Source: a bacterium
GTDB taxonomy: Bacteria > Patescibacteriota > Microgenomatia > Levybacterales > UBA12049
Direction: 5' to 3'
Length of the DNA: 38,081 nucleotides
Assembly (NCBI GenBank): GCA_021824155.1
Contig: JAKALN010000006.1
Span: 1-38,081, forward strand
The notes beneath the pieces were generated by a model. The model did no database searches. It worked only from the letters and a program-made list of their open reading frames with translations, and was not told the DNA's origin. This document shows positions 1 to 38,081 of this stretch, one piece after another. How positions within the stretch are numbered: the first letter of the stretch is position 1; every line of letters starts with the position of its first letter. Both the position numbers and the translations under genes were made by a program.

Positions 1-920
1 ATACTTTGGGGCACACCCTTTACGCAAGATTTTTTACAAAATTTTTTAAAGACATCGGACTTGTTTCTTTTGATGAATTTGCAAAGAAAAGAGTTCAGCA
101 CGGAGTAATTTTAGGGCCGGACGGAAACAGAATGAGTAAAAGCAGGGGGAATGTGGTTAACCCCGATGATGTTGTTAGGGAATATGGAGCAGATACCGTA
201 AGGCTTTACCTTTGTTTTATGATGCCTTATGAGGCAACTGCTCCCTGGTCAATGGGTGCAATCTCCGGAATTTACAGGTTTATAAAAAGGGTTTGGGATT
301 TGGCGGAAAAAATCTCGGAAACAAAACTTGGACATGAGGATTTAATCCAAATGAATAAGACAATTAAAAAAGTAGGGGAGGATTTGGATAATTTCCATTT
401 TAATACTGCGGTCGCGGCTTTAATGACCTGGCTTAATTTCTTATCTGCAAAAAAACAAATTGCAAAAGAAGAATATACCGTATTTATTAGGCTTCTTTCT
501 CCTTTTGCCCCTTATGTTACCGAAGAGTTATGGCAAATTTTGGCGCTGAGGTCGCTATCCGAGCTCGATGAGTCTTCGGATGCAAGCACCCCTGCGGAAC
601 TCGGGGCACGCCCCGCTGAGCGGGGTCTAACGAAGACATCATCTCATCGGACAGCTCCCCGCGCCTTTAGTTCTATACATATGGAAAAGTGGCCGGAGTT
701 TGATGCAAAATTCCTTGTTGAGGAAGAGGTTTCGGTTGCTGTCCAGGTAAACGGAAAATTAAGGGACACTATAAGAGTTCAAAGCTTGGAATTTAGAGTT
801 CAGAATAAAATAGAAGAACAAGCGAGAAAGAGCGAAAAAGTACAGAAATATCTGGAAGGAAAGAAGATAATAAAAGTAATTTATATTCAAGGAAAAATAA
901 TTAATTTTGTGATAAATTAA
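1..920 (+). CDS. leuS: Leucyl-tRNA synthetase, C-terminal part (5' end outside window)
   Basis: This is the 3' part of a class I aminoacyl-tRNA synthetase that charges tRNA-Leu in the cytoplasm. The reading frame is open to the left edge, so the true start lies outside the window; a TTG at base 6 is an internal leucine codon. The KMSKS catalytic loop is visible as RMSKSRGNVVNPDDVV (about bases 129-176), followed by the helical anticodon-binding domain and the C-terminal extension (VAVQVNGKLRDTI), which places it as LeuRS rather than Val or Ile. Two stretches look foreign to the family. A GC-rich block of about 43 codons sits between EELWQIL and SIHMEKWPEFD, where LeuRS normally has only a few residues. 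A short block near the C-terminus (RVQSLEFRVQN) is made of a near-duplicated unit. The frame is intact through both, so the protein is probably functional. Confidence 0.95.
   Translation, partial: TLGHTLYARFFTKFFKDIGLVSFDEFAKKRVQHGVILGPDGNRMSKSRGNVVNPDDVVREYGADTVRLYLCFMMPYEATAPWSMGAISGIYRFIKRVWDLAEKISETKLGHEDLIQMNKTIKKVGEDLDNFHFNTAVAALMTWLNFLSAKKQIAKEEYTVFIRLLSPFAPYVTEELWQILALRSLSELDESSDASTPAELGARPAERGLTKTSSHRTAPRAFSSIHMEKWPEFDAKFLVEEEVSVAVQVNGKLRDTIRVQSLEFRVQNKIEEQARKSEKVQKYLEGKKIIKVIYIQGKIINFVIN
543..673 (+). repeat. GC-rich palindromic insertion translated inside leuS
   Basis: About 131 nt, far richer in G+C than its surroundings, lies in frame within leuS. It contains the perfect hairpin CCCCGC-TGA-GCGGGG (611-625). 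Outer parts are also complementary: CGATGAG and TCTTCG on the left recur inverted near 640-660. Related LeuRS proteins join the flanking motifs almost directly, so this is read as an inserted palindromic element comparable in style to Rickettsia palindromic elements. The exact ends are approximate. Confidence 0.6.
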
Positions 921-921
921 A

Positions 922-978
922 TTTCTAATTATTCTAATTAATCTAATTTCCAAGTTTAGGTTAATTAGGAATTAGAAA
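922..978. repeat. AT-rich inverted repeat after leuS
   Basis: The left arm (922-941) begins TTTCTAATT and the right arm (961-978) ends AATTAGAAA. The arms are complementary over about 18 bases with a small bulge and an approximately 19-nt loop. It lies between leuS and comEA and could act as a transcript-end hairpin, although no clear U-tract follows. Confidence 0.55.
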
Positions 979-994
979 TTAAAAATTTTTCTAT

Positions 995-1633
995 ATGGAT
1001 ATTGCTCTAATCCTGGAAAAATTTAGGCCTTTTTTCCGCCATAACTGGCTTCCTTTAGCCTTGGGAATAGCTGGTTTGATATTGTTTATATATGGTTTGA
1101 TATCCTTATTAGTTTCGAATTCAAAAAAGGCTGATTTGGTTTTCGAAACAACAGGTACATCTACGGAAAGCGCAAGATTAACTTCGCAAATCGCAGCAGA
1201 TATAGAGGGAGCGGTTATAAAACCGGGCATGTATAAGCTCTCTGAAGGCGCAAGAGTTTGGGATATTCTTATACTGGCACAAGGTTTGTCCGAGAATGCC
1301 GATAGGGGTTGGATAGAGAAAAACCTCAATCTGGCAGCCAAATTATCTGACGGTGCTAAAATTTACATTCCAAGGGTCGGAGAGCTTCAAAAAGACGCAA
1401 CAAATTTTGTTCAAACAGGTATTTCAGCGGGGCAAATTCGGGGTTTGCCGGCCCTTATAAACGTAAATACCGCTACAAGTGTCGAGTTGGATGTATTGCC
1501 CGGGGTAGGTCCGGTAACAGCAGAGAAGATTATAAGTAACAGACCTTATACTTCGATCGATGAGCTTCTTTCAAAAAAGGCAGTAACAAGCAAATTATTT
1601 TCCGAAATAAAAGACAAAGTAACAGTCCAATAA
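995..1633 (+). CDS. comEA: ComEA-like DNA-binding competence protein
   Basis: This is a membrane-anchored DNA-binding protein of natural transformation, expected to hold incoming double-stranded DNA at the cell surface and pass it to the ComEC channel. The 212 residues show a transmembrane segment at about 17-40 (WLPLALGIAGLILFIYGL). An SLBB-like domain follows at about 65-130 (DIEGAVIKPGMYKLSEGARV). The C-terminal helix-hairpin-helix module covers about 150-212 (INVNTATSVELDVLPGVGPVTAEKI is the diagnostic motif). Domain order and length fit ComEA. The start is an ATG without a Shine-Dalgarno. The comEC channel and MBL genes follow on the same strand, separated only by a four-helix-bundle cassette that begins right at the comEA stop codon. 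Confidence 0.9.
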   Translation: MDIALILEKFRPFFRHNWLPLALGIAGLILFIYGLISLLVSNSKKADLVFETTGTSTESARLTSQIAADIEGAVIKPGMYKLSEGARVWDILILAQGLSENADRGWIEKNLNLAAKLSDGAKIYIPRVGELQKDATNFVQTGISAGQIRGLPALINVNTATSVELDVLPGVGPVTAEKIISNRPYTSIDELLSKKAVTSKLFSEIKDKVTVQ

Positions 1634-2094
1634 GCAAATGAGAAATGACAAATAAGCAAATGAATATAAAAATATCTAAGTCAACAAATAATCAACCCAA
1701 AGAAAGAGATATTCATGAAAGAATATATAAATTTGTTATTAGGATAATTGCTTTAACCAAGTCACTTCCTAAAAACCCTCAAAATGATGTGATAATTCAT
1801 CAAATTGTTAAATCAGTAACCTCGATGGGAGCAAATGACCAGGAGGCTGACGGGTCTGAATCAAGAAAAGACTTTATAGCAAAATACTCAATAGTAAAAA
1901 AGGAGAATAAAGAGACCAATTACTGGTTAAGAGTTATAGGAGATACCAACCCTTCTATTAAAAAACGAATAGTAAATCTTCAAGAAGAAGGATTGGAGTT
2001 GGTTAGAATTATATCTGCAATTATATTAAGCGCAAAGAGAAAAATTTGATCATTTACAGATTCATTTGAGATTTGCTTATTTGCATATTTGATT
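1632..2094. repeat. Inverted-repeat-bounded cassette carrying a four-helix-bundle gene (family B ends)
   Basis: The left end (1632-1665) and right end (2061-2094) are built from the same motifs in opposite orientation: CAAAT, AAAT and GCAAATGAAT-type blocks, about 24 of 34 positions pairing with one gap. The left end starts on the comEA stop codon and the right end finishes 10 nt before comEC. The same AAGCAAAT/ATTTGCTT family occurs without a gene inside at 30156-30253 and 37090-37185. RNA from the cassette could fold into a long stem with the gene in the loop. Confidence 0.55.
1645..2049 (+). CDS. Four-helix-bundle protein (S23/IVP-like)
   Basis: A 134-residue protein of the four-helix-bundle family first found as the S23 protein of 23S rRNA intervening sequences and related to the Avd accessory protein of diversity-generating retroelements. 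Its biochemical role is unknown. Recognisable family features are the first helix with FVIRIIALTKSLPKNPQNDVIIHQIVKSVTS, a central Gly/Asp-rich turn (GANDQEADGSESRKDF), and the C-terminal helix ending LVRIISAIILSAKRKI. The first 15-20 residues (MTNKQMNIKIS) are encoded by the flanking family-B repeat, so the real start could be a little downstream. It interrupts comEA-comEC, and no reverse transcriptase or rRNA gene is nearby. A second, divergent member lies at 33094-33498. Confidence 0.8.
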   Translation: MTNKQMNIKISKSTNNQPKERDIHERIYKFVIRIIALTKSLPKNPQNDVIIHQIVKSVTSMGANDQEADGSESRKDFIAKYSIVKKENKETNYWLRVIGDTNPSIKKRIVNLQEEGLELVRIISAIILSAKRKI

Positions 2095-2104
2095 ATTTGA
2101 TCTG

Positions 2105-3376
2105 ATGTTTTTAAAACTCTTTATAGCTTTTCTTTTAGTTATATTATCGGTCCGTTTTTACTTCTTTTTTCAAAAAGGGGACACTTATAAAGACGGACAG
2201 AAAATAAGATATGAAACAACTATTTTTTCAGAGCCGCAGTCTAACTCAACTATCCAGAAAATAGACGTAAATCTTCCTACGGGTGAGAATGTATATATAA
2301 CTCTACCGCGTTTCCCGGAATATAATTATGGGGATAGGATAATCATTTCTGGCCCCATACGAATTTTACCCCGCCATGGCGGGGGGCAATCATACGGGGC
2401 AAGCACTCGAATATTTAGTCTGCTATTTAATAAACAGCAGTATATATTTTCACAAAATTTCCCAAAAATTGAATATGTGAAAACAGATAAAGACCTTATT
2501 TTAGCAGTCATAACTTTTATACGACAAAGAGTTTTAGGAGTCTTTAATAATGCCCTGCCTCCGGATTTGGCAAGTTTACTTCTTGGAATAGTTTTTGGAA
2601 TTAAGGCTCCGATGTCAAACAGTTTTTTTAACAGTTTAAAACTTTCCGGAGTTCTTCATATAATCGCGGCTTCGGGGATGAATGTAACCATGGTTGGAGG
2701 TTTTTTAAGCTCATTTTTCATAATTTTCTTTAAAAGGCAAACGGCGGTTATCTTAAGCATCTTTGGAATTATTTTTTATGCTTTTCTTGCGGGATTCTCA
2801 GCTTCTATTGTCAGGGCATCCATAATGGGAATTCTTGTTTTTTCTTCCCAAATCTTAGGAAGGCAAAGTTTTGCCTCTTATGGACTTTTTGTGACCGCTT
2901 TTATTATGCTTTTTATTTCTCCTAATTTAATTTTTGATATTGGTTTTCAATTATCTTTTACCGCAACAGCGGGACTTTTATACATAAGGCCTCTTTTTGA
3001 CTTTAAGAATCTTAAAAAAATTCCTCTTTCGGAAGATGTTTTAATAACTCTAAGTGCCCAGATAGCCACGCTTCCGATACTTTTAGCAACTTTTGGGACT
3101 TATTCTATGTGGTCGGTAGTAGTAAATGGACTCGTGCTTTGGACAGTGCCAATACTTATGGTTTTTGGGGGGTTGGGGGCGGTGTTTGGTTTGGTAATAG
3201 AGCCTATCGGAAAGATTTTCCTTTATCTCTGCCTGCCTTTTCTGCTTTATTTTGGGCAGATTGTTTCATTTTTCTCAAAAGGAGCACTTTTTAGCCTTGA
3301 GACGTTACCCTTTAGCTTTGTCCTAGGGTATTACTTTTTATTATTATCCGCGATTTTATACCGAAAAACCAAATAG
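2105..3376 (+). CDS. comEC: ComEC/Rec2 DNA-uptake channel, membrane part
   Basis: Integral membrane component that forms the channel for single-stranded DNA during transformation. The 423 residues start with a membrane segment (LFIAFLLVILSVRFYFF), then a soluble OB-like region at about 25-125. The Competence domain follows with the family motif SGVLHIIAASGMNVTMVGG at about residue 182-200, and roughly eight further membrane helices. The usual C-terminal metallo-beta-lactamase domain is absent here and is encoded by the next gene, 2 nt downstream, so the protein is split compared with Bacillus ComEC. A perfect GC palindrome in the soluble region (2369-2384) encodes LPRHGGG and looks inserted. 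The start is an ATG just after the family-B repeat with no Shine-Dalgarno. Confidence 0.88.
   Translation: MFLKLFIAFLLVILSVRFYFFFQKGDTYKDGQKIRYETTIFSEPQSNSTIQKIDVNLPTGENVYITLPRFPEYNYGDRIIISGPIRILPRHGGGQSYGASTRIFSLLFNKQQYIFSQNFPKIEYVKTDKDLILAVITFIRQRVLGVFNNALPPDLASLLLGIVFGIKAPMSNSFFNSLKLSGVLHIIAASGMNVTMVGGFLSSFFIIFFKRQTAVILSIFGIIFYAFLAGFSASIVRASIMGILVFSSQILGRQSFASYGLFVTAFIMLFISPNLIFDIGFQLSFTATAGLLYIRPLFDFKNLKKIPLSEDVLITLSAQIATLPILLATFGTYSMWSVVVNGLVLWTVPILMVFGGLGAVFGLVIEPIGKIFLYLCLPFLLYFGQIVSFFSKGALFSLETLPFSFVLGYYFLLLSAILYRKTK
2369..2384. repeat. Perfect 16-bp GC palindrome inside comEC
   Basis: CCCCGCCATGGCGGGG is fully self-complementary and is translated in frame as part of the ComEC soluble region. 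It stands out against AT-rich flanks and resembles the GC hairpins at 611-625 and 25196-25222. Confidence 0.7.
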
Positions 3377-3378
3377 TT

Positions 3379-4251
3379 ATGAGGAGATATTTGTTTTTTG
3401 TAATTTTTAGTATTGTTATTTTGTCGGGAATGTCTGTTTACCAAAACGGGAAATTTAACGACGGGAAACTTCATTTAGTATTTTGCAGCGTAGGGCAGGG
3501 TGATGCGATTTTTATTAAAACTCCAACCGGTTCGAAGATTTTAATAGACGGCGGGCCGGACGATTCGGTCCTAAATTGTTTATCAAGACACATGTATTTT
3601 TTTGACAGAAAAATTGACGCCGTAATAATGACTCACCCCCATGCAGACCACTTAACCGGTTTAATTTCGGTTGTCAGAAGATATAATTTGATGTTTTATG
3701 ATATTGAAAACCTTAAAACCGGGGGTGTTGAGTCAAAAATACTACAAGATAACTTAGCAATAAAAAATTTGAGTGCTAATTCGCTTAAAAAAGGAGACAG
3801 ATTGTCAAATCAATCTAATTTTAGCTTAAGTATCCTCTGGCCGAGTGAAGAGTACGTTAAAAAAGGGCTTAATTTTTCCTCCCCTGAGGCTACGGACCTT
3901 GATTCTAACGGTTTGGCGTTGGTCCAAATGGTTGTTTTTGGCAATTTTAAAGTACTTTTAACGTCGGATACGGATTATCTTACAGAAGAAGAGGTCGGTA
4001 AAGAAACCGGTTTTGTTGATATTTTGCAGGTTCCTCACCACGGGTCAAAAACAGGAATTTCCCAAAAGTTTTTAGAAGAAGTTGGCCCAAAAATTGCAAT
4101 AATTTCTGTCGGCAGGAATAATAAGTACGGTCATCCGGCAAAAGAGACGTTAGACCTTTTAAAAAAGAACAATGTTAAAGTTTTAAGAACAGATATAAAC
4201 GGGGATATCGAAATAATTTCCGACGGTAAGACCTGGAACGTTGTTAATTAA
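3379..4251 (+). CDS. ComEC-type metallo-beta-lactamase domain protein
   Basis: A 290-residue secreted or membrane-anchored metallo-beta-lactamase-fold protein matching the C-terminal domain of ComEC/Rec2, thought to degrade the non-transported strand or process DNA at the channel. An N-terminal hydrophobic segment (residues 4-20, FFVIFSIVILSGMSVY) is followed by the fold's motifs: VGQGDAIFI, ILIDGGPDD, the metal-binding MTHPHADHLTG (about 83-93), LLTSDTD, and VPHHGSKTG (about 222-230). It starts 2 nt after the comEC channel stop, so the two are translationally linked. The 3' end overlaps the convergent histidine-kinase gene by 8 nt. Confidence 0.87.
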   Translation: MRRYLFFVIFSIVILSGMSVYQNGKFNDGKLHLVFCSVGQGDAIFIKTPTGSKILIDGGPDDSVLNCLSRHMYFFDRKIDAVIMTHPHADHLTGLISVVRRYNLMFYDIENLKTGGVESKILQDNLAIKNLSANSLKKGDRLSNQSNFSLSILWPSEEYVKKGLNFSSPEATDLDSNGLALVQMVVFGNFKVLLTSDTDYLTEEEVGKETGFVDILQVPHHGSKTGISQKFLEEVGPKIAIISVGRNNKYGHPAKETLDLLKKNNVKVLRTDINGDIEIISDGKTWNVVN

Positions 4252-5962
4252 CTGTCGAGAATGTAGCGGGAAGAGTGTTTTTTTGCCGTTGTCTTATTAA
4301 ATCGTCGGATAGGGGAAGGGTAAAGTAGATAGTCGTACCCTGGCCTACGTCAGATTTTACTCCCACTTTTCCTCCGTGGGATTCAACTACTCCTTTGACA
4401 ATATATAAGCCAAGACCTGTACCCTTTTTTGCAAGTTCTCCCGGCGTTTTCCTTATCTGGTAGAACTTGGAAAATAAGTCTTTTTGTTCTTCCCGCGCTA
4501 TTCCCATTCCCGTATCGGAAACGGAAACAGTCACGGAATTTTCATTTATTTCTCCAAAAACAGTTATTTTACCTCCCTGCGGAGTAAATTTAAGGCTGTT
4601 CGACACCAAATTATTAAGAACCTGGTTTATTCTAATAAGGTCAAAGCTAAAAAGGGGAAGCTCTTTTGGCACATATGAAGAAATTTCTATATGTTTTTTC
4701 ATTGCGGCAATAGAGAAGGTATCCACGACGTCATTTATAAGCTTATTTAAGTCGTTGGGACTTTTTTGTATGACAAACCTTCCGGCTTCGATTTTTGCAG
4801 CATCCAAAATCGAGCCTATCTGTTCAAGGAGCATCTTTGTCTGGGTGTCGATTATGCCCAAAAGCTGCTTTGCTTCTGCCTCTTTTAGTTCTTTTTCTTC
4901 AAGCATAAGTTCGGAGGAATCTTTTATAGCGGTAAGCGGTGCCCTTAATTCATGCACCATCATATTTGTGAAGTCCTCTTTTATTTTTGATATATTTTTT
5001 TCGATGGTAATGTCATGTATTAGAATAGAAGCTCCTATTACTTGAGGTTTATTATCTGCAAGGGTGTTGAGTACCGGGGTAACGAAAATCTGGAAAGTGT
5101 TTTCTCCTATTATTACTTCTTTTTCCTCCAAAGTTGTGCTTTTTGATACAGATTCCTTTATTTTAGCTTGCAAATCGTATTTTCCGGCCAAAGAATTTAC
5201 TATTTCTGCAAAATTCGGAAATCCTTCCTGCAGTTTTAGGAATTTTTTTGCGGCGTTATTTATTATCAAAACCTGATTTTTCCCGTCAACCATAAAAACT
5301 CCGTCCGCAAGTCCGGTAATTAGCGACGTCAGCTTTCCTTTTTCAACTTCAAGGACCGCATGGAGCCTTGAGAGCGCATTTGATGCGTTATCGGTTATCT
5401 GGTAAAGCATTGTGACTTCCTGTTCTTTATAAAGGTTTGGGACAGTTGACGATACGTTGATAAGTCCTACAACTTTGTTATTTACTATAAAAGGAATATG
5501 GAAAAAAGAAGCAAGCGGGCTTTGATTGCTCTCGTCCAAAAGTTGTCCGGAATGGCGTTCTTCTAAATCCGCCGGTAAATTGGGCACAAGCGCAGAAATA
5601 GAGGCGAGCATACTTTTTTTAACTTCCTCCAAAAATAAATTGTTTATTCTTTCTTCAATGTAAGTTTTAAAAATTAGCTTATCCCCTTCCAGAAGAATTG
5701 CTGAAGCAGTTGAGTAGGGAAATAGGTTTTTAAGGCTTCCGGTAATGATATCTATAACCTCTTCAACGTCTAAGGAGTAGCTTATTCTGTCTTGTATCTC
5801 TTTTAATATGGAAATTTGGTAAATCCTTTGTCTCTGTTCTTCTTCGTGTTTTGCCAGAGTCTTTTTTGCCATTCTTTCTCTTAAAAAGAAAAAGGCCAGA
5901 AGGACAACAAGGAGTAGGGTAACTATTTCATCGGCTACCGGAGAACTAAAAGGCAGGTTCAT
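4244..5962 (-). CDS. Membrane sensor histidine kinase (GAF-PAS-HisKA-HATPase)
   Basis: A 572-residue sensor kinase. One membrane anchor lies at residues 11-27 (DEIVTLLLVVLLAFFFL). A coiled linker leads to a GAF-like domain (about 60-205), a PAS domain (about 210-325, LITGLADGVFMVDGKNQVLIIN), HisKA with phospho-accepting His337 (FTNMMVHELRAPLTAIK), and HATPase with N box NQVLNNLVSNSLKFTP, G1 DTGMGIA and G2 GTGLGLYIVKGVVESHGG. All catalytic boxes are intact. The likely partner is the single-domain response regulator at 6848-7216 on the same strand upstream, with two small unknown genes and a repeat between them. The ligand cannot be told from sequence. Confidence 0.92.
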   Translation of the reverse strand: MNLPFSSPVADEIVTLLLVVLLAFFFLRERMAKKTLAKHEEEQRQRIYQISILKEIQDRISYSLDVEEVIDIITGSLKNLFPYSTASAILLEGDKLIFKTYIEERINNLFLEEVKKSMLASISALVPNLPADLEERHSGQLLDESNQSPLASFFHIPFIVNNKVVGLINVSSTVPNLYKEQEVTMLYQITDNASNALSRLHAVLEVEKGKLTSLITGLADGVFMVDGKNQVLIINNAAKKFLKLQEGFPNFAEIVNSLAGKYDLQAKIKESVSKSTTLEEKEVIIGENTFQIFVTPVLNTLADNKPQVIGASILIHDITIEKNISKIKEDFTNMMVHELRAPLTAIKDSSELMLEEKELKEAEAKQLLGIIDTQTKMLLEQIGSILDAAKIEAGRFVIQKSPNDLNKLINDVVDTFSIAAMKKHIEISSYVPKELPLFSFDLIRINQVLNNLVSNSLKFTPQGGKITVFGEINENSVTVSVSDTGMGIAREEQKDLFSKFYQIRKTPGELAKKGTGLGLYIVKGVVESHGGKVGVKSDVGQGTTIYFTLPLSDDLIRQRQKNTLPATFSTVN

Positions 5963-5967
5963 ACTCT

Positions 5968-6128
5968 TAATTATAAATATGCAAATGACAAATATGCAAA
6001 TGAAGATTTTTGATGATGACGCTAGATGCTGGAAATTAGATTTTGAAGTTCGAAGCTAGAAGCTAGAGTCTAACTTCTAATATCCAGCTTCAAGGTCTAG
6101 CTTCAAGTTTCCATTATCTGTTATCAAA
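5968..6128. repeat. Composite repeat: family B unit plus family C hairpin
   Basis: Bases 5968-6005 carry the AATATGCAAATGACAAATATG-type family B unit. Bases 6016-6128 are a family C imperfect palindrome made of AGATGCTGGA/AGAAGCTAGA/TCTAACTTCTAATATC/CAGCTTCAAG motifs, ending in TTATCAA. Close relatives lie at 20861-20965, 25072-25251 and 26775-26893. This fills the gap between the kinase gene and the small membrane-protein gene. Confidence 0.65.
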
Positions 6129-6133
6129 GAGTA

Positions 6134-6478
6134 TTATTTCGTGAGGGATTCCAGCTTATCTCCTGTTTTTTTGCTTCCAATAACAATTATATAAGTTCCA
6201 AGTATAAAAAGAGGGGCTTTTGCCAAAAGCAGAGTATATGTAATAAAGGGATTATTTATGCCTGAGACTTCAAGATAAGATTCAAAAGCGTCAATAAGTA
6301 TCCCTGCTCCTATAAAAAGTATTCCGATCGCAATTGCTTTGAACCCCGAAGCTAAAATCCCCGTCCCAAACTTTTTATTAAGCCTCGCCATAATAATTCC
6401 GGCCGCAATTGAGGCTAATGCGGAAACAAAAGAGCTCCCTTCGATTATGATAGTTAAAAGTTTTTGTGTATCAATCAT
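6134..6478 (-). CDS. Small multi-pass membrane protein, unknown
   Basis: A 114-residue protein with three or four hydrophobic segments: about 8-30 (LTIIIEGSSFVSALASIAAGI), 43-63 (ASGFKAIAIGILFIGAGILI) and 78-101 (FITYTLLLAKAPLFILGTYIIVIG). Its short tail is lysine-rich. I do not recognise the family. It starts 2 nt after the stop of the upstream unknown gene, placing it in the response-regulator operon. A role as membrane partner of the signalling system is a guess from position only. Confidence 0.7.
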   Translation of the reverse strand: MIDTQKLLTIIIEGSSFVSALASIAAGIIMARLNKKFGTGILASGFKAIAIGILFIGAGILIDAFESYLEVSGINNPFITYTLLLAKAPLFILGTYIIVIGSKKTGDKLESLTK

Positions 6479-6480
6479 TT

Positions 6481-6846
6481 CTATTTACCCGTAAGAGCTT
6501 GGTTTATTGCTTCTTGGGCAGCGTCGGCAGAGGGGGTTTGTTGGGGGGCGGCTTGTGGAGCCGGAGTAACAGCAGGGGTTGGAACACCGTCCGGATAAAC
6601 AGAAAGTAGAGGTTCCATTGTTTTTTTAACAATAAGTCCTGATAGTTGCACAAATTGGTCAATTAATCCTTGTATAAGTACTTGCGGAGCTCCCTGAATG
6701 TCGGTAACAGACCCATCGTCGGCAACAGTTAAGCCTTTTACGTTTCTCGCTTTTGCAAGAGTAATACCGGGCCCCAAAACAACCATCTGTTTTTGTATGA
6801 CTTCAGTCAACAGTTTTTTATAATCCGTATTAGCGTTGGGTTGCAT
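6481..6846 (-). CDS. Unknown protein in two-component operon
   Basis: A 121-residue soluble protein. Residues 1-85 form a compact predicted domain with VVLGPGITLAKARNVKGLTVADDGSVTDI and a following amphipathic helical stretch. Residues 86-121 are a Pro/Ala/Gln-rich tail (TPAVTPAPQAAPQQTPSAD) like a flexible linker, ending in a short helix. No catalytic motif is seen and I do not recognise the family. It lies 1 nt downstream of the response regulator and 2 nt upstream of the membrane protein, so the three are surely co-transcribed. Confidence 0.7.
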   Translation of the reverse strand: MQPNANTDYKKLLTEVIQKQMVVLGPGITLAKARNVKGLTVADDGSVTDIQGAPQVLIQGLIDQFVQLSGLIVKKTMEPLLSVYPDGVPTPAVTPAPQAAPQQTPSADAAQEAINQALTGK

Positions 6847-6847
6847 A

Positions 6848-7216
6848 TTAAGTTTTATTTAACTGGCGTTTAATTTTATCAACAATATCTTTAGGTTCAA
6901 CCTGATACTTAAAAACATAATCCGCGGCTCCCTGATTTATGGCTTCTTTTACCAGCTCTTCCTGGCTGAAGTTTGAAAGTATAATTACCGGTATATTTTT
7001 AGTCTGGTCGTCTCCTTTTAGTTGTTTTAATACTTCATTTCCCGATGTATCGGGGAGGACCTGGTCTAAAAGAACAAGGTCGGGTTTTTCCAATTTTACT
7101 TTGTCGATTCCGTCTTTTCCTAAGTGAGCCACGGAAGTTTGGAAGCCTTCTTTCGCAAGCGCGGTAGTGAAGACTATTGTGAGCGCTTCGTCGTCGTCAA
7201 TAAGGAGTATTTTCAT
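6848..7216 (-). CDS. Single-domain response regulator (CheY-like)
   Basis: A 122-residue stand-alone receiver domain. The acidic pocket Asp7-Asp9 (LLIDDDEA), phospho-acceptor Asp51 (LVLLDQVLPD), Ser81 (VIILSNFS) and Lys103 (YVFKYQ) are all in place, so phosphorylation is expected. There is no output domain; signalling must go through protein contacts. It heads a minus-strand operon with two unknown small genes and, after a repeat, the histidine kinase at 4244-5962, its most likely phosphodonor. Confidence 0.92.
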   Translation of the reverse strand: MKILLIDDDEALTIVFTTALAKEGFQTSVAHLGKDGIDKVKLEKPDLVLLDQVLPDTSGNEVLKQLKGDDQTKNIPVIILSNFSQEELVKEAINQGAADYVFKYQVEPKDIVDKIKRQLNKT

Positions 7217-7369
7217 ACCTAATATAAACGCTAGCAGTTCTATTTTGAAAATGCAAGTCCCAACAAAGATTTATGATTTATGAAAACGTGGGAGACGATA
7301 TATTTTTTTAAATTTTTGCTTTTTACCTCTTTAATTGGCAATCAGTTATCCAGGATACGGAATTTTTGA

Positions 7370-7482
7370 AATGGGAAGTAGGATTTTCTTGAATTTGAAT
7401 TCTAGATTTCAAGAATTCTTGACTTCAAAGAATCAAGGTCAAAAATATCAAAGATATCCAACATCAAGGAGTCTAAGCTTAA
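7370..7482. repeat. Family A palindromic repeat upstream of argS
   Basis: Contains GAATTCTAGATTTCAAG continuing into the perfect palindrome TCAAGAATTCTTGA; bases 7397-7422 are identical in reverse complement to 37509-37534 and nearly so to 21972-21997. The distal part (AAAATATCAAAGATATCCA, ACATCAAGGAGTC) also recurs at 21905-21945 and 37445-37480. The frame across it is open into argS, so a spurious N-terminal extension can be read. Confidence 0.75.
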
Positions 7483-7502
7483 GAGTTTTGCTTATTTCGT
7501 TG

Positions 7503-7511
7503 TGGTACAAT
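7503..7511 (+). promoter_or_regulatory. Extended -10 promoter element for argS
   Basis: TGGTACAAT fits an extended -10 (TGN followed by a TATAAT-like hexamer, 5/6). It ends 9 nt before the ATG at 7521, so transcription would begin at or within a few bases of the start codon. No convincing -35 is spaced correctly, as is usual for extended -10 promoters. Confidence 0.5.
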
Positions 7512-7520
7512 AATTGCAAC

Positions 7521-9179
7521 ATGATTAGGGAAGAAATCAATAAAATCTTAAAGGATGCGTTGAAAGAATTGGGAGTAGAGGATTTTGAGCCCCAAATTGA
7601 GCGCCCCAAAGATTCCTCAAACGGTGATTATTCTACGAATGTAGCAATGAATTTGTTCACAAATTCAAGATTTATGATTAAAGATTTAGGATTTAAGAAT
7701 CCGTTGGAGTTGGCGGAAAGAATAGCAAAAATTCTTAATTCTGAAACCTTAAATCTGAATTCCAGCTTCGATTCTGTCGAAGCTGTCAGGCCGGGTTTTA
7801 TTAATTTTTACCTTTCCAATTCTTATCTTCAAACGCAAGTTCAGGAAATTATAAATAAAGGTGATAATTATGGTTCATCGGCTGTTGGCAAGGGTAAAAA
7901 AGCCAGCGTTGAGTTTGTTTCGGCAAACCCCACCGGGCCGCTTCATATAGGAAACGCCAGAGGAGGACCTTTGGGGGATGTTTTGGCAAATGTTTTGGAG
8001 AAAGCAGGATATAAAGTTACCAGAGAGTATCTCCATAATAACGTAGGCGGGCAGGTTGCGCGCTTAGGAGAAGCAATTTATTTTACTCTGCATCCGGACC
8101 AAAAAGGTGAAGGATACGAAATACAATATCAGGGAGAATATATAAAAGAGCTTGCAAAAATGGTCGTGGAAACAATGGAAGAAAAACACTTCGAAAGCCT
8201 TTCCCAGGAAAAGTTTATAGACAAAGCAGGCCAAATAGCAGTAGAGATAATGCTTTTGGAAATACTTAAAGACTGCGAGGATATAGGAATTAAATACGAC
8301 TTAGTTAGAAAAGAATCGGATTTAAGAAAAGATGCTCCGGAAGTTATTAAAGAGCTTGAAAGGAAAGGATTAGTGAAAGAGAAAGACAAAGCCCTGTGGT
8401 TTGCTCCTAATGATGAGTTTCTTAAAGACAGGGAGACTGTAGTAAAAAAATCAGACGGAGAATATACATACTTTGCTTCAGATATCGTTTATCACAAAGA
8501 AAAATTTGAAAGAGGAAATGATTTGGTTGTAGATATATTGGGAGCAAATCATTCGGGACATGTTCCAAGGCTTAAGGCGGTTATTAAAGCTTTAGGTTTT
8601 GATACCAACGAATTCAAGGTAGTTTTATATCAATGGATAAGGCTAAAAAGAGGAGAGGAGATACTTAAAATGAGTAAGCGTAGCGGAACGTTTGTTACCG
8701 CAAGAGAAGTATTGGACGAGGTAGGAAAGGATGCTTTTAGATTTTTTCTTCTAAGGACCGGTTCGGAAACCCATATGGATTTTGATTTGGAACTTGCAAA
8801 GAAAAAAGCAAACGAAAACCCGGTGTTTTATGTCCAGTATGCTTATTCAAGGATAAACAGTATATTTGCAAAAGCAGGAGAAGCTATTATCAGTCCAGAT
8901 ACTTCTTTGCTAACAGAGCCCGAAGAGGTTTCCCTGATAAGACAATTACTTAAATTTCCGGAGCTAATCGAGGAGATTTCTTATACTTTTGCGGTAAATA
9001 CTTTTACAACATACGTAATTGAAGTAGCCACTCTTTTCCACAAGTTTTATGAAGCCCATAGGGTTATTTCGGAGAATAAAAAATTAACAGAGGCACGTTT
9101 GGCACTTCTTAAGGCAACTGCAGTTACCCTTAAAAATACTCTTGATATTCTTGGAGTTTCGGCTCCGGAACGGATGTAA
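7521..9179 (+). CDS. argS: Arginyl-tRNA synthetase
   Basis: Class I synthetase that charges tRNA-Arg. From the ATG at 7521 the protein is 552 residues, normal for ArgRS. Features are the N-terminal tRNA-recognition domain (about 1-110), SANPTGPLHIGNARGGPLGD with the HIGH-like motif HIGN at 142-145, the KMSKS-like KMSKR at 383-387 followed by SGTFVTAREV, and the C-terminal DALR anticodon domain (NPVFYVQYAYSRI onward). The frame is open for 62 codons upstream, but that part is family A repeat plus a promoter, so 7521 is preferred. Within the N-terminal domain, bases 7660-7785 look repeat-derived (ATTCAAGATTTATGATTAAAG and a perfect 8-bp hairpin) and are translated in frame. Confidence 0.94.
   Translation: MIREEINKILKDALKELGVEDFEPQIERPKDSSNGDYSTNVAMNLFTNSRFMIKDLGFKNPLELAERIAKILNSETLNLNSSFDSVEAVRPGFINFYLSNSYLQTQVQEIINKGDNYGSSAVGKGKKASVEFVSANPTGPLHIGNARGGPLGDVLANVLEKAGYKVTREYLHNNVGGQVARLGEAIYFTLHPDQKGEGYEIQYQGEYIKELAKMVVETMEEKHFESLSQEKFIDKAGQIAVEIMLLEILKDCEDIGIKYDLVRKESDLRKDAPEVIKELERKGLVKEKDKALWFAPNDEFLKDRETVVKKSDGEYTYFASDIVYHKEKFERGNDLVVDILGANHSGHVPRLKAVIKALGFDTNEFKVVLYQWIRLKRGEEILKMSKRSGTFVTAREVLDEVGKDAFRFFLLRTGSETHMDFDLELAKKKANENPVFYVQYAYSRINSIFAKAGEAIISPDTSLLTEPEEVSLIRQLLKFPELIEEISYTFAVNTFTTYVIEVATLFHKFYEAHRVISENKKLTEARLALLKATAVTLKNTLDILGVSAPERM
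7764..7784. repeat. Palindrome translated within argS
   Basis: AGCTTCGA-TTCTG-TCGAAGCT is a perfect 8-bp hairpin with a 5-nt loop. It directly follows AATTCTGAA/ATCTGAATTC motifs like those of the family D repeat at 13376-13455. It is in frame and falls just before VRPGFINFYL in the N-terminal domain. Confidence 0.6.
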
Positions 9180-9198
9180 CCCTTATTTAAAGGGATAC

Positions 9199-9227
9199 TT
9201 GGCAAAAGAGTTTGTGGGTGTTAGAAT
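9199..9227 (+). promoter_or_regulatory. Promoter for M16 protease (likely leaderless)
   Basis: TTGGCA (9199-9204, 5/6 to consensus), a 17-nt spacer, and TAGAAT (9222-9227, 5/6). The ATG follows after 8 nt, which places the predicted transcription start on or next to its A. Confidence 0.65.
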
Positions 9228-9235
9228 AAATCTCT

Positions 9236-10513
9236 ATGCAATATCATAAAAAGGTTCTCCAGAACGGTCTCCGGGTTATCACAGTCCCAATGGCATCTTT
9301 TGAAAGTGCAACCGTGCTTGTTATGGTAGGCGCAGGCAGCAGATACGAAACAAGACAAAACAGCGGAATTTCCCACTTTTTGGAGCATATGGCCTTTAAG
9401 GGAACGGAAAAAAGGCCGTCAGCTTTAGATATTTCAACTCTTATAGACGGAATAGGCGGAGAATTTAATGCTTTTACAGGGAAAGAGACAACAGGATATT
9501 ATATAAAATCTTCAGCCGGACAATTCGAGCTTTGTTTGGACGTTATTTCCGATATGCTGCAGCATTCAAAACTTGACCAAAAAGAAATAGATAAAGAAAA
9601 AGGGGTAATACTTGAGGAAATAAACTTATATGAAGATATGCCGGTCCGAAAAATAGGTGATATTTACGAAAAACTTCTTTATGGGGATACTCCAATGGGT
9701 TGGGATATAGCCGGGGAAAAAGACGTGATAAGAAGTCTAAAGAGGGAAGATTTTGTTGATTATATGGGAAGCCTTTACAGCGCAGGTAATATTGTGCTTG
9801 TTGTTGCAGGAGGAGTACAAACAAATCAGGTAGAGGAAGCAGCGGAAAAATACTTCGGAAAAATGCAGCAATTTGATACAAAAAGTTATACTAAAGTAGT
9901 AGAGAAACAGGAAAAAGCGCAGCTTTTATTAAAACAAAAAGATACCGAACAAATGCATATTGCAATAGGATTTAGAACCGTTTCAATTGACAGTCCCGAC
10001 AGGTTTGCGCTTTCTGTGCTGTCTTCAATTCTTGGCGGAGGAATGAGCAGCAGGCTTTTCCACGAAGTAAGGGAAAAAAGAGGACTCGCTTATTATGTAA
10101 GAACAACATCAGACCATTTCGTGGATGCCGGAAGTCTTGTTACTACTTCGGGGTTAGACCCAAAAAGAGTGGAAGAGGGGGTAAAAGTAATTGTCCAAGA
10201 GTATAGAAAATTTGCAGACGGAAAAGCAGGAATAACATCTTCGGAATTTAAAAAAGCAAAAGAATATTTAAAAGGGCATTTTGTTCTGGAATTGGAAGAC
10301 AGCAGGTCGGTTGCCGGTTTTTATTCCTCGCAGGAGCTTTTGGAAAAAGAAGTGTTAAACCCCGACCAACTTTTGGAAAAAATTGATAAAGTTACTGTTG
10401 AGGAAGTAGAAGAAGTGGCTAAAAAATATTTTAAAAACAAAGGCCTGAATATGGCAGGTATAGGCAACTTTGCCAGTGGACAAAATTTTAAAGAATTGCT
10501 AACATTAAGTTAA
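9236..10513 (+). CDS. M16 family zinc metallopeptidase
   Basis: A 425-residue insulinase/processing-peptidase-type zinc protease. The inverted zinc motif HxxEH is HFLEH at 47-51 (GISHFLEHMAFKGT). The third ligand region is EKGVILEEINLYED at about 121-134, and the second, inactive-type M16 half carries the usual substrate-gripping segment (GGGMSSRLFHEVREKRGLAYYV, about 263-284). No signal peptide is seen, so it probably acts in the cytoplasm. The length fits single-unit bacterial M16 proteins, which dimerise. Its stop overlaps the ndk start by one base (TAATG), so ndk is co-translated. Confidence 0.93.
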   Translation: MQYHKKVLQNGLRVITVPMASFESATVLVMVGAGSRYETRQNSGISHFLEHMAFKGTEKRPSALDISTLIDGIGGEFNAFTGKETTGYYIKSSAGQFELCLDVISDMLQHSKLDQKEIDKEKGVILEEINLYEDMPVRKIGDIYEKLLYGDTPMGWDIAGEKDVIRSLKREDFVDYMGSLYSAGNIVLVVAGGVQTNQVEEAAEKYFGKMQQFDTKSYTKVVEKQEKAQLLLKQKDTEQMHIAIGFRTVSIDSPDRFALSVLSSILGGGMSSRLFHEVREKRGLAYYVRTTSDHFVDAGSLVTTSGLDPKRVEEGVKVIVQEYRKFADGKAGITSSEFKKAKEYLKGHFVLELEDSRSVAGFYSSQELLEKEVLNPDQLLEKIDKVTVEEVEEVAKKYFKNKGLNMAGIGNFASGQNFKELLTLS

Positions 10514-11064
10514 TGGAACAGACAGTGGTTTTAATCAAACCGGATGGTGTAAATAGAGGGCTAGTAGGAGAAATAATACATAGGTTCGAAAGAATGGGCC
10601 TTAAGATAGTTGCAATGAAAATGGTCGTTCCCACAAAAGAGCTTCTGGATAAACATTACGCAACAGATAAAACTTCAACGGTAGAAAGAATAGGCAACAA
10701 AACACTTGACACATACAAAAAATACGGTAAAGATGCCAAGAAAGAATTTGGCACCGATGATCCGGCAAAACTTGGGGCAATGGTTGTCGGCTGGCTTTTG
10801 GATTTTATGGTTTCAAGCCCGGTTGTTGCTATGGTGGTTGAGGGTAAACACGCGGTTGAAAATGTGGTAACTCTTGCAGGCCCTACAATGCCCGTAAATG
10901 CGCCTGCGGGAACAATAAGGGGAGATTTCTCAACAGATTCTGCTGCATACGCAAATGAAGAAAGAAGAGCGGTTCAAAACATAGTTCATATTTCGGCAAC
11001 TGTTGAAGAAGCAAACTTTGAAAAAAACCTCTGGTTTAAACCCGAAGAAATCTACAAATACTAA
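10513..11064 (+). CDS. ndk: Nucleoside diphosphate kinase
   Basis: Transfers the gamma-phosphate between nucleoside triphosphates and diphosphates through a phosphohistidine. Recognisable are the start TVVLIKPDGVNRGLVGEII, FERMGLKIVAMKMV, GPTMPVNAPAGTIRGDF and the active-site His159 in NIVHISATVEEANFE. At 183 residues it is longer than the usual ~140-150 because of about 40 extra residues between KHYA (47-50) and the PVVAMVVEG strand (103-111). It is coupled to the M16 gene by a TAATG overlap. Confidence 0.94.
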   Translation: MEQTVVLIKPDGVNRGLVGEIIHRFERMGLKIVAMKMVVPTKELLDKHYATDKTSTVERIGNKTLDTYKKYGKDAKKEFGTDDPAKLGAMVVGWLLDFMVSSPVVAMVVEGKHAVENVVTLAGPTMPVNAPAGTIRGDFSTDSAAYANEERRAVQNIVHISATVEEANFEKNLWFKPEEIYKY

Positions 11065-11191
11065 GGTTGGGTTCGGCAATTCACTGTTCAGAGCGTCGCT
11101 CGCTAAATGAAAGTCTTTTTTGAAGTTGTGGAAACAAAAGATAATTTTTCTGACGGCTTTCAATTCGTCTGAAAGTAAATTGCCTCACTTT

Positions 11192-11620
11192 CTATAGTTT
11201 TAGGAATTTGGAGTAAAGAAGGGAAGAAGAGGCAAAAAAAAGAAGGGTCATGGCTTCTGAAAATAAGCAATACTGACAGAACGATTTAATTATAAAAAAT
11301 TGTACAAAGAATAAAACGGCGGAAACAAAAAGTCCCGTAAGGCTGCATAAAAATAAGCCATGGGCAAAAATTTTTCTTCTGTCAAGAAGGACTAAAAGTG
11401 AAAAACCCATTGCTAAAGCAAAAAATAAGGTTCCTAAAAGCGAGACAGGAATGCCGTAAATAACAGAAAATTGACTTGTTAAAACTTTTTCGCAGCCGGA
11501 AAGCGTACAAGGCGGAAAAGCATTCCTGTAGTGAAGAATAGTCAGATAAGTTGCATCCAAAAATCCTAGAAAGCAAAAGATAAGGCAGGAAATGGATAAA
11601 TTATTTCTTGTTAAGCGCAT
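11192..11620 (-). CDS. Vitamin K epoxide reductase (VKOR) family protein
   Basis: A membrane oxidoreductase that reoxidises DsbA-like proteins using quinone, the counterpart of DsbB. The 142 residues have four hydrophobic segments. They hold the loop cysteine pair Cys38/Cys43 (PPCTLSGCEKV) and the active CxxC Cys115-Cys118 (SFCQYCLFSEA). The start overlaps the 3' end of the DsbA-like gene by 20 nt, so the two form one operon. Confidence 0.92.
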   Translation of the reverse strand: MRLTRNNLSISCLIFCFLGFLDATYLTILHYRNAFPPCTLSGCEKVLTSQFSVIYGIPVSLLGTLFFALAMGFSLLVLLDRRKIFAHGLFLCSLTGLFVSAVLFFVQFFIIKSFCQYCLFSEAMTLLFFASSSLLYSKFLKL

Positions 11621-12338
11621 TTTGAATTATCTGTTTAAACTGGTCGTAATTTGAAGGGTTTTGGATTTGCTGTCCGTTTACAAAAAATGTGGGAGTTGCA
11701 TTTATTCCTTCGGAGGTCGCTTTATTTTCGGCATCTGCAACATAATTTTGAGCCTCGCTTGAATTCATGTCGTTCGTAAATTTATTTATGTCAAGCTTTA
11801 GCTCTTTTGCATAAGAAATAAATGTGTCCCTCGGGTCATCAACATCTGCCCATGTATTCTGTCCATTATAAAGAAGGTCATCCATCTGGAAGAATTTACC
11901 CTGCTTATATGCCGCATATCCGGCTTGAGCGGAAATTATGGCATTTTTATGAATGTTTGAAAGAGGGAACATTCTGTAAACATAGAAAATTTTTCCGTTA
12001 AAATCACTTAACAGCTGGTTAACTAAGGGATGGTAGGCTCCGCAGGCAGGACATTGAAAGTCCGCATATTCTATTAAAGTTACTTTTGCTTTTGGATTAC
12101 CTTCCGAAATATCGTTTTTAGAAGGCGGAGGAACTGTTAATCCCGAAGAAGTAGAGGATGGGGCATTCGCGAGTTCTACGAGTCCGAAAATTGAGACCAC
12201 TACTATCAAAACGACTCCTACTATTATCCCTATTTTTTTATATAATTGTTTTTTCTTTTCGGACTGCGCTTTTTGCTGCCACTCTTGTTTGCGAAGTTCT
12301 TTTTTTTCTTTTTTAGTAAGTTTTCGTTCATCAGTCAT
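11601..12338 (-). CDS. DsbA-like thiol-disulfide oxidoreductase, membrane anchored
   Basis: A 245-residue protein with a Lys-rich cytoplasmic N-terminus (1-35), one membrane anchor (36-56, IGIIVGVVLIVVVSIFGLVE), and an extracytoplasmic thioredoxin-fold DsbA domain. The active site is Cys96-Pro-Ala-Cys99 (EYADFQCPACGAYHP), and the cis-Pro loop is visible in GINATPTFFVNGQQI. It should introduce disulfides into exported proteins and be recycled by the overlapping VKOR gene. Candidate clients are the surface proteins at 23925-25001 and 33658-36543, each with a conserved cysteine pair. Confidence 0.93.
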   Translation of the reverse strand: MTDERKLTKKEKKELRKQEWQQKAQSEKKKQLYKKIGIIVGVVLIVVVSIFGLVELANAPSSTSSGLTVPPPSKNDISEGNPKAKVTLIEYADFQCPACGAYHPLVNQLLSDFNGKIFYVYRMFPLSNIHKNAIISAQAGYAAYKQGKFFQMDDLLYNGQNTWADVDDPRDTFISYAKELKLDINKFTNDMNSSEAQNYVADAENKATSEGINATPTFFVNGQQIQNPSNYDQFKQIIQNALNKK

Positions 12339-12458
12339 AGAAGATATAATGCCATTTTATTAACGAATTTTCAAGAGGGAAGTTACTTGTGCAAATCCAA
12401 CATAAACTCTGCTTTTGGCAAGCTCAGATCAATTCTGCTTGCTTTGCGTGTTGAAATG

Positions 12459-12530
12459 TCGGGGTGCTGGGAATTGGACCCAGTGGCTCTACGTCCCGAA
12501 CGCAGCGTGATACCGGTTCACTACACCCCG
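12459..12530 (-). tRNA. tRNA-Pro (anticodon CGG)
   Basis: A complete cloverleaf folds on the minus strand. The acceptor CGGGGTG pairs with CACCCCG, D stem GTGA/TCAC, anticodon stem CTGCG/CGTAG with loop TTCGGGA (anticodon CGG), T arm CTGGG-TCCAATT-CCCAG, discriminator A. CCA is not encoded. It lies 6 nt downstream of tRNA-Arg and is probably co-transcribed with it. Confidence 0.92.
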
Positions 12531-12536
12531 AAAAAG

Positions 12537-12610
12537 TATCCCCGAGAGGAGTTGAACCTCCAATCTTTCCCTTAGGACGGGACTGCTCTATCCAGTTGAG
12601 CTACGGGGAC
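12537..12610 (-). tRNA. tRNA-Arg (anticodon CCT)
   Basis: The minus strand folds as acceptor GTCCCCG/CGGGGAT, D stem GCTC/GAGC, anticodon loop GTCCTAA (anticodon CCT), and T arm GGAGG-TTCAACT-CCTCT, discriminator A. Oddities are a G at position 32 and a G-A mismatch at the top of the anticodon stem. CCA is not encoded. Confidence 0.88.
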
Positions 12611-12616
12611 ATTCGT

Positions 12617-12645
12617 TTGTATTTTAACATAAAAGCCTCTAGAAT
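12617..12645 (+). promoter_or_regulatory. Promoter for sortase gene (likely leaderless)
   Basis: TTGTAT (12617-12622, weak -35, 3/6), a 17-nt spacer, and TAGAAT (12640-12645). The ATG follows after 7 nt. Confidence 0.45.
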
Positions 12646-12652
12646 AAAAAAT

Positions 12653-13372
12653 ATGAGACGAAGCGAAATTGCCAGGTATTTAATTCTTAGGACAATAGGC
12701 AATTTTTTGGTTTTATTTGCTATTTTTGGAGTGTTGGCAACTTTTGGTCCTGCTGTTTATTATGAAGTATCCTTTAGGGTAATCCAAGCCAGAGGAATAC
12801 ATTATATTGTCTCTGCTTCGGCTGCCACTGCGACTTTTGGAGACATACTCAAAGAACAAAATAAATATATAACTACCCAGGGTACAGGATTTGCAGGTGT
12901 TTTAGCCGGTCCGAAAGAACAAATTCTGACACCTATTGATACAGAGTTTGATGTTTTGATACCAAAAATCGGGGCAAATGCTAAAGTATTTCCAAACGTT
13001 GATGCTTCCGACCCGAATCAGTTTCTTCCGATTTTAAAAGAAGGCGTTGCGCATGCCAAAGGGACCGTTTTCCCGGGAATGAAAGGTAATATATACCTTT
13101 TTGCACATTCAACCGATAATTTTTGGGATGTAGGAAGATATAATGCAGTTTTTTACCTTCTTAAAGACCTTGTTCCGGGTGATGAAATAGTTATTTTCTT
13201 CAAAAATAAAAGGTATGATTACGTGGTTACCCAGTCTAAGACGGTTGATCCTTCGGATGTTTCTTATATAGTCGGAGCACAGAATCAAACCCAGGAAACA
13301 TTAATTCTTCAGACTTGCTGGCCGCCGGGAACCACCTGGCAGCGTTGGTTAGTTTTCGCAAAGAGAAAATAA
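12653..13372 (+). CDS. Sortase family transpeptidase
   Basis: A 239-residue membrane-anchored cysteine transpeptidase that would attach or cross-link surface proteins. One hydrophobic segment at about 15-37 is followed by the sortase beta barrel. The catalytic triad is visible: His152 (YLFAHSTDN), Cys222 (LILQTCWPPGT) and Arg231 (WQRWLVF). The ATG at 12653 is chosen because the open frame upstream runs antisense through tRNA-Arg and a promoter is placed just before this ATG. No classic LPxTG-plus-tail substrate was recognised in the window's surface proteins, so the substrate is unknown. Confidence 0.9.
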   Translation: MRRSEIARYLILRTIGNFLVLFAIFGVLATFGPAVYYEVSFRVIQARGIHYIVSASAATATFGDILKEQNKYITTQGTGFAGVLAGPKEQILTPIDTEFDVLIPKIGANAKVFPNVDASDPNQFLPILKEGVAHAKGTVFPGMKGNIYLFAHSTDNFWDVGRYNAVFYLLKDLVPGDEIVIFFKNKRYDYVVTQSKTVDPSDVSYIVGAQNQTQETLILQTCWPPGTTWQRWLVFAKRK

Positions 13373-13375
13373 AAC

Positions 13376-13455
13376 AATTTAGAATTCAGAGTTCATAATT
13401 CAGAATTCCGGCTCCTATAGCATAATTCTTAATTCTGAATTTTAGATTCTAAATT
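13376..13455. repeat. Family D hairpin between convergent genes
   Basis: The left half has AATTTAGAATTCAGAG and CATAATTCAGAATTC. The right half has the complements CATAATTCTTAATTCTGAAT and AGATTCTAAATT, around a short GC-containing loop. Placed between two genes that end toward each other, it could terminate both transcripts. Confidence 0.65.
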
Positions 13456-14670
13456 TTACTTGAGGTCAACAGTATAAAGGTTGGGGGATGTATAGGGATT
13501 TCCCAAATCGGTTAAAATAACTACCCTTGATCCGTCTGACCAGGGAAAAACGTAATTGTCTATGAACGGACCGGCATAAATAGTAGTTTGGTTTCCCGCA
13601 TCATATTCCATGATATCTACCTTCTTGTTGTGGTCGTATATTAAGTGCTTGGAATCCGGGAACCACATTAAAGGAGAAGGGGAATAAATATTCAAACCCG
13701 CTTCGTTTGAAAGGGAATCGACAATTTTATAGTTTCTGTCTTCTTTTATGTCGTAAACATAAATTGCACCCTTTTCAATATTCCTTGCCTCGGGCGTTGA
13801 GTCCGTGCCTATAAGTCTTGGAGTAATTATTATTGGAATATTTGCAGATTGCGACGCAACATACAATATTTTAGTTTCATCGGGAGCCCAGTCTATTACC
13901 TGAAAATCGGAAAGAACAATCTTTTTAAGATTAGTGGGAAGGGCGTCGGTTAAAGATTTTTCTTTTTCCAGTTTTTGCTTATTCCAGTCTGCGTTTACGT
14001 TTGCCATTGTTTCGCTGACGTCTTGGGGGTTTTGGTTAAACCCGTTTGTCTGAAGAAGGTAGGTGGTGTTTGAGACTGTGCCCGATATAGTTGCAAGAAG
14101 CTCGGAGCCGTCAGGGGACCATTGAAGCTGTGCTTTGGAAAATGTATTTACGGTGTCATTGATTATTTGGCTTGATGAACTTTGTAGAGTCAGAATCGGT
14201 CTTGCGGTAGTATCCAGTATATATATTCCGTTTTTAACAGCTGATTGGGAGGCTACGGTATAAGCAATTTTAGTTTGGGAAGGATCCATAACGGGATTTT
14301 GCGCTCCCAAGTTTGTTATGCTTTCAAGTTTTGGAGCCGTAGGAAAAAGAAGCGCGTCGGCTTTTGTTACAACCTCGTTTTTTATAACCAGACTTTTTTC
14401 CCATGGCAGATAACCTTCTTTTACTATTTTTATGTCATAAGTTCCGGGGGCAAGATTAATTGTGTTTGCTGTGGCTGTAGTTAAATGTCCGTTTACAAAA
14501 ACTTGAGCTCCGTCCGGGCTGCTGGTTGCAACTAAAAGTCCCGTTCCCGAAATTGTGGCCGTGCCCCTGTTGAAATCAAAACGGTAACCTTTCCCATACA
14601 GGACAACAAGTACAGTAGCAAGGATCATAAAAAAGAGTATTAGAGCAGATAGTGCAATTTGTTTTCTCAC
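13456..14670 (-). CDS. Membrane-anchored PEGA-domain protein with beta-propeller-like repeats
   Basis: A 404-residue protein, GTG start. It has a membrane anchor or uncleaved signal at 5-26 (IALSALILFFMILATVLVVL), a PEGA domain at about 44-110 (VATSSPDGAQVFVNGHLT, then LAPGTYDIKIVKEGYLPWEKS), and TolB/WD40-like blades (MDPSQTKIAYTV, LQWSPDGSELLATI, IDWAPDETKILYVA, MWFPDSKHLIYDHN). It is probably outside the membrane and may bind envelope polymer or protein; the substrate is unknown. The GTG is supported by a promoter 8 nt upstream. Confidence 0.87.
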   Translation of the reverse strand: MRKQIALSALILFFMILATVLVVLYGKGYRFDFNRGTATISGTGLLVATSSPDGAQVFVNGHLTTATANTINLAPGTYDIKIVKEGYLPWEKSLVIKNEVVTKADALLFPTAPKLESITNLGAQNPVMDPSQTKIAYTVASQSAVKNGIYILDTTARPILTLQSSSSQIINDTVNTFSKAQLQWSPDGSELLATISGTVSNTTYLLQTNGFNQNPQDVSETMANVNADWNKQKLEKEKSLTDALPTNLKKIVLSDFQVIDWAPDETKILYVASQSANIPIIITPRLIGTDSTPEARNIEKGAIYVYDIKEDRNYKIVDSLSNEAGLNIYSPSPLMWFPDSKHLIYDHNKKVDIMEYDAGNQTTIYAGPFIDNYVFPWSDGSRVVILTDLGNPYTSPNLYTVDLK

Positions 14671-14678
14671 TACTTGGG

Positions 14679-14707
14679 ATTATACAGGCTAATAATAACT
14701 CTTGCAA
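14679..14707 (-). promoter_or_regulatory. Promoter for PEGA protein gene (likely leaderless)
   Basis: On the minus strand TTGCAA (14702-14707, 4/6), a 17-nt spacer and a perfect TATAAT (14679-14684). The GTG start follows after 8 nt, so the transcript should begin at or beside the start codon. Confidence 0.65.
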
Positions 14708-14911
14708 GATGCCTATGGTAAGGATATAATCGAATTTGAACCGAGGCAAAAACCAAAAATTTGATATAGAAAATATATCTTTTGATATATAAACCCTAAG
14801 CACCAAATTCTAATTTATAAATAATATCAAAGTTCAAAATAGAAAACCTAAAAACATTAAAAAATTGAAATTTATTTAGGATTTAGAGTTTAGGATTTGG
14901 AATTTAATTTT

Positions 14912-15928
14912 ATGTTATCTAAGCGTATAGGTATTGATTTGGGTACTGCTAATACTTTAGTATATTTGGCCGGTGAGGGTATAGTTTTAAACGAACCTAC
15001 AGTCGTTGCTGTCACCGCGGAAGAAAATAGGGTGGTGGCTGTTGGTAAAGAAGCTAAAGAAATGCTTGGCAGGACTCCCGGAAATATAGTTGCAATGAGG
15101 CCGCTTCGAGACGGAGTAATAGCCGATTACACTATTACCGAAGCAATGCTTTCCTACTTTATAGATAAGGCTGCGGGTAAATCGCGTTTTTTTAAACCGG
15201 AAGTTATGGTTTGTATACCCTCCGGAGTTACTCAGGTTGAAAGAAGGGCTGTTTTGGACGCCACTATGTCCGCAGGAGCTAAAGTCGCTTATTTAATAGA
15301 AGAACCTCTGGCAGCTGCAATTGGAGCCAAAGTACCGATTGCCCAGGCTGCAGGTCATATGGTTGTTGATATAGGCGGAGGATCAACCGAGGCTGCAGTT
15401 ATTTCTCTGGGAGGGGTGGTTGTACATAACTCGGTCAGGGTCGGCGGAAATAAGATAGATGAAGCCATAGCAAGTTATACAAAGAAGAAGTTTAATCTTC
15501 TGGTGGGGGAAAGAACTGCAGAAGAAATGAAAATAGAAATGGGGAATGCGGTTTTGGAAGATAAAAAATCCGCAGAGGAAAAAAAGGTAGAAATAAAAGG
15601 ACGCGACAGTGTTACCGGTTTGCCAAGGACAATAGAACTAACAGAGGCGGCGGTTAATGAAGCGATATACCCGGTTTTAATGGATATAATACAAGCGGTC
15701 AAGGGAGTGTTGGAAGAAACTCCTCCGGAACTGGCAAGTGATATTATTGACAAGGGAGTTGTAATGTCCGGAGGAACTTCGCTTTTGAAAAATTTTGACA
15801 AGCTGATGACAATGGTAACAGGGGTTCCTTGCCATTTGGCAGAAGATGCTCTTTTATGTGTTGTCAGAGGAACAGGCGTAGCTCTTGAAAATATAGAGCT
15901 TTATAAAAGGAGCATTGCCAAGAAATAA
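14912..15928 (+). CDS. mreB: Rod-shape-determining actin homologue MreB
   Basis: A 338-residue bacterial actin that organises cell-wall synthesis. The phosphate-1 motif is GIDLGTANTLVYL, the phosphate-2 motif VVDIGGGSTEAAVISLGG and the adenosine motif VMSGGTSLLKNFDKL; IPSGVTQVERRAV and IEEPLAAAIGA are also typical. The ATG at 14912 (MLSKRIGIDLG) is chosen over an in-frame TTG 15 nt upstream because it matches the family start. mreC, mreD and rodA do not follow here. The stop is followed by an AT-only hairpin (15927-15951). Confidence 0.96.
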   Translation: MLSKRIGIDLGTANTLVYLAGEGIVLNEPTVVAVTAEENRVVAVGKEAKEMLGRTPGNIVAMRPLRDGVIADYTITEAMLSYFIDKAAGKSRFFKPEVMVCIPSGVTQVERRAVLDATMSAGAKVAYLIEEPLAAAIGAKVPIAQAAGHMVVDIGGGSTEAAVISLGGVVVHNSVRVGGNKIDEAIASYTKKKFNLLVGERTAEEMKIEMGNAVLEDKKSAEEKKVEIKGRDSVTGLPRTIELTEAAVNEAIYPVLMDIIQAVKGVLEETPPELASDIIDKGVVMSGGTSLLKNFDKLMTMVTGVPCHLAEDALLCVVRGTGVALENIELYKRSIAKK

Positions 15929-15951
15929 TTATTATTTATCCTATAATAATT
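15927..15951. terminator. AT-only hairpin at the end of mreB
   Basis: AATTATTAT and ATAATAATT pair perfectly over 9 bp around a 7-nt loop starting within the mreB stop codon. With only A-T pairs and no following T-run, a terminator role is uncertain. The rest of the gap to 16170 is AT-rich without another clear element. Confidence 0.3.
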
Positions 15952-16147
15952 CTTCACATATTTTAACCTTTATGAATTTTCATACTTTCAATACATTTTT
16001 CACAAAAGATATATATTATAGTAATTAGATTAACCAATCAAGAAAATTTATAGTTTTATTTACGGGTTAAGCAGAGGACAAAGAATGAAAATATGTATAA
16101 TAAAAGTGTTCAAAAACCCATAAAAAGATAAAAATTTAACTTTTTAG

Positions 16148-16153
16148 TATAAT
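16148..16153 (+). promoter_or_regulatory. -10 box upstream of the WecG/TagA-type gene
   Basis: A perfect TATAAT hexamer lies 17 nt before the ATG at 16171. No convincing -35 is seen at the right distance. Confidence 0.4.
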
Positions 16154-16170
16154 CTTATAGTTAAATAAGT

Positions 16171-16890
16171 ATGGAAGACAAAATTTTTTTATTAGGGGTC
16201 GGCTTTAACAACCTTAAAATTTTAGAAGTCCTAGAGTTTATAAAAAAGGGCCTATCAAAACAAGGAGAAAAATGGTATGTTGTTACCCCTAACCCCGAAA
16301 TTTTAACAATTGCCAACAATAACCCGGGTTATAAAAAAGTCCTTAACAATGCCAAATTAGCTTTGGCAGACGGCATAGGAGTATTAGCTGCATCTAAAAT
16401 AGAGGGCAAACCTCTTAAAGAGGTAGTACACGGTGTTGACCTGACGGAAATGCTGTGTAAAGAGGTATCAAAACAGCCTATAACGGTGGGCTTTCTGGGA
16501 GCCGGGCCCCGCGTAGCAGAGCTAGCTGCCGAGTGCTTACGTGAAAAGTATCCCGGTCTTAAAATAAATTTCACGGAAACGGAATGGGATTCTAAAAAGA
16601 AATACCCTCAGACAGATATCCTTTTTGTTGCTTTTGGGTCTCCAAAACAGGAATTATGGATAGCGGAAAACCTTGAAAAGCTTCCTGTAAAAATTGCGAT
16701 AGGAGTAGGGGGAGCTTTTGATTTTATAAGCGGTAAGGTAAGAAGGGCACCTCTATTTATTAGAAGGATTGGACTTGAGTGGTTGTTCCGCCTTATTATT
16801 CAGCCTTGGAGAATAAAACGGCAGATAAGGTTAATTAAATTTGTTTATCTGGTTTTAAAAGAAAGATTAGGCTTTGATTTGATTAGTTAA
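16171..16890 (+). CDS. WecG/TagA/CpsF family glycosyltransferase
   Basis: A 239-residue GT26 enzyme that adds an N-acetylmannosamine-type sugar to a lipid-linked precursor of a surface polymer. Family signatures are VVTPNPEILTIANNN, LADGIGVLAASKI, GVDLTEML, the conserved VAFGSPKQELWI, GVGGAFDFISGKVRRAP and the basic amphipathic C-terminus (LEWLFRLIIQPWRIKRQ) that touches the membrane. The exact sugar cannot be told. It precedes a GT4 glycosyltransferase by 16 nt and is probably part of a glycan-assembly operon. Confidence 0.92.
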   Translation: MEDKIFLLGVGFNNLKILEVLEFIKKGLSKQGEKWYVVTPNPEILTIANNNPGYKKVLNNAKLALADGIGVLAASKIEGKPLKEVVHGVDLTEMLCKEVSKQPITVGFLGAGPRVAELAAECLREKYPGLKINFTETEWDSKKKYPQTDILFVAFGSPKQELWIAENLEKLPVKIAIGVGGAFDFISGKVRRAPLFIRRIGLEWLFRLIIQPWRIKRQIRLIKFVYLVLKERLGFDLIS

Positions 16891-16906
16891 CGGTTTCCTG
16901 TATATA

Positions 16907-18013
16907 ATGAATAATCGGCCTATGAAGATCGGAGTAATCGGTCCAATTTGGCTCAATATTCCTCCTAATGGATATGGAGGAACGGAAGAGGTTGTTTACA
17001 ATCTTGTTAACGGATTGGCAGATAAAGGACATGATGTAACTCTTTTCGGGCCAAAAACCTCAAAGGTTAAGGGAAAACTTTTCCCTACCGTTGACTTGCC
17101 TTTAAGAGAGCAGAGTGTGGAGTGGACAAACGTAAATTACAATCTAAACCATTACCTGGATGCATTTTCAAGAGCAACTGAATTTGATATTTTACATATG
17201 CATGTTAATAAGTCCCAGGATTATTTTACGCTTCCTCTTTCCCTTTACTTTAAAACACCCGTTTTATTTACCCTTCATTTTAAACTTCCTACGAAGGATT
17301 ACTATAAAGACAGGTATTTAGTTTTAAACCGGTTTAGAGCGCTTCCTTTTACTTCTATTTCGGATTCGCAAAGAGAAGATCTAAAGCTAAATTATGTAGC
17401 TACCGTTTATAATTCTTTGCAGTCGGAAAAGTTTAAATTCGGCAAAAACTCCGAGGATTACTTTGTATGGCTTGGGAAAATAAAAAGGGTAAAAGGGACA
17501 AAGGAAGCAATTTTAGCTGCTAAAGCGGCAAACGCAAAACTTCTTGTCTTGGGTCCGGTAGATAGGGGAGTTCCCGAAGTGGTTGAATACTACGAGAAAG
17601 AAATAAAGCCTTTAATAGACGGAAAACAGATTATAGAAGTGGGGGAAGTAAGTTCGGAGAAAAGGAATGAAATATTGGGTAAAGCTAAGGCAATGCTAAA
17701 CCCGATTTCCTGGGAAGAACCTTTTGGCCTTGTTATGGCTGAGTCTCAGGCTGTGGGGACTCCGGTAATTTCTTTTAAAAGAGGAGCCGCACCCGAACTT
17801 ATAATAGACGGGAAGACCGGGTTTTTGGTTGAAACAGTGGATGAAATGGTTGAAAAAATGAAAATTGTAGGCAATTTAAAAAGAGAAGACTGCAGAAAAA
17901 ATATTGAAGAGAACTTTTCCGTACAGAAAATGATAGAGGGTTATGAGAAGGCCTATGCAAAAACAATTGAAAACTGGGATAATTACGTGGGAGAGGAGAA
18001 AAAAATATTATGA
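16907..18013 (+). CDS. GT4-type glycosyltransferase (GT-B fold)
   Basis: A 368-residue retaining glycosyltransferase of family 4 type. The glycine-rich acceptor loop is IPPNGYGGTEEVVYNL at about 17-32. The C-terminal donor domain carries YFVWLGKIKRVKGTKEAI, LNPISWEEPFGLVMAESQAVGTPVI (the EPFG/E box) and GKTGFLV. The ATG at 16922 (MKIGVIGP) fits the family start better than 16907: a TTGATT-18 nt-TATAAT promoter-like pair ends at 16908, overlapping the first ATG. The stop overlaps the otsA start by 4 nt (ATGA). Acceptor unknown; coupling to a trehalose-6-phosphate synthase suggests a related glycoside or glycan. Confidence 0.9.
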   Translation: MNNRPMKIGVIGPIWLNIPPNGYGGTEEVVYNLVNGLADKGHDVTLFGPKTSKVKGKLFPTVDLPLREQSVEWTNVNYNLNHYLDAFSRATEFDILHMHVNKSQDYFTLPLSLYFKTPVLFTLHFKLPTKDYYKDRYLVLNRFRALPFTSISDSQREDLKLNYVATVYNSLQSEKFKFGKNSEDYFVWLGKIKRVKGTKEAILAAKAANAKLLVLGPVDRGVPEVVEYYEKEIKPLIDGKQIIEVGEVSSEKRNEILGKAKAMLNPISWEEPFGLVMAESQAVGTPVISFKRGAAPELIIDGKTGFLVETVDEMVEKMKIVGNLKREDCRKNIEENFSVQKMIEGYEKAYAKTIENWDNYVGEEKKIL

Positions 18014-19530
18014 CAACCTTTGAAGATCTAAAAACCTTTATCTCGTCTCAGAAGATGAGAGTGATAATAGCCGCCGATGCAGAAACTGTCGTATTGGAGA
18101 AAAAAGACGGAGAAGTAATACAAAGGCTTCTTTCGGGAGGAGTTTCGGTAGTGTTGGACCCTTTGGCAAAGGCCTCTTCCTCGATATATATAGGAAGAGC
18201 AAAGACGGAAGATGAAAAGAAGATTTTGGGGACAAAAGGAGAGACAAAGGTTGAAAGCGAAAGGGGAGCATATATCCTTAAGCGTGTATATTTAGAAAAT
18301 GGTGAATTCGAAAATTACTACAACGGATTTTCAAACCAGACTCTTTGGCCATTGTGCCACGTTGCCTTTGAAAACCCTAACTTTCACAGGCTTTGGTACG
18401 AAGGATTTGTAAGCGTAAATAAAAAATTCGCAGAGGCGATAAAGAATGAGATAAAGGGAAATACCTTTGTTTGGGTAAACGATTATCAGCTTTGTTTAGT
18501 TCCTAAATTCCTTAACAAGCCCAAAAATACAACAATCGGCTTTTTCTGGCATATTCCGTGGCCTACGTGGGAGGCATTCCGTATCCTGCCACAAAAGAAA
18601 GAAATTCTGGAAAGCCTTTTGATGTGCGATTTTATCGGATTCCACAGGGGTTATCAGGTAAGGAATTTTATTGATACGGTAAGAAGGGAATTTGAGGTAA
18701 GAATAGAGGAAGAAACGAACAAGATTTACTATAAAGGACATGTGACTACAGTAAAAAATTTGCCTTTGGGTATAGATACCGATATTGTTTCAAACATCGC
18801 CAGAAAAGACAAAAAAGAAGGGACAATAGACATTTTAATTAAGAAGATCTTAAGGACAGACGATGAAGGGAAAGACGAAAGTCCTTATATAGAGTATTTC
18901 AGAAAATATAAGGTTATGCTGGGTGTGGACAGGCTGGATTATACAAAAGGACTTCTTCTAAGGCTTGAGGCTATAGACAGATTTTTTGAGAATAACAAAA
19001 AGTACATAGGTAAGGCTATATATTTAGGCCTTATGGCGCCTTCAAGGGATACGATACCATCTTATAAAGAGCTTAAGGAAAAGGTCGAGGTAGAAGCAGA
19101 AGTTATAAACAGGAAATATGGGAAAAATGGCTGGAAACCGATAAATTTAATTTATAAGACATTTTCAAGAGCAGAAATAATAGATTTTTACCTTCACGCT
19201 TCTTTATGCCTTGTTACTCCAAGAGACGACGGAATGAACCTTGTGTCCAAAGAATTTGTTATGGCTGCTTCTTTTTCAAAAAACCCCGGAATGCTTGTAT
19301 TGTCGCAATTTGCCGGAAGTGCCACGGATTTATCGCAGGCCCTTATTGTTAACCCTTATGATAAAAACGAAGTGGTCGAAGCAATAAGGAGGGGACTGGA
19401 AATGAAAAGAGACGAAAAATTAAGAAGGACAAGGTCTATGGCGAAAGTTCTGGAAGAGAATAATGTTTATAAGTGGGGAATAGATTTTTTCCAAAATACT
19501 ATAGAATCAAAACAGCCTACGAAAGAGTAA
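18010..19530 (+). CDS. otsA: Trehalose-6-phosphate synthase (GT20)
   Basis: A 506-residue GT20 enzyme that joins UDP- or ADP-glucose to glucose-6-phosphate. Family motifs are VWVNDYQLCLVPKFL, GFFWHIPWPTWEAFRILP, FIGFHRGYQVRNF, GVDRLDYTKGLLLRLEAI (with the donor-site Arg and Lys) and TPRDDGMNLVSKEFV. The N-terminal ~100 residues are more divergent than in E. coli OtsA. No OtsB-type phosphatase domain is fused, and none is encoded next to it. It is translationally coupled to the GT4 gene by an ATGA overlap. Related GT20 enzymes make other glucosides, so the product assignment is slightly less certain than the family. Confidence 0.9.
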   Translation: MTTFEDLKTFISSQKMRVIIAADAETVVLEKKDGEVIQRLLSGGVSVVLDPLAKASSSIYIGRAKTEDEKKILGTKGETKVESERGAYILKRVYLENGEFENYYNGFSNQTLWPLCHVAFENPNFHRLWYEGFVSVNKKFAEAIKNEIKGNTFVWVNDYQLCLVPKFLNKPKNTTIGFFWHIPWPTWEAFRILPQKKEILESLLMCDFIGFHRGYQVRNFIDTVRREFEVRIEEETNKIYYKGHVTTVKNLPLGIDTDIVSNIARKDKKEGTIDILIKKILRTDDEGKDESPYIEYFRKYKVMLGVDRLDYTKGLLLRLEAIDRFFENNKKYIGKAIYLGLMAPSRDTIPSYKELKEKVEVEAEVINRKYGKNGWKPINLIYKTFSRAEIIDFYLHASLCLVTPRDDGMNLVSKEFVMAASFSKNPGMLVLSQFAGSATDLSQALIVNPYDKNEVVEAIRRGLEMKRDEKLRRTRSMAKVLEENNVYKWGIDFFQNTIESKQPTKE

Positions 19531-19820
19531 ATTGATATACTTAATTACTTATAGTAATAGATTGTATTTAATAGATATAGTAGTTAATTAGCAATACAAC
19601 CGTGCAAGCTAAAATTTCACCTAATTTCGTATAAAATTTAAAAAAATAAACGCCAGAAAAGATAGAAAGATGTCAATTACCGAGTAATTACCGAAAAAAC
19701 GGATTAAAAAATTTATTAAGTTAATAAGGGTAGAAAAAATTTAAAAAATGGGCAAGAAATGGGAAAAAAGTGTTTAAAAAATGGATTACCCGGTTGAATA
19801 AAAAAGCCTCCAAACCAATC

Positions 19821-19844
19821 TAAACCTATTAATTAATAGGTTTA
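19821..19844. repeat. Perfect 24-nt palindrome downstream of otsA
   Basis: TAAACCTATTAA is followed immediately by its reverse complement. A T-rich stretch follows on the plus strand, so it may act as a terminator for the glycosyltransferase operon; as an uninterrupted dyad it could equally be a protein-binding operator. Confidence 0.5.
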
Positions 19845-19940
19845 GCACTTATTTTATTATTCTGCTACCAGCTTCAGACTTTTTTACCCGGATTTTTCGT
19901 CTAAAACAGTTTTAAATAAGGCTAAAAGCATTTTCACGGC

Positions 19941-19969
19941 TTGCAATCTTATTTTAGTTGTCAGATACT
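19941..19969 (+). promoter_or_regulatory. Promoter for galT-like gene (likely leaderless)
   Basis: TTGCAA (19941-19946), a 17-nt spacer and GATACT (19964-19969, 4/6). The ATG follows after 10 nt. An in-frame TTG that could be taken as a start is actually inside this -35 box. Confidence 0.45.
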
Positions 19970-19979
19970 AGATGTAGGT

Positions 19980-20855
19980 ATGGCTGATTTTAGGTTTATA
20001 CAAAATCCGGTTACTAAAAAATGGGTTATCTCGGCCCCAAGACGCGCAAAAAGACCCGATGAGGCAAACGGTACTGAACCGGTTTGCCCGTTTTGTATAG
20101 GAAAAGAAAAAAATGAAGAAGAAGCTTACAGGGTGGGGGGGAACCCCGGAGACAGCAACTGGAAAATAAGAGTGCTGCCAAACAAATTTCCCTTTGCTCC
20201 CATCCACGAAGTTATAATACATTCTCCCGATCACCACAAAAGCTTCGACGAGCTTCCCCTTGCAGCTTCGGAGCTTATTTTAAAGACCTTTAGGCAAAGG
20301 TTTCAAACGTACCAGGATAGAGGACAGGTTTACATTTTTCATAACCATGGTGAGGGTGGAGGAGAGAGCCTTCCTCACCCGCATAGCCAGCTAGTAGTTG
20401 TACCTGATCATGTAAAGTTGGACATTCCAAGGCTTCATATGTCCACAAAAAGGGAATATTATAGAACTTCATGCTTTATTTTATCCTGTCCGGAAAGTTC
20501 GCAGTGGCCTGATGAAGTCTGGGTATTTCCGAAACAAAGGGGAAGGCTGTACGGCGAAATAACGGACGAAGAAGTAACAGACCTGGCAAAAACTTTGTAT
20601 AGGCTTATTCAGATTTTTGATTTAAGGCACGGACACGAATTCCCTTTTAACTTTTATATTTATCCGGGAGGAGATTGGTATTTAAGGATTATACCCAGGG
20701 TTAAGTCTTTGGGTGGATTTGAACTGGGAACAAACGTCTACGTAAACACACAAGACCCCAAAGAGACAATGGAGTTTATAAAAGAACATTTTGAAAGTCC
20801 AAACGAAGAAAAAATAAGAGGCGAACACAGGGCAAGCTACAAGAAAACCGTGTAA
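19980..20855 (+). CDS. galT: Galactose-1-phosphate uridylyltransferase-like protein (HIT superfamily)
   Basis: A 291-residue nucleotidylyltransferase that swaps UMP between UDP-sugar and sugar-1-phosphate. It opens with the family's MADFRFIQNPVTKKWVISAP, then CxxC zinc ligands Cys36/Cys39 (CPFC). The active-site HPHSQ at 133-137 (GGGESLPHPHSQLVVVP) supplies the uridylylated His. The shorter C-terminal half lacks some of the E. coli protein, as in many archaeal and CPR versions, so substrate specificity (galactose versus another hexose-1-phosphate or ADP-type transfer) is open. It would supply UDP-sugars to the upstream glycosyltransferases. Confidence 0.85.
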   Translation: MADFRFIQNPVTKKWVISAPRRAKRPDEANGTEPVCPFCIGKEKNEEEAYRVGGNPGDSNWKIRVLPNKFPFAPIHEVIIHSPDHHKSFDELPLAASELILKTFRQRFQTYQDRGQVYIFHNHGEGGGESLPHPHSQLVVVPDHVKLDIPRLHMSTKREYYRTSCFILSCPESSQWPDEVWVFPKQRGRLYGEITDEEVTDLAKTLYRLIQIFDLRHGHEFPFNFYIYPGGDWYLRIIPRVKSLGGFELGTNVYVNTQDPKETMEFIKEHFESPNEEKIRGEHRASYKKTV

Positions 20856-20860
20856 ATATT

Positions 20861-20965
20861 TGATAGTAGACAGTAGATGCTGGATGTTGGATTTTGAAGT
20901 TAGACATTAGAAGTTGGATTCTAGCTTCCATTTTCGAGTTTCAAGATCTAGCTTCCATTTTCGAG
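20861..20965. repeat. Family C hairpin between convergent genes
   Basis: Opens with TGATAGTAGACAGTAGATGC and closes near CTTTCATCAAGG, with internal inverted motifs AGAAGTTGGATTCTAGCTTCC. It lies at the galT end and covers the last codons and stop of the oppositely oriented surface-protein gene (residues HSKMEARS), so the repeat supplies that protein's C-terminus. Confidence 0.65.
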
Positions 20966-22086
20966 TGTCTTTCATCAAGGATAATTTTTCTTTTTCTCTC
21001 CAGATAGATTATAAAAATAATCATCAAAAGTAACGCTCCGCCTATTTTTATAAAATCAAAGCTTCCTTGCGAGAAAAACTTAACGCTTGCTGTCAGTTTC
21101 TTATTCTCTTTGCCAAAATGCATTGAAAGTGTGGCTGTATAAAATCCCGGAAGAAGAACTTTTTGGTAATTGGTAATATTTGTGTCATACCGCCTTATGC
21201 TTTCGGGTAAGGCATCCAAAGAGTTAGTGTTAAGAATTCCCCGGGCAACAAGATTGCCTAAAGGGTCGTAAATTTGTATTAGGCCATAAGGGGCTACAAA
21301 GACGTTTCCGCTGTTTTCAAAACGCAGTATATAAGTACTGGGGTAGTCAATGCCGTCACGTGTCGGATGGAAATCTAATATTTTACCGTCTTCGTATTCT
21401 TGGCCCGTTGATGCTCTTATGAATAAAAGGCTTGAAAGTACAGGGTTAACGCTTACTGCTTTTGTATTTTCCGGCTGGCTAACTTGCGCCAAAATGCTTG
21501 CGTAATGGCCTCCTTTAGTAATTTTGTCTTTATCGATAAAAACTTTTATTGTTTTTGATTCTTTTGGAGAAAGCTCTATGAAATTATTTTCAAAAGAAAT
21601 CCAAGAGGAGAGTGAATATCTGAAATTAGACGCATCTTTTGGACTTAAAAAGTCTATCTTATAGCTGTCCTCCAATTGGGTAAAATCCTGTGCTTTTAGA
21701 GAAAGTGTAATATCAGAATTTGTATTGTTAGTATAGGTCAGATTATACTCGGGAGGGTTTGAGGCAAGGTCAAGGTGTTCTATAGATGGGGAAACGGTGA
21801 TACCGGGTTCTGTGTTTTGGGCAAGAGCGGAGGGGATATAGAATAAGCAAATAAGCAAATAAGCAAAAACGATGATGATTAATGATTTATGATTAATGAT
21901 TACAGAAAGACTTCTTGATATTGGATATCTTTGATATTTTCGATCTTGAGCCGTGAGCTGACGGATTGAAGTCAAGAATTCTTGAAATCTAGAATTTCCT
22001 TCGACCCCGAGCTCAGGATCGAGGGACAAGTTCAAGAGAATCCAGCTTCTTATTTCAAAAATTCTGTTTTTAATTTTAAGTTCCAT
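20941..22086 (-). CDS. DUF916-like membrane-anchored surface protein
   Basis: Reads as a secreted protein with two Ig-like domains and a C-terminal membrane helix, the architecture of DUF916/DUF3324 (WxL-interacting) proteins. From the far ATG it is 381 residues. Residues 1-70 are family A repeat translated in frame (SRFQEFLTS, KYQRYPISRS). The hydrophobic signal VIINHKSLIIIVFAYLLICLFYIPSALAQ follows, then the mature part with ITVSPSIEHLDLASNPPEYNLTYTNNT. The C-terminal anchor is IKIGGALLLMIIFIIYLE plus basic residues. The start is uncertain: the ATG at 22086 has a TATTAT hexamer 6 nt upstream, while a TTG at 21975 would give a shorter leader. It resembles the protein at 22877-23923. Confidence 0.75.
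   Translation of the reverse strand: MELKIKNRIFEIRSWILLNLSLDPELGVEGNSRFQEFLTSIRQLTAQDRKYQRYPISRSLSVIINHKSLIIIVFAYLLICLFYIPSALAQNTEPGITVSPSIEHLDLASNPPEYNLTYTNNTNSDITLSLKAQDFTQLEDSYKIDFLSPKDASNFRYSLSSWISFENNFIELSPKESKTIKVFIDKDKITKGGHYASILAQVSQPENTKAVSVNPVLSSLLFIRASTGQEYEDGKILDFHPTRDGIDYPSTYILRFENSGNVFVAPYGLIQIYDPLGNLVARGILNTNSLDALPESIRRYDTNITNYQKVLLPGFYTATLSMHFGKENKKLTASVKFFSQGSFDFIKIGGALLLMIIFIIYLERKRKIILDERHSKMEARS
21845..22060. repeat. Composite family B/A repeat at the 5' end of a surface-protein gene
   Basis: Bases 21845-21870 are tandem AAGCAAAT units. Bases 21874-21910 are identical over 37 nt to 36346-36382. Bases 21911-22000 are a family A element (palindrome TCAAGAATTCTTGA at 21972-21985 and a CCGTGAGCTGACGG hairpin). 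Bases 22008-22035 are a GC-richer insert (GACCCCGAGCTCAGGATCG). All of it lies inside the open reading frame of the surface gene. Confidence 0.7.
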
Positions 22087-22122
22087 TCATCAATAATATC
22101 AAAATCTATACGCTAAACGCTA

Positions 22123-22151
22123 TTCACTATTGGCTTTTTTATTGTTATCAT
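22123..22151 (+). promoter_or_regulatory. Promoter for unknown lipoprotein-like gene (likely leaderless)
   Basis: TTCACT (4/6), a 17-nt spacer and TATCAT (5/6). The ATG follows after 6 nt. Confidence 0.45.
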
Positions 22152-22157
22152 ATCTCT

Positions 22158-22748
22158 ATGAAGAAATTGGCACTAATCTTGTTAATTATTCTTTTTTCCG
22201 CGGGAGGTTATTTTATAATCAGCCAAAAAACAAGAGTGCTAACAGAAAAAGAAAAGCAAGCGGCTTTAGTAAAATTAACCGGAGAAAATCCCGGAATCAC
22301 AAATTCAAACATTTCAAAAGGTGATAAGGAATATAAAGGTAAATATCTTTCTTTTATGTATCCCGCAACGGCCGCAATTTATAATTTAACGGTAAATGGA
22401 AAGAAAGTTGAGGATACGGCGGCTTTAGAATATTTCGCTTTTGATACAAAGGCACCAAACATCAGTGTTGTTACCGAAGTCATAGAATCTCCTCCAAGCG
22501 TTTTAAAAGCGGAAGATTACCCAAGCGTCAGGCTAAGACAGACAGACCTATCGTACAGCCAATCACAGATTACGATATCCAACATTACAGGATTATCTTT
22601 TACAAAAAACAATCCCGGAGAAGTAGAGAAGAGCGCTTTTTTCTATTCTGACGGTAAGATGTATACTTTTTCTGTTACGGGCAGTGATTTTAATTCGGTC
22701 AGCGGTTTATTCAACAAAATTACTTCAACTGCGAAATTCCTCAATTAA
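22158..22748 (+). CDS. Unknown secreted or membrane-anchored protein
   Basis: A 196-residue protein with an N-terminal hydrophobic signal or anchor (residues 4-21, LALILLIILFSAGGYFII). The extracytoplasmic part is predicted mostly beta: KGKYLSFMYPATAAIYNL resembles the opening of PsbP-like or DUF1795-like domains, and it ends with DGKMYTFSVTGSDFNSVSGLFNKITSTAKF, typical of such a fold's last strand and helix. No cysteine for lipidation is seen. Function unknown. It stands alone on the plus strand between minus-strand surface genes, with its own promoter. Confidence 0.75.
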   Translation: MKKLALILLIILFSAGGYFIISQKTRVLTEKEKQAALVKLTGENPGITNSNISKGDKEYKGKYLSFMYPATAAIYNLTVNGKKVEDTAALEYFAFDTKAPNISVVTEVIESPPSVLKAEDYPSVRLRQTDLSYSQSQITISNITGLSFTKNNPGEVEKSAFFYSDGKMYTFSVTGSDFNSVSGLFNKITSTAKFLN

Positions 22749-22764
22749 ACCTCGGTTTAGACTT

Positions 22765-22876
22765 TTTGAAGTTGGAAATTAGATATTTTTGAGTTTGACT
22801 TCTTGACTTATCGATTTTCAAGATTTCAAAGTATCAAAATCAAGGATTTCAAGGAGTTCTCACTTCAAGATTTCTG
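22765..22876. repeat. Family A-like hairpin between convergent genes
   Basis: Contains GAAGTTGGAAATTAGATATT, TTCTTGACTTATCGATTTTC, ATCAAGGATTTCAAGGAG and AAGATTTCTG motifs that match diverged parts of the family A copies at 7370 and 37441. It lies between two genes that end toward each other. Confidence 0.5.
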
Positions 22877-23923
22877 TTAGGAGGAGGCTCTTTTTTTAAG
22901 TTCTCTGTTAATATACCTCTTGAGCCCGAATCTTATTAGAAAAACAAGGGCTATCAGTCCGAGTATTAATCCTCCTATTATTTTGTAAGGGAAAACCCAG
23001 AAGCTTACGCTGGCTTCTAAAGGGACATCCCGCTTGCCGTTATCAAATACCATGAGAAGATTTGCATCATATTTTCCGATTCTAAGACTGGTAAGCTTAT
23101 CCCAGTTAAAAGTTAATTTTTCTTCGGGATTGCCGTTTTTATCTTTCTTTACCTGTCCGTCTTCAACAACAGGTTCTCTTACTATAAATCCGTCTGCCCA
23201 GGAAGCTGTAAATACTCTTGCGGAATCGGGAATTATATTTCCGAGGGTATCATTTACGTCTAAAACCGCCAAATCTTTATTTCCTCCGCCGGAAATAAAT
23301 ATATTTCCGTGCGGTTTTATATGGATATTACCTATGTTTTCAACTTTAACAGTGAAATCTACGGGAAGGTATTCGTTAATATACGAACCCGTTGAAAATT
23401 GCAGGATTTTTGCATCTGCCTTTGCTCCCTCTTTTATTACGTCTAAAAGTATAGGAACCGCAGCCGCTCCCGTAACAACTGCTCCGTTTCGTGCCAGAGG
23501 GCTTGAATTGTCCTGGGTAAATGTAATTGCGTAATAATAACCGTATGCAGCATCATTTGGTATTTCTATGGTAAAAGGAACATCGGTCCAGTCAAGGGGA
23601 GTCAGGGTAACTTTATCCGACTGGAATTTTACCCAGGAAAGGCTTGAATCGTTTGCGTTTGGTTTTAATGTTAAATTACCGTTTAAGTCTCCGGTTATTT
23701 TCTCTACAGTCAGTTTTATCGGGATAGGGGAGTTGGTGTTATTCCTTATTCTTATTTTATCTGCAACCGTGCTGCCGGGGTTTGCGGAAAGGTCAAAGAA
23801 AACAGGAGAGACTGTAACATCATAGCCGGAATTTTGTGCAAAGCTTTTTGTGTGGAGAAAAAGGAAAGTTGCTAAGCCTAATAGTACAATTGGCAGAAAT
23901 AATTTTTTATTTCCATACTTCAT
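22877..23923 (-). CDS. DUF916/WxL-interacting-like surface protein
   Basis: A 348-residue secreted protein with signal peptide (1-30, LFLPIVLLGLATFLFLHTKSFAQ), a DUF916-like Ig domain beginning YDVTVSPVFFDLSANPGSTV, and a second domain (about 150-300) with a charged loop (DGQVKKDKNGNPEEK). A C-terminal membrane helix lies at about 315-335 (IIGGLILGLIALVFLIRFGL) with a basic tail. The ATG at 23923 is preferred: upstream in-frame codons overlap the preceding gene, whose stop lies just 1 nt before this ATG. Proteins of this type bind surface partners and the wall. Probable partner: the co-transcribed protein at 23925-25001. Confidence 0.85.
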   Translation of the reverse strand: MKYGNKKLFLPIVLLGLATFLFLHTKSFAQNSGYDVTVSPVFFDLSANPGSTVADKIRIRNNTNSPIPIKLTVEKITGDLNGNLTLKPNANDSSLSWVKFQSDKVTLTPLDWTDVPFTIEIPNDAAYGYYYAITFTQDNSSPLARNGAVVTGAAAVPILLDVIKEGAKADAKILQFSTGSYINEYLPVDFTVKVENIGNIHIKPHGNIFISGGGNKDLAVLDVNDTLGNIIPDSARVFTASWADGFIVREPVVEDGQVKKDKNGNPEEKLTFNWDKLTSLRIGKYDANLLMVFDNGKRDVPLEASVSFWVFPYKIIGGLILGLIALVFLIRFGLKRYINRELKKRASS

Positions 23924-23924
23924 G

Positions 23925-25001
23925 TTAGAACGAGCCGGATGCAACAACGGTAAGGGTATCGCTGTAATCATTGGCTGCAGCCTGAGTTGATGTTGGTTTT
24001 GCCCTTGCTCCAATGTTAAAAGTTGTGCCGGATTGTACTCCCGTTAGATAAGCTATCCTATCGAATTGCGTGCTGTCCACATGCCCTACGGCGGTTCCGT
24101 TACTTGGAGTATAACCGGCGTCAAGAGTCGGAGTGTTGGTTCCTGCTACTGCAAAAATTCCGTAACCAGTACTGGAGGCAAGGTCGGTAACTGTCGGAAA
24201 ACTTCCCGGGCTTGTTATTCCTGTTCCGCCCGCAGTACTTGAGTGTAGTCCGTCCGAATTAGTTCCTTTTACCCATGCAATAAATCCGTTATGGGCATTT
24301 GTTGAAACGGTAGCAGTAACCTGATAAGGAGCCGTAGTAACGGAGCTGCTGTTTAATACACCCAAGGCCAAAACCTGTCCCGTGTATCCTCCGCTTAAAG
24401 CAAATGTAAACGAAGCGGATACGGAAGCGGTAACTCCTATCTGCTCGCTGTTTGTCCCGGTTGTTATTGAAGTTGCATAATTCATTGTTTCAACTGCCGC
24501 TCCTGCAGTTGTCTGTGTTTGGACAGTTCCTGTTAAACTGTTTCCGGCTGTTCCTGTTGTTGAGCTGCCGCCGGTAAAATGAAAGCAGTATAAATTAGAA
24601 GAATTTGTTAAATCGGTGCTTGCAAATATTGCTGTGCTTGTTGCTGTAGAAACTGTGGTTGGGCCTGATATTCCGGGCCAAGCTGTTGCCCCTGAGGGAA
24701 GGTTAGCGGCTGTTGTGTCGGAAGTCCAGCCGGTGGAAGAAAGAGAAAATGAACTCGGTAAAGTAACAAAGATTTTTGAAACCCCTCCGCTTGTTAGGGT
24801 AGATTGCATGCAAACAACTCCGGCTAAAGCCGCTCCTGCGGACTGTCTGTCAAACCTAATGTAGGCAGTGGTTAGAGTTGCGTCTGCCTTTTTGGGATAT
24901 AAAAGAGGATATGCAAAAGTAAAAAGAAGAATAGACAGCTGCAGAGCAATACTTAGGGCAGCTTTGGGGTTTTTTACAATAGAAACTCCAAATATCTTCA
25001 T
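23925..25001 (-). CDS. Secreted surface protein with two-cysteine N-domain
   Basis: A 358-residue, Ser/Thr/Gly-rich secreted protein. The signal peptide ends about residue 41 (ALQLSILLFTFAYPLLYPKKADA). The N-domain (42-195) is clearly paralogous to that of the 33658-36543 protein: TAYIRFDRQSA, TWPGIS-like block, LYCFHFTGGSSTTGTAG, and EQIGVTAS, with Cys64 and Cys139 in matching places. The C-domain ends YSDTLTVVASGSF, matching the ending of the 25253-26350 protein, as in strand-rich pilin or coat-type domains. No membrane anchor is seen; it may be held by the DUF916-like partner encoded 1 nt downstream. Confidence 0.82.
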   Translation of the reverse strand: MKIFGVSIVKNPKAALSIALQLSILLFTFAYPLLYPKKADATLTTAYIRFDRQSAGAALAGVVCMQSTLTSGGVSKIFVTLPSSFSLSSTGWTSDTTAANLPSGATAWPGISGPTTVSTATSTAIFASTDLTNSSNLYCFHFTGGSSTTGTAGNSLTGTVQTQTTAGAAVETMNYATSITTGTNSEQIGVTASVSASFTFALSGGYTGQVLALGVLNSSSVTTAPYQVTATVSTNAHNGFIAWVKGTNSDGLHSSTAGGTGITSPGSFPTVTDLASSTGYGIFAVAGTNTPTLDAGYTPSNGTAVGHVDSTQFDRIAYLTGVQSGTTFNIGARAKPTSTQAAANDYSDTLTVVASGSF

Positions 25002-25071
25002 ATAATTGTACTACAATAAGCTAATCATCTTTTATTATTGTTGTCAAGAGGAATTCATTAATTTGATGATG

Positions 25072-25251
25072 GACAATAGATTCTAGATGTTACCCGCCTG
25101 CAACGCTTTGCGAGCATGTGCGGGCAGGGAGCTTGAGGTTAGAAGCTAGGAGATAGATTCAAACTTCCATTTTCCAGCTTCAAGATCTAGTTTCCCCGCC
25201 TGCCAAAGTCTGGTACTGGCGGGCAGGCAGCTTCCATTGTCTATTATCAAT
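25072..25251. repeat. Family C element carrying two nested GC-rich hairpins
   Basis: Outer ends are GACAATAGATTCTAG and CATTGTCTATTATCAA, as in family C. Two GC-rich hairpins interrupt it: 25093-25128 (CCCGCCTGC ... GCGGGCAGGG) and 25194-25229 (CCGCC/GGCGG and GCCTGCC/GGCAGGC arms). Around the second one, TTCAAGATCTAG and CTTCCATT are adjacent in the 20.9-kb copy but separated here, showing a discrete insertion. There is no gene in this gap. Confidence 0.75.
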
Positions 25252-25252
25252 C

Positions 25253-26350
25253 TCAGAAGCTTCCCGTAGCAATTACCGTTATAGTGTCGGCATAGTCTCC
25301 TGCAGAAGGAGTAGTATTTGATGCTTTGGCTTTTAGTTGGAACGATGCCTGGCCGTTAGTCACAGGTAGTGAAGTTGAATCTGCTAATGGCCTTTTTGTT
25401 GTATCAAGCGCTCCCACGTTATTTCCTGCTCCGTTGTAAGGGGAAAGGAGTTCCATGGGAGCTCCCGAAACCGATGTGCCTTGGGCTCCGTATCCTTCAG
25501 TAGCAGTTCCCAGGTCGGTTGATGAGCTTTGTATTTTATAATTGCTTGCCTGTGTGCTTACAAGTCCCGCATTTGTTCCGTAAACGTAAATTATCCCTCC
25601 GTTATTTGCGTTTGTAGAGATAGTTGCTGTTACTTTGTCTGTTGATGCTGTTACAGCTCCGGCGTTTATCTGGCCTATATTTATAGAAAGAGGAGGCGTA
25701 GGGTGACTGTTTGTCTGAAGGCTGAATGTAAACGTAGGGTTTATTGTTGATGCGATTGATGTCGGCCCAAACGACCCTTGGGTAAAAGTACCCCTTGAGG
25801 CTGCGACTTTTGCATAATAGGTGGTTCCGGGATTAAGACCTATTATTGTTGTTCCCGAAGCTCCTCCCCAAAGCGTATATGTTTGCCATACCGGATTTGA
25901 GCCTAGTGTGTCATCTGTCTGTACGTATTTTATGTTTGAAACAAATCCGTCGGTTGAAACGGCAATGGCGTAAACGGTATCCGTAGAATTGTTCCCTTGA
26001 TTTATAGTAAGTAATAGTTTGTTATAGTAATTAGATGGGTTGGCAAAGGCTGGTGCCGGAGGAACATTAGGCTGCATGGTATAGGTAAGCCCGGGCTCTA
26101 AAATAAAATTGTTTGAGCTTGGACTGGCAAATTCAATTTCTCCCGATATTCCCTGGAGCATAAAATTGTTCGAACTTGAAGTCGCAACCGACCCGGAACC
26201 AAAGCCATAATCTAAGAGCTGATAGCTGCTGCTTGAAGGCTGGGGACCGGCCTTTGCCGCAGGCGCAAAGATAAAACTTAAAACATAAAATGTAAAAAAT
26301 AAAATAGAAGTAATTTTAAGTTTTAAGTTATAAGTTTTAAGTTTGTTCAT
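25253..26350 (-). CDS. Secreted fibronectin-like surface protein
   Basis: A 365-residue secreted protein. Signal peptide about 1-33 (ITSILFFTFYVLSFIFAPAAKA), whose first codons come from a tandem TTTAAGT-type AT repeat. A region with SSSYQLLDYGFGSGS and repeated SSNNF(M/I)L(Q/E) follows at about 38-90. A fibronectin III-like domain covers about 95-195 (LNPGTTYYAKVAASRG). The C-terminal strand-rich domain ends DYADTITVIATGSF, homologous to the end of the 23925 protein. Its ATG overlaps the stop of the PIN-like gene (ATGA), so translation is coupled to it. Confidence 0.8.
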   Translation of the reverse strand: MNKLKTYNLKLKITSILFFTFYVLSFIFAPAAKAGPQPSSSSYQLLDYGFGSGSVATSSSNNFMLQGISGEIEFASPSSNNFILEPGLTYTMQPNVPPAPAFANPSNYYNKLLLTINQGNNSTDTVYAIAVSTDGFVSNIKYVQTDDTLGSNPVWQTYTLWGGASGTTIIGLNPGTTYYAKVAASRGTFTQGSFGPTSIASTINPTFTFSLQTNSHPTPPLSINIGQINAGAVTASTDKVTATISTNANNGGIIYVYGTNAGLVSTQASNYKIQSSSTDLGTATEGYGAQGTSVSGAPMELLSPYNGAGNNVGALDTTKRPLADSTSLPVTNGQASFQLKAKASNTTPSAGDYADTITVIATGSF

Positions 26351-26766
26351 ATTGGTAAGTAAAATACGCTCTGGCCAAACAGCGGATGAAGGTAATCAAA
26401 AGTAAAAACCTGGGAAACTCCTTTCCTATTTGCCAAAACAGCCCTCAGAGCCTGGCCGAAGGTAAGGTCGGTTGATTGGTAGTTAACAAGGGTTTTTAAT
26501 CCTGCTTTTATATCGCTTTCTTCGGGATAAATTATATTTATGTTTCCGATAAAAATAATCCTTAAAAAATCCTTTGCAAGAGAGGGGCTTATATCTTTGT
26601 AGATTTGGTTATAAACATCAATTAAGGTAGTACTGTCTGTATATAAGAAATAGTTTGTTTCGGCGAAATATCGAAAGTAAGCCACGGCCTGCTCGTGTTT
26701 TGAGTGGGCTCTGTCTATAAAAGCGTAGAATCCGCTTCGTGCGATATATACCTTTTTACTGGCCAT
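26347..26766 (-). CDS. PIN-domain protein with degenerate active site
   Basis: A 139-residue PIN-fold protein, related to VapC-type toxin ribonucleases. The fold is recognisable from KVYIARSGFYAFIDRAHSKHEQA, LYTDSTTLIDVYNQIY and VFTFDYLHPLFG. Active PIN nucleases need about four acidic residues. Here the first (the Asp of the usual D-T/S-S) is replaced by Ala9-Arg10, and the one in the usual F-x-D-A position is replaced by Gly104-Gln105, while Asp124 remains. It is probably a weak or dead nuclease. It follows an HTH gene, as a toxin follows an antitoxin, and overlaps the next surface-protein gene by 4 nt. Confidence 0.75.
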   Translation of the reverse strand: MASKKVYIARSGFYAFIDRAHSKHEQAVAYFRYFAETNYFLYTDSTTLIDVYNQIYKDISPSLAKDFLRIIFIGNINIIYPEESDIKAGLKTLVNYQSTDLTFGQALRAVLANRKGVSQVFTFDYLHPLFGQSVFYLPI

Positions 26767-26774
26767 AATTCTGT

Positions 26775-26893
26775 TTGATAGTAGACGCTGGAAGTTTGAA
26801 TCTGGATATTGAAGCTGGATGATAGAAGTTCGATTCTAACTTCTAATATCTAACCTCAAGTTCTAACTTCTAGTATCTACTGTCTATTATCAA
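26775..26893. repeat. Family C imperfect palindrome (119 nt)
   Basis: The ends TTGATAGTAGAC and GTCTATTATCAA are complementary with one mismatch. Inside, AGAAGTTCGATTCTAACTTC and ATATCTAACCTCAAG continue the pairing imperfectly. It separates the HTH gene from the PIN-like gene of the same operon. Confidence 0.75.
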
Positions 26894-26901
26894 GGGCAGC
26901 T

Positions 26902-27183
26902 CTAGCTGCTTAAGCTGACGCTTGCTCCTCGTCCCCTTAGCCTGAATAATGGGTCGTCGATAGTAAAAACTTTGGAAAAAGTTAATGTAGTCTTTACGGT
27001 TTGTTTTTTAGAGGGAGTGGAGGAAAAATCTTTATTGAACTCTGCCAGGCTTGATTCTTTAATCCTTACATTGCCTCCTATGCGTACCGCCTTCAGACCG
27101 CCTTCTTTTATATAACGTCTTACCGTTAGGGGGTGGACTTTTAGTATAAAAGCAACTTGTTTAATGTTTAGTAAATTTTCCAT
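26902..27183 (-). CDS. Excisionase-type helix-turn-helix protein
   Basis: A 93-residue DNA-binding protein. The MerR/excisionase-like HTH spans about 4-50 (LLNIKQVAFILKVHPLTVRRYIKEGGLKAVRIGGNVRIKES). The C-terminal tail ends FTIDDPLFRLRGRGAS, like short tails of antitoxins that hold PIN toxins. It heads the minus-strand operon with the PIN-like gene and surface genes, so it could be their autoregulator. The last few codons run up to the family C element. Confidence 0.82.
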   Translation of the reverse strand: MENLLNIKQVAFILKVHPLTVRRYIKEGGLKAVRIGGNVRIKESSLAEFNKDFSSTPSKKQTVKTTLTFSKVFTIDDPLFRLRGRGASVSLSS

Positions 27184-27313
27184 TTTTAAGTTTTGTGAAA
27201 ATTTTTGTTTTTAATCTTAAGAATTGCTTAATTTTGCTATATGCAATAGTATATAATTTTAAATAATAATATACAAGTTAGTTTTAAATTTGACCCCCGC
27301 TCAGTTTTACTCC

Positions 27314-27344
27314 TTAATTAATATTACGAAGTAATATTAATTAA
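27314..27344. promoter_or_regulatory. Perfect hairpin or operator abutting the adhesin start codon
   Basis: Two perfectly complementary 14-nt arms (TTAATTAATATTAC and GTAATATTAATTAA) flank the loop GAA. The second arm ends 1 nt before the ATG at 27346. As RNA it would cover any ribosome-binding site; as DNA it is a dyad suitable for a dimeric regulator such as the divergent HTH protein. A TATAAT hexamer lies at 27252-27257. Confidence 0.6.
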
Positions 27345-27345
27345 A

Positions 27346-30144
27346 ATGCCCGGTCACTTTTATTCTAAACACTTTTTTACTCTTTTGACAATAACCTTTA
27401 TTGCAGTTTTTTCTTTGTTTTTCTTTGTAAATTCCGCAAATGCAGCCTACGGAATAAACCGCCAGATAAATTTCCAGGGTAAATTGGTAACAAATCCGGG
27501 TGCTACAAACGTATCAAATACCAGCTACACTGTTGTTTTCACGTTTTATGACCAGGCCTCGGGCGGAACCGCTCTTTGGACAGAGACGCAGACAGTAACA
27601 ACAACCGATGGAATATTCCACGTAGCTTTAGGCTCGGTTAACCCTTTTCCTTCGAGCTTCAACTTTAATTGGTCCGGGCTTTATCTTGGAATTAAAGTCA
27701 ATACCGATCCGGAAATGACCCCCAGGATCCAAATGGCTTCGGTGCCTTTTGCCTTTAACTCCCAGCAGGTTGCAGGATTAACTGTCCAGGACACTTCGGG
27801 CAATGCATCGACTTCGGGAACTTTGCAGGTAGCAAATAATGTGACGGTGAAGCTTCCGAGTTCAGGGACAGGCCTGATTTATGCGGATACGGGCACAACG
27901 GGAAATCTTTCCGTTTTTACTAACTCTACTAGTCAAACAGGAAGTGTTGTAGGCCTGAACCTGACTCTTTCCGGAGCAACCTCAAATTATAACCAATATG
28001 GAATCCAGTTTAACCTTTCGGGCACAACAACGGGAAATCAGCTTGATCTGTACGGGACAGGAGGCAATTGGAATATCAGTTCCGCAGGTATTTTAACTTC
28101 AAAAGGCATAACTCTTTCATCGGGAGCTATTACTTTGGGAGGTTCAACCGGAACCGGAACCCAGTGTCTTTTGGGAGGAGCGACAGCTTCGTGGGGAAGC
28201 TGCGGAAGTTCAACAGGAGTAAACTGGTGGAATGAACTAAATGGGGCGCTTTCTCCTGTAAATATAACCGATGATTTCCTTCTGGGTTCGACATCAACTT
28301 CTTCCGCCCTTTTATCATTTACAGGAGTTAAAACAGGGCAGACAATAGCTTCGGCTTCGGGTAACTTAATCCTTATGCCAAATAACGGCTGGGGAGGACA
28401 GGTGGGGATAGGAACAACAACGCCTGCCTCGGGATATATCTTAGATACAAGGGGCCATGGGATTTTCGGCAATCAGCAGGCAAGTGATATAACTGCTAGC
28501 ACGGATAAAATCCTTTACGCGAACGAAAAAACAACAGATATTGGCCAAAGTGTTTACACAATGGCCGGAAGCCTTGAGGTAAATCCGGGGGCAACCTCAA
28601 GTCAATTGTATTATGGAGGCCTTTATGCTGTTCAGACCAGCAGCGGAAACGCACAGAATCTTACCGGAAGACTTGTCGGATTTCAGGGACAAGTTGACCA
28701 TTTCGGCACCGGTATTCTGACTCAGGGAAGAGGTTTTGCAGGTTTTGTAATAAACGATTCTACGGGAAGCATAACGAATGCGTATGGAGGATTGTTTGCA
28801 ACTCAAAATAAGTCCACAGGAAGCATTACTAATTCCTACAACCTTTATGTAAATAATCTGGGAAATACAGGCGGAGGAACTTTTAATACTAATTATGGGC
28901 TTTATGTTACAGATCAGTCTGTCGTTAATGCGGTTGTGGGTAGCTATAATATCTGGTCCGACGGATTTAATTCCCTGAATTACTTTGGAGGATTGGTCGG
29001 AATAGGCGCTACGCCTTCCGCAAGCCTACATGTGGCAGGACATTACGGGAAAAATGCCGTTGCTATATTGGACCAACTTAACTCAGGAGATATATTGGCA
29101 GCCTCATCCTCCGGGAATATTAGGTTTGTTATAACAAATAACGGGGATATAGGTTTATACGGAACTAATCCCTCAATTACAAATACCGGAGCAAATACTT
29201 TAACTCTTAATTCAGGTTCAACCGGCAACCTCCAGTTTTTCTCCTCAAGCAATTCTTTGACAAGCGCCGGGGCTCTGACTCTTGCCAGTAATTTAACTGT
29301 AAACGGCAATACGATATCTTTAGGGAATGGAGCTTCTTCCGTAATCCAGACTTCTAATGCAAATCTTCAGTTTGCAGCAGGTTCGGGTACCATTTCTCTT
29401 AACACTGCAGCAAACGGCCCTGTTACAACAGGTACGGGTTTAACTACTTTGGGAGGAAGCGTACAGGTTAATGGTTCAACTATAACTTTTAACAATGCAG
29501 CCGCTACAATTACGACAGGCACAAACCAGACTATTAATATTTCTCCAAACGGGACAGGAAAGGTAGTTTTGGGAACATCAACAAACGGTTTGACTTTTGA
29601 TCCTGCCGCCGGGCCGACCTATAACGGGACAGCACAGCCTGTTAAAAAAATCACTTTATCTCCCGAATACGCAGGAGCCACTCTAACCGCATTTAACGGA
29701 GCTTCTACGGAAACTAATATTACGGGTTCGCTGACTTCGGATACGGATACGGCTACGGATGCCAAAAACTTCTACAGCTGGACGGCAACAAGCGGAACAC
29801 AGCAGTTTTATGTAGTGGCAGTCAGAGTAACCTTGCCCCAGGATTTTTCAAGCTGGCCTTCGTCTAACGCAGTTGTTATAAATTATGTAACACAAAGCAC
29901 AACCGGCACAAACAGTTCGGTTCAGGCAAGGATTTATAACGACAGCAGAACCAGCGTTTATGCGGGCAGCGCAATAGCATCATCGATTGCGGGTACATGG
30001 ACATCCACATCAATAGGTTCCGCAAGCCTTACGAATTGGAATACAGCAGGAGCAACAGCAGTGATTTATTTGGATATGGGCTCTGCAAGTTCAAACTATT
30101 CAAGGATAGGGGATATCGTCCTTACATATAACTCTAAGTTCTAG
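27346..30144 (+). CDS. Large secreted adhesin / tail-fibre-like surface protein
   Basis: A 932-residue secreted protein. Signal peptide about 1-33 (LTITFIAVFSLFFFVNSANA). An N-terminal domain at about 35-145 (NRQINFQGKLVTNPG, then IFHVALGSVNPFP and PRIQMASVPFAFNSQQVAGL) recalls fibre-assembly domains seen in CPR proteins. A long region follows of short Gly/Ser/Thr/Asn repeats of the (L-x-L-x-x-G)-like beta-helix type (GNTISLGNGASSVIQTSN, TGNLQFFSSSNSL), and a C-terminal beta domain from about 745 (VKKITLSPEYAGATL onward). No membrane anchor or LPxTG. It is best described as a fibrous adhesin; ligand unknown. Confidence 0.82.
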   Translation: MPGHFYSKHFFTLLTITFIAVFSLFFFVNSANAAYGINRQINFQGKLVTNPGATNVSNTSYTVVFTFYDQASGGTALWTETQTVTTTDGIFHVALGSVNPFPSSFNFNWSGLYLGIKVNTDPEMTPRIQMASVPFAFNSQQVAGLTVQDTSGNASTSGTLQVANNVTVKLPSSGTGLIYADTGTTGNLSVFTNSTSQTGSVVGLNLTLSGATSNYNQYGIQFNLSGTTTGNQLDLYGTGGNWNISSAGILTSKGITLSSGAITLGGSTGTGTQCLLGGATASWGSCGSSTGVNWWNELNGALSPVNITDDFLLGSTSTSSALLSFTGVKTGQTIASASGNLILMPNNGWGGQVGIGTTTPASGYILDTRGHGIFGNQQASDITASTDKILYANEKTTDIGQSVYTMAGSLEVNPGATSSQLYYGGLYAVQTSSGNAQNLTGRLVGFQGQVDHFGTGILTQGRGFAGFVINDSTGSITNAYGGLFATQNKSTGSITNSYNLYVNNLGNTGGGTFNTNYGLYVTDQSVVNAVVGSYNIWSDGFNSLNYFGGLVGIGATPSASLHVAGHYGKNAVAILDQLNSGDILAASSSGNIRFVITNNGDIGLYGTNPSITNTGANTLTLNSGSTGNLQFFSSSNSLTSAGALTLASNLTVNGNTISLGNGASSVIQTSNANLQFAAGSGTISLNTAANGPVTTGTGLTTLGGSVQVNGSTITFNNAAATITTGTNQTINISPNGTGKVVLGTSTNGLTFDPAAGPTYNGTAQPVKKITLSPEYAGATLTAFNGASTETNITGSLTSDTDTATDAKNFYSWTATSGTQQFYVVAVRVTLPQDFSSWPSSNAVVINYVTQSTTGTNSSVQARIYNDSRTSVYAGSAIASSIAGTWTSTSIGSASLTNWNTAGATAVIYLDMGSASSNYSRIGDIVLTYNSKF

Positions 30145-30155
30145 TTATGTTAATG

Positions 30156-30253
30156 ACAAATATGCAAATGACCAATAAGCAAATAAATAGATTAATCATT
30201 AAATCATTTAAATATTCATTCGAAATTTGCTTATTTGCATATTTAATTATTTA
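30156..30253. repeat. Family B hairpin without a gene
   Basis: The left arm has AAATATGCAAATGACC and AATAAGCAAAT. The right arm has ATTTGCTTATTTGCATATTT, complementary apart from a 4-nt bulge. The loop is AT-rich. It is the empty counterpart of the gene-carrying cassette at 1632-2094. Confidence 0.7.
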
Positions 30254-30257
30254 AAAA

Positions 30258-33092
30258 ATGTTAAAAAAGATATTTGTATTCATAACAATATTAAGTCTAT
30301 TAACCGGTTATTTTCCGGTTGCCGCGTTTGCCCAAACGGCAACCGATTCTGCCCAAGCTAATGGCTCTTCTTCTGCGGATATGGTTCAAAGTCTTGTTTC
30401 AACTTCTTCCTCAAGCCTAAGCTCACCATTTTCGGATTCTTTTGTTAGTTCTTCAGTTGTGCCTTCCCAAAACCCCATTGTTAATCCGCTTCTTATTTCT
30501 CCCTCGTTTGACTCCGTATCTCCCGGCACTCCAAATTTTTCAACAGGGATTACAAAAAAATGGAGTATAGGCGGAGTTATAAAACACGATTATAAAGGAG
30601 ACGAGGCATATCAGACAGTTTTAGATAACATTTCTCCCCAAAATATAAATGTTAAGGTTTTTGATGATAAAGGAGATAAGGTTACGGTAAATTTGCAAAA
30701 AACAGATACCGGAAACGGTACTGCTTTTCAGATACTTCCGCCAAGAGACTTCCGGCCGGGAAAATACACGGTTCAGTTTACCGATTCCAACGGCAATACC
30801 CAGACGCAGGATTTTACCTGGGGAGTTTTGGCAATAAATACCGATAAGTCCATTTATCTTCCAAATGAAAACGCAAACCTTTCGATGGCTGTTTTGGATG
30901 ACAGCGGAAATATGGTTTGTGATGCAAGCGTTACTTTAGTTATTACTAATCCCGATGGTTCAACATCTACTCTTTCGACTTCAAACGGTTTAATAGCCGT
31001 AAATCCGGATTGTAAAATCCACGCTTATACCCAAAATCCCGATTATGAAGCAAATTATCAGGTTGGTGGAGCGGGAACGTATAATATGGCTCTTACCGCA
31101 AATATTCCCCAAGGGTCAAGAACAATCTCCGACAGCTTTACGGTCCAAAATAGCGTGTCTTTTGATGTCCAAAGAATTACTGGAACAAGAATATTTCCCC
31201 CAGCAGCTTATCCTGTTAATTTTAATATAAAAGTAAATAAGGATTTTAACGGGCAGATTATAGATTATGTTCCGAGTTCTTTTACGATTTTACCTTCTAC
31301 AGGCTCAGCGGCCGTTCCTTTTGATGTAAAGCAGATTGCGGCTCCGGTTTCCAATACTAATGGTAATTTTTCTTCGATTCATCTTGCACTCCCATTTAAT
31401 GGAAATCATATAGAGACCTTGGGTTTCGGCCAGCAGCTTTTAGATCCGCAGGAAAAAGATTTATATGCGCAGTTCGGCCTTTCGGGGCATGACGGTTTGG
31501 ATTTTGCCATGCCTATAGGAACTCCGGTTTTGGCAGCGGATGACGGAACAGTTGTTATGGCAGGGGGAGTGATTTACGGAACAACGATAGTTATCCAGCA
31601 TTCATGGGGAAGAAGCTACTACGGACATTTAAGTAAGGTGGAAGTTAAACTGGGTCAAAATATAACAAAAGGCGAGGAAATAGGGCTTTCCGGTAACAGC
31701 GGGATTACAACAGGGCCGCATTTGCACTTTGGAATAAAACTTAACCAAAACGACTCCGGTAACGGGTATTACGGAAAAGTCGATCCAAGCTTTTATCTTG
31801 GAATTACCCCGGTGCAGAATACGCCTTCCAGTATTAACGACACGGTAAAAGCAATCGTCTGGAATATAAATGTTAAAAAAGGAGATACTCTTAACCTTTC
31901 TTACTCGTTTAAAGCCCCTGATGTAAGCCCTATGTTTTATACATTGGGACCTTTAAGTTTTTACGACCCTGATAAGAATCTTATTTTTCAGGAAGCAAGG
32001 CAATGGCAGCTGGCAATAGACGTTGTTTTTCCGGCGACTTCATATCTGTCTTCAACAGCAGATACTCTTTTGACAGCCAGTGCCTGGCAGATTGTTACCG
32101 CCCAGCCTGCTTCCGGAAACACTACGACAAGCGTTACACACAGCAATAAAAATGCAGGTTATTACCAGTGGAAGCCCGGGGTAGCGGGAAACAGCACAAA
32201 TGCGGGCACAACTGCTCCTACCACTCCAAGCGGCACGGGTTTTCTTTATGAAACTTCTTTAAACAGCACTATTCCTACTGGTACTTGGCAGTTCACAATA
32301 CAGACCAATACTTCGGCTACGGTTAATTCTACAGAGGTCCCAACGGTTTGCGTGTGGGAAGTAAGTATATCCGCAGGGGCAATTACCAGTCCGGTATCCA
32401 TAATACCCTGCACAGACGGCGCGACAAGCATTTCAACCGCAGGTACAACAACACAGACAATATCAGTAAGCGGAGTGGCTGCCGTTTCTTTTACGTCAAG
32501 TCAGTATTTATATGTAGAATACTGGGAGCACCAAAACCCTGCCGGAAGCGGAAAAACCGTATCTACAACAATTACCTTTCAGGCCAATGCAGGAGCAAAT
32601 AACAAAATTGTCACACCCGGAGCATCAAGCAATCTGTCTCCGGCAGCACCAAGCCAGGATTCACCGCTAAATAGCGCGACAGGGGTTTCAACAAGTCCTA
32701 CTTTTCTTATGACATCCGCCTCCGATGCGGAAAGCAATAATATCCAGTATAAAGCTACAATTTATTCAAACTCTGCCTGTACCACAGCTGTCCAGACAAA
32801 CGATGAAAGTGCTTCCCAGACAGGCTGGACGGGCCAGAATGCTACATGCACAAGCGGTTTGGATTGTTATACTCCGGGCACTCAAGGTTCTTTTCTAACC
32901 CAGACTGCGCTTTCAAATAGTACCCAATATTGGTGGAAGGCAAGCGCAAAAGATCCCTTGGGGTCGAATGCGTTTACGGATTCTTCTACTTGTAATACTT
33001 TTACTACGCAGTCTGCAGGGCCAACCCTGGATCAGTTATTAAGGCACGGAGAATGGTTTAACAGCGGAGTAAGACAACCGTTTACATTTTAA
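30258..33092 (+). CDS. Large secreted protein with M23 peptidase domain
   Basis: A 944-residue secreted protein. Signal peptide about 1-27 (FVFITILSLLTGYFPVAAFAQ); Ser-rich stalk about 28-90; Ig-like domains about 95-300 (DKSIYLPNENANLSMAVLD). The M23 domain lies at about 385-505 with zinc motifs GHDGLDFAMPIGTPVLA (H and D ligands) and HLHFG, plus RSYYGHLSKVEVKLGQ and KGEEIGLSGNSG. Further beta domains follow to the end. M23 enzymes cut peptidoglycan cross-links, so it may remodel the wall of self or of a contacted cell. It ends LDQLLRHGEWFNSGVRQPF plus TF, a tail unlike the preceding low-complexity region. The next gene begins 1 nt after its stop. Confidence 0.86.
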   Translation: MLKKIFVFITILSLLTGYFPVAAFAQTATDSAQANGSSSADMVQSLVSTSSSSLSSPFSDSFVSSSVVPSQNPIVNPLLISPSFDSVSPGTPNFSTGITKKWSIGGVIKHDYKGDEAYQTVLDNISPQNINVKVFDDKGDKVTVNLQKTDTGNGTAFQILPPRDFRPGKYTVQFTDSNGNTQTQDFTWGVLAINTDKSIYLPNENANLSMAVLDDSGNMVCDASVTLVITNPDGSTSTLSTSNGLIAVNPDCKIHAYTQNPDYEANYQVGGAGTYNMALTANIPQGSRTISDSFTVQNSVSFDVQRITGTRIFPPAAYPVNFNIKVNKDFNGQIIDYVPSSFTILPSTGSAAVPFDVKQIAAPVSNTNGNFSSIHLALPFNGNHIETLGFGQQLLDPQEKDLYAQFGLSGHDGLDFAMPIGTPVLAADDGTVVMAGGVIYGTTIVIQHSWGRSYYGHLSKVEVKLGQNITKGEEIGLSGNSGITTGPHLHFGIKLNQNDSGNGYYGKVDPSFYLGITPVQNTPSSINDTVKAIVWNINVKKGDTLNLSYSFKAPDVSPMFYTLGPLSFYDPDKNLIFQEARQWQLAIDVVFPATSYLSSTADTLLTASAWQIVTAQPASGNTTTSVTHSNKNAGYYQWKPGVAGNSTNAGTTAPTTPSGTGFLYETSLNSTIPTGTWQFTIQTNTSATVNSTEVPTVCVWEVSISAGAITSPVSIIPCTDGATSISTAGTTTQTISVSGVAAVSFTSSQYLYVEYWEHQNPAGSGKTVSTTITFQANAGANNKIVTPGASSNLSPAAPSQDSPLNSATGVSTSPTFLMTSASDAESNNIQYKATIYSNSACTTAVQTNDESASQTGWTGQNATCTSGLDCYTPGTQGSFLTQTALSNSTQYWWKASAKDPLGSNAFTDSSTCNTFTTQSAGPTLDQLLRHGEWFNSGVRQPFTF

Positions 33093-33093
33093 T

Positions 33094-33498
33094 ATGAATT
33101 ATGAAGCAGGAGTTATGAATCAAGGGAAAATAAAATCATTTACAGACCTAAATGCTTGGAAACAAGCCCATGTTTTGGTATTGGAAATTTATAAAATGAC
33201 CCAAAATTTTCCAAAAGAAGAACAATTTGGTTTAACAAATCAAATAAGAAGAGCCGTAGTTTCAATAACCTCAAATATTGCAGAAGGTTTTAGCAGAAAC
33301 TCATACAGGGAAAAGGCCCAATTTTACTCCATGGCTTTAGGTTCTTTAACGGAAGTTCAAAACCAACTCCTTATCGCAAAAGATTTAGGTTACATAACGA
33401 ATAATGAATTTTCAAGAACAGCAGAATTAACAATTACGGTAAGTAAACTTCTAAATGGATTAATCAAGAAATCAAAAACCATGATTCATGATTCTTAA
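33094..33498 (+). CDS. Four-helix-bundle protein (S23/IVP-like), second copy
   Basis: A 134-residue S23-family protein, the classical type: FTDLNAWKQAHVLVLEIYKMTQNFPKEE, FGLTNQIRRAVVSITSNIAEGFSRNS, FYSMALGSLTEVQNQLLIAKDLGYI. The ATG at 33115 (MNQGKIKSFTDL) is the family-like start; the seven codons before it belong to the left inverted repeat. Both ends of the gene are inside complementary sequence (33094-33121 with 33483-33510, 22 of 28 positions pairing without gaps). It sits 1 nt after the M23 gene. It is clearly more canonical than the copy at 1645-2049. Confidence 0.88.
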   Translation: MNYEAGVMNQGKIKSFTDLNAWKQAHVLVLEIYKMTQNFPKEEQFGLTNQIRRAVVSITSNIAEGFSRNSYREKAQFYSMALGSLTEVQNQLLIAKDLGYITNNEFSRTAELTITVSKLLNGLIKKSKTMIHDS

Positions 33499-33510
33499 TT
33501 CATTATTCAT
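33094..33510. repeat. Inverted-repeat-bounded cassette carrying the second four-helix-bundle gene
   Basis: Left end 33094-33121 (starts ATGAATTATGAA, ends TTATGAATC) pairs with right end 33483-33510 (starts GATTCATGATTC, ends CATTATTCAT), 22 of 28 positions, no gaps. The gene fills the space between. The motifs are of the AATTCATAATTC type, as in the gene-free hairpin at 13376-13455, and differ from the family B ends of the first cassette. Confidence 0.6.
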
Positions 33511-33533
33511 TTTGGGAAGGGAGGTGATAAAAG

Positions 33534-33599
33534 ATGTTTAAAGGTTTTTTAAATCTTATAAAAAGTTTTTTTGTACTTCTTCAATTCAATCCGCAATGA
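33534..33599 (+). CDS. Possible 21-residue hydrophobic peptide with near-consensus Shine-Dalgarno
   Basis: The ATG is preceded by AAGGGAGGTGAT (33517-33528), matching the 16S anti-Shine-Dalgarno almost perfectly at a good distance, whereas nearly all other genes here have no such site. The peptide MFKGFLNLIKSFFVLLQFNP plus Q is short, amphipathic or hydrophobic and slightly basic. A second AAGGAG site (about 33611-33616) precedes a three-codon ORF (ATG GCC TCT TAA). It could be a real small peptide, a translated leader, or chance. Function unknown. Confidence 0.4.
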   Translation: MFKGFLNLIKSFFVLLQFNPQ

Positions 33600-33657
33600 T
33601 ACGGAAGTATTAAGGAGTAAGAATTATGGCCTCTTAATTCATAATTTATGATTCCCG

Positions 33658-36543
33658 TTACAGGTTCTTTGGCCTGTATAAAAATAAGAAGAAAAGGATG
33701 ATGTTTGCGGAAGAAATAACAAGGAAGGGGGCAATCCTTAAAAATCCGAAAGTAAAAATAAAAAAGATTTGCGCTATAAGCGCGGAAACAAGCAAAAATT
33801 CAAACAGTATCCCCAGCATATCTTCAAAATATATAGTCCAGATTTCATATAAAGGTTTTTGATATTCGTTATCTCTTTTAAGTTTAATATTAATTCCTTG
33901 GTTTAAGCTTTGCTTTGAATATTCGATAAATGGAGTAGGAGAAAAGCCCTTCTTCATAACGGAAATTTTATAATTATCGGCCTGCATATTATTAAAATAA
34001 AACTCACCAAGTTTATTTGTTTTTAAATGAGCTAAAATTTTGTTCTTATCGGCATCGATAATATATACGTTTGCTTTGGAAACAGGTTTATTTTCCGAGT
34101 TTAAAATTTTCCCTACAATAATTGACGATTTGTTTTTATATAACAGAAGTTTGGTTTTTGCTACAAAAAAGTAGGGAATAGAAGATAGGGGAACATGGGT
34201 TTTTGCGGAAAAAGAGAAGAAAATGCTTGCAACAAACACGAAAAGAGCTATAAAGGTTAAAAGGTCTAAAAGCCTATTTGAAGCAGTATGGGCAAGGAGA
34301 TATTGCTGGTTTGAATACATCGCATCAATGAACGTGTTTCCTAAATATTGAAGAAAGTTTATGGGGTTAGACGGTTCTTCTTGAAGGTAAACAGTGGGAT
34401 ACTTCGTTGAATTCGGTGTTATTTCAAATTCAACTGTAGAAGAATCAAAACTTATATTGGAGATGTCGGCTTTGTATTTTCCGTAGGGCAGTACAAGGCT
34501 GAGTATCCCGTTTATATCCGTAAACTGGGGATTTGCAAAAGATAAAACTTGGGGCGAAATTGTTTCATAGATTTTTGTATTTTGGTTATATAAATAGAAA
34601 AGAACCCTTGCTCCTTCAACGGGCCGTCCGGTTTTTTTATCTAAAACAGTGAATTGCGATGTAACGGTAAGGTCTGCAATTTTTTCTTCGGTTATATTTC
34701 CGTTAAAATCAATAATTCTTACAAAAATTTCATACTCTCCCGGTATGGGTTTCGACCTTAGCCTTCCAGTATAAACACCGGGTTGTACTTCGACCAGATC
34801 CACATAATCCGTGCTTGCATCTGCCTCTTGTACAAATGTATTTGCCCCGAGGACGTTACTTCTTATTATTGCCTGTATGCTTTTAACAGAGGCTGCTTTT
34901 TTAAGTGAAAACTGTATTTGAAAATTGGAAGAGGCGGGAACAACAATAATATTTTTGTTTGTTACGTTTAAAGAGGAATTTATGGAAGGGTTAACAAGAA
35001 CATTGCTTTGGCTGGTTACGACAAGACTATTGGTTTGGACAGAAGGCTTTTGGGAAATAACTGCGGTTGTAAATGTAAAAATATCGGATGTCAGGCTGTT
35101 ACCGCTTGAGCCGGTTGCGATTACCCGGAAATAATAATCGGTATTTGGGGCAAGGTCTGTTAAATTAACGGTTGTTTGTTGTTGAAGGGAAAGAGTTGAA
35201 ATGTTTTGGGAGAGGCTGTTAACGGAGGTCCCGTATATCACTTTTAGTGTAGAAGGAGTTGTTGTGGTTACGGAAATCCCGGCAGTATCCTGTGATACGG
35301 AATTTATGGAAATGTCGGAAATTGAAAACGGAGACTTTCCGGATATAATACCTGCCGGATTTGGCGTAGGGGTAGGAGCAGGAGTCGCGGAAGAGGGGAC
35401 GCTGTAAAGGTAATTTTGTGTGACTGTCTGGTCCGGAGTTACCGTGGAGCTGGAAATTGCCCTTGCAGAAACGTTAAAGCTTACATTATTTGCTCCCGTA
35501 TAATTATCGTTTGTTTCGAGGCTGAAAGTAACCGTTTTATTTAAAGTGCCGGCGGGGAAGGAAGGAATAGTCCAGGTTATTGTTTTGTTTAAACTGTCAA
35601 CTACAGCAGGGGTGTTTGAAAAAGCATTAGATGCGCTTCCTACTACGTAACCTAGTATATCTACGGAGGGAGAAGGGGAACCGTTAACCGTGCCGTCCGA
35701 CCATTGAGCTTGGATCGTAAGAGGGATCGAATATGATGTATTTGAACCGTATGTAATTGTGTATGAAAGAACCGTATTTTGGGAAAATTGGCTGCCTGTC
35801 GTTGTAGTTTGAAAGCTAATCGGCAGGTCCGAAATTGAAGGCTGTATGCTTGCGGTTACTCCTATCTGGTCATTGCCGGTAATAGAAACTGCATAATTTG
35901 AAGAATCGATGGTATTTTTAGAAGAATTTTTTGAAACTAGAGAGCCGACCTGGTTATCTCCTGCTGTTCCTGTTGTAGAGTTATTACCGGTAAAGTTAAA
36001 ACAATAAAGTACACCGGCTGTTAAGTCGCTGCTTTTAAATGTTACCGTTTGGCCCGAGACGCTGTTTATGGGGGCAGAGACTCCCGGCCATGAAACCGAT
36101 CCGGTTGGAATATTTGCTGTATTTGCGTTCCAGTCGGAAGTATTTTGGGAAACGGCAAAACTGCTTGGGAAAGTTACCGATATATAACTTTCGGTTCCTG
36201 CTCCCGGCGAAGACGGCTGGGCGCACGCTGTTCCGGAAAGGGAGGAATTAGCCTGTTGGTTATTAAGCCTTAAATAGGCGGTAGAAAAGGTAGAGGCATG
36301 CGCAGAAGGCGCAAGGGCAAAAATGAACAAATAAGCAAAAACAAGGATGATTAATGATTTATGATTAATGATTACAGAAAGATTCCTTGATGTTAGATGT
36401 TTTTGATGTACTTGAACTTGATTTTTTAATATCTTGAATTCAAGAAATCTAGACCTCAAGGTTTCAAGATCAAAAATATCAAGAATATCTAACTTCAAAT
36501 ATTCTAATTTATCTTTTCCAACCTCAAAGGCCCTATTTTTCAT
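33658..36543 (-). CDS. Very large membrane-anchored surface protein (Ig/Fn3/CarboxypepD-reg domains)
   Basis: Reads as 961 residues. Residues 1-55 are family A repeat; the signal VIINHKSLIILVFAYLFIFALAPSAHA follows, sharing repeat DNA with the 20941 gene. The two-Cys N-domain (85-245; Cys107, Cys181; LYCFNFTGNNSTTGTAG) is paralogous to the 23925 protein. Then come beta domains, a fibronectin-like domain (about 405-500, LAPNTDYYFRVIATGSSG), and a Big/CarboxypepD-reg domain (FTVLDKKTGRPVEGARVLF). After a membrane segment (LLDLLTFIALFVFVASIFF) comes a cytoplasmic or inter-membrane CarboxypepD-like domain (IVGKILNSENKPVSKANVYII), and two more helices at the C-terminus. The start is uncertain: there is no ATG between 36543 and the signal. 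Confidence 0.8.
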   Translation of the reverse strand: MKNRAFEVGKDKLEYLKLDILDIFDLETLRSRFLEFKILKNQVQVHQKHLTSRNLSVIINHKSLIILVFAYLFIFALAPSAHASTFSTAYLRLNNQQANSSLSGTACAQPSSPGAGTESYISVTFPSSFAVSQNTSDWNANTANIPTGSVSWPGVSAPINSVSGQTVTFKSSDLTAGVLYCFNFTGNNSTTGTAGDNQVGSLVSKNSSKNTIDSSNYAVSITGNDQIGVTASIQPSISDLPISFQTTTTGSQFSQNTVLSYTITYGSNTSYSIPLTIQAQWSDGTVNGSPSPSVDILGYVVGSASNAFSNTPAVVDSLNKTITWTIPSFPAGTLNKTVTFSLETNDNYTGANNVSFNVSARAISSSTVTPDQTVTQNYLYSVPSSATPAPTPTPNPAGIISGKSPFSISDISINSVSQDTAGISVTTTTPSTLKVIYGTSVNSLSQNISTLSLQQQTTVNLTDLAPNTDYYFRVIATGSSGNSLTSDIFTFTTAVISQKPSVQTNSLVVTSQSNVLVNPSINSSLNVTNKNIIVVPASSNFQIQFSLKKAASVKSIQAIIRSNVLGANTFVQEADASTDYVDLVEVQPGVYTGRLRSKPIPGEYEIFVRIIDFNGNITEEKIADLTVTSQFTVLDKKTGRPVEGARVLFYLYNQNTKIYETISPQVLSFANPQFTDINGILSLVLPYGKYKADISNISFDSSTVEFEITPNSTKYPTVYLQEEPSNPINFLQYLGNTFIDAMYSNQQYLLAHTASNRLLDLLTFIALFVFVASIFFSFSAKTHVPLSSIPYFFVAKTKLLLYKNKSSIIVGKILNSENKPVSKANVYIIDADKNKILAHLKTNKLGEFYFNNMQADNYKISVMKKGFSPTPFIEYSKQSLNQGINIKLKRDNEYQKPLYEIWTIYFEDMLGILFEFLLVSALIAQIFFIFTFGFLRIAPFLVISSANIILFFLFLYRPKNL
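36330..36530. repeat. Family B/A composite repeat at the 5' end of a surface-protein gene
   Basis: Bases 36346-36382 are identical to 21874-21910; AATAAGCAAAAAC precedes it at both places. Bases 36383-36530 are a diverged family A element with TTGATGTTAGATG, CTTGAATTCAAG (a palindrome) and CAAAAATATCAAGAATATC. It is read in frame as the N-terminus and signal of the surface protein. Confidence 0.7.
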
Positions 36544-36586
36544 TGTCTATACTAACTCTACAATAAATCAAAGGTGCATTCAATCA

Positions 36587-36615
36587 TTGACACTTTTTAG
36601 GCGATTATTTATCAT
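36587..36615 (+). promoter_or_regulatory. Consensus-like promoter for small membrane protein
   Basis: A perfect TTGACA (36587-36592), a 17-nt spacer and TATCAT (36610-36615, 5/6). The ATG at 36626 follows after 10 nt, so the leader is absent or a few bases. This is the strongest promoter match in the window. Confidence 0.7.
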
Positions 36616-36625
36616 AATAATTGGT

Positions 36626-37081
36626 ATGGAATCTAATTCGGGTAAGGTTAAGACTGTTTTTGCTCCAAGTAAGCTGGGGTGGGCTATTATTTTAATTGTT
36701 ATGTTGGGGGTTTTGGCTTTCTCTTCTTACTATTTTTACAGCCAATACCAAAAATCAAAAGAGCTCGTACAGATACCGCAGAATGCGCAGTCAAGGGTTA
36801 TTATTGAAGCTGTCGGGAAGCTTATGGAGCTTCCGCAGGGGGAACAGCCAGCAATCGCTACCGTATCAGATATAACAAAATTACAAGACCAGCCTTTTTT
36901 TGCAAATGCCCAAAACGGGGATAAGGTTTTAATATATGCGCTGGCTAAAAAGGCTATTCTATACAGACCGGGTATAAATAAAATAATTAATGTTGCGCCG
37001 GTTGACCTTAACTCTAATCCCAACTTATCTTCATCTTCATCCGGCAATTTAACTGCAACTGCTTCGGCCACCCCACGGTAG
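36626..37081 (+). CDS. Unknown small membrane-anchored protein
   Basis: A 151-residue protein from the ATG placed after a consensus promoter; in-frame codons further upstream are repeat-derived. It has a cytoplasmic N-terminus (1-15), one membrane helix (17-39, LGWAIILIVMLGVLAFSSYYFY), and an external domain at about 50-125 with IATVSDITKLQDQPFFANAQNGDKVLIY and KKAILYRPGINKIINVAPV. A Ser/Thr/Ala-rich tail ends it. I have no name for the family, and the function is unknown. It converges on atpC with a family B hairpin between. Confidence 0.78.
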   Translation: MESNSGKVKTVFAPSKLGWAIILIVMLGVLAFSSYYFYSQYQKSKELVQIPQNAQSRVIIEAVGKLMELPQGEQPAIATVSDITKLQDQPFFANAQNGDKVLIYALAKKAILYRPGINKIINVAPVDLNSNPNLSSSSSGNLTATASATPR

Positions 37082-37089
37082 TTTATAAT

Positions 37090-37185
37090 TCAATAAGCAA
37101 ATTCTAAATAAGCAAGTCAATATTTAAATAATTTAATGATTAATGTATTCATTTGAAATTTGCATATTTGCGTATTTGCCATTTG
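37090..37185. repeat. Family B hairpin between convergent genes
   Basis: The left arm has AATAAGCAAATTCTAAATAAG. The right arm has TTTGAAATTTGCATATTTGC. The arms pair imperfectly around an AT-rich loop. It lies between the stop codons of the small membrane-protein gene and atpC. Confidence 0.6.
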
Positions 37186-37188
37186 GGA

Positions 37189-37434
37189 TTAGATTCCGAG
37201 GTAAATACTTACGTTATTTTCCGAGATTTTTAAAACTCCGCGTTCGATTGCCATTTCTTTTGCGCTTCCGTCTTTTTTATGGAGTATTATTTTATCCTTT
37301 ACAACCGAAATAAAGTTTTCGTGAAGAGGTAAAATGTCAAACGGCCCCCTTTCGTTAAAAGAGGATACTGCTTTTACTTCTTCCTCCAGAACCTCGCTGT
37401 CTTTGTTTTTTATGGTAACCTTTAAATAATCCAT
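37189..37434 (-). CDS. atpC: ATP synthase epsilon subunit, short form
   Basis: The rotor-stalk subunit of F1-ATPase. From the ATG at 37434 it is 81 residues (MDYLKVTIKNKDSEVLEEEV, then FDILPLHENFISVVKDKIILHKKDG), which is only the N-terminal beta-sandwich domain; the C-terminal helical hairpin that inhibits ATP hydrolysis in many bacteria is missing. In-frame codons upstream are a family A repeat and are not counted. It follows atpD after a 140-nt gap filled by that repeat. Confidence 0.85.
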   Translation of the reverse strand: MDYLKVTIKNKDSEVLEEEVKAVSSFNERGPFDILPLHENFISVVKDKIILHKKDGSAKEMAIERGVLKISENNVSIYLGI

Positions 37435-37440
37435 GTAAGA

Positions 37441-37570
37441 TTCAGATATTCTTGATGTTAGATATTTTTGATATTTTTGAACTTGATCCGTTAGCTGACG
37501 GATTGAAATCAAGAATTCTTGAAATCTAGAATTCAAGCTCAAAAACATCTTACTTCCAACATCAAACAAT
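37441..37570. repeat. Family A palindrome inside the atp operon
   Basis: An about 130-nt imperfect palindrome. Left arm CTTGATGTTAGATATTTTTG and right arm CTCAAAAACATC, CCAACATCAA are complementary. The core holds ATCCGT-TAGCTG-ACGGAT (37486-37503) and TCAAGAATTCTTGA (37509-37522). Bases 37509-37534 equal the reverse complement of 7397-7422. It separates atpD from atpC. Confidence 0.75.
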
Positions 37571-37574
37571 CAAG

Positions 37575-38081
37575 TTATTTTATTTCCTTGGCGCTTCCTA
37601 TGTAAAGGAATTTATCGTCGGAGACTGCGTCATATTTTCCTTCAAGAATGTCGTTAACGTCTTCGACTGTTGAAGTTTTGGGTACAAAAGCGCCTTTTTT
37701 GCCCGTTTGGTCTTGGGCGACAAAGAAGTTCTGAGTCATAAAATTCTTAATTCTTTTTGCCCTTTCATAAGTGATTCTGTCGTCATTTGAGAGCTCCGAT
37801 TCTCCGACTAAGGAAACAATCCTTTCCAAAGCAACAGACTGTTTTAATATGCTTTGGGTTCTTAAGGCTACTTCGTAGTGTAAATCTCCTACGATTTCTT
37901 TGTTTAAATTTGAAGAGGTAGAAGATAAAAGGTCAATTGCGGGAAGCCTTCCTTCCTGGTAGACGTTTCTGGATAAAACTACTGTTGAATCAAGGTAGGG
38001 AAGTACTGCCTGAACCCCCTGGTCCAAAATATCGTCGTTAGGTATATAAATTGCCTCTATTGTAGTGATTGAATTTTTCTT
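37575..38081 (-). CDS. atpD: ATP synthase beta subunit, C-terminal part (5' end outside window)
   Basis: The catalytic subunit of F1-ATPase; only the last 168 codons are in the window and the frame is open to the right edge. Recognisable stretches are TTIEAIYIPNDDILDQG, the near-invariant YLDSTVVLSRNVYQEGRLPA and IDLLSSTSSNL, HYEVALRTQSIL and FFVAQDQTGKKGAFV. It is intact as far as seen. Together with atpC it marks the end of an atp operon running leftwards. Confidence 0.93.
   Translation of the reverse strand, partial: KKNSITTIEAIYIPNDDILDQGVQAVLPYLDSTVVLSRNVYQEGRLPAIDLLSSTSSNLNKEIVGDLHYEVALRTQSILKQSVALERIVSLVGESELSNDDRITYERAKRIKNFMTQNFFVAQDQTGKKGAFVPKTSTVEDVNDILEGKYDAVSDDKFLYIGSAKEIK

What the first reader, a model, noticed from the sequence alone, without database searches (positions are those of the whole stretch)
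1632..2094. Four-helix-bundle gene enclosed by complementary ends between comEA and comEC: an IVS-like cassette outside rRNA
The S23-family gene fills the space between inverted family-B repeats, and the unit sits exactly between two genes that belong together (left end on the comEA stop, right end 10 nt before comEC). In known rRNA intervening sequences, S23 genes lie in the loop of a stem formed by complementary ends. Here the same plan occurs in a protein operon. The same repeat family also occurs as short gene-free hairpins (30156-30253, 37090-37185), like a coding element and its MITE-like derivatives. The hypothesis is a mobile, perhaps RNA-processed, element class in this lineage.
Basis: partly seen in the sequence, partly recalled or inferred. 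Interest (0 to 1): 0.72.

Follow-up and report, generated by a model that had tools for sequence, protein, structure and literature searches.

The report
Mobile S23 hairpin element between genes
A small gene known from insertions in ribosomal RNA sits here between two protein genes, framed by ends that can pair with each other, and relatives show it belongs to a widespread, poorly recognised class of tiny mobile elements built from repeated 7-8-letter words.

Summary
An S23 gene (1645-2049, Pfam 23S_rRNA_IVP) lies between complementary arms (about 1628-1680 and 2050-2100) that fill the comEA-comEC gap. None of the 21 relatives with a readable junction has an S23 gene there. Seven are empty or overlapping; about ten carry gene-free hairpins instead. 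All six S23 genes of this genome have complementary ends (five at p<=0.003, one at 0.07).

The pattern is general. In the same bacterial family, 75 of 103 S23 genes exceed the 95th percentile of control genes for flank complementarity. The arms are tandem degenerate words of period 7 (8 in the window copy). One S23 clade (66-99% protein identity) recurs in more than ten phyla in mostly unrelated contexts with the same word, GRARTCA. At one Nostoc site the element is present in some genomes and absent in others. A relative's 23S rRNA holds an S23 element with heptad arms, and two 99%-identical gene-free copies.

Best reading: a mobile element class that includes rRNA intervening sequences, operon cassettes, gene-free hairpins and probably the unexplained heptanucleotide repeats of cyanobacteria. 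Co-directional insertion (99 vs 10) and the S23-Avd fold suggest action through RNA, which is inferred. RNase III processing and the mobility enzyme were not tested.

The parts
1628..1680 (+). 5' arm of the cassette: CAATAAGCAAATGAGAAATGACAAATAAGCAAATGAATATAA..., tandem degenerate 7/8-nt words; contains the comEA stop (1631-1633) and the S23 start codon
1645..2049 (+). S23 / 23S_rRNA_IVP four-helix-bundle gene, 134 aa; AlphaFold2 model pLDDT 89, four helices (residues 19-132), best fold matches 2rld and 2gsc
2050..2100 (+). 3' arm, complementary to the 5' arm: TTCATTTGAGATTTGCTTATTTGCATATTTGATTATTTGA
995..1633 (+). comEA-like gene upstream (SLBB + helix-hairpin-helix type, inferred); its last codon and stop fall in the arm
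2105..3376 (+). comEC-like gene downstream, directly adjacent to comEA in relatives
30150..30256 (.). gene-free hairpin of the same word family (MITE-like), fills the gap between two genes
37084..37186 (.). gene-free hairpin of the same word family, aligns over about 100 nt with 30150-30256 in reverse orientation
33091..33514 (+). second S23 cassette: arms 33091-33125 and 33480-33514 (ATGAATTATGAA / TTAATTCATTATTCAT words), S23 gene 33094-33498 (135 bits); begins at the stop codon of the upstream gene

Best explanation
The unit at 1628-2100 is an inserted mobile element: one S23 gene between two arms of tandem 7-8-nt words, the second arm being roughly the reverse complement of the first. It belongs to a cross-phylum class whose coding members and gene-free members occur both in rRNA genes (the known intervening sequences) and at junctions of protein operons. 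Shown: insertion into an otherwise tight junction, cassette structure, cross-phylum spread of gene plus word as a unit, presence/absence at an orthologous site, and two near-identical gene-free copies at different places in one genome. Inferred: the element acts as RNA. It is co-transcribed with the host operon, its arms pair in the transcript, and the S23 homopentamer recognises the tandem words (one word per protomer is a testable guess). It is cut out or shielded as in rRNA intervening sequences and spreads by copying of that RNA with a reverse transcriptase or other host enzyme acting in trans. I put about 0.85 on the mobile-element class and about 0.4 on the RNA-copying route.
For: Junction: no S23 at comEA-comEC in 21 relatives, several with stop and start touching, others with unrelated gene-free hairpins. 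Cassette: flank complementarity median 20 vs 11 in control genes, p=6e-26, n=103; a 5' arm fits its own 3' arm better than other elements'. Period: autocorrelation peaks at 7/14/21/28 in CPR-family flanks and more strongly in other phyla; RAYT flanks lack it. Unit: arm similarity rises with S23 identity (Mantel p=0.003); the same GRARTCA word accompanies S23 in many phyla, mostly with unrelated flanks. Mobility: filled and empty orthologous Nostoc sites; a 153-nt gene-free element (151 identical) at two 23S positions. rRNA link: S23 inside 23S with GACGGAT/GACAGAG arms, the word class of Coxiella's IVS (PMC4990558). Orientation: 99 co-directional vs 10 antisense between tandem genes. Fold: S23 pentamers, then DGR Avd and DGR RT complexes. 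Purifying selection, dN/dS about 0.17.
Against: No target-site duplication was recognised, and in the Nostoc filled/empty pair about 25-30 nt of the empty site has no counterpart in the filled site, so the insertion chemistry is unknown. The window genome has no RVT_1 and no Y1 transposase hit. The window copy has period 8 rather than 7. S23 copy number also correlates with unrelated RAYT transposases (rho 0.45), so genome-wide association with heptads (rho 0.44 net of control) is not specific. Co-orientation could reflect selection for expression. No RNA data were available. Coxiella S23p is reported as probably not expressed (PMC4990558).
Confidence: 0.72

Rival explanations
1. The heptad hairpins are the real mobile elements, moved by some unlinked enzyme; S23 genes are passengers captured inside them, or a regulator that binds them.
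For: Gene-free hairpins are frequent at the same junctions, occur as near-identical copies within one 23S region, and heptad arrays are present in some genomes without detected S23 (e.g. G008 and G036).
Against: S23 clades keep their own word across phyla, expected if protein and arms depend on each other; S23 is under purifying selection; S23-poor genomes tend to have fewer heptad arrays.
Confidence: 0.3
2. Cut-and-paste or copy DNA transposition by a Y1/RAYT-type transposase in trans, with the arms as terminal repeats.
For: S23 count correlates with Y1_Tnp count (rho 0.45, p=3e-4); REP/RAYT systems are common in the family.
Against: 13 genomes with S23 lack both Y1 and RT hits, including the window genome with six S23 genes; RAYT genes have other palindromes, mostly GC-rich, with no 7-nt period; strong co-orientation is unusual for DNA transposons.
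Confidence: 0.12
3. Resident gene with slippage-born repeats: S23 is an ordinary host gene and the tandem words arose in place by replication slippage, acting as terminators or mRNA stabilisers.
For: Heptamer number varies between Coxiella strains (PMC4990558); tandem repeats expand by slippage; a polymerase-slippage origin of heptamers has been proposed (as reviewed in PMC4679880).
Against: Slippage does not explain complementary second arms 400 nt away, the same word with the same protein in many phyla and contexts, or filled/empty orthologous sites.
Confidence: 0.05

Closest known systems
Bacterial rRNA intervening sequences (IVS) with S23 ORF, e.g. Coxiella burnetii (PMC4990558)
   Same: Complementary ends, S23 gene in the loop, about 430-470 nt; tandem heptamers (GACAGAT) upstream of the S23 start in Coxiella; an S23 element with GACGGAT/GACAGAG arms found here inside a 23S gene of the same bacterial family
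   Different: The window unit lies between protein-coding genes; RNase III excision not tested
Insertions in CPR rRNA genes, some with 23S_rRNA_IVP ORFs (PMC11270868)
   Same: Same protein family in the same broad group of bacteria
   Different: That survey covers rRNA genes only and does not describe heptad arms or operon copies in the passages searched
Cyanobacterial STRR and related heptanucleotide repeats (PMC2670836; Xanthomonas/Nostoc GGGNATC, PMC4692102; Beggiatoaceae TAACTGA, PMC4679880)
   Same: Tandem 7-nt repeats, intergenic, some forming hairpins between operon genes; function or origin stated as unknown or unresolved
   Different: Passages found link them to no gene; here S23 cassettes on Nostocales plasmids have exactly such arms
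REP/RAYT and REPIN elements
   Same: Small palindromic intergenic repeats plus a single-gene partner
   Different: Partner is a Y1 transposase, repeats mostly GC-rich, no heptad period
DGR accessory protein Avd
   Same: Same pentameric four-helix-bundle fold (4dwl, 8ub7), weak sequence relation
   Different: No RT hit in the window genome; the phage Avd gene L190 sits next to an RT and has no arms

Membership tests
rRNA intervening sequence (IVS) | located inside an rRNA gene | tested here: not met
   window unit lies between comEA and comEC; a relative's S23 element is inside 23S
rRNA intervening sequence (IVS) | complementary ends able to form a stem | tested here: met
rRNA intervening sequence (IVS) | S23-family ORF in the loop (coding subset) | tested here: met
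rRNA intervening sequence (IVS) | RNase III excision without re-ligation | not testable with these tools
   needs RNA ends
MITE | short gene-free copies with inverted ends, homologous and dispersed | tested here: met
   30150-30256, 37084-37186, L012; L307/L308
MITE | target-site duplication | tested here: inconclusive
   none recognised at the Nostoc site; few clean pairs
MITE | transposase-encoding autonomous partner | tested here: not met
   partner encodes S23, no known transposase; no Y1_Tnp in the genome
REP/RAYT | Y1 (TnpA_REP) transposase flanked by the same palindromes | tested here: not met
Diversity-generating retroelement | reverse transcriptase next to Avd-like gene | tested here: not met
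   no RVT_1 in G000; S23 is below the bAvd cut-off
STRR heptanucleotide repeats | tandem repeats of 7 nt | tested here: inconclusive
   met for S23 flanks in the bacterial family and in cyanobacteria; the window copy itself has period 8

The most novel reading that the evidence does not exclude
A single, cross-phylum class of minimal mobile elements exists whose only protein is the S23 pentamer and whose ends are complementary arrays of clade-specific 7-8-nt words. It moves through RNA, and rRNA intervening sequences, cyanobacterial STRRs and other bacterial heptanucleotide repeats are its members or relics.
Probability: 0.4. Interest if true: 0.93.

Novelty: new variant of a known kind. Interest (0 to 1): 0.83.

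Why it matters
The role of S23 proteins and the origin of rRNA intervening sequences have been open for decades, and the heptanucleotide repeats of cyanobacteria are described in the literature as of unknown function. Linking them gives both a testable partner: the S23 protein should recognise the words that flank its own gene. It would also add a very small, widely transferred element class to bacterial genome evolution and improve annotation of 'four helix bundle protein' genes.

Tried and rejected
RAYT/REP origin: Y1 genes of the family have other palindromes and no 7-nt period. Resident reverse transcriptase as driver: only 15 of 61 genomes have RVT_1, weak correlation. Strict five-words-per-arm rule: heptads per arm peak at 4-5 (5') and 4 (3') but range widely. 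The GATAGAA pattern control is uninformative because the pattern nearly equals its own reversal. An alignment that mixed distant S23 proteins was too diverse for the genome scan. First shuffle test with narrow flanks missed arms that lie inside coding ends and was redone. Literature: the searches of an open-access library found no paper that links S23 genes outside rRNA to heptad arms; subscription papers could not be searched.

Full report
Observation. Between the comEA stop (1631-1633) and the comEC start (2105) lies an S23 gene (1645-2049; PF05635, 59.4 bits) whose flanks are complementary. Complementarity scores 25 against a dinucleotide-shuffle maximum of 24 in 2000 trials. The predicted RNA fold of the unit closes with the two arms. 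The arms share words with two gene-free hairpins in the window, 30150-30256 and 37084-37186, which align with each other and with a copy on another contig (L012) over about 100 nt.

Genome level. Six S23 genes occur in the 814-kb genome (small genome and gene content suggest a Patescibacteria/CPR bacterium, my inference). All six have complementary ends, each pair in its own word: p=0.0005, 0.0015, 0.0005, 0.003, 0.07 and 0.0005. One of the six has an internal stop.

Empty sites. In 21 relatives with a readable comEA-comEC junction none has S23 there. In seven the genes touch, overlap or nearly so (L039, L040, L044, L046, L049, L050, L052), and about ten have gene-free hairpins of other word families at the same spot. 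At a second locus, in Nostoc, the element is present in L271, L273, L275, L277, L278 and L279 and absent in L274 and L276 (flank identity 92-93%) and in more distant L280-L282. About 25-30 nt of the empty site has no counterpart in the filled site, and no target duplication was recognised.

Systematic test. For 103 S23 genes from the same bacterial family, best complementarity between 200-nt flanks has median 20, against 11 for 96 other genes in the same loci (p=6e-26) and 12 for mispaired S23 flanks (p=7e-48). 75 of 103 exceed the 95th percentile of control genes. Own arms match better than other elements' arms.

Word grammar. The arms are tandem degenerate words. Averaged autocorrelation of S23 flanks peaks at lags 7, 14, 21 and 28 (0.41, 0.38, 0.34, 0.32 upstream; background about 0.28), while control genes reach 0.31 at lag 7 and RAYT flanks show nothing. 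The window's own word family has period 8. Coxiella's rRNA IVS has tandem heptamers GACAGAT just before its S23 ORF (PMC4990558).

Beyond this lineage. S23 genes on plasmids of Nostocales and other cyanobacteria, Azospirillum and Riemerella have similar arms, for instance GGAGTCA, GGGAGTA, GGTGTAG and AAAAGGG words. Some sit inside operons: cmr2|S23|cmr3 in Picosynechococcus, nrdB|S23|nrdA in Nostoc edaphicum (annotations). Two plasmid copies (L178, L181) did not give complementary arms by the same measure. A scan of GTDB species genomes with one S23 clade gave 419 relatives; the best 80 (66-99% identity) come from Cyanobacteria, Desulfobacterota, Bacteroidota, Chloroflexi, Acidobacteria, Nitrospirae, Verrucomicrobia, Lentisphaerae, Firmicutes, Spirochaetes, Deinococcus-Thermus and others by record title. 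Most carry the same word, consensus GRARTCA, with the complementary word downstream; autocorrelation at lag 7 is 0.49. Apart from a few orthologous groups their flanks are unrelated. Over 177 elements, arm similarity rises with S23 identity (Mantel r=0.35, at the floor of 100 permutations, for all; r=0.18, p=0.003 for the CPR family). Gene and word therefore travel together. Many of these genomes are metagenome bins, so single taxon labels may be wrong, but the diversity of contexts does not depend on them.

Link to rRNA. In one relative (G062) an S23 gene lies inside the 23S rRNA region with arms GACGGAT GACAGAG AACAGAA GACGGAT. The same genome has a 153-nt gene-free element, 151 positions identical, at two different places in 23S. 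Another relative (G058) has a gene-free GATAGAA-type hairpin of about 50 bp in 23S (-91 kcal/mol with some flank). Coding and gene-free forms thus both occur in rRNA and at protein-gene junctions.

Direction and selection. Between tandem genes S23 is co-directional in 54 vs 4 cases (CPR family) and 45 vs 6 (other phyla). Native genes would show this too, but for inserted elements it points to dependence on host transcription or insertion through RNA. dN/dS among close S23 copies is about 0.17, so the protein is maintained. The window protein is modelled as a four-helix bundle (pLDDT 89), closest to the S23 structures 2rld and 2gsc (five chains each), then to DGR Avd and the DGR reverse-transcriptase complex. 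The first 18 residues, partly encoded by the 5' arm, are predicted with low confidence.

Mechanism. Shown: cassette structure, insertion, horizontal spread as a unit, near-identical gene-free copies at two places in one genome, conservation of the protein. Inferred: pairing of the arms in the host transcript; recognition of tandem words by the S23 ring; spread through an RNA copy with an enzyme in trans. The genome itself has no RVT_1 or Y1_Tnp hit. A DNA route remains open.

Known or new. S23-bearing rRNA intervening sequences are known, and heptanucleotide repeats in cyanobacteria, Xanthomonas and Beggiatoaceae are known and unexplained (PMC2670836, PMC4692102, PMC4679880). In the open-access literature searched I found no statement that S23 genes outside rRNA form complementary-ended cassettes or that heptad repeats are their ends. 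I file the window unit as a new variant of a known kind (an IVS-like element in a protein operon). That all these repeats form one RNA-borne element class is the more novel reading, at about 0.4.

Noticed in passing
window 33091-33514: Second S23 cassette with a different word family (ATGAATTATGAA), starting at the stop codon of the 944-aa gene upstream.
   Followed up: yes
window 21835-22130, 36320-36560, 5966-6130, 7300-7500: Further composite hairpin-like repeats (TTCTTGAATTCTAGATTTCAAG and GATTAATGATTTATGATT words) upstream of genes; strong self-complementarity for 21835-22130 and 36320-36560, none above shuffle for 7300-7500; some extend predicted ORF N-termini.
   Followed up: partly
L047, comEA-comEC junction: About 95-nt near-perfect inverted repeat (TACGACTTACGCA...TGCGTAAGTCGTA) at the same junction in a relative, a different MITE-like family.
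   Followed up: no
L271 (and L212) 5' arm: A short palindrome (GACGCGATTAATCGCGTC) nested in the heptad arm; arm-end fragments containing it recur tens of times in the same Nostoc genome.
   Followed up: partly
L307, L308 (G062 23S rRNA): Two 99%-identical 153-nt gene-free elements at different 23S positions, ending in the hairpin CTTGTGCTCCGCACAAG; the same 23S region also has two group I introns.
   Followed up: yes
L194-L269 (GRARTCA clade): The first heptad starts within about 10 nt of the upstream gene's stop codon in 28 of 43 cases, and the stop codon is sometimes part of the first word.
   Followed up: partly
L177, L181, L183: S23 genes inside CRISPR-cas operons on cyanobacterial plasmids (cmr2|cmr3, cas6|cas4).
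   Followed up: no
G001 (same genus): A 100% complete congener with no S23 hit and no detectable comEC.
   Followed up: no
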